A DNA stretch of 64,000 bases from Nephromyces sp. MM_2019 (lineage: Eukaryota > Apicomplexa > Aconoidasida > Nephromycida), in assembly GCA_015657535.1 (NCBI GenBank), contig JADHZB010002018.1:1-64000 (forward strand). Direction: 5' to 3'. The position numbers and the translations under genes are program-made. Positions 1 to 64,000 of the stretch are shown here, in pieces (positions within the stretch are counted from its first letter, which is position 1; every line of letters begins with the position of its first letter). The notes beneath the pieces were generated by a model. The model searched no databases, was not told the DNA's origin, and saw nothing but the letters and a program-made list of their open reading frames with translations.

Positions 1-1365
1 TTATTATTATTTATACACTTACATTTCCTATTTTTCTTTGTTTTTGAATGTCTCTTATGTGATCCTTTCTTAATTGGTTTATCATTTGATTGAATATTTT
101 CATGATGATCTAAATAATAACCTAAGCCATTCTTATCATCATATTTGTATATATAACCTTCTTTTTTGCCTATAAATTTCTTTGATGGAATAAATGGAGT
201 TAGTTTTTCTAAATATAATAAATTATATATAAAATGAGAAAATTTTTTTTTTTTTTTNGACTTAATTTAATATACCTAAATATAAAAAAATATATAAAAT
301 CAATTTTATAAGTAAATGTATAATAAATTAAGATAAAATAGAGGTTTAGAGAAATTTACATATTTTGAATTTGTTATAGTATGTGTAATATATTTAGTAT
401 AAAGATTATTAATAAAAACATAATAATAATGAAACTATACCATTTTTATTCTTATGTTTTAATTCTCTTGTTTTCTTATCTGAAGAGGATGTTGAGGAAT
501 TATCTGATTGATTATCATCTGATTGTACTTTAGAATTTTTGTTATTTTGAAAACGTTCAACTTTTTTAATCCAAATTTTTCTCTTTATTTTATCTTCTTT
601 TGTTTCGTGTGTATCAGGTTCTTCTTCATTTTTCTGTGGTGGCCATGCTACAGGAGAAAGGCTTACAGATCTTCTATATATTTTATAAATATCTATTTTA
701 TTTGAATCACGTTGATCAGAACGTTTTTGTAACCATTCAAGATAATTTTGCCATTGTTCTTTTGTAGAGTTAGGACCTAAAATAATTCTTTCTCGTGTGT
801 GTGTATTTTTAAATCGATCATTGTTGTTATAATTTGAATTATTTGGGTTCCTTATAGTTGATGTTTGATGTTGATGAGGTAGGTCTGAGTCATGACTTTT
901 AGAAGAGTTTTGAGAGTAATCTCTTGAACGATGATAAGTAGATTTTGGGTCAGGGTATCTTTCTCTATTTTGGTGGGTACTTCGATAACTTGGTGAATTT
1001 TCTCTTCTCCTAGGAGGGGAATTCCTTTGTTGATGTCTATGTTTTATAGAGGAAGATGAGTTTGATCTTGAGGAGCTATGTCTATATCTCTCTCTTCTAG
1101 TATAGTTGTTTTGATGAGTTCTATCATGATTATGGGCATGAGAGGTATACCTGTTATCCTTGTTATTGCTTGAATGAGTTGAGTAAGATTGATTCGAAGA
1201 GCTGCTTCCATTTTTATTTTTTGATTGTGATGAACTTGAGCTTCTATTTCTACGTTTCACGATTGACTTTGAGTGTACTTTATTATAAGGTTGAGTTTTG
1301 TGATTTAGTCTTGTTGATCTAACATTTGCCATCTTAAAAGTTGAATATAAAGGGATATATTCCAA
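1..1365 (-). CDS. RS-rich nuclear protein, 3' partial
   Basis: I do not recognise the family with certainty. The first exon (1365-441) encodes a protein dominated by Ser, Arg, His and Asn, with many RS/SR and SSS runs like the RS domains of splicing-associated proteins. A short conserved-looking block reads RSVSLSPVAWPP. The exon can be read to a stop at 409, but a donor at 440 (GGTATAGT on the minus strand) joined to an acceptor at 210-209 keeps the frame and adds a better C-terminal block, FIPSKKFIGKKEGYIYKY followed by GLGYY, which looks like a real domain. This second exon (208-1) is open to the window edge, so the 3' end is missing. The intron (440-209) contains the one N of the window, in a T run at 258. 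Start: Met at 1365, or Met at 1332 (MANVRSTRL). A role in RNA processing is inferred from composition only. Confidence 0.6.
441..1365 (-). other. Low-complexity RS/SN-rich coding segment
   Basis: Most of this exon encodes short-period Ser/Arg/Asn/His repeats. The nucleotide bias towards tct, tga and tta triplets on the plus strand comes from this and is not a separate repeat element. Confidence 0.5.
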
Positions 1366-2759
1366 ATCTTACTTTGATTAAAGGCCTTTATAAATAGCAT
1401 TGAATAATTGACAGATTTCATGAATTAAAAGGCTATACATAAGTTGTTTACATGATGAATATGTGTTAATCGATAGTTTTAGGCTGTAATTATAAGTAAT
1501 GAGTTAATAAACCAAAGATATGCTGTCAGTAAGTTCTTCTTTGGCAATTATTCTAAAAGAGGTGAAAATCTTAGAATTAGAAGTATCCTTAATACATAAA
1601 TTCTTAGTCTTAATCTGAAAATTAATTTTTCATTTATGGTATCTCCTTTTTGGGTAGGTAGGGGTTATGTTTAAAGGCTTTTCACTGTTAGTTTGTTGAG
1701 ATGAAGTTTATGTAGAGATTGAAACTTCTTTTTCGAGTCTTAGTAAGGCTTGAGGAATTTTATATATTAATACCTATTAGTGCCTTAAACAGCTTAGATA
1801 AAAAGTTGTATTGATATGAGATAATATATATGAAATAATGTGAACTTGTTAATTAAATGTTAATGATAATTAATAAATATTTTTTAGCCTCGCAGTAACA
1901 GTATAAATCTTATCTGGTAATTTGAATCTCAGAAACATATCTATATTTTAACTTAAAGGACTGCCTCGATATGAGATTGGATACCTAAATTTAGTAACAT
2001 GTGTTGAATTTAAATAACTAACTTAACTTATATTTATATTAACAAGTTTATAAATACCTTTTTTAGTTGCTCCTCCTTTATATTTTTTACAAAACAAAAT
2101 GGAACAAGTTAAAATGTATCTTATCAATCTAATTTTCAATTAACCTTGAAAATGTTGATTTCTAAATGTAACTTCATTAAGATAAAAAATTTTTGCTTAT
2201 AAATTTCAGGTGACCTTATCATAGTGCCCAGTCAATAAAACAATACTGTAGAGTAAGGTGAAAAAAAAAATTTTACACTTGCCGTGGTATAAATCATTTA
2301 ACTAGGTAAAAAGTTTTAATAGGTTACGAAATTAAGTAATGTTAATGAAATTATCTAAATGTGTGTATATATATAAATAACATTTGAATAATAATATAAA
2401 AAATTTAGTAGAATGGTTATAAAGATCATTAGAAAAATTACATTTTTTTATTTAACAACATATGCCTTATTAAGTAGGAATACCCAAATCAGGAAGTATA
2501 AGAAAATTATTTGAAAATTTAAAATAAATTATTAATGAGGTTAAACAAATTCATAATCCATTTCTATATTACATTTATACAAATAATTACAGATTATATG
2601 ATAAAGGAAAATTACATTGAACTTGAAAATCGTTTATAAATGTGATGTAGTTACATTAAATAGACATGATAAAATATATACCTTAATATACACCTTAATA
2701 TGTTTAATTTGTATATAGATACAGCTCTTGATTACATACAACATAAAAAGCAAGAGAAG
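1366..2759. other. Intergenic region
   Basis: AT-rich, with stops in all frames. No exon chain or RNA gene seen. It is a divergent intergenic region between the RS protein and the aspartic protease, so it should hold both promoters. Confidence 0.5.
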
Positions 2760-4948
2760 ATGTTTGAATTGCTTATATGCCTTATATTTTTTATTCCTAG
2801 TACCGTTTATCCAAGATCGATTATAATTCCACTATCTAAAATACATGAAAAAAATGAATTAAAGCTATTGAAGTCAAATACACACTTTTATACTAACTGG
2901 CTAAACAATCCTAGGTTTAAGCAAATCACTAAGCAATCTCATTTAAATCGTGTCAATGTGCCCCTCAAGGATCAAGTTATCAGTAATAAGAAGCTAGCAA
3001 CATATTTTGGTGAAATTGAAATCGGTATGAATTTAATTACTAACAATTACATCTCTAATTGCTATGCTTATAATCCAAAAGGTGATAATCCAAGAACAAA
3101 ATTCAAAATTCTATTCGACACTGGTTCTTGTGAGTCTTTTGAATTGACTCTCACAAGCCCTAAATATAGCTTCGTAGGTGAATTCTGGGTTCCTGATCAA
3201 TCTTGTTTGAGCAAGCAGTGCCTTAGTCATAATAAATATAAAAGAAGTTCCAGTTTTAAGACCAGATTAGATGAATACGGGATGCCAAGGTCAGTAAAGT
3301 CCTTTAACTAGATTTGAAAAATTTAAAATAAAGTTGTAGTTTGATGAACGTTGAATACTTAAGTGGACAACTCAAAGGATATGATGGTTTGAGATAATTT
3401 TTGACAAAAACAACTATGCTAAATTTAATTAGCTGTTGAAACCGTTTATCTTGGTAGTTTAACTTCCTCAAACACTTCAGTTGGACTTGCAACCCTAATA
3501 GATATTCCCCTTTTACAAGGTTACAATATATTACTTGTCACCACAACATTTTCATACATCGAACTTTAGATTTGGAATGGGTAAGGTTCTCATAAATCTT
3601 AGAGTCTAAAACACTCATTTAGTTTATCATAAAAAGGATGGCATTATAGGATTGGGGTAAATTTGCTAAATATTCAATAAAATATTAAAATTCAGTCTTA
3701 TTTAATAGCTTTAAAAGTGGTGATGATCGAAATAGCTTAGTCGAGCCTTTGTAAATAAAAATTTATGATTCTATGATCAATAAATATCATATTAATAAGC
3801 TTTGACCATCTTATAAATAACAACATACTAAAAGATTTGAGCTTAAAAAGTCAGTTTTCCTATTTCTTGAGAAATGGCAGTGGATCATTAGTTTTTGGTG
3901 ATTTGAGTCCTGAACTCATGGCACATCCGAATACATCTATTAAGTAAGAATACAATAGCTCATATAGACTGAGCAAGGTATTTATTATTCATAAAAAGTT
4001 GGCTTGATGTCGATCCTTCCAAAGGATATTGGTCGATTAAACTTCTAGGGGTCAAGTAATTCTAATCTCCATCACAAAACCAAATATATCTAATCATTAT
4101 TATACAAAGTAAATCGAATTCAATAGCATCTGATGGAATCGATTTAATAAGTTGGGATAAGTTATCTCATAACAAGCTGTCAGGTGATTGTTAAACTCTC
4201 CAGATCTTACTAATCGCTTAGTACTTAGTACTTTTTATAAGCAGGTGTGTCTGACGCCATTATAGATACAGGTGAGTGTGTTTAAATAAATTTTTATTGA
4301 CTATAAATAAAATATTAAAAGGAACATATCTAATATATGCACCACAAGTTAGGAAGTCAAAATTTTTTGAGTAATAATACTATTTTATAGAGTGTTATGG
4401 ACAAACATCTTGGCAACCTGAAAATAAATTCTTGCGAAGAAAAGTGGAATTTACCAACAATAAATTTCTTTTTTGAGAGCAAAAGTACCACATGTAGCTC
4501 ATAATTATATAATTTAAAATATTAAAATCGTTAATGATATTTAGACAACGAAAAAAAAATAGTTCTGGTACCATTGAAACCTGAAGAGTATGTGCTACAG
4601 TTCAAGAATGACGATGGTACTACTGAATGTGTATTGGGTATTGTTCCAGATCAAGTTGACGATGTAAGAGTTTCTAGTGTATTGAGGAGTTTGAAGATTA
4701 AAATAAAATTTAAACCATAGGATTTTGATTTTAAAGGCTGGACACTTGGTCAAGTATGCTTGTTCATCTACCTATTTAAAATATTTACAAGCTGTTATTA
4801 GGTCTTCTTGAACCCATTTTATAGTGTATTTGATAGGGAAAATCTCAAGTTTGGATTAGCCGAAGCTTCGAATAATAGTTTATCTACCCATAGTGAAGCT
4901 TCTGAGTTTCCTCAGTTTCGTGATTTACACAATGGACCAATATCTTAA
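2760..4948 (+). CDS. Aspartic protease, pepsin/plasmepsin-like (A1 family)
   Basis: Secretory aspartyl endopeptidase, 469 aa from 16 exons. I rebuilt them as 2760-3129, 3178-3289, 3340-3386, 3433-3519, 3570-3580, 3637-3656, 3709-3750, 3800-3943, 3999-4055, 4110-4183, 4245-4271, 4322-4347, 4391-4484, 4545-4663, 4721-4753 and 4802-4948; they total 1410 nt. The start at 2760 gives a signal peptide (MFELLICLIFFIPSTVYP); an upstream in-frame Met lies at 2700. Landmarks in order: ATYFGEIEIG, first catalytic FDTGSCEFWVP, flap-like VEYLSGQLKGYD, DGIIGLG, GSGSLVFGDL, second catalytic IIDTGTYLIYAP, LPTINFFFES, a degenerate C-terminal WTLGQVFLNPFYSVFD. Both catalytic Asp are present. The usual DTGS/DTGT context is DTGSC and DTGTY here. 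Intron 1 (48 nt) sits inside the first catalytic motif and is open in frame. It is convergent with the CYB5R gene. Family is near certain; subfamily is not assigned. Confidence 0.93.
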
Positions 4949-5514
4949 AGATTTTTCTTAAAATATCTTGGTGATGGTTGTGAAAAGATTTTTGTTAAAT
5001 ATAGGTGAAATACAATCATTCATTGATTATAATATGGTTACGAGCTTTTAAACTAAAATAATGCTCTAAATATAAATAATTATTGAATGGATCGCTTTAT
5101 ATACTGATTAATTATTTATGTAAAGTTGATTTTTGTGGTTAATAGATATTTTCAATTGAGGCCTGTTAGAAAAAAATTGTTGAAAAGATCTTAGTTAAGT
5201 TACAATTGAACGTAAAACTTGTCTAGGTATTCACAATTTTGGTATTAGAAATTTAAAATCTTGGTTTATGAAATGTGTGCGTAGATTCATTAGAAATTTG
5301 ACAAAAAGTGAAAAATAAGTATTGAGGAAAAATTAAAAATTTACTGATAATTATTACTTAAAGTGCACGCGTAATAAAAAAATAGTTAATAAATTATAAA
5401 AGGTGAGGGTTCTTCATAGAATATTAAAACTCTTTTGGATGTATAGCCCTCCTTCAGCTAAGGTTAGTATTAATGATCACTTTTTTCCAGTTAAGCAGTG
5501 ATAATGTTTCACAT
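4949..5514. other. Convergent intergenic region
   Basis: 3' flanks of the aspartic protease and CYB5R genes. AT-rich, no coding or RNA signal seen. Confidence 0.5.
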
Positions 5515-6581
5515 TTAGAGTTTCATTACATAGTCCATATTATAACCTAAGTTACGTACACTTGGCATTATTGCCTTTTCAACCATGGGTGGTGGTCCAC
5601 AAAAAAATATTGCAGTGTCATCGGAAGGTGCTGGTAAAGTTTCTGAAATCATTTTTTCATTGACATATCCTACATATTGCTGCCATTTGTTATCTGCTTT
5701 ATCGACTGTATATGCAACCTTGAATTTATCAGGATGGAGTTTTTGAAAAGTATCAAGTTCTGCATAGAAAATTAAATTAAGATAAATGAACGGGATGCAA
5801 GTGTTTAAAAAGGTATATAGTTAATGGCCAACCTTCCTTGAGTAGAATATCATTTTCTGACTGGTTGGCATATAAAAGACTCAATGTTACATTGTCTTCA
5901 GAAGGATCATTTAAAATAGCTTGAATTAATTGATAAAATGGTGTTATCCCTGAGCCTCCGGCAATCATACCTATTTTGAATCTAGAGAATTCATGGCCCT
6001 TACTGAAAAATTTTCCCTTTCCGAGGTATTCGCTCATGCTGCAATAAATGGAAGTTAATTTAGTAAAAAAAAAGCAAGTTCAAAGTTAGTTATATTACCC
6101 AACAGGTCCGTCAATTTCCAGTTCATCCCCAATGGTTAAGTTGTGTAGATATCTTGACATTTTGCCACCATCTACGTAAGGCCCATCTTCCATGGGGAGA
6201 TACATTTTAATAACAAAATCTACATAGCCCTTGTCAGATTGTTTTGAAATAGGTGTGTATTTTCTTGAAATTTCAGTTGAAGTAGTATCCGTGGGTTTAC
6301 CATTCCTAAATGGAAACAAGCTAAAATCAAAAGTAGTTATGCTTTAGTGAAGTTGGTTATTTTTACCAATATCCTTCTACTTTTCCAGTTTGATTTGGGC
6401 AATAAAATCGTATGTGTTTCACAATGGGTAAACCAAGTACGTAATTTGGGTTGTTCAAGTCAAATCTTAGTAAATATGAGTCACGTGATAGTGTCTGCTT
6501 TGAAATCAGAGTGATCTTCTGTCTGGAACCATCTAAAAATTTTTCTACCTTTGGACCAGATCCGTTAAAAATCCAATCCAT
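5515..6581 (-). CDS. CYB5R: NADH-cytochrome b5 reductase
   Basis: FAD/NADH oxidoreductase that passes electrons from NADH to cytochrome b5, usually at the ER or outer mitochondrial face. Four exons (6581-6367, 6320-6099, 6038-5833, 5759-5515) give 295 aa, close to the family's usual length of about 300. Seen in order: N-terminal FAD-binding half with HIRFYCPN (the family's R-x-Y-S/T-P position, degenerate), VIKMYLPMEDG, LEIDGPVGGMSEYLGKGKF, then the NADH half with KIGMIAGGSGITPFYQL, LLYANQSENDILLKEE and FFCGPPPMVEKA near the C-terminus. No clear N-terminal membrane anchor is visible, so the soluble or an alternatively anchored form is possible. Introns are 46-73 nt and all phases fit. Family assignment is secure. 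Confidence 0.95.
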
Positions 6582-8897
6582 TATCCCTAGATGAATCGTA
6601 AAGAAGAGTAATTAATTAGTACATTGGATAACAATTGGTCTTAGTAAGTTACTCTATCTTATTCTAAGTAGTAGAGAAGTATATAGTCTTAAGAAAGTTT
6701 AAAAAGATTTCTTTTACATCTTTATATTGGAGCATGAAAAATATGATTTAAAAAGAGTGACCTTTGTAGTTATATGTAAACTTGTTAGCAAAAGAAGGTG
6801 TAATGCTAGGGAGGTTTTTATATGAGTACATTATATTCGTCATAATATATTATTACTTACCCATTTTCTGAGATTGAGTTGTTAATAATTGATTGAATTT
6901 CCTCAGGGTGTGTAGAGAAATAATATTATAACTTATCAAATGAATGTTCTTAGTTGAGGTTCTCTTTATGTATAATATTTATATTTATTATAAATAGAAA
7001 CCAAAAAAAAAGTAATCAGACTGCTTTCAGTATAAATGAATGACAGAATATAGATCAACAGGTGTAATGGCCTAGATTATGTATGTGTGTTATCTTCAAT
7101 TCCAGGCAAAGAAATTTTAAAAACCATATCAAATGATTGACTGTTTGCTACCGTCTGTGTAGAATGACTATTTGTTAAAGCATAAAAGGTTCATTAAATT
7201 GTCGCAGGGTCGCGTGATTTGGTTTACAGGTGATCGCAACTTTCCTCAATGATGCGGATACTAAAATTCTAGTTTAGTTGCTTGTTTTAAAATTCGTTAA
7301 AGTTTGGCAAACTATATACTTGTTAGTCCGTTGATAAAATTTTGCCCTTACTTTTTAAGGTGCTAAAAGATGTGAGAATTAAGCAAAGCTGTATGCATTC
7401 CTTATAAAATTATTGGCAAATTTTTTTACTTCTCTACGTGTTAATTTTCTAATACTACTTTTCATAATCCTATTTTTCAGAATCCTAATGTAAGTAATAA
7501 GTAATTATCTAGCTAATTACTTTTTAATCAGCGTAGATAAGCTTTAAAAGGTAATCAATCTCTTCATTAAGAAAAAATTATAATTAAACACCTTATGTAC
7601 AACTACATTATGAATCTTAAACGAAGCTTGTTAGGTCACCTAATTGCAAATATCAATTTCGAATAAAAAAAAAAATCAAATCAAATTGTTAAAGTAGTAG
7701 GTAGTTGCCCTTAAGATCGGCTGGAAAAAGTTATATCAGTAGGTGCTTAGTATGTGCACATCATCTTTTATTAAACATCAAAACCCAACTTCTACATAAC
7801 ATTTGATGATTAAAGGGAGTTAAATAAACAATCAAAATTAGAATGATTTTTCTCATTATCATTTCTTGTTCAATTTATAAGGTAGATATTAAATAATGAT
7901 AAATTTCTTATATCGAATACCTTAAAAAAAGTAAATATTGAATTGTTTTAGTACTTGGAAATCTATTTTGGAGAAATTTTGAAGCCTTATAAACGAGTGT
8001 CTAATATGATCTTGTATTGTATAATTAACTTATTTCATTTTTGGTAGCATATTTAAAGTTATAAGGTTTTAAAAATAAAAGTTACTCTCGTTCCTATTAG
8101 CTAAATATAAGGCATTAAGGTAGATGAGTTTAAGGATTATGGAGATATATAAATATACCAAGATTTAATAGGTTTCCAACTTGAATCTTGTGGCATAGGG
8201 CAAAAATAATATTAGAACCACGACCAAATTTATTCCTCATCTTAGAATTTTAGAGTCGTTTTATTACAAAATTTTTACCCATTTCAACAATTTAGCTTCC
8301 ATGTAACACTTGTATAGTAAATAATTATTCTCTTACGAAACTGATTGCTCCCCCTATTTGAAATTTTCACAGAATAAGAGTTAATTCAGTTAAAATACTA
8401 ATAAAGAGTTTTAAAAAAGTTCTCTAAGAATTGATTAATTATATCGAAATTGTAATTTAGGTTTCATAAAATTTTATTTTCCTTTGACATACATAAAAGA
8501 TACTTTGCCAAGTCAATGAGTAGCTAGTCATCCCAAATAAGGAATCAAAAGGGTAGGTATTCCAAAAGTTAATAAACAATGAAGTTGTCAACTTTATTTA
8601 CTAAAACAAAATGTTTTTAATTTTTTGTTAGAAGATTTATAGAAGCAAAAGTGTCAACATTATTAACAATAAGAATAATTTCAAATCTACCTTGAAAGGT
8701 TAATTTCGATTAATATACCGAGGCACTCTTTTGTTTATAGCAAAAGACCTTTTGCTTTAGGATATAATCCTTTTGATAAGTATTACTTCTTATATAAAAT
8801 TTCAAAAGTCCTTAAACACCCTTTATGCACAAATATGTAGTGGCAAAGTTCTTTAAAGCTAATCCAAATAATTAATTTTGGCTTCTATAAGCAATAA
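6582..8897. other. Divergent intergenic region, 2.3 kb
   Basis: Stops in every frame and no phase-consistent exon chain. A slightly GC-richer patch with possible local pairing lies at about 7195-7265, not enough to call an RNA gene. Promoters of CYB5R and TGS1 must lie here. Confidence 0.45.
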
Positions 8898-10633
8898 ATG
8901 GATAATTCAAAAATCGATGAGACGGATACCCTTACATCCTCCATTTTTCTTAAAGCATTTGTTCACTTTGATGATAACAAACTAAAGTTGATAAATGATT
9001 ATCTACCTTCAATAGTGAGCTTTAGATTACTTAGTGAACAACAAAACTATCTTGCAAAGCTGAAACCAAACCTTGAGATACCTGACGATAACCAGTCTGA
9101 CGGTATTAATATTTATACAAAATTTTTTATCGAGTATAGGCAAACCACATTACAACAGTCTATAATTCAAGATGTTTCATTAGATGATCGTAACATAAGG
9201 TCCAACAACTGCTATTCTCTGGGCAAGTTCTTTCAATTCAATCTACCTGGCATAATACCCTCTCTCCAACAGATTGATATTTTGGATGATAGATTTGTAT
9301 GGTTCTTTACATTGGATTTTCAACCAGAATTCCTTCAAAATAATTTAAAACATGAAAATGAAGATTATATAATCAGACTTAAAAAACAAATTGGAATGCC
9401 ATCATCATTCGTTTCAAGAGACTCTTGTCCTAGAATAAAGCATTTAAAAAGCAATGCTGTTTCAAAAGTTAATAAAGATACAGAACTTAACTCATTAACG
9501 AGTCATCCTCAAAGTCATAGAAGACGTCATTTTTTTTTTTCAAAATATGATGAAGGGATAAAGATGGATGACAACAGTTGGCGTGACGCTACACCGGAGA
9601 AATTAGCACAGTACATTTCCTATAAAATGCAACAAATTTCAAAAGAATCACATCCAATTGGAGTCACTCACAATCAGAATGAATTTTCCGCTGAAACAAA
9701 TTATGACAATGAGATTTGCCAATGTAGTGTTGTCATTGACCTTTTTTGTGGAGTAGGTGGAAATCTTGTAAATTTTTGTAACAATTTTGATCTAGTAATT
9801 GGGGTTGACATAAATCAAAACCGCCTCTCAATGTGCTACGATAATGCGAAAATTTATGGAGTTCAAGAAAAGATTGTTTTAATCCATGGAGATTCCTTGG
9901 ATTTCTTAAAGAAAATTTTGCAAACTCAACCTCCTTTCGAGTTCCATAACTCATTCAAAACATTCAAGACTAATTACATCGACTGTATATTCTTGTCCCC
10001 TCCTTGGGGTTTAGAATATAAGGAAAATGGGCCTAGCATGTGTTTTTCTGACCTTAAAATATCAGAATTTGAAAATATTTTGCTAACTTGTGCGCAGGTT
10101 GCTCCAGTTTTATGTTTATATTTTCCTAAAACTCAAAATGCTTTAGAAGTAATTATTTCTTCTATACTCATGGGATTCTCACATCTTGAAATTGAAGATA
10201 TTTGGATACAAAAGAGGCATAATACCAAGGTACTCATTAACTCTAAATTGGATTAGGCCTTTTTGTAAATATCTTGTTTTTTTATCAGGTGACTCTTTAC
10301 TTTATTAAAGGCTTAGAAGATATTTACAAGGAAAATAATGGTAAATTTAAAAATGAATATAACAAGAACTATAAATAAGATTGTAATTTTTTCCCCAATA
10401 TAGACAACCATTTGCTCGAAGGTGATAAAACAATCGATTTAATTTCCATCCTCGCTGCGAAGAAAAATATGGAAAGACATGACATCTTGGAACAGCTACA
10501 AAAAGCTTTGATAAACCCAAATTATTGCCAAATCCTGAAATTTTTATATAAAATACTGGGCGTAAAATCTAATAAATATACAAAACCTACGCCATATTAT
10601 GATCTCGATGAACTATTATCAATGATTACTTGA
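8898..10633 (+). CDS. TGS1: Trimethylguanosine synthase (cap hypermethylase)
   Basis: SAM-dependent methyltransferase that turns the m7G cap of snRNAs and snoRNAs into the 2,2,7-trimethyl cap; nuclear or cytoplasmic. Three exons (8898-10229, 10289-10340, 10404-10633) give 537 aa. The methyltransferase core lies in roughly residues 275-460: VIDLFCGVGGNLVNF (SAM loop), VIGVDINQNRL (acidic ribose-binding end of strand 2), VLIHGDSLDF, and the TGS1 signature LSPPWGLEY. The core ends with IWIQKRHNTK then VTLYFIKG across the first intron. The first 270 residues are not recognised and are low in complexity in part. If the second intron (10341-10403) is retained, translation ends at 10378. The third exon has no ATG of its own and fits in phase, so I include it. 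Exon 1 contains a T10 run near 9531-9540. Confidence 0.92.
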
Positions 10634-11024
10634 TGATGAGGCGTTTCACTAATTTAAAAAACCTGTGTTGAGAAACTGCTGCCATTGATCACTTAAAGAT
10701 GATGCATTTCATAAATCTTAAAATGGCCCATGGTGCGATTTTTATTTATAGTTTTGGATTTTTCTACCATTTTTCATTTAAAAATATTTAAAAGTAATTG
10801 CATCAACAAATACCTAGGTAAATGACTCATTAGAAGCAGATTGTATAATAAACAGTAATCGTTTACTTGAAATTTAACAATAGTTAAGATTTTTTTTGCT
10901 ATATAATTAAATTAGAATTTCTTAATCATTTTATTATCGAAAAATTGCTATCAATGTTGAATTTATATATCCACTAATTAAAATTTACGGAAAAAACAAT
11001 AAAATAAAGCATTGATAGTCTTAT
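10634..11024. other. Convergent intergenic region
   Basis: 3' flanks of TGS1 and the Cys-rich secreted gene. Nothing else seen. Confidence 0.45.
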
Positions 11025-11528
11025 TTAAAATGAATCCAATAAACTTGAAAGAACTGCTGGATTTTTCATAAGTTCCTGGATTATCACATTGGAGAGAGAG
11101 CCCAAACCTACTAAAAATTTATTAACACTATTACCTTCCGAGACATCATTTACAATTTGGCCAATTAATAATTTTATAGCATCTTCGTGTTGGCTTGGGT
11201 TTAAAAGTATGTCTTCAAGGGTAGAGCTAAGCAAGAAATTAATTTTACTTTGTTGGTCATCTCTGAAATCAAATTGATTTTGTAACTTTCTTGCATTATG
11301 CATGGCGCCACAAGCACTGACACATTCAACTTTATTGCTATAAGCATTTGCTTCTTCAGCAGCATTCTTGCAATCAAAACGAGCACAAGTGCATGAATTA
11401 TCTTCAGCCCAATTATCTTTACTGAAATTCCAACATTCTGCTGACGACTTTTGGGCATATGAATCCATACAAGCATATTGGGTAAACATGAAAATGCTTA
11501 AGATAGCTATAACCTTCACATTTGGCAT
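11025..11528 (-). CDS. Small secreted Cys-rich protein, unknown family
   Basis: Single-exon gene of 167 aa if started at the Met at 11528 (MPNVKVIAILSIFMFTQYAC), which gives a clean signal peptide. The frame also has a Met at 11558, ten codons upstream. After the signal comes a compact Cys-rich part of about 60 residues (CW, SCTCARFDC, ECVSACG), which suggests three or four disulfides. Then an all-helical, Leu/Ile/Asn-rich tail without Cys ends in LLDSF. No catalytic motif and no membrane anchor after the signal. I do not recognise the family. A secreted or vacuolar role is inferred from the signal peptide only. Confidence 0.75.
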   Translation of the reverse strand: MPNVKVIAILSIFMFTQYACMDSYAQKSSAECWNFSKDNWAEDNSCTCARFDCKNAAEEANAYSNKVECVSACGAMHNARKLQNQFDFRDDQQSKINFLLSSTLEDILLNPSQHEDAIKLLIGQIVNDVSEGNSVNKFLVGLGSLSNVIIQELMKNPAVLSSLLDSF

Positions 11529-11558
11529 TTTTAATAAGATTAAAATAATAAATAACAA

Positions 11559-12933
11559 TCAATGATAAAATTACAACTAAATTTAATTAGTTCTACAAAT
11601 TTTTTTACGACAGGAGATGCTATACTAAGTTGGAAATTTTTAACTATATTTGATTGAAAAGTGTGACTTAATTCTTTATTAAAGATTTAATTTGAAAATA
11701 TTAAAATTAAATCATCAAGTGAAAATGTTCTCTAAATATATCAATTCTTGGAAAAAAAATAGTGAGACATGTGACTAAGATATCGAATGAAATCATCAAA
11801 TGTCGTCAAAATTAAAAATTACATGTGCTAATAGCAAAATTTATTTATCAATTATGGATAAGATTAATATCTTAGACTTCGCGTTAGGATAAACATTTCA
11901 TAGACACATGTTGTTTGGCCTCCTCTACTAACTAGTCTTGAAATTTTTGAAAAATTTCAAGACTAGATCAGCAAACATAAGTCCTGAAGTAGACAAATAA
12001 CTATTAGGCACTCTTTTTTGTATTTAAAAATTAGTAGAATTTTTTTAAGGAACATGCTATAGCTACAATTAATTAAAATACATACAACGTGCTCCTCAAT
12101 CAAAGACATCAATAAAATTTTTTGTAGTTTAAAATATATTGCATTATTGAAGGGGATAAGTTTAGCTATAATGAAGAGAAAAGGTGTTTAGTTTATGTGT
12201 TGGCTATATCTAATTTCAAATCTCAATCAAAAAATAGATATTAGGCTCGAAATGAAGTGTTGACAATTTTAGAATTTCTTTTATTCACATGACCTTTGTG
12301 AAAGAAAAGCTTTTCCTCAGATAACTGAATATTTTTGAACTTTTTCAAGTTACAAAAGTTGTTTATAAACTTTATTTCGCCGAATTCAAAGATAATAGCT
12401 TAAATTTTGAAATTAAACGATTATAATATTAGATCGAGTAATTTATTTTATGACTCTTCATTATTCTAAAATGAAAAATAAAGATAACATTTGAAAACTT
12501 ATGTAATGATATTTTATATTCAGCAAGTTTTTAACCCCAAAATTTTAACTTAGTTTGATAAAATAAAGTCATTATCTACTAAGCAAACAGAAAAAAACAT
12601 CAAACAAAATTTAAATAAGCATACTATTCGAATTGAAATGTCTATCAGCTATCAAAATAAGATTAAAAATGCTGATTTACTTTTGTCCATACATATACCC
12701 TTTTGTTCCTCTATGAGCAATTTATTGCTAAATGACAACGTTAAGAAGCCAACAATATTAAACGGAAGGTCCTAACTTAAGCAAAATTAAATCAATTGTA
12801 ACTAAGATAATTGGTACACAGATTACTTTCTTTATCTCATAAAGCTTTTAGATATGCTGATATTAAAGTGGATCATTTCGTATAATTCAAATCTCTTAAT
12901 TTTACATGAGGCTTAGTAGGGAGTTCATATGGA
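11559..12933. other. Divergent intergenic region with palindrome
   Basis: No coding potential seen. It holds the near-perfect inverted repeat at 11932-11966 and several AGCTATA-type motifs (about 12053 and 12167). It separates the Cys-rich gene from the RibD-like gene. Confidence 0.5.
11932..11966. repeat. 35-nt near-perfect palindrome
   Basis: Two 17-nt arms that are exact reverse complements are separated by a single G. The left arm begins CTAGTCTTGAAA and the right arm ends TTTCAAGACTAG. A random match of this length is unlikely even in AT-rich DNA, because each arm has internal G/C positions. It is in intergenic DNA and has no T-run typical of a terminator. Confidence 0.9.
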
Positions 12934-14715
12934 ATGAGCGAAAACCAACAACATATTGCTGACCAAATTTCTCCTATGATCAATAAAAGCTCGATTTTGA
13001 AATTAGAATTTATAATTAAATCATATATAGCTTTTCTATTTGCTACAGCATACTTCAATCAAACTGAGTCAAAATGTAATTTTACTCCTGCTTCTTTCAT
13101 AAACCATATTCTTAAACCGGAATTAGCTACTCATAAACATATGGTTATAACAATACCAAGATTTATCTGCTATAATGAAATCAATAGCAAAGATAATCTA
13201 CATGAAAATGGACAGAAGATTTTTTACTCTTATCTACAACCATTTGAAAACGATTTTAATAATGAAAATCCTACACACTCAATCTTTAGCAATATATCTA
13301 AAGATGAAGATTACATGGGCATAGCATTGAATTTAGCGCAGAATGCTAAAGGTAGAACGAGACCAAACCCTTTAGTTGGTTGTTGCATTGTTGATCCAAA
13401 TGGCAAAATAATTGGTCAAGGGTACCACCAATATGCTGGAGAATATCATGCCGAAGTAAACGCAATTAGTCAATTTTTAATTTATAGTAATAATGATCTC
13501 AAATCATCCTTTCTCGACTTTGTATACTTAAAAAAAGTTGAAATCGAAGGTCGTAAGGATATGAGACTTTTAGAGTGCATAAATGAATTTTTTGGTAATG
13601 ACATAAGCTATGACTTAAGATCTTACTTTAAAAATTGCACTTTGTATGTAACGCTTGAACCATGTAATCATTATGGGAAAACTCCTCCATGCTCTAACTT
13701 AATTATAAAGTCGGGTTTCGGAAGAGTCGTAATTGGGATTGAAGATCTTAATCCATTAGTTTCAGGTAAAGGGATTCTAAATTTAAAACAAAACGGCGTC
13801 AAAGTTAGATCCAGAATTCTCCTTAAGGACTCCTTCCTGACGAATATTAGCTTTTTCAAGAACATTAATAAAATTAAGACTAAATCATCAAAGATTTCTT
13901 CAAATATAGAATTTCCATTTGGTATAATCAACATTTTAGATCATTTCAAAACGGAAAATGATCTTACTTCATACAACCAATTTGAACTATGTGCAAACAA
14001 GAGTCCAATTCAGGATAATAATAATGATAATATAGAACTTGAGCCTAGTATCAATTGGGGCTCTCTCCTTTTAGAGGAACACTCACAGAATATTGAAAAG
14101 AATTATGATGCCATACTGTTGGATGTTCGCACCCATAGTCTTCAAATTATAAATCAAATTATCGAAAAAATAAATAATAGGGACAGCTTCACTCTTCATG
14201 CTCTACTCTTTAAATCAAAAATTGACTCAGCAGCTCCTGATACAAGCAATAGAAATATTGATTTTAAAAAGCTCAATTTAGAAAATTTTTATGTTAAACT
14301 TGTAAATAATCCTGAATACAATTTACTATTTCTAATGAATAGAAAAGATATTGAAACAATCAAAAGGTTTGAGAAGCATCACAGATCAAGCCTACAAGAC
14401 TTTCAAAGTTCCATAACAGGCCTGGAATCTGGAAGAAAACAAGCAGACTCAGCCACCCAATATATAATGAAAATTGCAAATTTTTTACAGCTCATTGGAA
14501 TGAATGAACTAAATTATATCATATTTGATAAGTATATAATTATGAATTTAATTGCTGAAAAACTCTTTAACCAAATAAACGGCCCGAACAATTTAATTTG
14601 TAATACTCCAGGGTTTATAACTTCTTTATTTAAATATACCAAAAATTCAAAACAAAAGCTTAGATTTATTACTGATAAAAATATAAAATATCGATATCCA
14701 AGGTTAATATCTTGA
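12934..14715 (+). CDS. ribD: RibD-like riboflavin biosynthesis deaminase with divergent C-terminal region
   Basis: Uninterrupted 593-aa frame. Residues about 126-298 are a RibD deaminase domain (diaminohydroxyphosphoribosylaminopyrimidine deaminase, second step of riboflavin synthesis). It shows KGRTRPNPLVGCCIVDP, GQGYHQYAGEYHAEVNAI with the zinc His172 and catalytic Glu174, and TLYVTLEPCNHYGKTPPC with the zinc Cys244 and Cys253, then RVVIGIEDLNPLVSGKG. About 45 extra residues sit between the HAE and Cys motifs. The remaining 295 residues are where RibD_C reductase should be. DAILLD and a C-terminal block of helices fit its general order, but the EGG motif is absent, so reductase activity is doubtful. 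N-terminus: starting at Met15 (12976) gives KLEFIIKSYIAFLFATAYF, signal-like, followed by an Asn/Lys-rich stretch, compatible with apicoplast import. A TGA lies in frame just upstream of the first ATG. It is convergent with MQO. Confidence 0.88.
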   Translation: MSENQQHIADQISPMINKSSILKLEFIIKSYIAFLFATAYFNQTESKCNFTPASFINHILKPELATHKHMVITIPRFICYNEINSKDNLHENGQKIFYSYLQPFENDFNNENPTHSIFSNISKDEDYMGIALNLAQNAKGRTRPNPLVGCCIVDPNGKIIGQGYHQYAGEYHAEVNAISQFLIYSNNDLKSSFLDFVYLKKVEIEGRKDMRLLECINEFFGNDISYDLRSYFKNCTLYVTLEPCNHYGKTPPCSNLIIKSGFGRVVIGIEDLNPLVSGKGILNLKQNGVKVRSRILLKDSFLTNISFFKNINKIKTKSSKISSNIEFPFGIINILDHFKTENDLTSYNQFELCANKSPIQDNNNDNIELEPSINWGSLLLEEHSQNIEKNYDAILLDVRTHSLQIINQIIEKINNRDSFTLHALLFKSKIDSAAPDTSNRNIDFKKLNLENFYVKLVNNPEYNLLFLMNRKDIETIKRFEKHHRSSLQDFQSSITGLESGRKQADSATQYIMKIANFLQLIGMNELNYIIFDKYIIMNLIAEKLFNQINGPNNLICNTPGFITSLFKYTKNSKQKLRFITDKNIKYRYPRLIS

Positions 14716-15046
14716 AAACTTCGTATATTAATTCATAAATATGAGTCAATCCCTTACCTAAGTAATTGAATTTTAGTTGGTTTTTTGGCTTTTATAAAAA
14801 TTAAAGTTTAACTATCTAAACCATCTAACTTTATTTTTCAATAAATTTATTTACGTCATGAATGATGATTTCTAGTAATGATTTCTATATATTTATCATT
14901 AAATAAAAGTGTATAAGTGCTATAAAATAAGTCCAATCTGTCAAAATTTTTAGACAAAAATAAATTAATTTCAAAGTAAAAAATGATTATGAAAAATAAG
15001 TTGGAAAAATTATTTATTATTAAATGTTAGTGTATGTAAATTTTAT
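14716..15046. other. Convergent intergenic region
   Basis: Shared 3' flank of the RibD-like and MQO genes. No feature seen. Confidence 0.45.
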
Positions 15047-17353
15047 TTATGGATATTCTCCTTCCAATAGTTCCTTTTTGACAAGCTCTTCATTAATTGT
15101 TGCACCGAGTGCTTTACAAATTGCTCTAGCATCTTGATCTGCAGCCCCAATGCAAGTTGTGCCCCCAGGGGAGGGTGTTATGTTAAAGATCATATTAAGG
15201 TCATCTGAGATAAAAATCATTTTAAGGATTTTGATTGAGTAAATAATAATAGGCTTTATGAAAGTTGATAATAAAAAAGTTAATAAACTAGTAATCTTAT
15301 AAATCAAAATTCTTTGATTGTACTTGGTGTAATTTTTCCTTCCCCACCAACAAGCTTTTTTGTTATTTTATCTATAATTTGTGGACGAACTCCACCGAAA
15401 CCCTCAGCGTAAGACAGATCCTCAAGTTTTAGTGATGGGATAATTTTTCGTGCATCCTAATAACATATGATGCCTTGGTACAAATTAATGGTTGTTACCA
15501 AATTATATATCCCTTACCTTTAGGAAAACATTTGTGCAGACATATGGTATTTCAAATAAAAGATTTCTGATCACGTAATTGCGGACTACAGATTTCTGAA
15601 AAAATGAAGAATTTGATAGTGAATAAGTTTAGAATGTAAATTTATAAATTTTTACTTTCATAAGATTCCAATACACTGCGACTAGCTGAGCATCAGGTCT
15701 CAAAACTTCTAAGAATTCTTTTATGGAGCTGTAGTTATATCTTTCCAGCATAGGTAAAGGAAGAGCAGTTGGACCAAATCTTGTTTTGCCTGGAACGAAC
15801 GAGTATATTAGTGATTGTTTATAAAATTTTTCCACTCTATTTACCTGCTTCAACGACGTCTGGGTCACCATGAATAGCAGCGAAAGGGAGATCTGGGTTT
15901 TGTACCGTATATACCTTCCCATTTAGCATTGGAGGTGTAAAGTAGAAGCTACCAGAAACAGGCATGCAACTGTAATTCAAGCCATAGCCTAAACGGTGGG
16001 CCATCATCAATGAATGTCCACATGCGCTTACAACGACATATTTTGCCTGAATGAAGAAAGGTACTCAGATCAGTTAAAAAGTAAAATAATATATTTGTCA
16101 AAACTTACTTTAAAGGTACCACCTTTTGTTTTCAAGGTTATCATGTCTTCCGCCTCAGGTATAATTTCGGTAATTTCAGTATTGAGGAAAATGTTAATCT
16201 GGGTTTAGAGTTTAAAATTTTAAAGCTAAAAGATACGAGACCAAGATTCTTTCAGATTACCTTTTCAGGATTATGAATCTTTGACTGTTCAACAAAGCTT
16301 AAAGAAAGTGTCTTATAATTTACAGCTGTGTGTTCATCAGGTATGAAGATAGCGTTTAAATCTTCAGTTCTCAAGTTGTGGCTATTTAAAAGTGCAACAC
16401 GTGGTTCGACTTCAGCAAGCTAAATACAGAGATATATTAAAAACTCAAAGTGAGGTATAGAATTGAAAAGATATTAGGTTTAGAAGTACTTCTGATTTTC
16501 CAAGGAGCTGCATTCCTTTGAAAGTTCCCTTAAATTGATGAAATCTATTTTCGAGAAATTCACATTCAGCTTCACCAACTGCCATGACCATTTTCTGTAA
16601 TTTTTGTACAACTCTGGATAAAATCCATATATTATAAATAAAAAAAGTTTGTTACTAATTAATTACAAAATGAAGTTAATTTCTCACTGACTTATCCTGA
16701 TTGCTTTTTGGTAGCTTTGTCGCATAGTTTCTAAGCATGTCAGCAAACCTCTTCACTGATCCAGCCTTGCTAATAGTATAATTTGTTTCAATGTCCCCTG
16801 TGATGTAAATTAAATTAATTAGTGGGAATTTTTTGATTAGGTTAATAAAAAAGTTAGTATAAGTATATATACCACAGTGAATTGTTTGGCTATTGTTGTT
16901 GGCTGCTGAAGCTACCATTGCAAAGTCACTTCTTCGTTCACATATTCCAATCTTGGACAAATCTGTTAATTGTTTTATATTTGCCAGACTAAAAGATTTG
17001 TTAAGTCCCCTTCAAGGGTTATAAAAAGTAATAGATTGGTATATCTAGCATCTTTGCCAAACCAACTTACTTGTGAATCTGCTTAAATAGTAAAGAAGAG
17101 CTGTTCCAGTGACACCTCCACCAACGATAAAAACATCATAGACATCTGAAGTAGCTTTATTCTTAGGCTTAACATCTTTTTGCTCTCTTAAAAAGTTAGA
17201 AGATGTGTCTGTATTTAGTGAAACATTAGCTTGAGTTGAGAAAGAGGCATGGAAACTATTCAGAGCTGTTTGTGGGTAAAGTATATTTGATATGTTTCTG
17301 TTTGAAAAACAATTAGGGAAGCGAGTTCCTAGCAATTTTGAAGCTACAACCAT
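15047..17353 (-). CDS. MQO: Malate:quinone oxidoreductase
   Basis: FAD enzyme of the inner mitochondrial membrane that oxidises malate to oxaloacetate and reduces ubiquinone; it replaces NAD-malate dehydrogenase in the apicomplexan TCA cycle. About ten exons. The first (17353 to about 17067) has an N-terminal extension like a mitochondrial presequence, then the FAD-binding [20 protein letters not shown]. Next come [32 protein letters not shown] (a family signature), exons with [18 protein letters not shown] and [20 protein letters not shown], then [62 protein letters not shown], and the C-terminal [19 protein letters not shown]. The exon 1 donor is uncertain: the perfect GTAAGT at 17070 breaks the phase, whereas GTTGGT four nt downstream keeps it. 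Family is certain. Confidence 0.94.
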
Positions 17354-18168
17354 TTTTGGGTAAAGTTAGACTTAGGAGCGCCGAGTATAGGTACAAAAAA
17401 ATAGTCAATTAAACAAGACGAAAGATAAGAGATTTGTAAAGCTTCATTATGCATATTCTTTTTCAAGAATTCATAAGAAGTTAAGAACAATGGGTGTTGT
17501 GCAAAGTTCTTTACCAAGTAGTTCTGAAAAGCCTACATACAGCTCTCGTTTATTTTCAATTGAATAACTAGATTATTCTACTCAACGCAGTTTTCAGTCT
17601 AGTAAGAGCTTAGCATCTAAATTGATGTGTGGCAACCTTCACTATTAAAGCCAACATTCAGTTGAGTGGCATTTAGCAGACCTAGCTGCCATTTTTAGAT
17701 TGTTTTTTGGGGAAATATGTCATTATTAAAAACTAAGCGTTAGCTCTTGAAGAAATGCAACATTTTGAAAAAGTATTACAGTACTTTTTTTTTTATAGGA
17801 CCCCTTAGGTTGCATATACTTGGTTATTAAATTTAAGAGTTTAAGATAAGCATCTGAGTGAACTATATATATAACTTTACGAAAGCTTAAACTAGCTACT
17901 CATTTCTGTTATATCTTTTAGTTTTTAAGCTATATATAAATTGAGTAAAAAGTAAATTGAATCTAGCAAGGCAAAGTAGTTGAGTAATGATTAGTTAGCT
18001 TTCAATGTTAATCTTGGCTCTTGTCAAATCGCTATGTTTAGAACTGCTGAATCTTAATATTAAAGCGTAGATACAGTCCCAAATTATTAATTTAAGATTT
18101 ATTGTTTTAAAAAATTGATTTAAGGATATAAAACTAACTCCAAATCCTGATTGAAAGCAATCGAATTG
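17354..18168. other. Divergent intergenic region
   Basis: Promoter region shared by MQO and the lectin-fold gene. Contains AGCTATATATAA at about 17930, a related TAGCTACT at about 17892 and TTAGCTTT at about 17996. No coding signal. Confidence 0.45.
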
Positions 18169-19954
18169 ATGGATTGCTTCACCAATATAGAAAAAATGGA
18201 ATTTTTTTTATTATTCACAGGTTTTATATATCTTTTAAGTTCATTTTGCTTTGCCCGAGAAGATGTGTATTTTCAACCAAATTGTGATGTAGCCGTAGAT
18301 GATGCCATCTGCCTACATAATAAAGAATTAGTTTTATTACCTGAAGCAAGACCCTATGGTTTGAAAACATGTTATCCTAACAGCTTAGCTAAAATGATTT
18401 CATAACAGGACTGGAAGTGTCAATAAATTTTGATTCTCACAGGCCACTAGACTCGAGTGGTAATCGAAATCATCCAGCTGGAGAAACCCTTGCAGGTTAG
18501 TTAATTGTAAAATGTGTTTAATAAAATAAATTAGAAATAAAATAGTTACAGGCATTGGGGGAATAGGTTCTGCGGCATTTTTTAGAAAAAATTATATTAT
18601 TATCCCACCCGTCGAATCACTGAATACAAATCAGTTCAGGCTAGAAGTCATTTTTGGAAATAATAGAACTCATTAAAAATTTCTTTAGCTATACAGCTTT
18701 TGTTTACTTTTTAGAAGATTCAATGTCTAAGTAAAGATAATTATAAATGTTAATTCTTAACACTATAATATGTTTCAGGTCTGTTAAAGATGATTATCAG
18801 AATTATTGTCCCTTGATTCACAAGGTAAATTAGTCTAGTTAGTGAACTTCAAAATAGTATCTCAAAAATATATAAGGGATATTTCAAAAACGGACTTGCT
18901 GATGCAAACCCCGCTATTTTAATAAACCCGAAGGTAAATTTCCTTATACTTAATCTTCAAAGGTAAAGTTCAAAATTTCCAAGGATGGACGGATACGTGT
19001 AGTTCTTAGTAGCTTAGAGGGCAACGATGATAAGTCCGGTATGTTTATAAACTAAATTGTATTCATTCAATCCTAATATCCGTGCAACCCCCAAAATTGA
19101 AGTTAATCAAGAAATGCTAAGCAATTCTAAGTTAAGCCCACATTTATGGTATCATCTTGCCGGTATATTAATTGACCTTACAAACTATAGAATCACAACG
19201 TATAATTGATCCAGTGACATATTCTCAAGGCCAACTAAGGTTATATGTCGATGGTAATTTATTAATGTAAGGTAGGTTCACAATTCTTAATTGAGTTCAA
19301 AGGTATATTTGATTCGTCCTGGAAAGTTACGGGTAAAAATTTTAAAATAAGTTTATTTTTATTTTAGATTGTTTTAGATATCAGTACAGTTAATAATTGG
19401 CCAATATATATTGGTAAATATGCTAGCTAATGAGTAAAATTGAAGCTATTTCGAAAAGGTGGAGCCTCATACTCAGAAGATTTGTGTGATTTACCTTTAA
19501 TTATGGACCAGCTTAGAATATATTCTATTGTTAGTTTTTAATTAATTGAAAAAGATGCAAAGGAAGTCTTAAAAATTATACTAGGCTATTGGTCGTGACC
19601 AAATTCAAGCTGAGGCATCAATAACTTTAAGTGGGATTGAACCATCTTTCATACATATTGCATGCTTCAATTGCGAGTAAATTATACAATAAGATTTAAA
19701 TATGGATTTCTAACGATTATTATGCTCTAAGCAAATCGCTAGCTGAAAAGAGGTGTCCAAAAGAATATCATCTTTGTGATAAGAAAGAGTTATTTCTTGG
19801 TAAGTTTTAAATGAATTTTTAAGTATAAAATTTGATAAGTGTTGTTAAAGGAGGATATCAAATATCACGTAAATTGAATCTTGGGCAAAATATTTTAGCA
19901 ATGGGTGCATCATTACCTGAGATAGGACTGGGAATGTGCTGTAAAAATTATTGA
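18169..19954 (+). CDS. Secreted LamG/ConA-like lectin-fold protein with C-terminal Cys motif
   Basis: Built from about 13 small exons. The Met at 18196 gives a signal peptide (MEFFLLFTGFIYLLSSFCFA); an upstream in-frame Met is at 18169. A Laminin-G-3/ConA-like jelly-roll domain follows: LEVSINFDSHRPLDSSGN, FFRKNYIIIPPVESL, FRLEAFVYFLEDS, VKFKISKDGRIRVVLSSLEG, LSPHLWYHLAE, QGQLRLYVDG, NNWPIYIG and IMDQLRIYSIAIGRD, which follow the usual order of this fold (FTIEAWV, W-HVA, LRLYVDG, IDELRIY). The C-terminal third has Cys pairs: HIACFNCE, CPKEYHLCDKKELFLGG and MGASLPEIGLGMCCKNY, then TGA at 19952-19954. No anchor is seen, so it is probably secreted. Carbohydrate or protein binding is inferred from the fold. 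All joins fit in phase with GT-AG except one at 18647-18696. The exact apicomplexan family is not identified. Confidence 0.82.
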
Positions 19955-20325
19955 CCCATATTCAATTGAAATTGCGAATTGGAATTTTGAAATTAATTAG
20001 AAAGTTATAGTTCATAAGTATTAATAACAAGCTCTAAAGCAAACTTGAGGATTCAAATATTTTATACAAAGATATAATAATTTTATATTATAGGGAGTTG
20101 TTTGTAAAATACCCAAGGGGAAAAATGAATATGCGACTAAGAAAAGCAATAGTTATAATTTTAATTTAAAAAAGAATTCTAGTAGAAAAACTTTCCCAAA
20201 TTTCCTACCAATAAAGGTTTACGGAAATCTGTTCATCTTATCTAGTAGGATAAAAATATTATCTTTTTCAAATTTGAAAATCTCATTTTTATGACTAATG
20301 TTTTAATTATAATCCTTATAAATGT
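19955..20325. other. Convergent intergenic region
   Basis: 3' flanks of the lectin-fold gene and the next minus-strand gene. No feature seen. Confidence 0.45.
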
Positions 20326-21408
20326 TTATAGCCTGATGTTGTTTTTGATCATAAAATATTCCCTTGCCAGTTTCACTTTTTCATGTGCTTCATAACTTGT
20401 AATGAAATCTTCATTTAGAATATGTGCAAAAAAGTCTACGTCATCATGAGAACCAAGTGTAAGCTTCATTGGTTTCGTTTGAGAATGTAGAGAAGAATTA
20501 GTGCTTTTTAATGGATTTTTATTTCTTTCGTCTAATTTGTTTGTTCCTATAAGCTTTCCATTGCTTGAAAATGATAGAATGTATTGGAATTTCTGTGAAC
20601 CTATAAAATAGGTCATCAAAAGTAAATTTCCATTTGTATCATATTTCACATATGATAAAATGCCTTCGCCCCTTAAGTATTTGTGATCTAGATTGTCTAT
20701 CTTGATAAATATTGGTTTATACCGATAGCCCACTAAGGATTTACAAGCTAATAGCCCAAGTGTGCCTCTGGGTTCTAATGATGGATAGTTATTCATGATG
20801 ATCAAAGAATATTTTGATTTAATTTTGGGGTTATTAGTATTTTGAAGACTTCTCGAAGATCCATAAATTGCTTGAGAAAGGCATTTGGAATGTTTATTTG
20901 TATTATTCCTCACATTATTATCTTCGGCTATATTAGTAGAAGTTAATGCCTTAGTAGGCTGAAAATTGTTGGCTTTTTTGCATATGCAGGGCTGTTCATT
21001 TTTTAATGATAAATTTTGATTAATTAAGTAAGAAAGTTCGTTACTACTGTTAATGTAGTTGATAATTATACTTTTTGAAGTGTTATTCTTTAATTTCATG
21101 AGGCTAAACCAAGTGTTTGCATTTATTCTTAGCACGGGCTTTTTCAAGAGTAAAAGTGTAGGGGAAAGGGCTGAAATTGTCAAAAAGGATTTACTTGCAG
21201 ATAAGTTTCTTATGTGGTCAAGTAGCTTCGATTGGTTAATTTTCTTAAAAAGTTGATGGAGTCTGTAGGAATCAACTGGTTTACTTTTTATATATAGTTT
21301 TTTAACTCAAGATTCCTCGGTGATATTTGAGTTAAGGTAAATAAGTAAGCAAAACCCTATTACTGTAAGTAACAGCCTTTTATACGATTTATAATTTAGA
21401 TTTTTCAT
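20326..21408 (-). CDS. Hypothetical protein, 5' end unresolved
   Basis: An open frame runs from about 21325 down to the TAA at 20326 (more than 285 codons). It has no ATG before the internal Met at 21099. A likely first exon is the ATG at 21408, which encodes a signal-peptide-like stretch (MKNLNYKSYKRLLLTVIGF and a hydrophobic continuation). I could not find one donor/acceptor pair that is clearly right. The body is Asn/Ser/Lys-rich in the middle and ends with a more ordered region: SLEPRGTLGLLACKSLVGYRY, FIKIDNLDHKYLRGEGILSY, NGNLLLMTYFIGSQKFQY, DDVDFFAHILNEDFITSYEA. I do not recognise the family. The gene could be secreted if the first exon is right. Confidence 0.6.
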
Positions 21409-22242
21409 GATGCTCACAGGATATTGAAATTTCTGTAAGTTTTGAAGCTCGATTCAAGAAGAAGAATCTTTGATATGACCATTAAGGTGATTGGTCACAC
21501 TGAGGTTTATATAAGCTAAAGCAATTGAATTAAATTGTAATCAGTCAAGCTAAAGTATTTTTAGCTCCTAATTGAAAACAAGTTTTAATCCTATAATTTT
21601 ACAATTGTAAGCTAAGTGTTATAATTTATTTAAGCTATGTATATTGCTTACACTTTCAAAATTGACTTGTTAAAAGCTACAGCTAATTATAAATAATAAC
21701 TGCCATTCTACTTAAGTTAATTTGTTGTTAGAACGTGATTTAAAATTACTAAAGTTTGTCACAATGTGCTTATTTATTTATATTGTTAACCTTGTGACAT
21801 TGGTTTGTGCTCCTACATAAAGTTTTAGTGTTTTGCTTTATTATGACACATTTCACAGCGCCGCAGTTAGTTATATATAAACCGCGTTTAATCTATTTAT
21901 ATATAATTTCTAGATAACTGTTTCAAGTAGTATGAAAATTCAAATTTTCATAAAAATTAGCTTGGCATTGGAGCTTTTGAATAACAAATGCATTTTAATC
22001 CCAATTTAATAAAATGAATCATATTTTGATTACTGGTTTTATCAAAGGTATATAAGGAAGAATTAATGAAAAGTGGGAACTAAAAGGTTGAAAATTGTTA
22101 TTTGAAATTAAGAACTACATGATTTTCATCTAATTCTGTAATAAATTCACCCTATTATGCTGAAAGGAATTTGATCTATAAAAAACGAATAAAAGCTCAT
22201 CAAATGAAACTACGTTCTTTACTTCTGAAGCTTACCATAGAA
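21409..22242. other. Intergenic region rich in AGCTA motifs
   Basis: No coding signal. Repeated copies of AAGCTAAAG and AGCTA-type words occur at about 21513, 21546, 21610, 21633, 21673 and 21958. This is upstream of the 20.3 kb gene and downstream of ISP. Confidence 0.4.
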
Positions 22243-23034
22243 TCAACTATTGTTATTTTTGAAGTCATTAACTACTTCAGAAAACAGCATTTTCTCTTCT
22301 AACGTCTCGAACCTTATTGGGATACAATTTCCGGATTCAGATAGATGTAGAGCAATGCAATTAGGATCGTCTAAAAGATTAGCTTTAGTTTCAACTCTCC
22401 ATAGTTGTTCTTTCGTCTCGAGTAATTGCCTGATATCATGTATAGGAATAACTCGAACCTAAGAGATACAGTTTAATTTATATATTATTTTTGCAATATT
22501 TAATTTCGAGTTTACCTTATCTTCACATGAAATGCTTAGAGCTTTATCCTCTGTATTCAAACATAAACTACAGGGTAGTTTTGTTCCATCTTGCAAAAGC
22601 ACAATAATGTTTGCCCCCTTTTTTAATTTGTTTCTGAAGTTAGCTATCTCCCCAGCGTTATGAGAAGCTTTTAAAATAGATATATAAAAACTTTTTTGTT
22701 TAACATTACATATTTAAGTTTAAGTTGAGCACTTCAATTCGAACATGTTTACAATAAATATATCTTTCTAAATTGGTAAAATTTATACAAAAATTTTTAA
22801 CTTGAATTCGAAATTAAGAATAGCAAACCTAAACGATTTACGCTAAAATTAAGCTGTATCAAAGTTATCTTTTTGCTTGAGTAATGAATTAGGGTTTTAA
22901 AATTTTTGTACATCTGAAAATGTTGTAAAAATGTAAATTGAAATACCTTTGTTTTGATCTGTCGATTTCCCATCTTGAATATTTATCTTATCTTTAGATT
23001 CCTCAACGGAGCAACAGGAGCTCAAAGCTCCCAT
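22243..23034 (-). CDS. ISP: IMC sub-compartment protein (ISP), PH-like
   Basis: Small membrane-skeleton protein of the apicomplexan inner membrane complex. Three exons (23034-22947, 22667-22516, 22458-22243) give 151 aa. The N-terminus MGALSSCCSVEES has Gly2 for myristoylation and Cys7-Cys8 for palmitoylation, the pair that targets ISP1-3 of Toxoplasma to the IMC. The rest is the PH-like core: KGANIIVLLQDGTKLPC, ISCEDKVRVIPIHDIRQLL, LWRVETKANLLDDPNCIAL and HLSESGNCIPIRFETLEEK, ending FSEVVNDF. Length and motif order agree with the family. I cannot tell which paralogue it is. Introns are 279 nt and 57 nt, so the first is unusually long for this window. It lies tail to tail with nothing on the left, and its promoter is in the 826 nt before the DnaJ 3' end. 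Confidence 0.92.
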
Positions 23035-23860
23035 GGTTAAACTCCTTATGTTACCCTTTTTTTAATTTCAAAAATTTAGAACTTAACAAAAATATTAGCT
23101 GAAGCTTTATTTTCCCTCAATTAAATAAATTTTAATCATTGATATCTCTATTTTTCTTGAAAGATATATTTGAACAAAAGGATAATCTTGTTTTTCAACA
23201 ATTACTGAAAGTTTCATACATAACTTTTTTATGAAATAAGTTTGAAAATAATGGAGCCCCGTATCAACGTCTAGAATTAATTTCATAAAAGTTTTTATCA
23301 AGTATCAAAATACATAAGGGTAGTTAAATAGGATTGTATCTAGAAATATACTTTCATATGGAAAGATTTTTAAATTTTCATTTCAAGCATATAAGACTTT
23401 TCTTTACTAGGTTAAACGAGAAATAAATATCGAATTTGTCATCTTTAAAACCAAATTTTTTATTTTCATGAAACAATTATGATAATAATAAAAAATCGAA
23501 ACCCCGATGTTGTTGCTTTATGTGGAGTATTAATTTTTAAGTATTAAGATTGTAATTGTTAAGAAACTAAAGTAAAGTGGTGAAATCAATTGCGTCATGT
23601 ATAATTGATTTTTCAAAGTTTAAAAGATACAACACTAAGTGAATATAGAATTAAGATCATAGTTCTAGATAGTTTGTTTAAAATGTTAGAATGTTAGTGA
23701 GTGAAGGATACAAAATTAGAAAATTTAGAATTTTGTATATTAAAATTGCTCAAATCACTCAGGAAAATGGCTAAAAAAGGTTATTCTTTGAAAGACTTAA
23801 TTCGTAATAGTATAAAAGTAGGGGATAGAATAAATTGGATTTTTTTTTGGGCGAGTTCTT
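23035..23860. other. Intergenic region
   Basis: 5' flank of ISP and 3' flank of the DnaJ gene. Short open frames on both strands here have no family signal and I leave them out. Confidence 0.4.
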
Positions 23861-25643
23861 TTATTGTTGGTTACACTGTGCTGTATGAGGTTCATCATTA
23901 TCAGATCCATCTGAGGTGTTTCCACCTGTAGATTCATCCATAATCATATCCTTCAAGGTATATTCATCGTAGTTTGAGGTCTGTGATTGACTTGGCTAAG
24001 TAGAAATTTCATACAAAAAAGATTTTGTGAATTAAGGCATGAAAAACAAAAGTCACAAACTAACTTTCTTGGAGCCACCGGGAAGAGCTTGACGAATCAA
24101 ATTTATGTCTTTGCTGCTGAGCGAATTATCTGGGGGGAATGTGACTTCAAATTTGATAAATAGATCACCTTTCGTGTATCTGTCTCTTTTGAATGGCATT
24201 CCTTCGTTGGGGATGCCCTTAGTTTGGCCCGGTTTTATTACTTCACCAGTGTTAGACTAAAATGTAATAATGAAAGCAGTGTAGAATTTGGGAAATTCAT
24301 ATTCATATAATTTTGTGAAGTAATCATACTTTTATCAAGAGTTCACGACCATCAAGATGCTTAAGTAAAAAACTAAATCCAGTTAAAGCCTCAGTTAAAG
24401 TTATTTTTTTGTCAATTTTTAAATGGTTGTTTATTCTTTTAAAAACGTTATGCTCCTGAAATAATTTTAATTTTAAATTATTAAATGGTAGTAAATATTC
24501 TTAGGCTTGCAGTTACCTTAATTTTAATTGTGAAAATACAATCACCAGGTTTGAGGTCTGGGTGTTGATCAGCTTCTTCAAAGTAAGTTTCCTTGGAATT
24601 ATTTCGTGTTCCTAAGAAAAATAAAACAAAAATATTACTATTAAAGCTGTTAAGATAAAATAGAGTTATAATAAACCTGGAGGAATGTGAATTTCTAGTA
24701 TTTTACGGTTGTTAACAACCCTGGCTCCTTTGCAGGTCTTACAGGCAAGGCTTTTATTAATTATTTTGCCCTTCGCGTCACATTTTTTACACTGCACAGC
24801 ATTTTGTTGGATAACAGAGCCAAACATTTGAGTTATAATTTTCATTCCCTGTAAAAAATATCAGTGTATATATTAAATTGACTCAGTATGGATTTTAGAT
24901 TCACCTTGCCATTACAGTCATTACAAGTTATAATAGCACCATCTGGGCCACCTGCTCCTTGACAATCTTCACAAATTATATTCCTATTTACAACAACCTT
25001 TTTAGTAATTCCCGAATAGGCCTGTTAATGTAAATAGGTAATTTGTGTGTTTAGGATACAGATTGAGGAGATTAATAAATATAACCTGCTCCAAAGTAAT
25101 TTCAAGAGTGTGGGATTTATCTTGGCACTTTTGTTTCGCATTGGAAGACCTTGTAGCTCCATGATTTAAGAAATCGAATATCTGATGGTATTAATTATAG
25201 TTTATAGGATTTGAATTGTAGAAGCTGTATTGTATTGACTAACATCTCGAGATGGCATAGGGTTGCTTGATGGGTCTAGGCCAGCCTCCCCATATTGATC
25301 ATAGAGCTTCCTTCTTTGAGGATCTGTCAGTACTTCATATCTGTTAATTATATATAAAAAAAATTAATATTTAATAGTTGCATGTGGCCAGGAGGTCTTA
25401 AGATTGTTCTTGCGAGATGACTTACGCTTCAGTAATCTCTTTGAACTTCTCAGGGTCTCCCCCTTTGTCAGGATGGTATTTAATAGCTAGGCCACGAAAA
25501 GCTTTCTTAATTTCGGATTCCGAGGCTGTGTTAGAGACATTTAAAGTCTCGTACAATCTATTACTATTTTTAGAGCCGTCTTCCTCTGGTTCGTTGAATC
25601 CCATCCCCTTGAAGGCCCCTGAGGGGAAGCTTGAAAAATACAT
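23861..25643 (-). CDS. DNAJA: Class A DnaJ (Hsp40) co-chaperone with CaaX-like end
   Basis: Cytosolic Hsp40 that delivers unfolded clients to Hsp70 and stimulates its ATPase. About nine exons encode roughly 415 aa, normal for Ydj1/DNAJA1 types. Domains in order: J-domain, residues about 28-95 ([20 protein letters not shown], then [14 protein letters not shown] with the essential HPD); a short linker where the G/F region is expected (IFDFLNHG); a Zn domain with four Cys pairs ([34 protein letters not shown]); and C-terminal substrate domains ([57 protein letters not shown]). The protein ends AQCNQQ, a candidate farnesylation CaaX box as in Ydj1 relatives. The G/F linker is poorer in Gly than usual. 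Family is certain. Confidence 0.95.
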
Positions 25644-27725
25644 TTTTAAAATAGATGTTAATGATAAGGTTATAAAAATAGTTTAGATTCAACAAGATTT
25701 TAGGAGAAGTTTTGTAGTGTATATATATGTATGTTAAGGTAAATTCGGAAAAAGATTTCAAAAAATTAGGGTGGTATTATTAAACAAAAGATAGTGAAAT
25801 TCTTAGGTGAAAATTGTTTAAAAGGTTAAGCTTTTAATTTGAAAAATTATATTCTGATTTATGTTTTAAGCTTTTAAAGAAGATAAAGAAAGATCGTTAT
25901 TTGGGATGGGGTTATTATATATATTATATATATAATATTTTTTTTAGATTAGTTTTTAATATGTATTTATTTTATTTAAACATGATGATACTTTATATAT
26001 CTCGCAAATGAAAATAAATTTTTAAGATTCTTACTTAATTTATATTGAATTTCAAAAATCGGGAGGCTTGGGTTGCGTTTAGGTAATTAAATGTAGTTGT
26101 ATGTTTAAGAGTGATCAGAGGCAATAAATTGGTAAACATTTTCAATTTGGAATATTTGTTTTATTAATCTGGCTTTGCGATTAGTTTGATATATTAATGA
26201 TTCATATATACCACTTTTTATCAAATCATTTTTATTACATAGTGACTGACTTATTCAATGATCTAGTTATATCCAATTTTTATTGAAAAATATTCCTCCT
26301 GGGAAGCGTAAATAACTATCTGGTGGAAATTTGAATAAAATTATTAACTTTACAAAAGGTTATTTAATTGGTGAAGAAATGTTTGCAAAATAGCAATCAC
26401 GGACAAGTGCAAATTCTCTCCACTATAAACAGGTTTTAAAATCAAGGAAAATGGCATGACTGTGTAAATCATTTTTCTTTCTAAAAGGCCCTGAGGTAGT
26501 TAATTAATATGACAATCTATACAATGCAATCAATCTACATGTCCGTACAATTTAACAGGACCTATGGATTTATAAGAAAACATAACACAGCGTTTTAAAA
26601 TCAGATAATTAAAGTTTAAGTTAAGTATTTTAATCCTTAAATTTTGTCAAGTTTCATCAAACACTCCTTACATTTTCAAATGTAATTAATTCTACTTAAA
26701 AAATATTATACATCCTAATAGTTTTTAACTGAAAAATCATCTTTTTTTACAAAGTTCTTTAGTAATAATATATATCTAGTAGCTCGAAAATATGACTGAT
26801 CGATTCCAATCTCACTACATATTAATATAGGTCTTTTTTATGCAACTAAATACTAATTATTTTAATACTAATTAACAAAAATGTTACATACTATTAACTA
26901 CAGGTTATAACAGCTTATTTAACATTTTACCTTTTTCTTTAAAATCATTATAATTTTTAAGAAACAAAAGATAGCAATGTAAAGTTTAAAACTCATTTTA
27001 TTGAACTTGTTTATTAAAAATTCAATTTTATCATCTGAATTGAATTTTCGAAACTTAACATGCTTATTTAAAAACACTTCCAACCCAACAGAGTGATGCA
27101 CAAACTGAACACTTTCTAATTAATTTTTGAGTTAGGGGTAACAATATCAATTTTAATTGTAACAAGTAACATAGATTGTGATGTTAGGTTTCTTTTTACA
27201 ATAAAGCTACAATTCATTGTAAAAATTGAAAACGTGAATCAGGTTATTTAATTTTAAAATTTTTGAAAAAAGGAATCAAAATTTTGAAAAATCTCTCCTT
27301 TCTGATTAAGCAAAATAAATTATATACTATGATCTTATTTATATTCATGTTTATATGTAGGAATTGTTAACACATCAATCATGTTTGCGATTGGATTTAG
27401 TTCATCTGGCTAAATATATCAAGTATAAGAACTTTAATTTGTATCTTGTTTACAAAATTTCCAACATTATTATTATTATCTCAAAATGAAATAGTTTTCG
27501 AGTACTAGTATTTGATTACATTTATATCATGCTCTTACCAATTAGTTCATATCCTTTTGCAATGATTTAATTTAAGTTTAATTTAATGAGCATCAGTCTC
27601 AGAGTATATTTAAAGAAACGAGTATCTTTATTTAAACATATTGAAACTATCTTGAGCTAATTGTTTTTATATTTTAAGATATTATCAACACACAACTGTA
27701 TTAGAACTAACATTTGAACTTTTAA

Positions 27726-27758
<33 letters not shown>

Positions 27759-30700
27759 ATATAAGTGAGATAGAAAGCAACAAACAAATTTTCGAGCCTG
27801 TATGACAAATATACTTTACAATCCCAAGCAATGAATGTGTTTCAGATAGTAAATCTAACTAAGATATTTATATTTTGAATTTTGAATTTTTTTAATTTGC
27901 TAATAAATTTATAAATTATAACAACTAGCTAAACAAAATATATAATAAAATAATTGGAGTGTACATAAATTGGCTCATGCAAATCAATTAAAAAAGGTAT
28001 AAAATGCTCATTGAATGATAATTAGATTGGCAAGGGATTATAAACTAATTTATAAAATGTGAATAAAATCAAAGAAGATTAAGAGATGAACAAAATTGTT
28101 ACAGGAACTATTTATAAAGTTATGTTCCAACTGGTGATAAATGTCATACAATTAAAATACACCTACAATAATGTTATTATAACATGGTTATGCAATTTAG
28201 GAAAGAATCTTGGGCAATTGTAGTATAGTATAAATTGAAATTTGTTTTTCATTGTTGGCTTTTGTGGGAAACAAATACCAAAATTTTTGGTTTGAATTTA
28301 TTTATTTTACACAGAAAATGCTTTAAGAGACACATGGAGTATATATCACTGGGAAATCGATCCGTTGTGATTTTATCAAATGCACTGCTCTTATATTACA
28401 TATAAAGCAATTTCTTTTTTATAGGAAAGTATTAAAACTCTTTAACACTTGCTACTTTCCTCACTTTTATCTACATAGGTGTTTGAGCAGAGTTTAGAAC
28501 CTCCAAAGAAATAGATTTTCAAATCCGTAAGGTATCTAAATTGTTCAGCGTTTACCAATTAATTCACCCACACACTATGTATTGTAAACATTAATTATTT
28601 TAGTGAAAAAAATACAAAAATACAGTATTAGTGCTAAATAAGTTGAAAAAAAGAGTACCAGCATAAGGTTAAGTTATTGATGCTGTTTATTACCCTTACG
28701 TAACTAATTTTTTTTTTACTCAAAACTCTTTGCTTCTATCAAGAAAACTGTTGATTCGCATATAATGTTTGAAGAAAGGTGAATAATATCTTTATATGAG
28801 TGTTTTTTTTTATCAGTTCACTTGTGTTTGCTTTATATAGAGGCAAGAATCTAGTGAGTAAACATTGAAAATTTCTTTTTATATGTCACGCTGCTTTGGT
28901 GCAGAAAATATAAAATCTAAAAAAATTAAATCTTGATCATACCAAGATATATCTGTGCATCGATAACTTTTACATGATAGCATTGTTATGTGTTATAGTG
29001 TAATTGTTTTATACGAATTAAAGATTTCAAGTATTAAATTGGATTCTGAAGAATCTAATATTATCTTGAAAGTATTTGAATGATGATTTATTTAAGTGGT
29101 GAAAAAAGTAGTTTCACCATTATTTGTATCTGTGATATTTTGAATTTTGCTTAGAATTTTTACAATTTTTATTGTGGTCTCTGAAATAAACCCTCGAGAT
29201 TATTTGGGATTAAAGCATTATATAATTTTTCTATGTCAACACTTTCTTTTAGTGTGTTAAAAATTTTTGGAGGTAAATTTATATTTATCAATTTAGGTCT
29301 TATGAAATTGAGTTTTAAGATCAAACTCTGACAAGATAGATAATGGCAGAATCAGTGTTATGTAAACTAGATATCTAAATATTCACTCTAATAAGGATGA
29401 TTGTCTTGTGTACTTTTAATCCATATTTAGCATTGCCCCTAACATGTCCCATGATTCCTTTTCATTTGAGTGTGGAATTTATAAGAGAAGATGTGGAATT
29501 CTTATTTTTATAATTTATATGGATACCTTAAAAGTGATGCTCTTCCAAGTTACATTAGTATTCACAGGTTCAATTAGGGTGAAATTTCCTGTTTTTGTAG
29601 AATAAATATATACCTTGTCAATATCATGATGATTTAGTTAAATTTTCCAAGTGATTTAACATTTACACTTAATTTTCTAGAAAAGAGTGTGTCCATTTTT
29701 TTTCAAAAAACAGTGATAGACCTAAGCTCATATAGTTTATTGAAATCGCATGGTGTTTTAGTGCTAAGCATTACTAACTAATTGGTTTTCGATTTGTTAG
29801 TATTTTGAAACATTTTTGGATAGTTTAAATGTAAGCTATACCAAGAAGAGTACACGTAATAATTAATTTTGTATAAGGGATTGGATGTTTGTTGTTTTGC
29901 AATGTTCATACAAATTAACCTACAAAGAACATTTTAAGCAGCAAATAAAAACTAATTACTATAAAAAAGTTCTCTTAATAAAATAGTTTCTCAGGGAAAA
30001 TTATTTTTATATATTTGCTAGTAAAGCTCTAACTTTAAAGATCAGACAAGCGCAACTTAAATTTAAATTATAACAAATTCTAGAATCATTGTACGAGGTG
30101 AAAGTTTATATATAAGTAACTTGACAAGGGCTTGTAGGATTGTGGAAATATCTTTTGAATTAGAACTCACACTGCTGGGGTGCATAATAACGAATGATAT
30201 TTAAAACTATTAATACCAAATAACGATATTAATTATTTAAAAAGCCTATCAAAGAAATTTATTATATAGCTAATTTAGTTATAAAATTTAATTGAGTTTT
30301 ATTTATTTTTCAAGAGTCCCTTATATCATTTAAAAATATAAAGATCACTATAAAAGATAATCTAATTATAACATTTTCTAGACCATAAAACTATAACAAA
30401 AATATCAGCAAAGAAGCCAAATTTTATGATCAAAAAAAAAATTATCCATGAAAAATATTTTTATTGGGATAATAAAAATAGATTTCGTAGGTCAGAATTT
30501 TAGTTAGATTGAAAGTGACTTTCAATACTATCTTTTTCCTGCAACTTAACGCAAGATTTGATGCTCCTAATAAAAAAAAATAAACACCTCTCCCATAGGG
30601 AGATTTCATTTTATTATTAAATTTCATTTCATACTTAAATATATTAAACATTGACTATCATAACTTTAAGAAGAGGAACAAAAAGGTTTTTTTTCACAAA

Positions 30701-30773
30701 CAGCCCAATATTGCATTAGTTAAAGCATATATTTTAACAACAATAGGGCAGTACTACTGTCTCAATTTTTAAG
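25644..30773. other. 5.1 kb gene desert
   Basis: Largest non-coding stretch of the window, between the divergent DnaJ and UBE2H genes. Both strands are dense in stops, and the few 60-70 codon frames (for example 26919-27101 and 30442-30651 on the minus strand) have no family signal. It holds a TA/GA microsatellite at 27727-27758 and small hairpins such as CTGC/GCAG near 28890. I see no tRNA, snRNA or rRNA signature. Confidence 0.5.
27727..27758. repeat. (TA)7(GA)9 compound microsatellite
   Basis: Fourteen nt of TA are followed directly by eighteen nt of GA. It is the only GA run in the window. Confidence 0.95.
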
Positions 30774-31644
30774 ATGACATCACAATCACCTTCTACCCGT
30801 AAACAAAGTGACTTTTCAAGACTGTAAGCGCAGATATTATCACCTCAGAATAGCTGTTCATTTTCAATACTATTTTCAGGATGATGGCAGGATATGATCT
30901 TGAACTTATAAGTGGAAGTACTCAGGAATTTTTTGTAACTTTCCACGGTCCAAAAGATTGTAAGTTATTAACACAAATGAGATTTATTTAAGCAATATGT
31001 ATAAAATCACTAATTATTTTTTAGCCGCATATGAAGATGGTATATGGAAGGTTAGAGTCAAACTTCCTGATGAATATCCATTCGCCTCGCCTTCAATCGG
31101 ATTTGTGGAAGCCATCTACCACCCTAATATAGACTTCGATTCGGGAACAGTTTGTCTCAATGTAATCAATGAAAATTGGACACCTCTTTATAGTAGGTTC
31201 TAAACAATAACTGAAATAAATCTTTTAATATAAGGACATAAATTCCTCTTTCAATACAGGCTTGGTTAACATTTTTGAGATGTTTTTACCACAATTGCTT
31301 ATGTATCCTAACCCAACTGATCCACTTAATACATCCGCAGCTCGACTTTTTCTTAATGATAAAGATGAATATGATAGAATGACAAAAAGTAAAAATTTTT
31401 GTGAATATCTTTAATCAATTTTCGTTGAAATTATAATTTATCAATTATAACTATTATAAATTTGAATAAAATCATTTCTTTAATTTCAGAGCTAGTAGGC
31501 AAGCATGCACATAAAGATTTTTGGGAAAAAAAGAGAAGTATAAAAGAAGAAATAGAAAACTCTGGTCTTGAAATGCTCTCTCGTCGATTACATCAAAATG
31601 ACAGTCTAGAAGACTTGGAAACGCTTGACATAGATGATATCTAA
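30774..31644 (+). CDS. UBE2H: Ubiquitin-conjugating enzyme E2, UBE2H/Ubc8-like
   Basis: E2 enzyme that carries ubiquitin on a catalytic Cys and passes it to substrates or E3 ligases. Five exons (30774-30823, 30880-30959, 31025-31192, 31260-31388, 31490-31644) give 193 aa, the usual size for UBE2H. Visible: N-terminal helix with [60 protein letters not shown] (HPN motif, catalytic Cys and following Trp), then [40 protein letters not shown]. The acidic tail [13 protein letters not shown] is typical of Ubc8/UBE2H. The order and the acidic tail support this subfamily over other E2s. All splice phases fit. Confidence 0.95.
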
Positions 31645-32157
31645 TATATATTAAAAAAGTACTACAATTCTTAATTTATCGAACAATTGATTTATTTCTT
31701 TCTGCTTTAAAAAAAGTAACAATACACACCGAGTTTCTCATATCAACCCAATTGTACTATTTATTATAATTCTACCAAATATAGATCAATTTTGATCTAA
31801 CAATAAAATTTATGCTATGTATTTTTACTTTTTTATCAAATTTCTAAGACATAACATTTCAAGAAATTAGAATTTACATTATAAACATAGAACTTTGGAT
31901 CCCTTTTGGTTTAATTGAAAAAATTACTCATTACCCAGGATGATGAGGTGAACCATAATCCTTTAACATATCAACGTTGAGTTTTTAATGTTTTTCAGTC
32001 ATACGGTTTTTTAAAAATTAAAACATTACTAAAACGTAATCATAAGACTATTCAATAAAAAATGAAATTGAAATCAAAAAGTCAACCAAGATCATAAAAT
32101 TATTTACCTACTCTCTGTGAGTATCGAATCTAATACCTTTATGAATCTTATAATTGT
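31645..32157. other. Convergent intergenic region
   Basis: 3' flanks of UBE2H and the 518-aa gene. Nothing else seen. Confidence 0.45.
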
Positions 32158-33781
32158 TTAAATTTTGAACGCACATTCAGATTGAGATTCAACAGGAATG
32201 CAGATCATCAAAACTTTACTCGAGCCCTTGGTGTCAAACTTTGAAAATTTTAAACATATAGAATGATTTTTCACACCTATCAGAACTTGAATTTTTTTAT
32301 TAGGTAAAACAAGTTTACAAAATTGTTGATGCTTTAAGCTTAAGTTAAATGAAGCCGAGTTAGTATTTTTAGAGAAATTAAAACTGGGGCCAAATGAATT
32401 AACTGAAGTCATTGTAGTTTGGTCATAATGGACACTACGTGTATGAGATTTATTTAACTTACTAAACCTCAGATTACTTGATAACTCATTGGTTGAAAGC
32501 TGCTTATTTGAGTCGTTAAATTTATCATTTGTTAACGAAAGTTGCTCGTATGTCCCAAAGTCATCATCAATCTTTTCATCTAGTGGGGCTATAAAACAAT
32601 CTGTTTCATTTTCACTATTATAAAGGTTTTCTGAATTTTCAAATAATGGCTCGGGTGAAATAATTACATTTTTATCCGGTGGTATATTTTCTACCGTGGA
32701 TGACTCAGCTAAGCCTAATGTTGGTATTTGAGATTGTGAACTCTGTAAAGAGGTTTCAATATCTTCCAAATGTGGCAGAGGTTGACTAACTTGTTGATGT
32801 TGTCCCAAGAGGTCATACTGATTCTCATATGACCCTTGAGATATAGATTTTTCGGTGAATAATTTTTCGTGCAATTGAACTCTTTCTTGGTTAAATTTGG
32901 ATTTATATGAATTTTTCATATATTCAGGTTCACCAGGTGACTTTCTCGATTCTGAGCTTTGATCGAAGCTCTGCTCACATATAGGGATCTCTACTATATA
33001 TCTGTTTGTATTTCCAATTTTATATTGTGCCATTTCCGATTCATCATATAATGAAGTCAAGTCAAATTCCTCTGGAGAATCAAATGATTCTAATCCTGCT
33101 GCAGAATTACAACTACTAACCTTTTTGTCATTTAAGTCACACGAATAGTTCAATAAATTATCTTTTTCTTGGACTAGATTAGCAGCAGTTCTATCATTAT
33201 TACATTTTGCATTTGATATTATCTCAATTTTAGAAATATGTTCAGATTTATTATCAGATGCTGAAGTATTACACAAATATTTAGATGTGAGTTAGGAAAA
33301 TTCTTCGAATAAAGTATTTGCACTTACCAGTTAACTCTTCTTTTTTTTTTGATAAAACAGAATAATTTTGTGAAATAGGTATTTCCTCTGTTTGAATTTT
33401 TAAGCTAAATTTTTCCGGTTGTATATTATAGTTACATTCCCCCTCGTGATTTTCGAGAATTGAGTCCTTATGAATTGGAACTTCAGAAAAAACCGCTTTC
33501 TCAGCTTCATTTACAGTGAAATTATAAGGGATTTTACTAATTTCTTTTTTTGAATAGATTTGGCAGAAATTTGTTACCGACTTCCTACAATATGCTACTG
33601 GAAGATAAATAGGTTTTGAAATCCAGCCTGAGTGACCATTTTTCTTAGTAGATTGTGAATAGTCTTTTGAAATTGGATGAATTGTACTTGGGATAGATGA
33701 TAAACTACTGTGAAATTCTTCTGTGCATAAGACTCTTTGGCTAAAATTACAAGTTTCTTTCCTTCTGCAATAACTCATCAT
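32158..33781 (-). CDS. Hypothetical protein, 518 aa, disordered
   Basis: Two open frames join through one intron (33327-33261, GTAAGT donor, TTCAG acceptor) into an exact 518 aa. The 5' part begins MMSYCRRKETCNFSQRVLCT. The middle is rich in Ser, Asn, Glu, Gln and Lys and probably disordered. The last 65 residues are more ordered and beta-like (FCKLVLPNKKIQVLIGVKNH, ICLKFSKFD, VLMICIPVESQSECAFKI). No signal peptide, membrane segment or known motif. The intron itself is partly open in both frames, so it could be missed by simple gene finders. Family unknown to me. Confidence 0.72.
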
Positions 33782-36700
33782 CTCTGAACATACTCTTTTA
33801 TTACCATTGTAGAGATAATAATTTGAATATACTGAGTAGTGAATATAATTTGAGAACTAAATTTTCATACTTTTTTCAACTAAGATATTTTATAACCTGT
33901 ACTGGCTCCATAAAGCTTCCGATCACTGAATTTATTTCCAATATTATACATTACCATTGGATCTCTTCATATGTAACCAAGGTTCCAGCTAAAGTTCTTC
34001 AATAATCTTATTGGTAGCTTATTCCTTCTTATTTAAATCCACCAAGAGCGACCTTAAATACTAACAACACACGTTCTAAATTAATATGTTCGTGAAATTT
34101 ACCAATCCTATTTAATTGACTTAGTTTTTAAGATAAAATTCAATAATTTAGTTAGCTTTGTAAAATTTCATACATTTTTTACAGAGCTTATACTTTCGAA
34201 ATAAATACTTCAAATTGTTATATCACAAGTCTTTTATCAGATAGCAGTATTGAAATTATTAAAAGTTGATATTCATAGCAAGTATAAATTCTAAGTGTTA
34301 TAATATAACAAACACAAAAGCTATAGAAAAACTCGCATTATTTTAAGCTACAAAAGTTCTTATTAAAATTATTTTTGGCAGCCTGAAATCAAGATTAGAA
34401 TTTCAAATACTTATAACACCGACTTTAGGAGATTAGAACAAATAAGCTGCAAAACTTTATAAACCAACTTGTTTGAGTTGTTCTTAAATCACCCACATAG
34501 AAAATTTCACTATATATTACTCTTGAAATATAAATACAATTAAAGATAATTGGCTGTTTTTTCGACAGCAATTGTGACAATTTATAATGTTAATAGGCTT
34601 ATTTATCTTGTTTGGCTTTTAGTTAAGAATTATTATAACACTATGTGACTTAAACTAAAGCTATATATATAAGGAAAATGGCTAATTTATTATTGAATTG
34701 TAAAACAAAGGTTACCCAAAAGAGATATTAATATGGGTAAAAGAAACTATAACCCAGTTGCTTTATATTTAATAATTACTCTATTTGTTTTACAGCTTTT
34801 TTAGGGAGCTAAACATACAATCGGGCAAATCTGCAAAAAAAAAAAGTATAAAAGTGTAACTAGCAGTTTAGTTTTATACAAATCAAAAGAAATTGCATAT
34901 GTTACCTTTGTAATGCAATTATAAGTTCATTAGTAAAGTCTTTTATAAATAAATTTAAGAATGTAAATTAAATTATGATTTTACTTAGCTGAATGATGCT
35001 TTAAGTGAATGTTTTGAAATACCAAATTGTGTAGTTATGTTAATCTTATGAATAAACTAATATCTGTTTTAGGATTCTGCAAATAGTAGCAATTTTTATA
35101 TCAACGCAACATCAACTACAGCTCATACTTAAACTTTTAATACCTTAATGTATTGGGTCTACTTTGAAGCTCGAAGATTTTTCTAAACTATTGGTGTGAT
35201 TGAATGGGATTCCTAGCCTGCCAACTTTTTGCTTGTAAAAACGCAATGCTAGACAGTTCTCTTATATGATGAATTTATCTAAGTTCGCCCTTGGAATTTT
35301 AATCAGTCTATTCAATATTATATAATTGAAGTTTAAAAGAAAGGCAATCTATATATGTTTTATAAGTTAGGCTGAAGGGTGTGATTTGACTCAACTTGCT
35401 TTTAATAAATATATAAACGCTTTAACACTTGTAATCTTACTACCAGATAATTATAAACATAAATGCTTAAGGTAAACAACTGAAGGTAAATGTAAATGAA
35501 GCTTATATAGTATTTTCAATTCACAGTTTTATTAAATACACAAAACTGTTTATTTTTATATACAGCTATGGACACTTAGCCTAGCACCTCGTAAGAACTT
35601 AACTTTGCTATTCGAATTATATGAAAATGTTTTCTACAGTTGCTGGGTAGTGAACAAAATCAACTTGGTTTAATTCAACCAAATCATAGAAAAACTTGTA
35701 TATTATTTTGAAAAAAACACAATTTGTAAGGACCTTAATTATGATTTACATTATTCAATCACTTGGACTTAGAATCCTATATACTTTTAAACAAGGCTTT
35801 ATAAAAAGAAGTGAAAAACATGTTTCAGTATATAATATATAATAATTTAAAGCTATTCTTTTTAAAGTTTCAAATAATCTGACATCTTTATATGTTTCAT
35901 ACTTAACAGCAATGAACTTGAGCATCAAAAATATAATTCTAAAACTTACCCATTTTTTGCTATGTATTTTAAGATCTGTAATGGGTGATGTCTTTAAAAT
36001 TTAAATTAGGAAATATATGCGTATGTTATGAATTTATTTTTCCGACATGCTTAATTTTACAAGAATAAAACTATTGAATATAACTTTTAACCTCAAAAGT
36101 CGTTTAAAAACTAGATAAAAATCATCTATGCATCAAAGTGAATCAGGTTTTATGCCTTTGTTTTAGGTTCGATTTACTAGCCAAACATCTGTAACTTTGT
36201 TAGGAGAAAAAATATAAAGCGTAGTTTTCTATAAATTTTTTTAATGGAAGCATGTTGCAGAATTTAAATCATCCTAATAAATGATAAAGTTATTAAATTA
36301 TTACAAATTGTAAAGATCTTCTATTTTTGATTATTTTACAATACTGTAAAATAAATAAATAGTTGTGCCAAATTGAAAAAATTAGGATTTTTGGGATGAA
36401 ATATTTGATTCCTTAGAACCCCACTAAACTTAATTTATGATAAGCACTGTTTTGGTCATATTTTGACAGTCATTTTACATTAATAAAAATGATTTGAATC
36501 TTTAAATAAATAATACCATAGTAATGGAGAAAATTCTTTTATAGATCCCATGTAGCTCATCACTAATTTACCAAGAGTTTACCAATAGAGGAAGTTTAGC
36601 TATATAACAAATGTTACGAAGTTTGGAATATTCCTAAATTATCATAAGAAAATAAAATTTAGTAATATTTCCAATTTCTTTAAAAATACTTTGTGCTTAT

Positions 36701-37627
36701 TCAAATAAAACTATTTTAAATACCAGAAACAATATGAGAACATGCATACAAAAGTTAAAATTAGAGGCTAATATTAGATAGGCTTAAGCTTATAAATTAT
36801 GCTGATAAAGAAGGTTTCCATTAGTGTAATAAAACTTTCAAAGGCTCTCGAATTTCATAGTACCTTTTCTGTTGTATTTAAAATGTGAAAAAAGGACTTT
36901 TATGCTAATAGTTTTGCACACCATTGGGCTATGGTGAACTTGGTGCAAGCTCGTTTCATAAACCTCTATGTTGATTTTATAGAATCTGAGAAGCTTTAAT
37001 TTACTTAAGACCAAGCTCTAGGACGAGCACTTGTACTACTTGATTGCTAATATATTTAAATTCTTATAAACCCCAAGACCTCTTCTTGGAATACTGATTA
37101 TTTGATTTTTTTATTAAAAGTAAGTGTATTTATACCAATGTCTATGCTATGCATACAATTTTCAATTTGTTCCCAGAACGTAAAAGAAGTTAATCCAAAC
37201 AGCATTACATATATAGTGACAATAAACACTTTTATTTTATTACATTGTTTTTTATAACTTCCTTATCTCATCACAGCTTAGTAATTAGCATTATTATTTC
37301 ATTCAATTTTAATATACTATCTAGTTTGTTTCATTAAATAAAATTACTATGACTACGACAATCAACTATATATAGCTTTTGTTTTGTATAGGTTTGAATT
37401 ACCATCACATTTGACTACATAACAAAATATACATATTTCCAGTTTTAGCTTTAATAAATGTTCATAATCTAATTAAATAATAACCTATATTAATCTTTTT
37501 TGTTGTTATAAAAATAAACAGGAAACTCTTATCGAAAGCACTACTTACAATAAACTACACAATTCTATACATATATTTTTTACCGATACACAGTTAATGC
37601 CTTTTAGGAAATTTACACTTTGAAACA
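33782..37627. other. 3.8 kb gene desert
   Basis: Divergent intergenic region upstream of the 518-aa gene and the Ca2+-ATPase. No exon chain found. AGCTATATATA-like words recur (about 34664, 36594 and, in reverse, 37367). A stretch at about 36920-37050 is less AT-rich and can pair with itself in places (GCTCGT against ACGAGC), which may be a transcribed leader or nothing. Confidence 0.45.
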
Positions 37628-40600
37628 ATGAGCGACCTCCGACCCCAGGAGACCAACCCTTCCACGCTATTGGTTATAGATAACCCTGACACCCACAAAG
37701 AACCATCTTCTTATTCACCATCTTATTACAACCAACAAGCTGATGCCCCCTTAATTATCTCTACAGCCGAAAATCCTTTCGGTGTATCTAAAGAAACTTT
37801 TGCTGAAGTCATAGGCCACTATATAGAAAAAGATGCCAACAAGGAGGTTGAGGCACTTGACACAATGGGAGGATCTCAAGGTTTAGCCTCCTTCCTTAAA
37901 ACTGATGTCAATAAAGGTTTAAATAGTACTAATCTTCAAGAGGATGAAAGAATTGCTTCTTATGGCGAAAACCGTCTACCCAAAAGGAAGCTTTCTTGTA
38001 AGCAATTTAATGATATATTTTTATTCCATTGAAATTCTCCCAAAATTATCTTTTTAGCATTCTTCAAGCTATGCTATGATGCATTCAAGGATTTAATCAT
38101 GATTATACTTTTTATTTGTGGAGGAATATCAATTATATTTGGTGTAGCTTTTGGCGAGGATCCTTCTATAGGTAAACTAAGTATATCATTTTTTAAATCT
38201 TATTTTTATCTCAATTTAATAAATATAACCAGACTGGGTAGAAGGATTTGCTATATGGATGGCTATAATAATTGTAATTTTAATAACTGCGGGTAACGAT
38301 ATGGTAAAGGAACGACAATTTGATAAACTTGCCACTCTTATGGATGAAAAAAGATGTACTGTAATTAGAGATGGTCAAAAAACAGATATAAGCGTTTTTA
38401 ACATATTTGTTGGTGACATTTTAAGCTTAGAGGTTGGTGACGAAGTTCCAGCTGACTGTGTCATCCTCACCTCAAACAAGATCCGAGTTGATGAGTCTTC
38501 TTTAACTGGTCAGTACCTTTTAACATCAGTTTAAAGACATGTTTAAAGTCTAAGAAAATAATTTGGATAGTCCACTTATAACTATAATTTTAATCTACTT
38601 TTATACCTCTCAATTCTAGGTGAACCTGATCACATGAAGAAAAACAGCATTGAGAATTGCGTGATAGAATTTAAGGAAGCTATCAATCAATCAAAGCAAA
38701 CAAAGCAAAATGTAACTTTTGAAGAATCAATCAAAATATCTTCACCAGTTACATTATCAGGATCAACTATATCAAACGGTTCAGGCACTGCTATGGTATT
38801 AGCGGTAGGTAGTAATACAGTCTCTGGATCTGCATTCCAAAAGATGTACCTAACAGCTGAACCTACACCTTTACAGAGTAAATAAAAAAAGTTTCAATTA
38901 AAACTCAAGACACATTACTCTTCGCTCTATTTTTATATTTACAGATAAGCTTAACGCACTTACCCACCATATAGGGAAATTTGGTCTTGGAAGTGCATTT
39001 TTAGCACTTGTTCTATTAGCTGGACAGTAATATAAAGATCTTTTTATTAATGACTAAATATTCTATTAAATACTATATTGTTGAATTCAGATTTTGGATC
39101 ATATACCTACTTACTGAAACTGAGTTAAGGCCAGACTCGAATCATATTCTCCAAGAACACCTTGAGTTCGTTATAATTGCTGTAAGTGTAAAGCTTCATA
39201 TATATGCAATTAAATTTATAAAAGCTTTAACTTTACAGATAACAGTCATTGTTGTAGCTGTCCCAGAAGGCTTACCTTTGGCTGTTACTCTTTCATTAGC
39301 TTATAGCATAAATCGTATGCTTAAAGATCAAAACTTTGTTCGTAGACTTAATGCATGCGAAATAATGGGTGGTGCTGATCAAATCTGCAGTGATAAAACT
39401 GGAACTTTAACTCAAAATAAAATGTCTGTTGACAATTACTGGAATGGATCTAGTCTTCAACAATATGGTGATACTTTGGAAATTAATGTACCGAACTTGG
39501 GAGCATTTACTAAGGTTCTCAAGCTTTATCAATAAATTTTATCAATTAAACCAACATCTTTTTATATTTCAGCCATTCCAAGATGGTATGGCATTAAATA
39601 ATACTGCATATTTGCAATCAGAGGAGGTATTACTCCCAGGTGCTGGTAACAAAACGGCTTTGATAAAAACTGGAATTGGATCAAGCACCGAATGTGCGAT
39701 GCTATACTATCTTGATCGAATGGGTTACAATTATCAGAACACTCGCAATATTGCAAACAATGAAAAACTTGTATGATTTTTTTTAAGCTTACTTTTTAGA
39801 TAAGCTCCATGTCTTCATTGCTATTCTTACTTTCAGATTGTTGACCAACAAATTTTTACAAGTGAAAGGAAAATGATGTCCACTACTATCAAAATTGAGG
39901 AAAATGGAAAGGTCAAATATAGAACCTTTGTAAAAGGAGCTGCTGAAAAGATATTACATTTTTGTAACTTCCGTGTGGACTCAAAATGCGAGCTTAAAAA
40001 GTAAGATCATTTAAATAATTTTTTTTCATCAAAGTACTTTGACACTCTAACACTCTTGCAAACAGACTTGACAGTTCTGATAAGCAAAAGATAGAAAAAC
40101 TTGTGATACAAAGCATGGCAAATCAAGCACTACGATGTGTTTGTCTTGCCTATAAGGATTTTGACCCTGAGCAACAACCAAACTGGAAAGAATATAATGA
40201 ATCCAGTGCATGTTACAATATGGAAAAAGATCTTGTATGTCTTGGAATTCTAGGAATTCGGTAAAATTGAAAACTTTCTTTAAACTTCTCCTTTTTATCG
40301 AAAACTATAAATAAAATTATACAGCGATCCCGTACGACTAGGAGTTCCAACAGCTATAAAACAGTGCAAAGAGGCAGGCATTAAAGTCCGAATGATCACA
40401 GGGGACAATATTGACACAGCAAAGCAGATTGCAATCATGTGTGGTATATTTAATCCTGAAAGTGGGGGAATTGCTATGCTTGGTGCAGATTTTTATAAAC
40501 TAATAGGAGGAGTTGTTTGCCAAAAATGCCAAACAGAGTTTTGTGATTGTGTCATTGATCCCAAGCTTGCTAGCCAAACTGGAAAATCTGTTAGAACTGA

Positions 40601-42471
40601 CGTTATCCGTAACTTTGATGCCTTCAAATCTATTTCCCCCAAGTAATAAATAGCATTCCGTTAATTGCAAAACTAAAATAATGTATTTCATCATTTCATA
40701 GAACTAGTTACACAAGTTTTATATTTTCTTATGTGTAGGCTTGAAGTTATGGCAAGATCACAACCAAGAGACAAATACGCTTTAGTTACTGGGCTTAAGC
40801 AAATGGGTTCAGTTGTTGCTGTTACAGGTGATGGCAACAATGATGCCCCAGCCCTTAAAAAGGCTGATGTAGGATTTGCTATGGGTATTGCTGGCAGAGA
40901 TGTAGCAAAGTTAGCAGCAGATATTATTATATTGGACGACAACTTCGAGAGTATTGTAAAGGTTTGTTCTACCTTTTTTCTTTTTCTCAAATTCACAATC
41001 TAATATTTTTTCATCAGGCTGTGAAATGGGGAAGAGGTGTATTTGAAAACATAAGAAGATTTTTATCTTTTCAGCTTACTGTAAATGTTGTTGCAGTTTG
41101 CTTTACTTTACTAACATGTAACTTTCAATTTTAAATACTTATATTAATTAAATACACTCTTTTCAAAATTTTTATTAATAAATTCAGCTCTCACACTCCG
41201 TCAATCACCACTGACTGCATTGCAACTATTATGGGTCAACTTGATTATGGACTCATTTGCATCTTTAGCATTAGCAACAGAACCACCTTCGGATGAATTA
41301 CTGTCTCGACCACCACATAAAAGAACAGAATACTTAATTAATAAGGTATTTTCATAATATACCGATGACTTTAGAAACAAGATAATTTCCTGAATTTTAA
41401 CACTTTTTGATATTCTAGAATATGTTCGCAATGATAATATCTCAAGCCATATACCAATTAACGATACTTATGATTTTGGTATTCACTGCTGACCTCTTTA
41501 TTCCTGAAGTTGAGTGGGGATATGTCGATGATGAAATGAGAACTACTTACAACTTTTCAGAATTTTCAGGTAAACAGTCTTATTTAATTATAAAAGCTGA
41601 CATATTTCAATAACTAATTCCTTTTAAACTTTTCTATCTTATTCTTATGAAATCTTTCCAGATGAAGCCAAAAAATATATCCGAAGTGGGCGCAGATTTC
41701 TTCCTTTTAGTTCTGAATATGACTACCGAGATGAATGGCTCCACCACATTGGACCAAGTCGTCATATGACCATTGTGTTTAACACTTTTGTATTTCTTCA
41801 AGTGTTCAATCTTTTCAACGCTAGGAACACAAAACGAAAATGGAACATCTTTTCAGGGATAATGAGCAATAGACTATGGATTAGCATATTCTTTCTGATT
41901 ATAATTTTACAAACACTAATTGTATACTTTGGAGGAGTTATTTTCTCCACTCATTTTGAGGTAATCTAAAATCTGATTGTTCTTAGACACTTAACACAGC
42001 TTTGACTATTACCTATATAGGGTCTTACGGGTGTACAATGGTTGATTTGTCTAGCTTTTGCACTAGGAGGCTTCCCAGTTCATTGGCTCATGAAATACTT
42101 CCCTGCTAAGATACTTCCTGAAGCCGGTCAAAAAGAAGTAGACATACTCAACGAGCCAAGATCAATAGCTTTAGCTTCAAGAGGAAGGTATATATCTAAA
42201 TGTCCTCACGTAATTTTTTATGCATTTTCATTTATGAACTTGTGATTATTTATTGAAAATCAGACTTTCACGGGAAAATTTCTCAAGACTTTCAGCTGGA
42301 ATATTTACATCTTCGGAAATAAGGAAGGATTTGTAAGAATTATCTATTTATATAAATTTTATGAATTATAATTGCTATTTTCTTAATTACCACAGTATAA
42401 AAAGATCTATGACCCAAAGTATTGGCAAAAGAGACTCACTTCTACGTGCATCTACAGTAAACTTCAACTGA
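37628..42471 (+). CDS. Plasma-membrane type Ca2+-transporting P-type ATPase (P2B)
   Basis: ATP-driven Ca2+ export pump in the plasma membrane or an acidic store membrane. About 18 exons with short introns (mostly 45-110 nt) encode roughly 1150-1200 aa. In order: cytosolic N-terminus; TM1 ([20 protein letters not shown]); actuator domain with [20 protein letters not shown] and DESSLTG; TM4 with [19 protein letters not shown]; phosphorylation site [21 protein letters not shown]-domain with [34 protein letters not shown]; a Cys-rich loop [31 protein letters not shown]; and TM5-10 with [25 protein letters not shown] and [16 protein letters not shown] mark P2B (PMCA) rather than SERCA. The C-tail is short and Ser/Arg-rich ([21 protein letters not shown]), a possible regulatory segment. 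The stop is TGA at 42469-42471. Confidence 0.95.
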
Positions 42472-43448
42472 TGTCATTTTAATTTTGAAACCAACCAACG
42501 TTAGTGAGGTTTGAAATAGCATATTTTTGGACATTCATTAATATTTGAAATTTTTCTTATAACTTGTACACTATCATAAATCTATAAGTATAAGTACTTC
42601 AATTTGTATTGGATTAACCTGTTTTTGAACTTTGCCAAAATCCGGCTATTTACTATTAATCTTTTTCTAATGCCCAATAACCTACATATCTTAAAGTTGA
42701 TTACAAAATTTTTTACTACTTTTACTTTGAATACTCTTAACTTTACCTTGGTCATTAAACTTAGTCCAGACAAAACACTATTTTTTTTAACTGTGTGCAA
42801 TAACTTTGAGTTTAACTATACGGAAAAATTGTGAGCTTAGAATTATTTTTATGATAAAATATGCTCAACATCGTCTAGTTAGTTTTTTTTTAAAATTATT
42901 TTTAATTGTTTTGATTCTTAAAAATTTAATAAAAATGCAATTAGAGCGTTGAGTTGGTGACATTTGATTATTTTTTATAATGTTTTTATCTGGTTTGAAA
43001 GATTCACAAAATTTAAATTTACAAAAACTGTGAACTTTACTTTTTAAAACAACATACTTGGAGATGAAAGATAATCTCAATTACAACTTGTAATCAATTC
43101 AACTAAATGAGAGTCTAGTAAATCTCATTTTTGAAAGTGATGAGATCAAGTTTGATGCTTGACTAAGTAACAAATTAATAGATATTTTACCATGCTTTTA
43201 AAATTAAAATGATTTGTAAGAACTTGGAATTATCTAAGCAGATTTTACAAGGTGAGTTATATAGGCTGTAATTACAGAATTAAAATTTGTGATAGCTAAC
43301 TTAAAGTATATAACCATTAGTGAATTTAATAAATCAATATTTAATGTTTCGAGATTGAACTATGTTTGATTTATCTATATTGTTATAAAATAGCAAATCA
43401 ACAACACATTTATAATGTTAGAGCCAAGAGCAAGGTAGATCAAAATAG
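42472..43448. other. Intergenic region
   Basis: Downstream of the Ca2+-ATPase. Overlapping 60-75 codon frames on both strands at 42582-43080 look like chance. Confidence 0.45.
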
Positions 43449-44214
43449 TTAAATATACTTGTAAGTATTCTAATTAAACTCAAAAGTGAAGCAGGGATAA
43501 TCAAGAAAAATTTATGTAAATTGAGAGTTTTTCTTTTTTACACATTTTTTCTAGTTCATAAATGTAATCAACACATTCTATCATTAACAATCATTGAGAA
43601 AAGCAATGCCAATAATTATGAAAATCGCATCAAAGATGACTTGCATTATACCACATTACCTAGATTACTTCAAGTATCAAGCAAAGGTATTGACCACGAT
43701 GCAGTAAGTTTAAATACCTAAAATTGCACATAAAACACAATTTTTAAAATCATATATTAATTAGAATCCACCACCATATCCCATTATTAATATTCGTAGG
43801 TGGTTACGTATTTGTGTTAGTGCACCTTATTTACTTTTATTAAGATTTTAGGGAAGGGGAACCAAATACCGAAATATCAAAGTTAATGTAATTGTAAATA
43901 AAAGATATAAAGAAATTTAATAAGTGGTATTCTTATTAATAGCCATGAAAATCGGTCCAACCAGCAAAATATTAAGCATCAAGATGATGAAATTGTTAAG
44001 CTAACAGTGTATTAAACTTATTCAAAATAATTCGTAACTAAGCTTGAAGAAAATAGCCGGATAACTGAGTCTATGCTAATGGGAGATCAAGATATCATAT
44101 CCAAAGCTCTAGGTCTAAATAGATTGATAAAAATATCTTACAATTGAAAAAATTATGATTTTCTTAGATATAGCGGAGCTTGAAAAATTGGATATTGAAG
44201 CATTATTTCGGTGA
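43449..44214 (+). CDS. Small secreted helical protein, 5' end unresolved
   Basis: Six phase-consistent exons: up to 43703, 43765-43799, 43852-43881, 43943-44006, 44043-44112, 44168-44214 (TGA). The first exon encodes a hydrophobic leader (LRVFLFYTFFLVHKCNQHIL) but its frame has no ATG back to a TAG at 43446-43448. The real start must be in an upstream exon or needs a sequence fix. Then follow IKDDLHYTTLPRLLQVSSKG, PPPYPIINIRREGEPN, a polar spacer HENRSNQQNIKHQDDE, and an acidic helical tail with ITESMLMGDQDIISKALDIA and LEKLDIEALFR. The exon phases agree through five introns, which makes chance unlikely. Size is about 150 aa. Family unknown; the leader suggests secretion. Confidence 0.6.
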
Positions 44215-44609
44215 GCAATACAGCGACAAACTTCAAATTCAAATCATAAAGTTCCCAAGCAAAAATAAAGTAATATAAGTTAATTAGGCTGTATAAGACC
44301 GAGTATCTGATTGGGTCCAGTGAGCATTGTATAAAAACTGTAGAATATGTTTGATTCAGTTCTTTTCTTTTTTAATTTTCAAGTTTGTATTTTTAAATAA
44401 ATTTTAAACAAAAATAGTTTTAGGGTTACAAAATTAAAAATAAGTTTTGTTTATTTACAAAAGAGATGTTACTAAAGTCAAAGGGGGAAATGAATAAGAA
44501 AATTTACAGATGCGTAGGAGTTATGCTATGCTGTTAATGTTTACTATTAATCAAATCAAGATGAGTTAAGTAATGATTATTAGTAAAAATTTGTTTCTGA
44601 ATAAGTCTC
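44215..44609. other. Convergent intergenic region
   Basis: 3' flanks of the small secreted gene and the 693-aa gene. Nothing else seen. Confidence 0.45.
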
Positions 44610-46841
44610 TTAAGTTCTGTTAAGCTTTGTATTTGGATCCCAGATTTCAGATGAGGTTATCAAGCTATCATGAGAGTTGTGTAGTATGTCATTCATCTTT
44701 ATCAGATTTTCAATTTGATTGCTCGTAGACTCATTTAGCCATTTCAATCGTGAATCCTCATCATCCTTCATAAATGCTTCAATGTCGTTATTTAATCCGT
44801 TGGAAATACTTGTATTTGAATATTTGCCCTTCATGGAGCTTATAAATTTTCGAGTAACGTCTAGTAGTGTTATGCAATGAAGAAATTGAACAAATATGAA
44901 TTGATCCGCTACAGAGTTAGTGTGGTCATCGTGAGCCGTTATAACAGTCTCTGTAATGTTTTCATTTGTGATAAAATTGTTTCCAAGTGGGTTGAAATCT
45001 CTATAACAATCATTGTATACTGGAAAATTGTCTAAGTCCTTGGTTAGTTTTGTATTATTAAATTTAGATTCGTTTGATTTCAACTGAGAAATTCCATCAA
45101 TATCAGATTGATTTATTGAGTCAGGAGAATTTCGAGTGTGAAGTGAATGGAATTTCTGATTACGGGGAAGTATGGTAGAGTTTGAGGAGTAAAGGGGTGC
45201 ATCAACCGGTTGTGTAAAGTCATAACTGTTTAGTTTGATCTTGTAGGATTTGTTAGAACATTCAATCTTTTTTAAATATTTCAAGAAATCCCTTTCTTCG
45301 TTTGCTTCAAGCTCAGATTTTAAACACGTCTGGTAACTTGTATTTGAGGATTGAGAATCGGCACTGGTTTTATCTAAAACTATTGGCTTTCGTTTTCTAG
45401 GGCTTGTGTTCAATGAGTCAGTGATAGGTGATGTCTCAGATTTGAGTTGCTGATCAACTTAAAAAAGATAAATAGGAAATAGGAATGTTGTAAATAATAA
45501 ATGTATATGCAAGGTAAGAATAAACTTCATATCATAAGGGTTATACCTGTTGGGGTACTAATTTTTGAAGTGGATTCCTTCAATTTCAAAATCGGTGATT
45601 CCTTGATAGGCTCCTGTGATGGCTTTTTGCTTTTAGCACTCCTGTCTTCTTGCTGAGACTTTAATGGGGTCTTACGTTTTCTCTCCTGAGAGCCTAATGA
45701 TCTGATGGGTGATTCAGTAGTAGTTGATTTTTCACCTTTAATACTTCTTTGGGGGGTTCTTGTCGAAACTTGTGGTTTGGAAGGTGAAAATGCCTGACTC
45801 TGGTCATTTCCATAGAAATCATCCAAGTCAGAGCCATCTTCATTTTCTTTCATTGAGAGTGATGGGCACTTATATGTGAAACAAGCACACTTTAAAGCAA
45901 AATCCCAAGCTTCACGTCCCAAAAGATGTGCTATTCTTAGTAAAGTAGGTACTGTAGCTACAGTGAAAATATTCTTAACATCACAAAAATTATTGTTCTG
46001 CAGTATTTCTTGCCAGAGCTTAGAGTTGGTTGATGATATTGAGCGTAGTTTTCTTAAAAGCAAGCGTCGCCCATCTGCACCCAGACGAATGTTCAGGTTG
46101 CTTTGCCATGCTTCATATGAATATTTTGATGGATTGGAAATCATCTCAAAAGAATAGGAACCAAAATCAAATTTTTTTACGTCAGCAGTGTGGCATTCCT
46201 TTTCAAAATCATCAAGTTCTTCCATTTCCTTGAATGCTTGATCATATTTAGTAGAACGTTTTTTGTTCTTTATCTTCTTTGTATTGCTATATGGATCAGA
46301 TCGGGATTGTGGTGTATTATTCGGTGTGTCTAGGGAATTATTTTCCATTGAAGATACTAAACCGTTAGTGTCTCCATAGAGAACATAGTCATTAAACTTT
46401 TTCGTGCTTTTAGAAATTGGAGTTTTAATTAATTTCTCACAACCCTCAATGTCATATGAATTAATTAGATCTTGACCTCTAAAACTATTTGGAAAAAGAG
46501 GTGTTGGTTCATTGTTTAAAGGGCTTATTTGAATGGAGAGATGCGGTTCATTTTCATCGAGGTCATCATTAGTACCAATTTCAGTACTCTCAATTCCGTC
46601 TGTCTTTAAGTTATTGAGTGATTGGCCTTGGAGGGATTCAACATTTTCTTCTGTGATATTTTTCATTGAGCTTTTGTTCTGAATAAATATAATCTTGCAG
46701 ATTAGAGCTTGGAAGAAATTTTCTAGTGCAAAGATATACCTTTTCCGGTGATGTCTCTGCTAATGTAAGCTCAGTGTCTTTGGCTTCCGTCTTGGGTAGT
46801 TCAAAACCTTCGTATGAGTGCTGATCGCCCATTGATATCAT
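44610..46841 (-). CDS. Hypothetical protein, 693 aa, with a helical core
   Basis: Three exons (46841-46740, 46678-45547, 45457-44610) join exactly to 693 aa. Start: MISMGDQHSYEGFEL at 46841 or the internal Met at 46832. Ends are acidic and polar. The ordered part is at about residues 200-310: FDFGSYSFEMISNPSKYSYE, EAWQSNLNIRLGADGRRLLL, RKLRSISSTNSKLWQEIL, FTVATVPTLLRIAHLLGREA, WDFALKCACFTYKC. Lys-rich clusters KKIKNKKRSTKYD and KRKTPLKSQQ look like nuclear localisation signals. The C-terminal third is Ser/Asn-rich with a helical piece (FIFVQFLHCITLLDVTRKF). No signal peptide. A nuclear, apicomplexan-specific protein is a guess from composition; I do not recognise the family. Confidence 0.75.
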
Positions 46842-48354
46842 CTTGAGATAAAAGTGGTACGGACTTCAAGCGAGAGGGAGACCTCTCGCTCTTATGGATT
46901 GGGATGCTCTAATTAGTAGTGGCCTTAAGCTAAAATACAATTTTATCATTTAAACACGATCGATGATATTTCTTCCTAAAAAATTCCAAAATATTGCTAT
47001 TGTTAAGAGTGTATATGCATCTATTTTACCGCTAGCTCCTTCTATCCAAATATAAATTGATAAAGTGCGAGCTTTTAGAAAGGTTAAAAAAAACCGTGGC
47101 AGTTTAGATCTAACTATAAATGTTTGAAGTTAAAAAATAAAGCCTAGTATCGTCACCTCTATGCTGTAAAAAACAATATAGCTCAAGTGTTGTTCTGATG
47201 CTATGATAAAGACATCAGGGTATTAGTAAATAATTATAATTTATTAATTCAGAAGCTTTAGTAGTTTAGCTGGAATGAAGAGGTAAAAAAATATATAGGA
47301 GAAGATTTATTCAATGAAAATTTTATCACTTAATTCTTTAGCTGTTTTATAAAGAACCTGTGAGCTTTCAGCAAATGTTATCATAGTGATAAGAATGCGA
47401 AAAGACATTGTTTATTCCAAACACAGCTAAATGCTAATAAGGTAGCAATGGCCTAATATTTTAATAAGTAATAATAGATTTGTGTTCTACATAGTGTATG
47501 TGTGTACATTTGGAAAATAATATTTCGATGCTTACTTATGTTGAGTAAAAAATAATTTCTATTAATTCTGTAAGACACCTGTCTCGTTGATCTACTATAT
47601 CTTAATTGTCATGAACGGTTTTATACTTTTTATGAATTGTTTCGGGGAGTTAGAAAAATTAGAAAAACCTAATTTATCGACTAATTTGTTGATATAATTT
47701 TTCACAACATTGAATAACCTAAGAATTTAGTACTTGTATCCATGATTACGTAAATGAATAATAATTTGCACAAGTGAACTAAACTATTTAAACTTCTACA
47801 AAGCCCAAAGTATGTAATATAGAAGTGTAAATTTTTCAAAATTCAAGCATCTTTTTGTTACTTTAAAGTCGTAACATTACATTGAATTTAATTACATACA
47901 TTTGGATACAACTTGTTATGTTTTATGAATTTTGTTTGGTAGGATTGTTATAATTTTTTCGAGGTAACAGCTAAAAAGAGTTAATTCACTTGAGTATTCA
48001 ATTTTAAGTGACTTTATGACATTGATCTAACAGGAATTAAAGTAATATTTATTACCTATATATACTTGAATCTTTTTTCGACACAAACAATTAATTTTAT
48101 GTGCATAATTTTTGTTTATTCCTATGACTTGTTGAATAATAGATTATTTAATCAACAACCCATTGACTCACAGAGCCAATTTACTGGTTATCTATTTAAA
48201 TAAAGAGTTTACTAAGAATTATTTCTTCCTCAGCACATCTTAAATTTCCTATAAGTTATATAAATATATATATAACAAGTTTCTTCCTAAATATTTTATA
48301 TTAGAACGTTCGAATCTTTTAAATTGAGAACCCTTTTAACAGTTTACAAAATCT
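46842..48354. other. Divergent intergenic region, 1.5 kb
   Basis: Between the 693-aa gene and Cpn20. No coding or RNA signal seen. AT-rich with scattered TATATA boxes. Confidence 0.45.
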
Positions 48355-50103
48355 ATGAGTTACTCAATTATAAAAATGTACACCAATAGAGCTTTTCTTA
48401 TTCCCCACGCAAGAAACAACAAAACGATTCAAATGAATGGCCTTCAGAGAGTTTTTCTCCCACTCGTTCTCTTTTTTATTTCAAGCTGTACACTACAGTT
48501 TACAACAGCTTTCAAAAATCCTACGGGCCCTGAAACAGTAAGTAAAGAAAGTACCTCCTACTTGCACAACTTTAGTCTATATATGATGCCATTGATAGAA
48601 TTAAACTCTCACTTGACTCAGTATTACCCTCTTGAAAATTACCTTGCAACACTTATGAATAACCGAAATTTTGATATTTTATCAGGGAGCGCAATTTTTA
48701 AATATCTCACCCCGTAACAAAGGATTTTCTGGATCAATTACTAGTATGAACCATCTGAAAACATCACTAGAATGATAAAATAATACTCATAAATTTCCTA
48801 TCAGGTAAATATGCACATAAACTTGATGGTATAACCATAAGCAACCCCTTAAAACCAGTAGGCGACAAAATATTCATCAAACTAAAAGAAACTGAAAAAA
48901 CAACTCCGGGAGGACTTGTTCTACCTACTGAGGTTAATTTTTGACCTGCTTATTTATATTATTTTTAACTGACCTGCTGGTGAATCTTAAACCCCAAGAA
49001 TTATACATACCTATTAGCGCTATCAACTTTACCTCTATTTAGGGACAACCACATAATTTCACAAATTTTCTTTATACTTTCAGCAACGAGTAAAGCAGGG
49101 AACAGGGAAAGTAATTGCTGTTGCAAGCGAAATTTATAATAAGCTATCGCGGTAATGTTTCTCGACAAATTATTTTTATTAAAGCATACGATCTTGCGCT
49201 TGGCTGAGCTTGTTGTTATTGAGTCATAAAACATCAAGGGTATGGTATAAAGCGCTACAAATAATTGGGAAAATTAAGCTTGAAATTTTAGACTTATTCA
49301 AGAAGTTATATCTTTCAAGTTGCATTTTAATGACTCCCTAAAGCTTTTTATCCAATAATTTTACATAATTATACCTCAATTTGGGTAATTTTTATCAATA
49401 CAGAACGACCATCCCATCAGAAATCAAACCGGGTGATTGGATCATATTCAGCCGAAACAATATTGTTGAGGTATATACCTATCGAAATTACCCGTTCAAC
49501 ATAGTTATAATTTATTTTTATTTCTACTAAACTTAAAATTTAAATATTTTTATCCTTTATATGCAGTTAAAATACGATGATAATGATTGTGCACTAATTT
49601 CATACGATGATGCATTAGCGAAGGTTTCCGAAAATGAATTTGAGCTAGATATAAACAATTTAAAACCATTGAAAGATATGTAAGTATCAATGAACACTTA
49701 CATGTAAGCTTAATGTAAGAAACTTGAAATATTTTTAAATTTTTATAGGGTATTCATAAAACTAAACAAAGAAAGTAAAAAGACACCTGGCGGTCTTATT
49801 CTCTCACAGCAAAGAAAAAATACATTTACAAATGATGGTGAAGTCATTGCTGTTGGCCAAGGGACTTACGACAATAATGGGAAAAGATTACCAATTGAAG
49901 TAATTATATTTAATTACAAAATTTTATTTTTTATAATACAAACTTCAATAATTTGTTGGTTAATTTTGAATATTTTACCTTGATAGGTCAAAGGTGGTGA
50001 TAAAGTAAGATTTAGCTCATATGCCTCGGAGAATGAAGAATTTAAGATTAATGGTGAAAAGTACACAATTTTATCCATAGATGATATTATAGCTAAGTGG
50101 TAG
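48355..50103 (+). CDS. CPN20: Plastid-type co-chaperonin Cpn20 (double GroES)
   Basis: Co-chaperonin for the plastid Cpn60, expected in the apicoplast. Two GroES domains in tandem. First: LKPVGDKIFIKLKETEKTTP, GGLVLPTE, GKVIAVASE, IKPGDWIIFSR, LKYDDNDCALISYDDAL (exons 48805-48932, 49084-49151, 49404-49470, 49567-49679). Second: VFIKLNKESKKTPGGLILSQ, DGEVIAVGQGTYD, VKGGDKVRFSSYAS, EKYTILSIDDIIAKW (exons 49749-49899, 49987-50103, stop TAG). The exon at 48355-48713 holds a hydrophobic leader; the Met at 48433 gives MNGLQRVFLPLVLFFISSCT, a good signal peptide, then a transit-like Ser/Asn/Tyr stretch. That fits bipartite apicoplast targeting. The join of leader exon to the first GroES exon does not fit in phase with the obvious donor at 48714, so a short exon or another donor is missing. 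Confidence 0.92.
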
Positions 50104-50434
50104 AGCTCAAGACTTCATTATTTAAATTCATCCATGGGGATTAATTTTCAAATTTCTAATTATTTTAAAAATAGTTTTTATCAACCAAAAAAATCGCAAA
50201 TATAATGACCTCACAGTTATTAGAAAAAGCACATATATGTGAAAATAATTTTAAAACATTTGTGAATTCGTGAGATAAAAATAATATAACACTTTCAACT
50301 TCTCCCCCTAAATTTTCAATTTTAATAAAGAAAGATTGATTCAGTTTAGTATAATTATTTTGTCTATATAAAAAGCTCTTGCTGTGATGTTGACAAGATG
50401 AAATTGAAACCTGATAGAACATTCAAATTATCTG
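50104..50434. other. Convergent intergenic region
   Basis: 3' flanks of Cpn20 and the ubiquitin-like gene. Nothing else seen. Confidence 0.45.
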
Positions 50435-51607
50435 TTATCTTTTTTGAAGTAATTTTATCATACATGTATATTTACCTTGCCAAATGTTACTTCTGGGTAG
50501 ACTATTTCTCAAAAATTTTCGTGCAAGTCTTAGAGGCCTTGTTTGAAGTAGGAAAACAGTTGGTATGGTGAGAATAAAACCCTTTTTCACGTGTTCATAA
50601 TCAGGCCCAAAGTGATGCAAATATAATAGCAAGATAGCTAATTTTGAGGTTGGTTTCCATTGGATATTAAAATTGATAGAAAACTTCTCGAAAATCCTTT
50701 GTTTCAGTGTATGTGGGAAAGCTACATTACATGGGCTGATTTTATATTGATTAAGATTTGTCAAAGTGTTATTGCCCCCATAAGCTATTTCTAGTGACTC
50801 AAGATACTCATGGAAATCTTCAGTTAAATTGCTTTTTTTGATAAAGTCCTTTATCTTTATCATCTTTTCGTAGAGATCCTTATTGAGTATATCTGAATGA
50901 CCTTGTTCAGAGAAGCTATTAAGTCGTGTGGATTGGTCCTGGCTATTATAAAGTGGATAGCCAGAGATTCCGGAATCCAATTGTCTTAATAGTCTATCAA
51001 TAATAAGTAGGTAAGCAATTATTTTTCCAGATTTATTCGTTTGGTTCAGGTTATTTAAGGAGTCGATTTTTAATGATATTGGGACAGTAAACATATCAAG
51101 GATTAGAGATATAACTCCATTTTGAGATATGACTTCTTTAAAGCTTTTTATTTCATTGAGTTTAGTTTCAGGAGTACACGTTATTGTAGTATTGTTGATG
51201 ATCAATTTCTGTAAGAAAGTTGGTGGATTACCTGGGAATCGATCTCGAATTTCCTCTTTCAGCTGTCGAAATGTGAAATTGGGATTGATGATTAATTCTA
51301 TTGAATTATCAATTCCTTCTAAACCAGTTGATGTACTTATAATAATCTTGAAAAAATCATCATTGTCAGACTTGGTGTGGTTGACTGACTTGGTAAGAAC
51401 ATATGTGATATTGTTCACAAATCTGTCATAATAACCAGAGCACAGCACACTATACTGATCTCGGTTGGATACTTTGTGGGTTAATGCGATTTCAGGTCTT
51501 GATACACCATGCTTCGAAAACATCGAAAGATTGCCTTGAACAACATAGCCCCAATTAACTACATATATTACTAATAACACAAAGACAAATTTGTATTTAT
51601 GAATCAT
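50435..51607 (-). CDS. Secreted ubiquitin-like domain protein
   Basis: Single exon, 390 aa. The N-terminal MIHKYKFVFVLLVIYVVNWG is a signal peptide or signal anchor. Residues about 84-173 can be laid over ubiquitin: FFKIIISTSTG (strands 1-2 turn), SIELIINPNFTFRQLKEEIR (strand 2 and helix), FPGNPPTFLQKLIINNTTIT (PP turn, then the LIF strand), and GVISLILDMF (last strand). The domain has no C-terminal Gly-Gly. Then a helical region, NLTEDFHEYLESLEIAYGG, and hydrophobic stretches near the C-terminus (LAILLLYLHHFGPDY, GFILTIPTVFLLQ) follow, ending basic. A ubiquitin-like fold with a secretory leader recalls the plastid ubiquitin-like protein PUBL of apicomplexan apicoplast import, but the size, the tail and the missing Gly make this an inference only. 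Confidence 0.8.
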   Translation of the reverse strand: MIHKYKFVFVLLVIYVVNWGYVVQGNLSMFSKHGVSRPEIALTHKVSNRDQYSVLCSGYYDRFVNNITYVLTKSVNHTKSDNDDFFKIIISTSTGLEGIDNSIELIINPNFTFRQLKEEIRDRFPGNPPTFLQKLIINNTTITCTPETKLNEIKSFKEVISQNGVISLILDMFTVPISLKIDSLNNLNQTNKSGKIIAYLLIIDRLLRQLDSGISGYPLYNSQDQSTRLNSFSEQGHSDILNKDLYEKMIKIKDFIKKSNLTEDFHEYLESLEIAYGGNNTLTNLNQYKISPCNVAFPHTLKQRIFEKFSINFNIQWKPTSKLAILLLYLHHFGPDYEHVKKGFILTIPTVFLLQTRPLRLARKFLRNSLPRSNIWQGKYTCMIKLLQKR

Positions 51608-52320
51608 TATTCAATTAGGCTTTCTATGTTTTCTCATTTAAAAAAGAGAACAGATTTTCCATTTAAGCGAATAAATAATGAGCTAAGAGATTTTTTATAT
51701 TGGCTTTGGTATTGCAATAATAGGTTGTGCTTTATAACTAACAAAGCATAACATAACGTTAGGTGTCTATTCCAAACGAATAATTGTCAGTTTTTGAAAA
51801 CTGGGTTTGTTCAAATGTTAATAAATAAAATTAACGAAGTTATTTTAGCTGACTTTTGTTGAAGTTCCTAAGAGTGCTGGTAGGAAAAAGTTGCGCCAAT
51901 AATGATTTGTTGACTTTTTCAATGAAAGTGTTGGTATGTGCTATAAAGCTCATAAGTTCAATTGTGAGACGTCTTAACGTTTGGGTAAAGAGGTGTGTGT
52001 ATTAACTAAAGAAAATTTTGTTAGTTTTTATAGGGCGCTGGGATGAGTTCAGCAATGCCTCTCTGGTGATAAATTACGTAGCTCTGCTTATATGCTTATA
52101 AGCACTTTGAGAAATGAGTACAGAAGTGTTTAGAACTTCATATCCAATGTTGAAAGGTGTAAATGTAAATTATTTATGAATGCCATTTGCCAATAAGCAT
52201 TACTCCTTAGTACCAATTTACCAAAAGAATATAAATGCTAGTGATAGAGCTCTCAAATTATAAATTCTTGAAATAGTAAATGATATTATTTTAATTTTAT
52301 TCAAGATTTAATTTCTTAAC
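51608..52320. other. Divergent intergenic region
   Basis: Promoter region for the ubiquitin-like and the next plus-strand gene. Nothing else seen. Confidence 0.45.
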
Positions 52321-53778
52321 ATGGAAAGATACACAGGGCTTGAGTTATATCAACACAAAAGGCTTAGTCAATACAATGAAATTGAAAATACTCAATTTAG
52401 CCAGAAAATTCGAAGACAAGGACACTTCACAGCTAAAAATGGAATTCAAATAAGTCAAGATAATTTGAAGCTTGCCAGCAAAGCTTTTAATAATATAATG
52501 GTTAATTGCATATACGAATACCTTTGATGCTCATGAATAATACACCCGAAAGTTTTTGAAAATTACTTAAAATTAATCAGTCTCACTTGAATATTTAATA
52601 AATTTGTTACATAAATTTTCAGACTTGTCAAATTTCATATTTAATTGAATTTAACAGGTATCGTTTGATCAACAATATCAAAACCTTAAGCTATTGCTTC
52701 TAAATGATAAAAGAGTCTCAAAATCTTACAAATTTGAGGTTGAAGAGTTAATAAATGACTGCTTATCTTCAAATCTAAAATGTAATAATTTAAATATAAA
52801 TTTTAATTTATACATATCGTTTGTATTTAGTATTTTTGAACTTTAAAGTCGTCTCATATTTTTCGACATTTTTTGCTTATTTTGATGCTTTTCGAAATGT
52901 GGCCTAGTTTTTAATTGCTATTTATAGTTATATCTTGTAAGGCAATCAATTTTCTTATATTTTTATTTGATTACATCAACAGATGAAAATTATCCATTTT
53001 TAAATCATCCAAATTATTCAAAGTTATTATCATCGCTTAAATTCTCTTACGATGAATTGGAAAAGATAAAGCTTGAAAGTACCAAAATCGAACTTAGCTA
53101 TTTGCACCTACAAGTAAGTAAATATCCAAAGTTTAGAGGGCTTTCTTCAAAAGTTGATTCATTTTCAAACAAAATTTCTAGAAAGTTTCTGAGCTTTGGT
53201 TTTATGAATTTGAAGTTGCTGATATAACTTTGTCTCAGAAAAGTGTCCTCAAACAAGAAGTAAGATAGTTTACAAAGCAGGGATGTAATAATAAAATTTG
53301 ATCAAAAGGTTGATGGATTCATAAAATTCATGTGCCTAAAATATTATTACAAACTTGATTCGTTACTAAAATAACTTCCAGGAAGGCAAGTTGCAAAACC
53401 CTATGATTGAATCACTTGAATATTTGGAAAGCTTTAACAAATATGTTAATTATACGAAAAAAATTTATTTCAAAACTTCAACAGAAAATGCGGTATATAT
53501 ATTATCAATGAAAATGTTCATTTTTGCATATAGATTAAAATGTTACCATTCTAACTTTGGTATCGTTATATAACATACAAAAGTAGTAGAATAAATACAC
53601 ACACTTGTACATGTGATTGAAACTATTTTACTTGTGTCAGATTGCTATTGGTGACAGTGAAATAAAAGCCAGGAAATATTCAAGATTCGCTTCAAAGAAC
53701 TCCAAATCTAAACCTTTAGAAGCTGATAATTTTTTATTTTGTAAAGATTTGAATGATTTCACATTAGAAGATTTTTGA
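52321..53778 (+). CDS. Helical hypothetical protein, 253 aa
   Basis: Six exons (52321-52500, 52658-52781, 52983-53113, 53182-53259, 53382-53492, 53641-53778) join exactly to 253 aa with all phases correct. The protein is largely helical and charged: DNLKLASKAFNNIMVSFDQQ, LINDCLSSNLK, YSKLLSSLKFSYDELEKIKL, KVSELWFYEFEVADITLSQK, MIESLEYLESFNKYVNYTKK. It may form coiled coils. The C-terminus is SKPLEADNFLFCKDL then TLEDF. No signal peptide or known catalytic motif. The pattern of short helical exons resembles the MED7 gene that follows, but I cannot assign it to a complex. Family unknown. Confidence 0.75.
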
Positions 53779-54143
53779 TTAGTTTTAATATGACGTTTTG
53801 GAAGAATAACAATAATCACAAATGTGCCTAGCTAACTTTTGCCACAAAGCCTATATAAATTATAAATTTTCACACAATAAAAAACATGTATTAATTTATA
53901 CAAAAACACATTCCAAGAAAAATAAACAGCTTTATGCTTGAATCTCAATTAAGTTGAAAACCTCTTAAGTTTTAAAATTAAAATCCACCTTTAAATTTGA
54001 AATTATAAATGTAAAGAAAGCATGAAACTTTCGAATACACAATCTCCTGATTAAACCATTTAGACACAAATGACCAACATAGCTCATGCATCAATTTGAT
54101 CGAAACACACCTTGGATTGCTCGAAATAGTTTCAATTAAAGGA
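53779..54143. other. Intergenic region between two plus-strand genes
   Basis: Short AT-rich spacer; promoter of MED7 expected here. No other feature. Confidence 0.4.
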
Positions 54144-55339
54144 ATGAAGTAAATTATGATATGCTTATGCTTACTTTGTACTTTTGTTCAATATAAACAA
54201 AATTTCCAGTGCGAACGATTTCAAATCAGACTGGCCACCTCCACCCTTCTTTTACACTGAGTACTCTGATGGCGAGACATCAGGAAGAAGTCCTCCAAGA
54301 CCGCCCCTGGAATACTGGAGTCTTTTTGGAAATAGATACTCGGTAAATTAAGGGATGTACATGTGTATATAAAAGTTATAACTTTTATTGCTTCACACTT
54401 TTTGTTACTTCTTCAACAACACACTTCGACTACATCCATTTCTTTTTATCACCATCATTTCCTCTTCCCTCCTCTACTACAATATCCTAATTGACTCTCA
54501 AAACTCCATGACAAGCCCTCTTTTTATACACTCATTACTCAGGAACACGCAAAAATCGAACCATTGAGCTCAGACACGATCTTATACAATGAAAATGAAG
54601 AAACGGGTATGACTAATTTATGCAAAAATCAGAGCTATTTCAGAACAAATAATTTTTTCATGCAATTTTAATACTTATTACTGGATTCTAAAGCCCACTC
54701 TCTTTAATTAATTTTTCTCAGACCTGAAAGAGGAGTTTCGACGGTTGTACTATAGTTATGTTGAGCAAATTGATATTGTTATTGAATCATTAGCCAATGT
54801 AAGAGCTTGACAAAGCACCCATATTTTATCTACTCAGGCGTACTTACTTGATTTTGTTAATATGCCTTTATGAACTAAGAAAGCTACTTTTAAACTTAAA
54901 TTCATGTACAGAATAATAAGTGATGTTCTGAAAATTTTTACTCAGAATCGTGGGAATGAATCTGACCAAATAAAAAAGTTAATGAAGGTAGTAAAGTATG
55001 AATTTTAAACACTTTTAGTGAATTTACACAACTAACCAATATTGACAAATACTTTATCCATATGCTTTTGATTGAATCATTCAACATGTACATAATTTTA
55101 GATTTATCAAAACCTTTTATATATTTTATTGAAATTGAGAAGACCTCAAACTGAGCAATTTGTTTTGGAACGCTTAAAGTAATATGAAAACTTTAATAAG
55201 AACTCATAACACACACACAAATATATTAAATGTTTTACCAACCACTTTGCTTAGCAAACAACTTGAGGAACGAATGAAACAAATTAACACTTTAGAAGAA
55301 CAATTACATGAATTGAGCCCAGAAAAACAAGGAGTATGA
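54144..55339 (+). CDS. MED7: Mediator complex subunit 7
   Basis: Part of the Mediator middle module that links transcription factors to RNA polymerase II; nuclear. Exons 54210-54342, 54543-54606, 54722-54798, 54946-54987, 55102-55178 and 55255-55339, plus a 5-nt first coding exon at 54144-54148, give 160 aa exactly. The N-terminal part is Pro-rich as in MED7: DWPPPPFFYTEYSDGETSG, RPPLEYWSLFGNRYS. Next come the helices of the MED7/MED21 coiled coil: DLKEEFRRLYYSYVEQIDIV, NESDQIKKLMKIYQNLLYIL, LRRPQTEQFVLERLNKQLEE. The end is LHELSPEKQGV. It is shorter than fungal or animal MED7 (over 200 aa) because the region before WPPPP is nearly absent. The first exon is the only ATG that fits in phase, by inference. 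Confidence 0.85.
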
Positions 55340-55920
55340 AAATCAATTTTTATAAATATTTATGACTTTTGAATTTAGAAATTTTTTCGGCATAAAGACT
55401 TGTCTACAAACATAAACACATTGAACAGACCCACTTAGAATTAAAATAAAAAGCACATTATTAATTATTAAGATCTTTTTGTTATAATTCATAATTATAT
55501 ATAACATACTTTTATATATTTCCGATCTAGTGTAAACCATGAATTAATCTGGCTGTTGGATTATAATATTGACTCGACCCCAACTTTTGGATAAAGTTGT
55601 AGATCTTCAAGATTCCAATAAATGAATTCAGATGTAAAAATTGCAAAAAAACTCAAGATACAATATAATAGTAACAGAATTTATTTTATATCCATTCAAA
55701 TTAGTTTAATATAGCTAATGAAATTGTGCTTAGGTATTCATAATTCTCTTGAAAAAATTAATAAAACATAATATATTTTCCTAAAATAAATATTATCCAA
55801 GAACAAATGCGCTTTGAAAATTTCAAATCATTATTTAGTTCCATTTGTGTAATATCATATCAATAGATTGGTATGATAGAGAATTTATGTATATATAAAT
55901 TATCAAAATACGTAGAATCT
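55340..55920. other. Convergent intergenic region
   Basis: 3' flanks of MED7 and bL21. A 65-codon frame on the minus strand at 55343-55540 has no family signal. Confidence 0.45.
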
Positions 55921-56913
55921 TTAGTTGTACAATACATTCTTGATAAGGATTTCATTAAGTACAGGGTCAAAATTGCTGAATACATTCCCATCAGTAATGT
56001 TTTTAGTCTCCTTCGGGAAGAATATGTTATTATTTTTTAGTATATTAGTATTTAAACTTGGCTGTTTAAGCCGATTAATTGATTTAATGGTAGAATATAT
56101 GGAGAGGTGAGATAACCAACTTTCGTTTGAGTCCATGTTTAAATCTTGAGTCATTAACTCCTCAATTTGATCAATTTTAATACGGGTCAATAGCTGTCTA
56201 TGACCTAACAATTTTCGATAACGCTTTTTAGGTTTATGTTTGAGAATTTTGAGTTTTTCGCCTTTAAAATGATCCAAAACAGTTGCTATAACACGAATTT
56301 TCTGTAGAAAAGGTTGTCCAACCCATGATCGTTGATCTGGTGACTTATAAAATAAAACACGATGTAAGTGAATTTTGCTTCCAATGTCTTGAGAAACTCT
56401 ATTCACATCATAGTAACGTCCTTTTTCTATCCATAGCTGCTTTCCACTGATTTGAACTATTGCAAAGGATCCAGATCTATCCTTACCATCATCAAGTTTA
56501 TATAATTTTGATATTGCGGGTGAAATTTTACTATTGATTGGTATTAGTTGTTGTGGTTTAGATACATCATATCTGTTATTTTTCTGTGATTGTTGTGATT
56601 TCAACAGCTCTGATGAACTAAGTTGCTGCTGTGCATAAAACCCTGATTCTGAGGTAGCACCGAGCTTTTGTTGTCCTGTTAGATGCTGGTTGAAGCTATG
56701 ATAATAATTTGTTTGTATTGTTCTAATTTTCTTTTGATTAGAGAAATTATCGTGTGCGTATTTGCTTTTCCGTTGGTAAGAGAAGTGGTTTGACCTTGGA
56801 TTTGTTAGGTATGTTACACATTTTTGATTTAAAGTGTATGTAAAGATAGGATGATTTGCTATGAAACAGAGGAGGTATATAACTAAAGATTTATAGCATT
56901 TTAGTTTGAACAT
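55921..56913 (-). CDS. rpl21: Ribosomal protein bL21, apicoplast-type
   Basis: Large-subunit ribosomal protein of bacterial type, here nucleus-encoded for an organelle ribosome. Single exon, 330 aa, about three times the bacterial length. The L21 domain is at residues about 149-250: SFAIVQISGKQLWIEKGRYY, DIGSKIHLHRVLFY, WVGQPFLQKIRVIATVLDHF, then KILKHKPKKRYRKLLGHRQL and LTRIKIDQI. The basic KHKPKKRYRKLLGHRQ block is the bL21 signature for 23S rRNA contact. The N-terminal 148 residues begin with a signal peptide (MFKLKCYKSLVIYLLCFIAN) followed by a Lys/Asn/Ser/Gln-rich stretch, as in bipartite apicoplast leaders. A mitochondrial location is less likely given that leader. The 80-residue C-terminal extension is of unknown role. 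Confidence 0.93.
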   Translation of the reverse strand: MFKLKCYKSLVIYLLCFIANHPIFTYTLNQKCVTYLTNPRSNHFSYQRKSKYAHDNFSNQKKIRTIQTNYYHSFNQHLTGQQKLGATSESGFYAQQQLSSSELLKSQQSQKNNRYDVSKPQQLIPINSKISPAISKLYKLDDGKDRSGSFAIVQISGKQLWIEKGRYYDVNRVSQDIGSKIHLHRVLFYKSPDQRSWVGQPFLQKIRVIATVLDHFKGEKLKILKHKPKKRYRKLLGHRQLLTRIKIDQIEELMTQDLNMDSNESWLSHLSIYSTIKSINRLKQPSLNTNILKNNNIFFPKETKNITDGNVFSNFDPVLNEILIKNVLYN

Positions 56914-57906
56914 TTCTCATTCTATAGCATAAATATTTTTGAAATATATGATAAATTGTTTTATCTTGTATTTATAAACCATATCCATCAATTGTGATAG
57001 GAATTACAAGCAATTGTAAATCCAAATATCTGAAATCATCTTTTACAAATTTGGGCTTTTTGAAATTTTATCTTTGCATTATCATTTGGATAAATCTTTA
57101 AAAGAATGGTTTGGCAAACTTAGTAAAATCTAAAATTCTAACTTCATCTTTAAAACATAAGGTGAACATGTGTGTGTAATTATAGTATAATTTTGCTTTC
57201 GTGTTTATGAATATAGATAGTATTTGTAACTAGTATATAGATGTTATGCGTACATGTTATAAATCTTTTAATACAAGTTAAGAGGGAATTACAAAGACAT
57301 CTTGTTTAATAAAGTAAAAACAACAATATCAATAATGGATAGCAAGTTTATATATATATTACCTATAAATTTACTTATAAAAGGTAAAACAAATTATATA
57401 TTAAAATATTTATATGAATATAAAGTGTTTATATTGTTTGTAAAACTCGTATCACTACACATATATAATTCTTGTATAAAAATTATAAGGATTATAAACT
57501 TCAATGTTTTTATAGCACAAATAAAGACACATAATTCAATGAGTATGTCTGAATTATTATAAACGTCTCAACTTTGAAAGGTATACATAATTCCAATTTA
57601 TGTATATTAAATCAGTTTTTTTTAAATGTCAAAAGTTAATTCATATATATATATAGATATATATCAGTGTTATGTATATATAATTAATTTATGGCATCAC
57701 AAATGAACTTTTTATTTTTAATATAATGGTATCAATATATATATATAAATATACATATTGATCAGAATGTGTGCTCACATTTACTCAAGAACGTTAAATA
57801 TGGATAACTGAGGTAACTTAGAAAATAAGGTGGTAAATCGAAATAAACTAAAAATTTATAAATAAAAACACAAGTAAGAAAAAATTCCTCGATTTTAACT
57901 AAAAGA
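56914..57906. other. Intergenic region
   Basis: 5' flank of bL21 and 3' flank of the small membrane protein gene. The 86-codon frame at 57302-57562 (+) is AT-driven Ile/Lys/Tyr composition without motif, so I do not call it. TA-rich microsatellite-like patches at about 57640-57665 and 57735-57755. Confidence 0.45.
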
Positions 57907-58245
57907 TTATTTTTCCGAACGAATTTGTTGGAGTAATTTCTCTCTTTGAGTATCAATATCGACTCGTTCAGTTTGTTGTGGAATAATTGTTTTTGAAGAT
58001 ATTAAATTTGGGCCAACAATTTTTTCATTCCAATTATTAATTTCATCGTCAGACATTTCGATCTTTCGTTTTGGGTTAACAAACAGCTTTGCATCTTCAG
58101 GTTTACTTATTTCATTTACTCCAATCCATATCAAACCAAATGCAATTCCAGTTATCCATATCGACCACTTGTAAGCTGGACTACCCCTCAATAAAACTGT
58201 ACGAGACCAATGATTATATATTTTTTTGTATCTTAAGGTGTTCAT
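57907..58245 (-). CDS. Small one-helix membrane protein, 112 aa
   Basis: Single exon. The N-terminus is basic and Tyr/Arg-rich (MNTLRYKKIYNHWSRTVLLR), then one membrane helix at about residues 25-44 (AYKWSIWITGIAFGLIWIGV), then a soluble, charged tail (FVNPKRKIEMSDDEINNWNE, QREKLLQQIRSEK). There is no signal cleavage site, and the basic N-terminus before a Trp-rich helix is typical of small subunits of mitochondrial inner-membrane complexes. That is an inference from shape only. I do not recognise the family. The tail is coherent and the composition differs from the AT-driven frames around it, so I take it as real. Confidence 0.7.
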   Translation of the reverse strand: MNTLRYKKIYNHWSRTVLLRGSPAYKWSIWITGIAFGLIWIGVNEISKPEDAKLFVNPKRKIEMSDDEINNWNEKIVGPNLISSKTIIPQQTERVDIDTQREKLLQQIRSEK

Positions 58246-60493
58246 TTCAGCTTATTTAGTTGTACATTATGTTATGAGTGGTTAGAGTAGCTTTGCAGAG
58301 TAATATGACGATGGAGGAAGTCTTTAGAATGCCTTGATTACAGTGTGTGAGTAGAGGAGAGTTCAGTGGTTGTATGCTATTGAGTAAAGTATGTCGCATA
58401 AGGTATATATATTTATATGCATATGTTAATGATTATCGTGAATGAAAACCTATGTATAAAGAGAAAATAAATATTGTATAATGTGTCTAATTGGAGATAT
58501 CAAGACATCTAATGGTGAAATTGCAATATAAAATGTTCAGGACAATTTTCATTATAAATATGTCTAAATTTTATATGTACATAATACAGCTTTATTGCTA
58601 AACAATCTAAAAAATTTTCAAGATGCTTATATATTCATATTAACCACTTTCTATATATGTAATTTACACCGTTTTTATATATGTGTGGAATTTTAAGAAA
58701 TTGAATGTTTTGATTATTTAATGCTGCATAAACTCAATAAAATGAGTTGATACACAAAGTTTTTAGTATTTCACTTTTTCTAATTGATATATATTTACAA
58801 TCTTAATTTTTTTATTCTTGTGTTTGTTGATTATTGTTTCCAATGTGTACATGTCTCAAATATGGGTTTTATCTTGTAAAAATGGTCATTTATTAAGTAT
58901 ACAAGAGTATATTAATTATATGACCTAAATCCAAAATGAAACTGTGATTTGAGACTCTTGAAAGTTTTATTTTTATGTAAAATAAAAAATATAATTAACA
59001 AAATTATAACAAAACCACAAACATCACATACACACAATGTGTATAAATGATACTCGGACATATACACCAAACTTACATAAGTCATAAATGTTATTTACAT
59101 ACACATAAATCATCAAAAAATCATTGGTTTAAAATGTTTCAATACCACAAATATGTTTGTTATAAAAATAAACTCTATAAACTAAGATTATAAGAGTCGT
59201 GTATGCTTAGAAATAACAAAATTATTTTCAAAATAGGCATGATAAGCATAAGCAAATTTCACACTACCAAACCAGAAAATACTACATACACATAAAAAAC
59301 AAGCATCATATATACTCAGAAACAATGTAAGCAAGTTTACAAAAACATCATAAGCATACACACATATATATATTTTAATTATATATGCTATATATATATA
59401 TATATATATTAAACAACACATTCTGTATAAGTAATCAATACCAACAATCCAAATACATGCGTAATCCCCTCTTCGAAGTTCTCATAGCCCCACATAAGCA
59501 CAGTTGATGTATGATTTTATTAACCCTTTAAAATTATTTTTTGTAATTATCAATTATATCCAATTTTTCCTCCCTCATAATTCATTTCTAAATAACATTA
59601 TTAATAAAGGTAAGCAGGTAGTTTTCACTTCTTTCTAATCATTTATTATATTTGATTGAATCAGATAATATTAAAAAAACTCACTACATTCTTAATTATA
59701 TAAAATAACACACACTACATTCTATACATTTAAACAACATAATCATCAACCTTCAGATAACCAATTTACTAATACCAATCTTTAAAAGCTATAATTTTTT
59801 TTAAAAATGGTAAGAAATCTACCTTATTACAGCCCATACTTTACACACACACGTACACGATACTCTTTAAACACACCTACACACACACTCATAGATTTAC
59901 ACAAACAAATATCACATAGAAGAACACAAATGCGATTCATTTATTACTCATTTTCACACATTTTTAAGATAATTGACTGAGCAATTTCACACTTTATACC
60001 TCAAAGGATTTTGCTCATCCTTAAATAAGTATATCTTGACTTGATGATGCATACATAATTTGCTTTAAAACTCACAATTTTAACACATATTAAAGTGAAA
60101 TCAGATATATTGTTTATATTCTCAAGGGAATTTGTATGGGTGTTGATATCTTGTGCGTTTATATATTGAGTGTGTGTGTATATCTATTATATTTAATACG
60201 TTTTGTGTATAGCATACATGTTTATAATCTAATGTGCTTTTGTATTATGCTTACATTATTTCACACCTATTTGAATTTAGGTTACATTTAGGTGCGTGTG
60301 TATGTGTTTTTTACGTGCTACTTGTTTTACTTAGTGTGTATATATGTATTTGGTCTTTGTATATATATTATATAAAGTGTGTATTTATACATTTTTTTAC
60401 AAGTATAGATAGCTTATATAATGTGTATATATTTATGCTAGTGTGTGTGTGATTATTCATGTATATATGTAAATGCATGTCTTTATCATTTAG
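58246..60493. other. Intergenic region with CA/TG strand-switching repeats
   Basis: AT-rich with CA-rich stretches on the plus strand up to about 60100, then a TG-rich block at about 60130-60480 just before Cpn10. Short frames here encode Ile/Tyr/His/Cys repeats from the simple sequence and are not genes. A TA run is at about 59386-59410. The missing first exon of Cpn10 may lie at the right end. Confidence 0.5.
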
Positions 60494-61114
60494 AATATTA
60501 CAAGGAAATTTACACCTTTATTGGATCGCATTCTCGTCCAAAAAGTTAAACTTCCCGTTTTAAAAACAAAGTCTGGAATTATACTCCCAGATGCTGCAAA
60601 GTCAAACCCTAATGAAGCAGTGGTAATAATAATTAAACAATCTTCACACACCAGAAAACTCTAAAAAATTACACATTAGCACATACACTTAAACCTTTAA
60701 ATTTATTTCCCTAGCTTATCACACATTCAAATTTTAAAATTTATAATCCCTTCTTAACACAGATTCTATCTCTCAATTCATATCCCTAGTTGAATACCTA
60801 TTCTCTACCTCATATCATACCCCAACTTTAATACACAATTTTTATTTCATTCCACAACCTCATACTAACACACATTCCCGCAATTCATAACTCAGCTCTA
60901 ACACACATTCTCCCTCTCAATTCATAAATTTTAGGTATTAGCTGTTGGCAGTGGAAAAGTAACAAATAATGGTGATAATATACCCTGTAATGTTAATGTT
61001 GGGGACACTGTCTTAGTACCTGAATATGGTGGTATGCCCTTCAAATTTGAAGATGAAGAATTCCACATTTTTAGAAACGATGATATAATTGGTGTATTCA
61101 AGAAAAACAATTGA
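60494..61114 (+). CDS. CPN10: Mitochondrial-type chaperonin 10 (GroES)
   Basis: Single-domain co-chaperonin that caps the mitochondrial Hsp60 ring. Two exons are clear: 60494-60622 (ITRKFTPLLDRILVQKVKLP, TKSGIILPDAAKSN) and 60935-61114 (VLAVGSGKVTNNGDNIPCNV, VGDTVLVPEYGG, FEDEEFHIFRNDDIIGVF, stop TGA). Together they cover residues 3-100 or so of a normal Cpn10. The mobile loop is short and the roof and base strands are in place. The first exon starts after an acceptor at 60492-60493, so the ATG is upstream; an ATG-CTA followed by GTGTGT near 60435 would fit in phase, but this is weak. The intron (60623-60934) is 312 nt, several times longer than most in the window, and CA-rich. Lack of a second GroES domain separates it from Cpn20. 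Confidence 0.92.
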
Positions 61115-62745
61115 ATTTGAAGTATATTCATATATATATATATACATTAGGGATATACATTTACACACACAATAAACTTTATATATATATATATATTAAA
61201 TTCTATATTCATATTATATTTACGATTTGTATATATAATACAAAAAATTAATTCGAAACTTTTTATAAATTCATAAAATTGGAAAAATTTAAAATTAAAT
61301 TACACATTTTATTTTTATATATATTATTTGATTATAATTTATTTAATTATATTGTCAATTATTATCACAAAAAGTTTTATTTGTTTGTCAACTTTTACTT
61401 TTGTTTTTCTGAGGTGATATGTATATGACAAGCTTGTATATCTATATATCGATTGTATGCTATTAAATTATGCGTGTTTAAATGAAATGTATATATATAT
61501 AAATTTAACATGTATGAAGTTTATATGCTTATAAGTGTTTTATCAACACTTGTGTGCATAAACTGTGTAGTGGGTGACTCATTTTTATTTGAAATAGTTA
61601 GTTGTGTGTGCAAATTATACTTAAGTTTAGTTTATTTTATACTTAAGAGCTATCTTGTATTATATATCATTATAAATGACATATTATAAGATGCTCAAAT
61701 TATTTAGATTAAGAATTATTTCTCTCTATAAACTTATCTTAGTTTGTTTAAAGCTTTGAACTTGTTTAATTATCTTTTGCTAATTTTGGTAAAAGATAGC
61801 ATTCATAACTTTACAAATTATGTGTATAATAATAAAACTGTATAAATTAGGATTTCAAGTTGCACTCGAAATTTATTGTTTATGATTAACAATATTAAAT
61901 AATATATATGTTCAAAACTCTGGTCACAATATAAGTTAACAATATATACATGAATATATGTAGATAAATAAATTGATACAGTATATATATATATACATGC
62001 TTTTAAGTGTTTATTAAAATCTAAATGTAAAAAATCAAGAATAATAATAAATATAAATAATTATAAACAATTTTACATACTAATTTATATAATTATCATT
62101 AAATTAAACCAAATACTAAAAAAACAACTCAAAACTCATCAAATATATCTACACAAATATAATTGAACATTCAAACACATACAAATACACTCACATACAC
62201 ACTCACACATATATACATCTATATACACAACACGTACGTAAATCATTGCACACATACACATGCTCATCTATACAGTTTACACATCAAATATTTTACAGAC
62301 CCATACATATATACACAACAAATACCTAAAACAGCTTACATAAAAATATATATGTATATATATATATATATATTTAATTAATTCTAGAAAATTACATTTT
62401 TCTTGATTTTATAATCTATCATCAAGTTTCAATAAGATATTAAATAAAATTAATATAAATATCCAGTAATAAATTTCCATTTTCAGATGCTTAATTATAT
62501 ACCTTCACTACTTGAATCTACAACTTACTAATTAGTTTTGTTATATTATTTAAAAATATAATTTAATAGGAAAATAGGTAGCATTTGAATAAATCTCAAA
62601 ACTATTTTCTCCAACAATGAAAATGTTACAATAAATACATTTTACACACTTTTTTCTACATTATATCAAAATACATAAGTACACATAAAAACAAATCACA
62701 TACACTCACATAAATATATATTACATATACACACATAAAAACATG

Positions 62746-62796
62746 ATATTTACACACACATAAACACATGTTATTTACACACACATAAACACACAT
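62746..62796. repeat. Tandem pair of a CA-rich 25-nt unit
   Basis: The block TATTTACACACACATAAACA followed by CATGT occurs twice in a row with almost no change. Confidence 0.75.
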
Positions 62797-62970
62797 TACA
62801 TATATACATGACACATAATATATACACATATACATGCACATACACACACACTGGATTATATGATCCTACTCATATAGTATATATACTTTTTAACATATGT
62901 ATACACATTACCATCTCTACCTTTACTAATATCAAAATAAAAGAATTCAATACACACACACATAAATAAC

Positions 62971-62975
<5 letters not shown>

Positions 62976-63014
<39 letters not shown>
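62976..63014. repeat. (TA)n microsatellite, 39 nt
   Basis: Uninterrupted alternating T and A over 39 nt, the longest pure dinucleotide run in the window. Confidence 0.95.
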
Positions 63015-63017
<3 letters not shown>

Positions 63018-63122
63018 CACTCTAACGTTTAACTCATATAAGCAAACAAAATCTGTTTACACATACATATAATTCAAATCACAATACACATATATTTATA
63101 TATATATATTATTCAATTTATT

Positions 63123-63356
63123 ATGTATTCCTCAAACGAAGAAATAGATTGGTATGAAAAATTACTACAATTATTTGATATACCAACAGGGCTTAACCAA
63201 GTAAATGGCCCAAACAATTTACTCACAGAATTTAGTTTCTTTCTGGGTGAAGTTTCATTTGTTATTTGTGTGTTATTTGGTATATATTATCTATTTCTAA
63301 GGCCAAGGAGAATTACACCTGATGTAGATGAACATTCTACAACCTTTGACTGGTGA
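63123..63356 (+). CDS. Small membrane protein, 77 aa
   Basis: Complete frame from ATG (63123) to TGA. Acidic N-terminus (MYSSNEEIDWYEKLLQLFDI), Pro/Gly/Asn-containing linker, one membrane helix at about residues 41-58 (FFLGEVSFVICVLFGIYYLF), then a short basic and acidic tail (RPRRITPDVDEHSTTFDW). The composition is unlike the flanking repeats, and the helix is flanked by positive charge on the C-terminal side, which predicts the tail in the cytosol. I do not recognise the family. Such small single-helix proteins are often subunits of membrane complexes. Confidence 0.65.
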   Translation: MYSSNEEIDWYEKLLQLFDIPTGLNQVNGPNNLLTEFSFFLGEVSFVICVLFGIYYLFLRPRRITPDVDEHSTTFDW

Positions 63357-64000
63357 TATTACCATTGATTTACATACACACTCACATCATTTTGATATAC
63401 GCACACATAATCTAATATACATACACAAAAGGCATTTGATATACTTACAAAGCATTTGATATACATACAACGCATTTGATATACACACAAAACATTTTGA
63501 TATACACACACCTACACCATTTTGATATAAGCACATATAAAGCATTTTGGATACTCATACCTACCTTTTTATAGGGCTTCTATTTATATGTTAAATAATA
63601 ATATATATATACACACTCGCACCTTGAAATTTATGGGTGTTACAATTATATGTGAAATAACATGATATACAGACACACACACACCTTAAATTATCATTTT
63701 TTTTTATCCACATATAAAAAATATTTAAGACCTATTTAGATATACACAACTTAATGCCAAAGAAAAACACACCTATTGAAAAATTGAAATTCAATTACAC
63801 ACACATTATTTGATATTCCTTGTTAATATTGTATGGAAAATACAAACTTAAGTTTTAATTTAAATAAAGAGAATATAATAGAATTGTAAATAGTGATATT
63901 ATACAGTTTTTTTCAATTTACTATTTTTCATGTAATTTTTACATTTCTTAACATTTTATAAAAATTATACATAGTCTTCATGTATAATCAACACAAATCT
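63357..64000. other. 3' flank with minisatellite
   Basis: Downstream of the 77-aa gene. Contains the minisatellite at 63388-63560 and CA-rich stretches; no coding frame of note reaches the right edge. Confidence 0.5.
63388..63560. repeat. Minisatellite, about 7 copies of a 20-25 nt unit
   Basis: Imperfect tandem copies of a unit like CATTTGATATACATACAAAG. The core CATTT(T)GATATA is constant and the CA-rich spacer varies in length. It lies just after the stop codon of the 77-aa gene. Confidence 0.85.

Follow-up and report, generated by a model that had tools for sequence, protein, structure and literature searches.

The open reading frame at positions 12934-14715 raises the question of whether an apicomplexan can still carry out part of vitamin B2 synthesis and, if so, which step its enzyme performs and where the gene came from. 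The riboflavin pathway is reported lost in well-studied apicomplexans, and available excerpts of PMC6668581 describe riboflavin synthesis in the plastid of chromerids. The gene lies on a contig of 104,606 bases in an assembly of 48.28 Mb and 1127 contigs, and the 64,000 nucleotides of this contig that were analysed are referred to below as the window. We favor, at about two chances in three, the reading that the product is a RibD acting as a deaminase only, that its host is an apicomplexan (most likely a nephromycid) and that the gene was inherited from a photosynthetic, plastid-bearing ancestor. We infer the catalysis, location and descent of this riboflavin branch, which is probably an inherited one seated in the apicoplast. 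The features of the locus are as follows.

12934..14715, + strand: RibD-like deaminase gene, a single open frame of 593 aa plus stop (601 codons from stop to stop)
12994..13056, + strand: N-terminal hydrophobic stretch (residues 21-41), a weak candidate signal or anchor (hydropathy 1.56; helix in the structure model with pLDDT ~70)
13297..13872, + strand: deaminase domain (residues 122-313)
13447..13455, + strand: HAE zinc/catalytic motif (residues 172-174), invariant in the alignment with 44 homologues
13483..13626, + strand: insertion of ~48 residues (184-231) between HAE and PCxxC, without counterpart in the homologues displayed
13663..13692, + strand: zinc ligands Cys244 and Cys253 in PCNHYGKTPPC, from motif reading and the homologue alignment
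13873..14712, + strand: C-terminal half (residues 314-593), coding, without a recognisable RibD_C reductase
14071..14133, + strand: possible reductase-domain remnant (residues 380-400, LEEHSQNIEKNYDAILLDVRT; hhalign E 0.0097, probability 4%)

The stop-free run at this locus is 601 codons long, whereas the longest in 100 copies of the window shuffled under a Markov model was 162 codons, and a RibD profile search of the assembly gave a single match at E<=0.001. Its translation hits PF00383 (E 1.6e-20, 73.3 bits, cut-off 25) and the ribD model TIGR00326 (E 8.3e-48, 163.3 bits, cut-off 156.35). The TIGR00326 match spans positions 1-138 of the 343 in the model and so is confined to the deaminase half. 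The preliminary description had reported a RibD frame with all key deaminase residues, and these are indeed present, with HAE at residues 172-174 and both Cys244 and Cys253 within LEPCNHYGKTPPC. In an alignment with 44 homologues, hand-picked for spread from the best 120 of 2650 matches, the deaminase half keeps 36 of 37 conserved columns, where a conserved column is one kept in at least 90% of the 44. The retained residues include the RibD-type PNPLVG, HYGKTPPC and NPLVSGKG, which together with the HAE ... PCxxxxxTPPC zinc motif place the protein in the RibD deaminase family. The structure prediction gave a confident model for the deaminase domain, and the closest solved structures are bacterial RibD/RibG. 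Judged by these residues, the RibD-type deaminase domain is complete and its active site intact.

Compared with bacterial RibD/RibG (B. subtilis RibG, 4g3m/2b3z; E. coli RibD, 2g6v), the protein has the same deaminase fold and zinc motif and agrees at the 36 of 37 positions, but it lacks a recognisable NADPH-dependent reductase half and adds the ~48-residue insertion and an N-terminal extension of ~120 residues. The insertion was judged against alternate rows of the 44-homologue alignment.

That the C-terminal half has lost the usual reductase motif was also proposed earlier, and the alignment bears this out, as only 5 of 15 strongly conserved columns are kept in the reductase half compared with 36 of 37 in the deaminase half. 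A Pfam search found no RibD_C domain (PF01872) in the protein, so that the second domain of a bifunctional RibD, with its conserved residues, is missing. Searching with the C-terminal half returned no homologue among 1839 candidates at E<=1, and its structure model is of low confidence and biased by its alignment. The proportion of purines at codon position 1 is 0.63 in this half. The 21 residues of LEEHSQNIEKNYDAILLDVRT were aligned by hhalign with the aRxxvHxLRxxxDAILVGxxT stretch of RibD, which is suggestive only of a relic of the reductase domain. Since the deaminase columns are kept and most of the reductase columns are not, the protein is most likely a deaminase only, and because the reductase signature is lost the next step would be performed by another enzyme.

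Such a division of labor has a precedent. Plant PyrD carries a degenerate reductase half. In plants the deaminase PyrD and the reductase PyrR are separate proteins, according to the available parts of PMC12840815 and PMC10964609, and because plants split both steps in this way the present protein may work like PyrD, deaminating only and leaving reduction to another protein. The analogy differs on the reductase side, as no PyrR-type reductase domain was matched in the assembly, which is a weak negative.

A RibD working in riboflavin synthesis would need an enzyme that makes its substrate, and the partner ribA, for which the preliminary description had proposed a search, was found in the genome assembly as a GTP cyclohydrolase II (GCHII) fused to DHBP synthase (DHBPS). 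A PF00925 search gave a single match, on contig C5 (E 3.2e-46), within a frame of 523 codons that encodes GCHII followed by DHBPS (PF00925, E 1.2e-46; PF00926, E 3.3e-62). At columns conserved to at least 95% across 120 relatives, this RibBA agrees in 59 of 64 for GCHII and in 54 of 67 for DHBPS, and it retains the Cys-x10-Cys-x-Cys zinc motif, RENEGD and RRGHTEA. Both activities that open a plastid riboflavin pathway are thus encoded in the assembly, and we infer that they belong to the same organism as RibD.

Among the matches listed, the four best are a protein of Cardiosporidium cionae that carries the label RibBA in the protein database (45% identity over 92%), the EukProt transcripts GHVN and GHVL, and Chromera velia, and the named matches listed after these are ochrophyte algae. 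The GCHII-DHBPS order is common to all six RibBA relatives checked; Cardiosporidium has this order too, and Chromera RibBA agrees in type and domain order. A quick tree was built from 121 rows (our sequence and the best 120 of 7999 matches), and in it our RibBA, Cardiosporidium, Chromera, GHVN and GHVL fall on one side of a branch with SH-aLRT 97. Our RibBA adjoins that of Cardiosporidium with support 92, at a point where long branches meet and where our sequence, Cardiosporidium and Chromera all have an unusual letter make-up.

With the substrate-making enzyme present, the zinc site intact and the RibD-type residues kept, deamination of the RibA product would be the expected job of the protein. 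In the reading we prefer, RibBA, whose gene lies elsewhere in the assembly, would open GTP. RibD would then use its HAE...PCxxC zinc site to deaminate 2,5-diamino-6-ribosylamino-4(3H)-pyrimidinone 5'-phosphate. The product would be 5-amino-6-ribosylamino-2,4-pyrimidinedione 5'-phosphate, feeding riboflavin synthesis. Reduction would have been handed to another enzyme after the reductase half of RibD decayed, and the later pathway would end in riboflavin. Alternatively, the deaminase could have been recruited for another task, for example to salvage or modify some other aminopyrimidine or nucleotide, its new specificity being conferred by the divergent C-terminal half and the insertion. The size of the insertion and the lack of a homologue for the C-terminal half (1839 candidates, E<=1) would fit such a change, but the retention of PNPLVG, HYGKTPPC and NPLVSGKG and the presence in the assembly of RibBA, the supplier of the RibD substrate, make it very unlikely.

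The location of the two enzymes can be judged from their N-termini. By hydropathy, the start of RibBA, MHYFIVLLFFSILPLAMA, makes a strong candidate for a signal peptide, with a 15-residue peak of 2.66, compared with 1.56 for RibD (residues 21-35) and 1.96 for the ribosomal protein L21 described below. RibBA is likely to sit in the apicoplast. The signal-like N-terminus claimed for RibD holds in part, since a hydrophobic stretch is present but is only weak by hydropathy, and it gives a faint hint that RibD may be targeted to the apicoplast. The N-terminal 121 residues of RibD gave no Pfam match above cut-off; a DNA_pol_phi hit to them (14.6 bits, below the cut-off of 27.6) was taken as chance.

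The origin of RibD is harder to read from the protein itself. All of the best 120 of 2650 homologues carry PF00383 plus PF01872, and the few of these 120 whose label names an organism or a MAG are bacterial, with none labelled eukaryotic; calling the homologues bacterial rests on these few labels and on domain make-up. Identity reaches 45% over the deaminase domain among the best 120 of 2650 matches, and in the tree alignment Fonticella (Bacillota) comes highest, with 51% over 150 columns. The RibD tree that had been suggested as a check was run with our sequence and 80 prokaryote loci drawn from at least 596 relatives, with one of the 80 labelled archaeal and with no eukaryotic RibD. Our sequence sits on the longest branch, outside every supported group. 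The nearest rows by path span several phyla, and only 6 of 78 inner branches are supported.

These data bear on whether RibD was gained horizontally from a bacterium or is bacterial contamination. The two-domain make-up of all 120 listed homologues (best 120 of 2650), the bacterial identity of the few labelled ones and the 45% and 51% identities are what such a gain would leave behind, and a mostly unsupported tree has room for a donor. However, the long branch outside every supported set of the 80 prokaryote loci argues against any of them being a very recent donor. The acquisition of RibD that had been considered earlier is thus not supported in the form of a recent gain from a particular bacterial group; a transfer from one given group was set aside for want of a supported grouping, though in a tree that is mostly unsupported. 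The RibBA partner groups with Cardiosporidium and Chromera, and the contig is GC-poor, with eukaryotic genes split into exon-like pieces, both of which argue against a bacterial source. Taken with the gene content of the contig given below, we consider horizontal gain or contamination extremely unlikely. A phage source was likewise rejected, as it would rest on two distant Acinetobacter phage records with 32% identity over 29% of the protein.

Because no eukaryotic RibD match is listed and the RibD tree lacks support, the descent of RibD has to be read from RibBA. The affinities of RibBA and the plastid pathway of chromerids point to inheritance of RibD from the plastid ancestor. No protein with a Cardiosporidium label appears among the listed RibD homologues (best 120 of 2650) or among the candidates for the C-terminal half.

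The contig itself looks apicomplexan. GC in the window ranges from 0.23 to 0.34 in 2-kb steps, and many genes run in successive short frames that we read as exons. Pfam-supported pieces include a cap-guanine methyltransferase, an E2 enzyme, a DnaJ domain, an NAD-binding oxidoreductase domain and a HAD-type hydrolase; the last lies in an apparent P-type ATPase, named from reading the translation. No tRNAs were found in the window, and no RNA families at the gathering score. The window also encodes the following protein.

55921..56913, - strand: bacterial-type ribosomal protein L21 with a signal-like N-terminus (PF00829, E 5.6e-28; hydropathy 1.96)

The L21 match covers residues 151-251 of 331, leaving a long N-terminal extension, and the protein reads as an apicoplast ribosomal protein, a location predicted from its sequence. 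These features support the earlier claim of an apicomplexan-type genome. Bacterial contamination, which would have undone that claim, is unlikely given a low-GC contig with exon-split eukaryotic genes and a signal-bearing L21.

The assembly as a whole probably mixes more than one species. GC in 24 sampled stretches fell at 0.24-0.32 in 13, at 0.354 in one and at 0.40-0.46 in 10; six of the 24 were gene-chosen or on the contig of the window, and the other 18 split 9, 8 and 1. RibD as well as RibBA falls within the AT-rich group. A search for urate oxidase (PF01014) found eight matches, spread over three contigs (C548, C1090 and C1018). The C1018 uricase has a GC of ~0.28-0.30 like the window, with one match in an open frame and the other with six internal stops, which represent either introns or decay. 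The other two uricase contigs have a GC of ~0.42-0.47. It is this bimodal GC, with uricase in both groups, that indicates a mixture. The gene structures of the uricases also differ, with one 364-codon frame holding two matches (GC ~0.46) and two contigs carrying the gene in pieces (GC ~0.43 and ~0.30). Since the assembly looks mixed, base composition and gene style are all that assigns RibD and RibBA to a single organism. As RibBA and RibD have one match each while uricase occurs on three contigs, the species in the assembly may differ in keeping riboflavin genes.

Our best guess for the host of the RibD gene is a nephromycid (the Nephromyces/Cardiosporidium group), based on uricase, low GC and the RibBA tree. 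In the available parts of PMC6320678, a table marks urate oxidase in Vitrella, Chromera, Cardiosporidium and Nephromyces but leaves the columns Tg, Pf and Cp unmarked. The uricase found in the assembly is therefore what a nephromycid would show, but it counts as support and not as proof, because chromerids have the enzyme as well and it is linked to the organism of the window by GC only. A corallicolid-type apicomplexan was considered and set aside, as the chlorophyll-enzyme family PF00148 had no match in the assembly, from which an organellar contig may be missing.

While chromerids (Chromera, Vitrella) are photosynthetic and are reported to make riboflavin, only the first steps were found in this assembly. 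Searches of the 48.3 Mb with family models gave no match for a RibD_C reductase, none for lumazine synthase (RibH) by two models and an exact degenerate DNA motif (0 hits), and none for riboflavin synthase (RibE) by one model and an exact degenerate DNA motif (0 hits). The family searches read the genome exon by exon without introns, and a single substitution or an intron within the motif would hide a gene from the RibH and RibE patterns. Riboflavin kinase (PF01687), searched as a positive control, gave one candidate and none at E<=0.001. The suggested checks for a RibD-type reductase and for ribE/ribH were thus run and came back empty together with their control. Because the control gave no match either and the searches ignore introns, these absences are weak and do not show an incomplete pathway.

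The same absences are nevertheless what would be expected of a pathway relic, in which RibBA and RibD persist, the reductase, RibH and RibE are truly gone, and the remaining enzymes are on their way out or supply intermediates to a bacterial endosymbiont or the host. Such a reading would agree with the partial riboflavin pathways, and nothing more complete, reported for Cardiosporidium cionae genomic data (Hunter et al., 2020; PMC7737231), where the available text does not name the enzymes, and with the bacterial endosymbionts carried by Cardiosporidium and Nephromyces (available text of PMC7737231). However, the missing kinase suggests that intron-split genes may be overlooked, and RibBA and RibD keep most of their conserved residues, which argues against decay. 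We therefore regard a relic as unlikely. A split pathway is a further and rather improbable idea, in which the plastid would make the deaminated pyrimidine phosphate and dihydroxybutanone phosphate, and the endosymbionts or host would carry out the reduction and the last two steps. If true, such patchwork riboflavin synthesis would be a plastid function outside the four core apicoplast pathways.

How much of this was already known can be judged in part from the literature. A partial riboflavin pathway in nephromycids is already in print for Cardiosporidium. The preliminary description had asked whether close homologues are known across Apicomplexa, and this is so to the extent of that partial pathway and of the Cardiosporidium RibBA, but not for RibD, whose listed matches carry no eukaryotic label. 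Among titles and abstract openings, with limited journal coverage, no description of an apicomplexan RibD was found. The apicoplast is described with four core pathways, i.e., heme, Fe-S, isoprenoid and fatty acid synthesis, and the word riboflavin is absent from the main text of PMC6733595 and PMC6722601, two papers on apicomplexan plastid metabolism, as far as that text was available.

A nephromycid with RibBA and a deaminase-only RibD, the reading we prefer, would suggest that loss of the riboflavin pathway in Apicomplexa was not one ancient event. This would resemble purine degradation, for which the available parts of PMC6320678 report that loss was not a single ancient event. The two enzymes would also be a possible added reason to keep a plastid. 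It is now directly testable whether nephromycids make their own vitamin B2, alone or jointly with their endosymbionts.

Three other frames in the window were noted in passing. The first, at 17045-17365 on the - strand, resembles by eye the FAD-binding start of a malate:quinone oxidoreductase-like protein and has no Pfam match. The second, a 390-aa frame at 50435-51607 on the - strand, has a signal-like start and a middle part that resembles a ubiquitin-like fold by eye, also with no Pfam match; a comparison with the ubiquitin-like protein of the apicomplexan plastid may be worthwhile. The third, at 2700-3308 on the + strand, has a signal-like start followed by DTGSC and scores 18 bits against the eukaryotic aspartyl protease model (cut-off 19.9), and is probably the first exon of an aspartyl protease.
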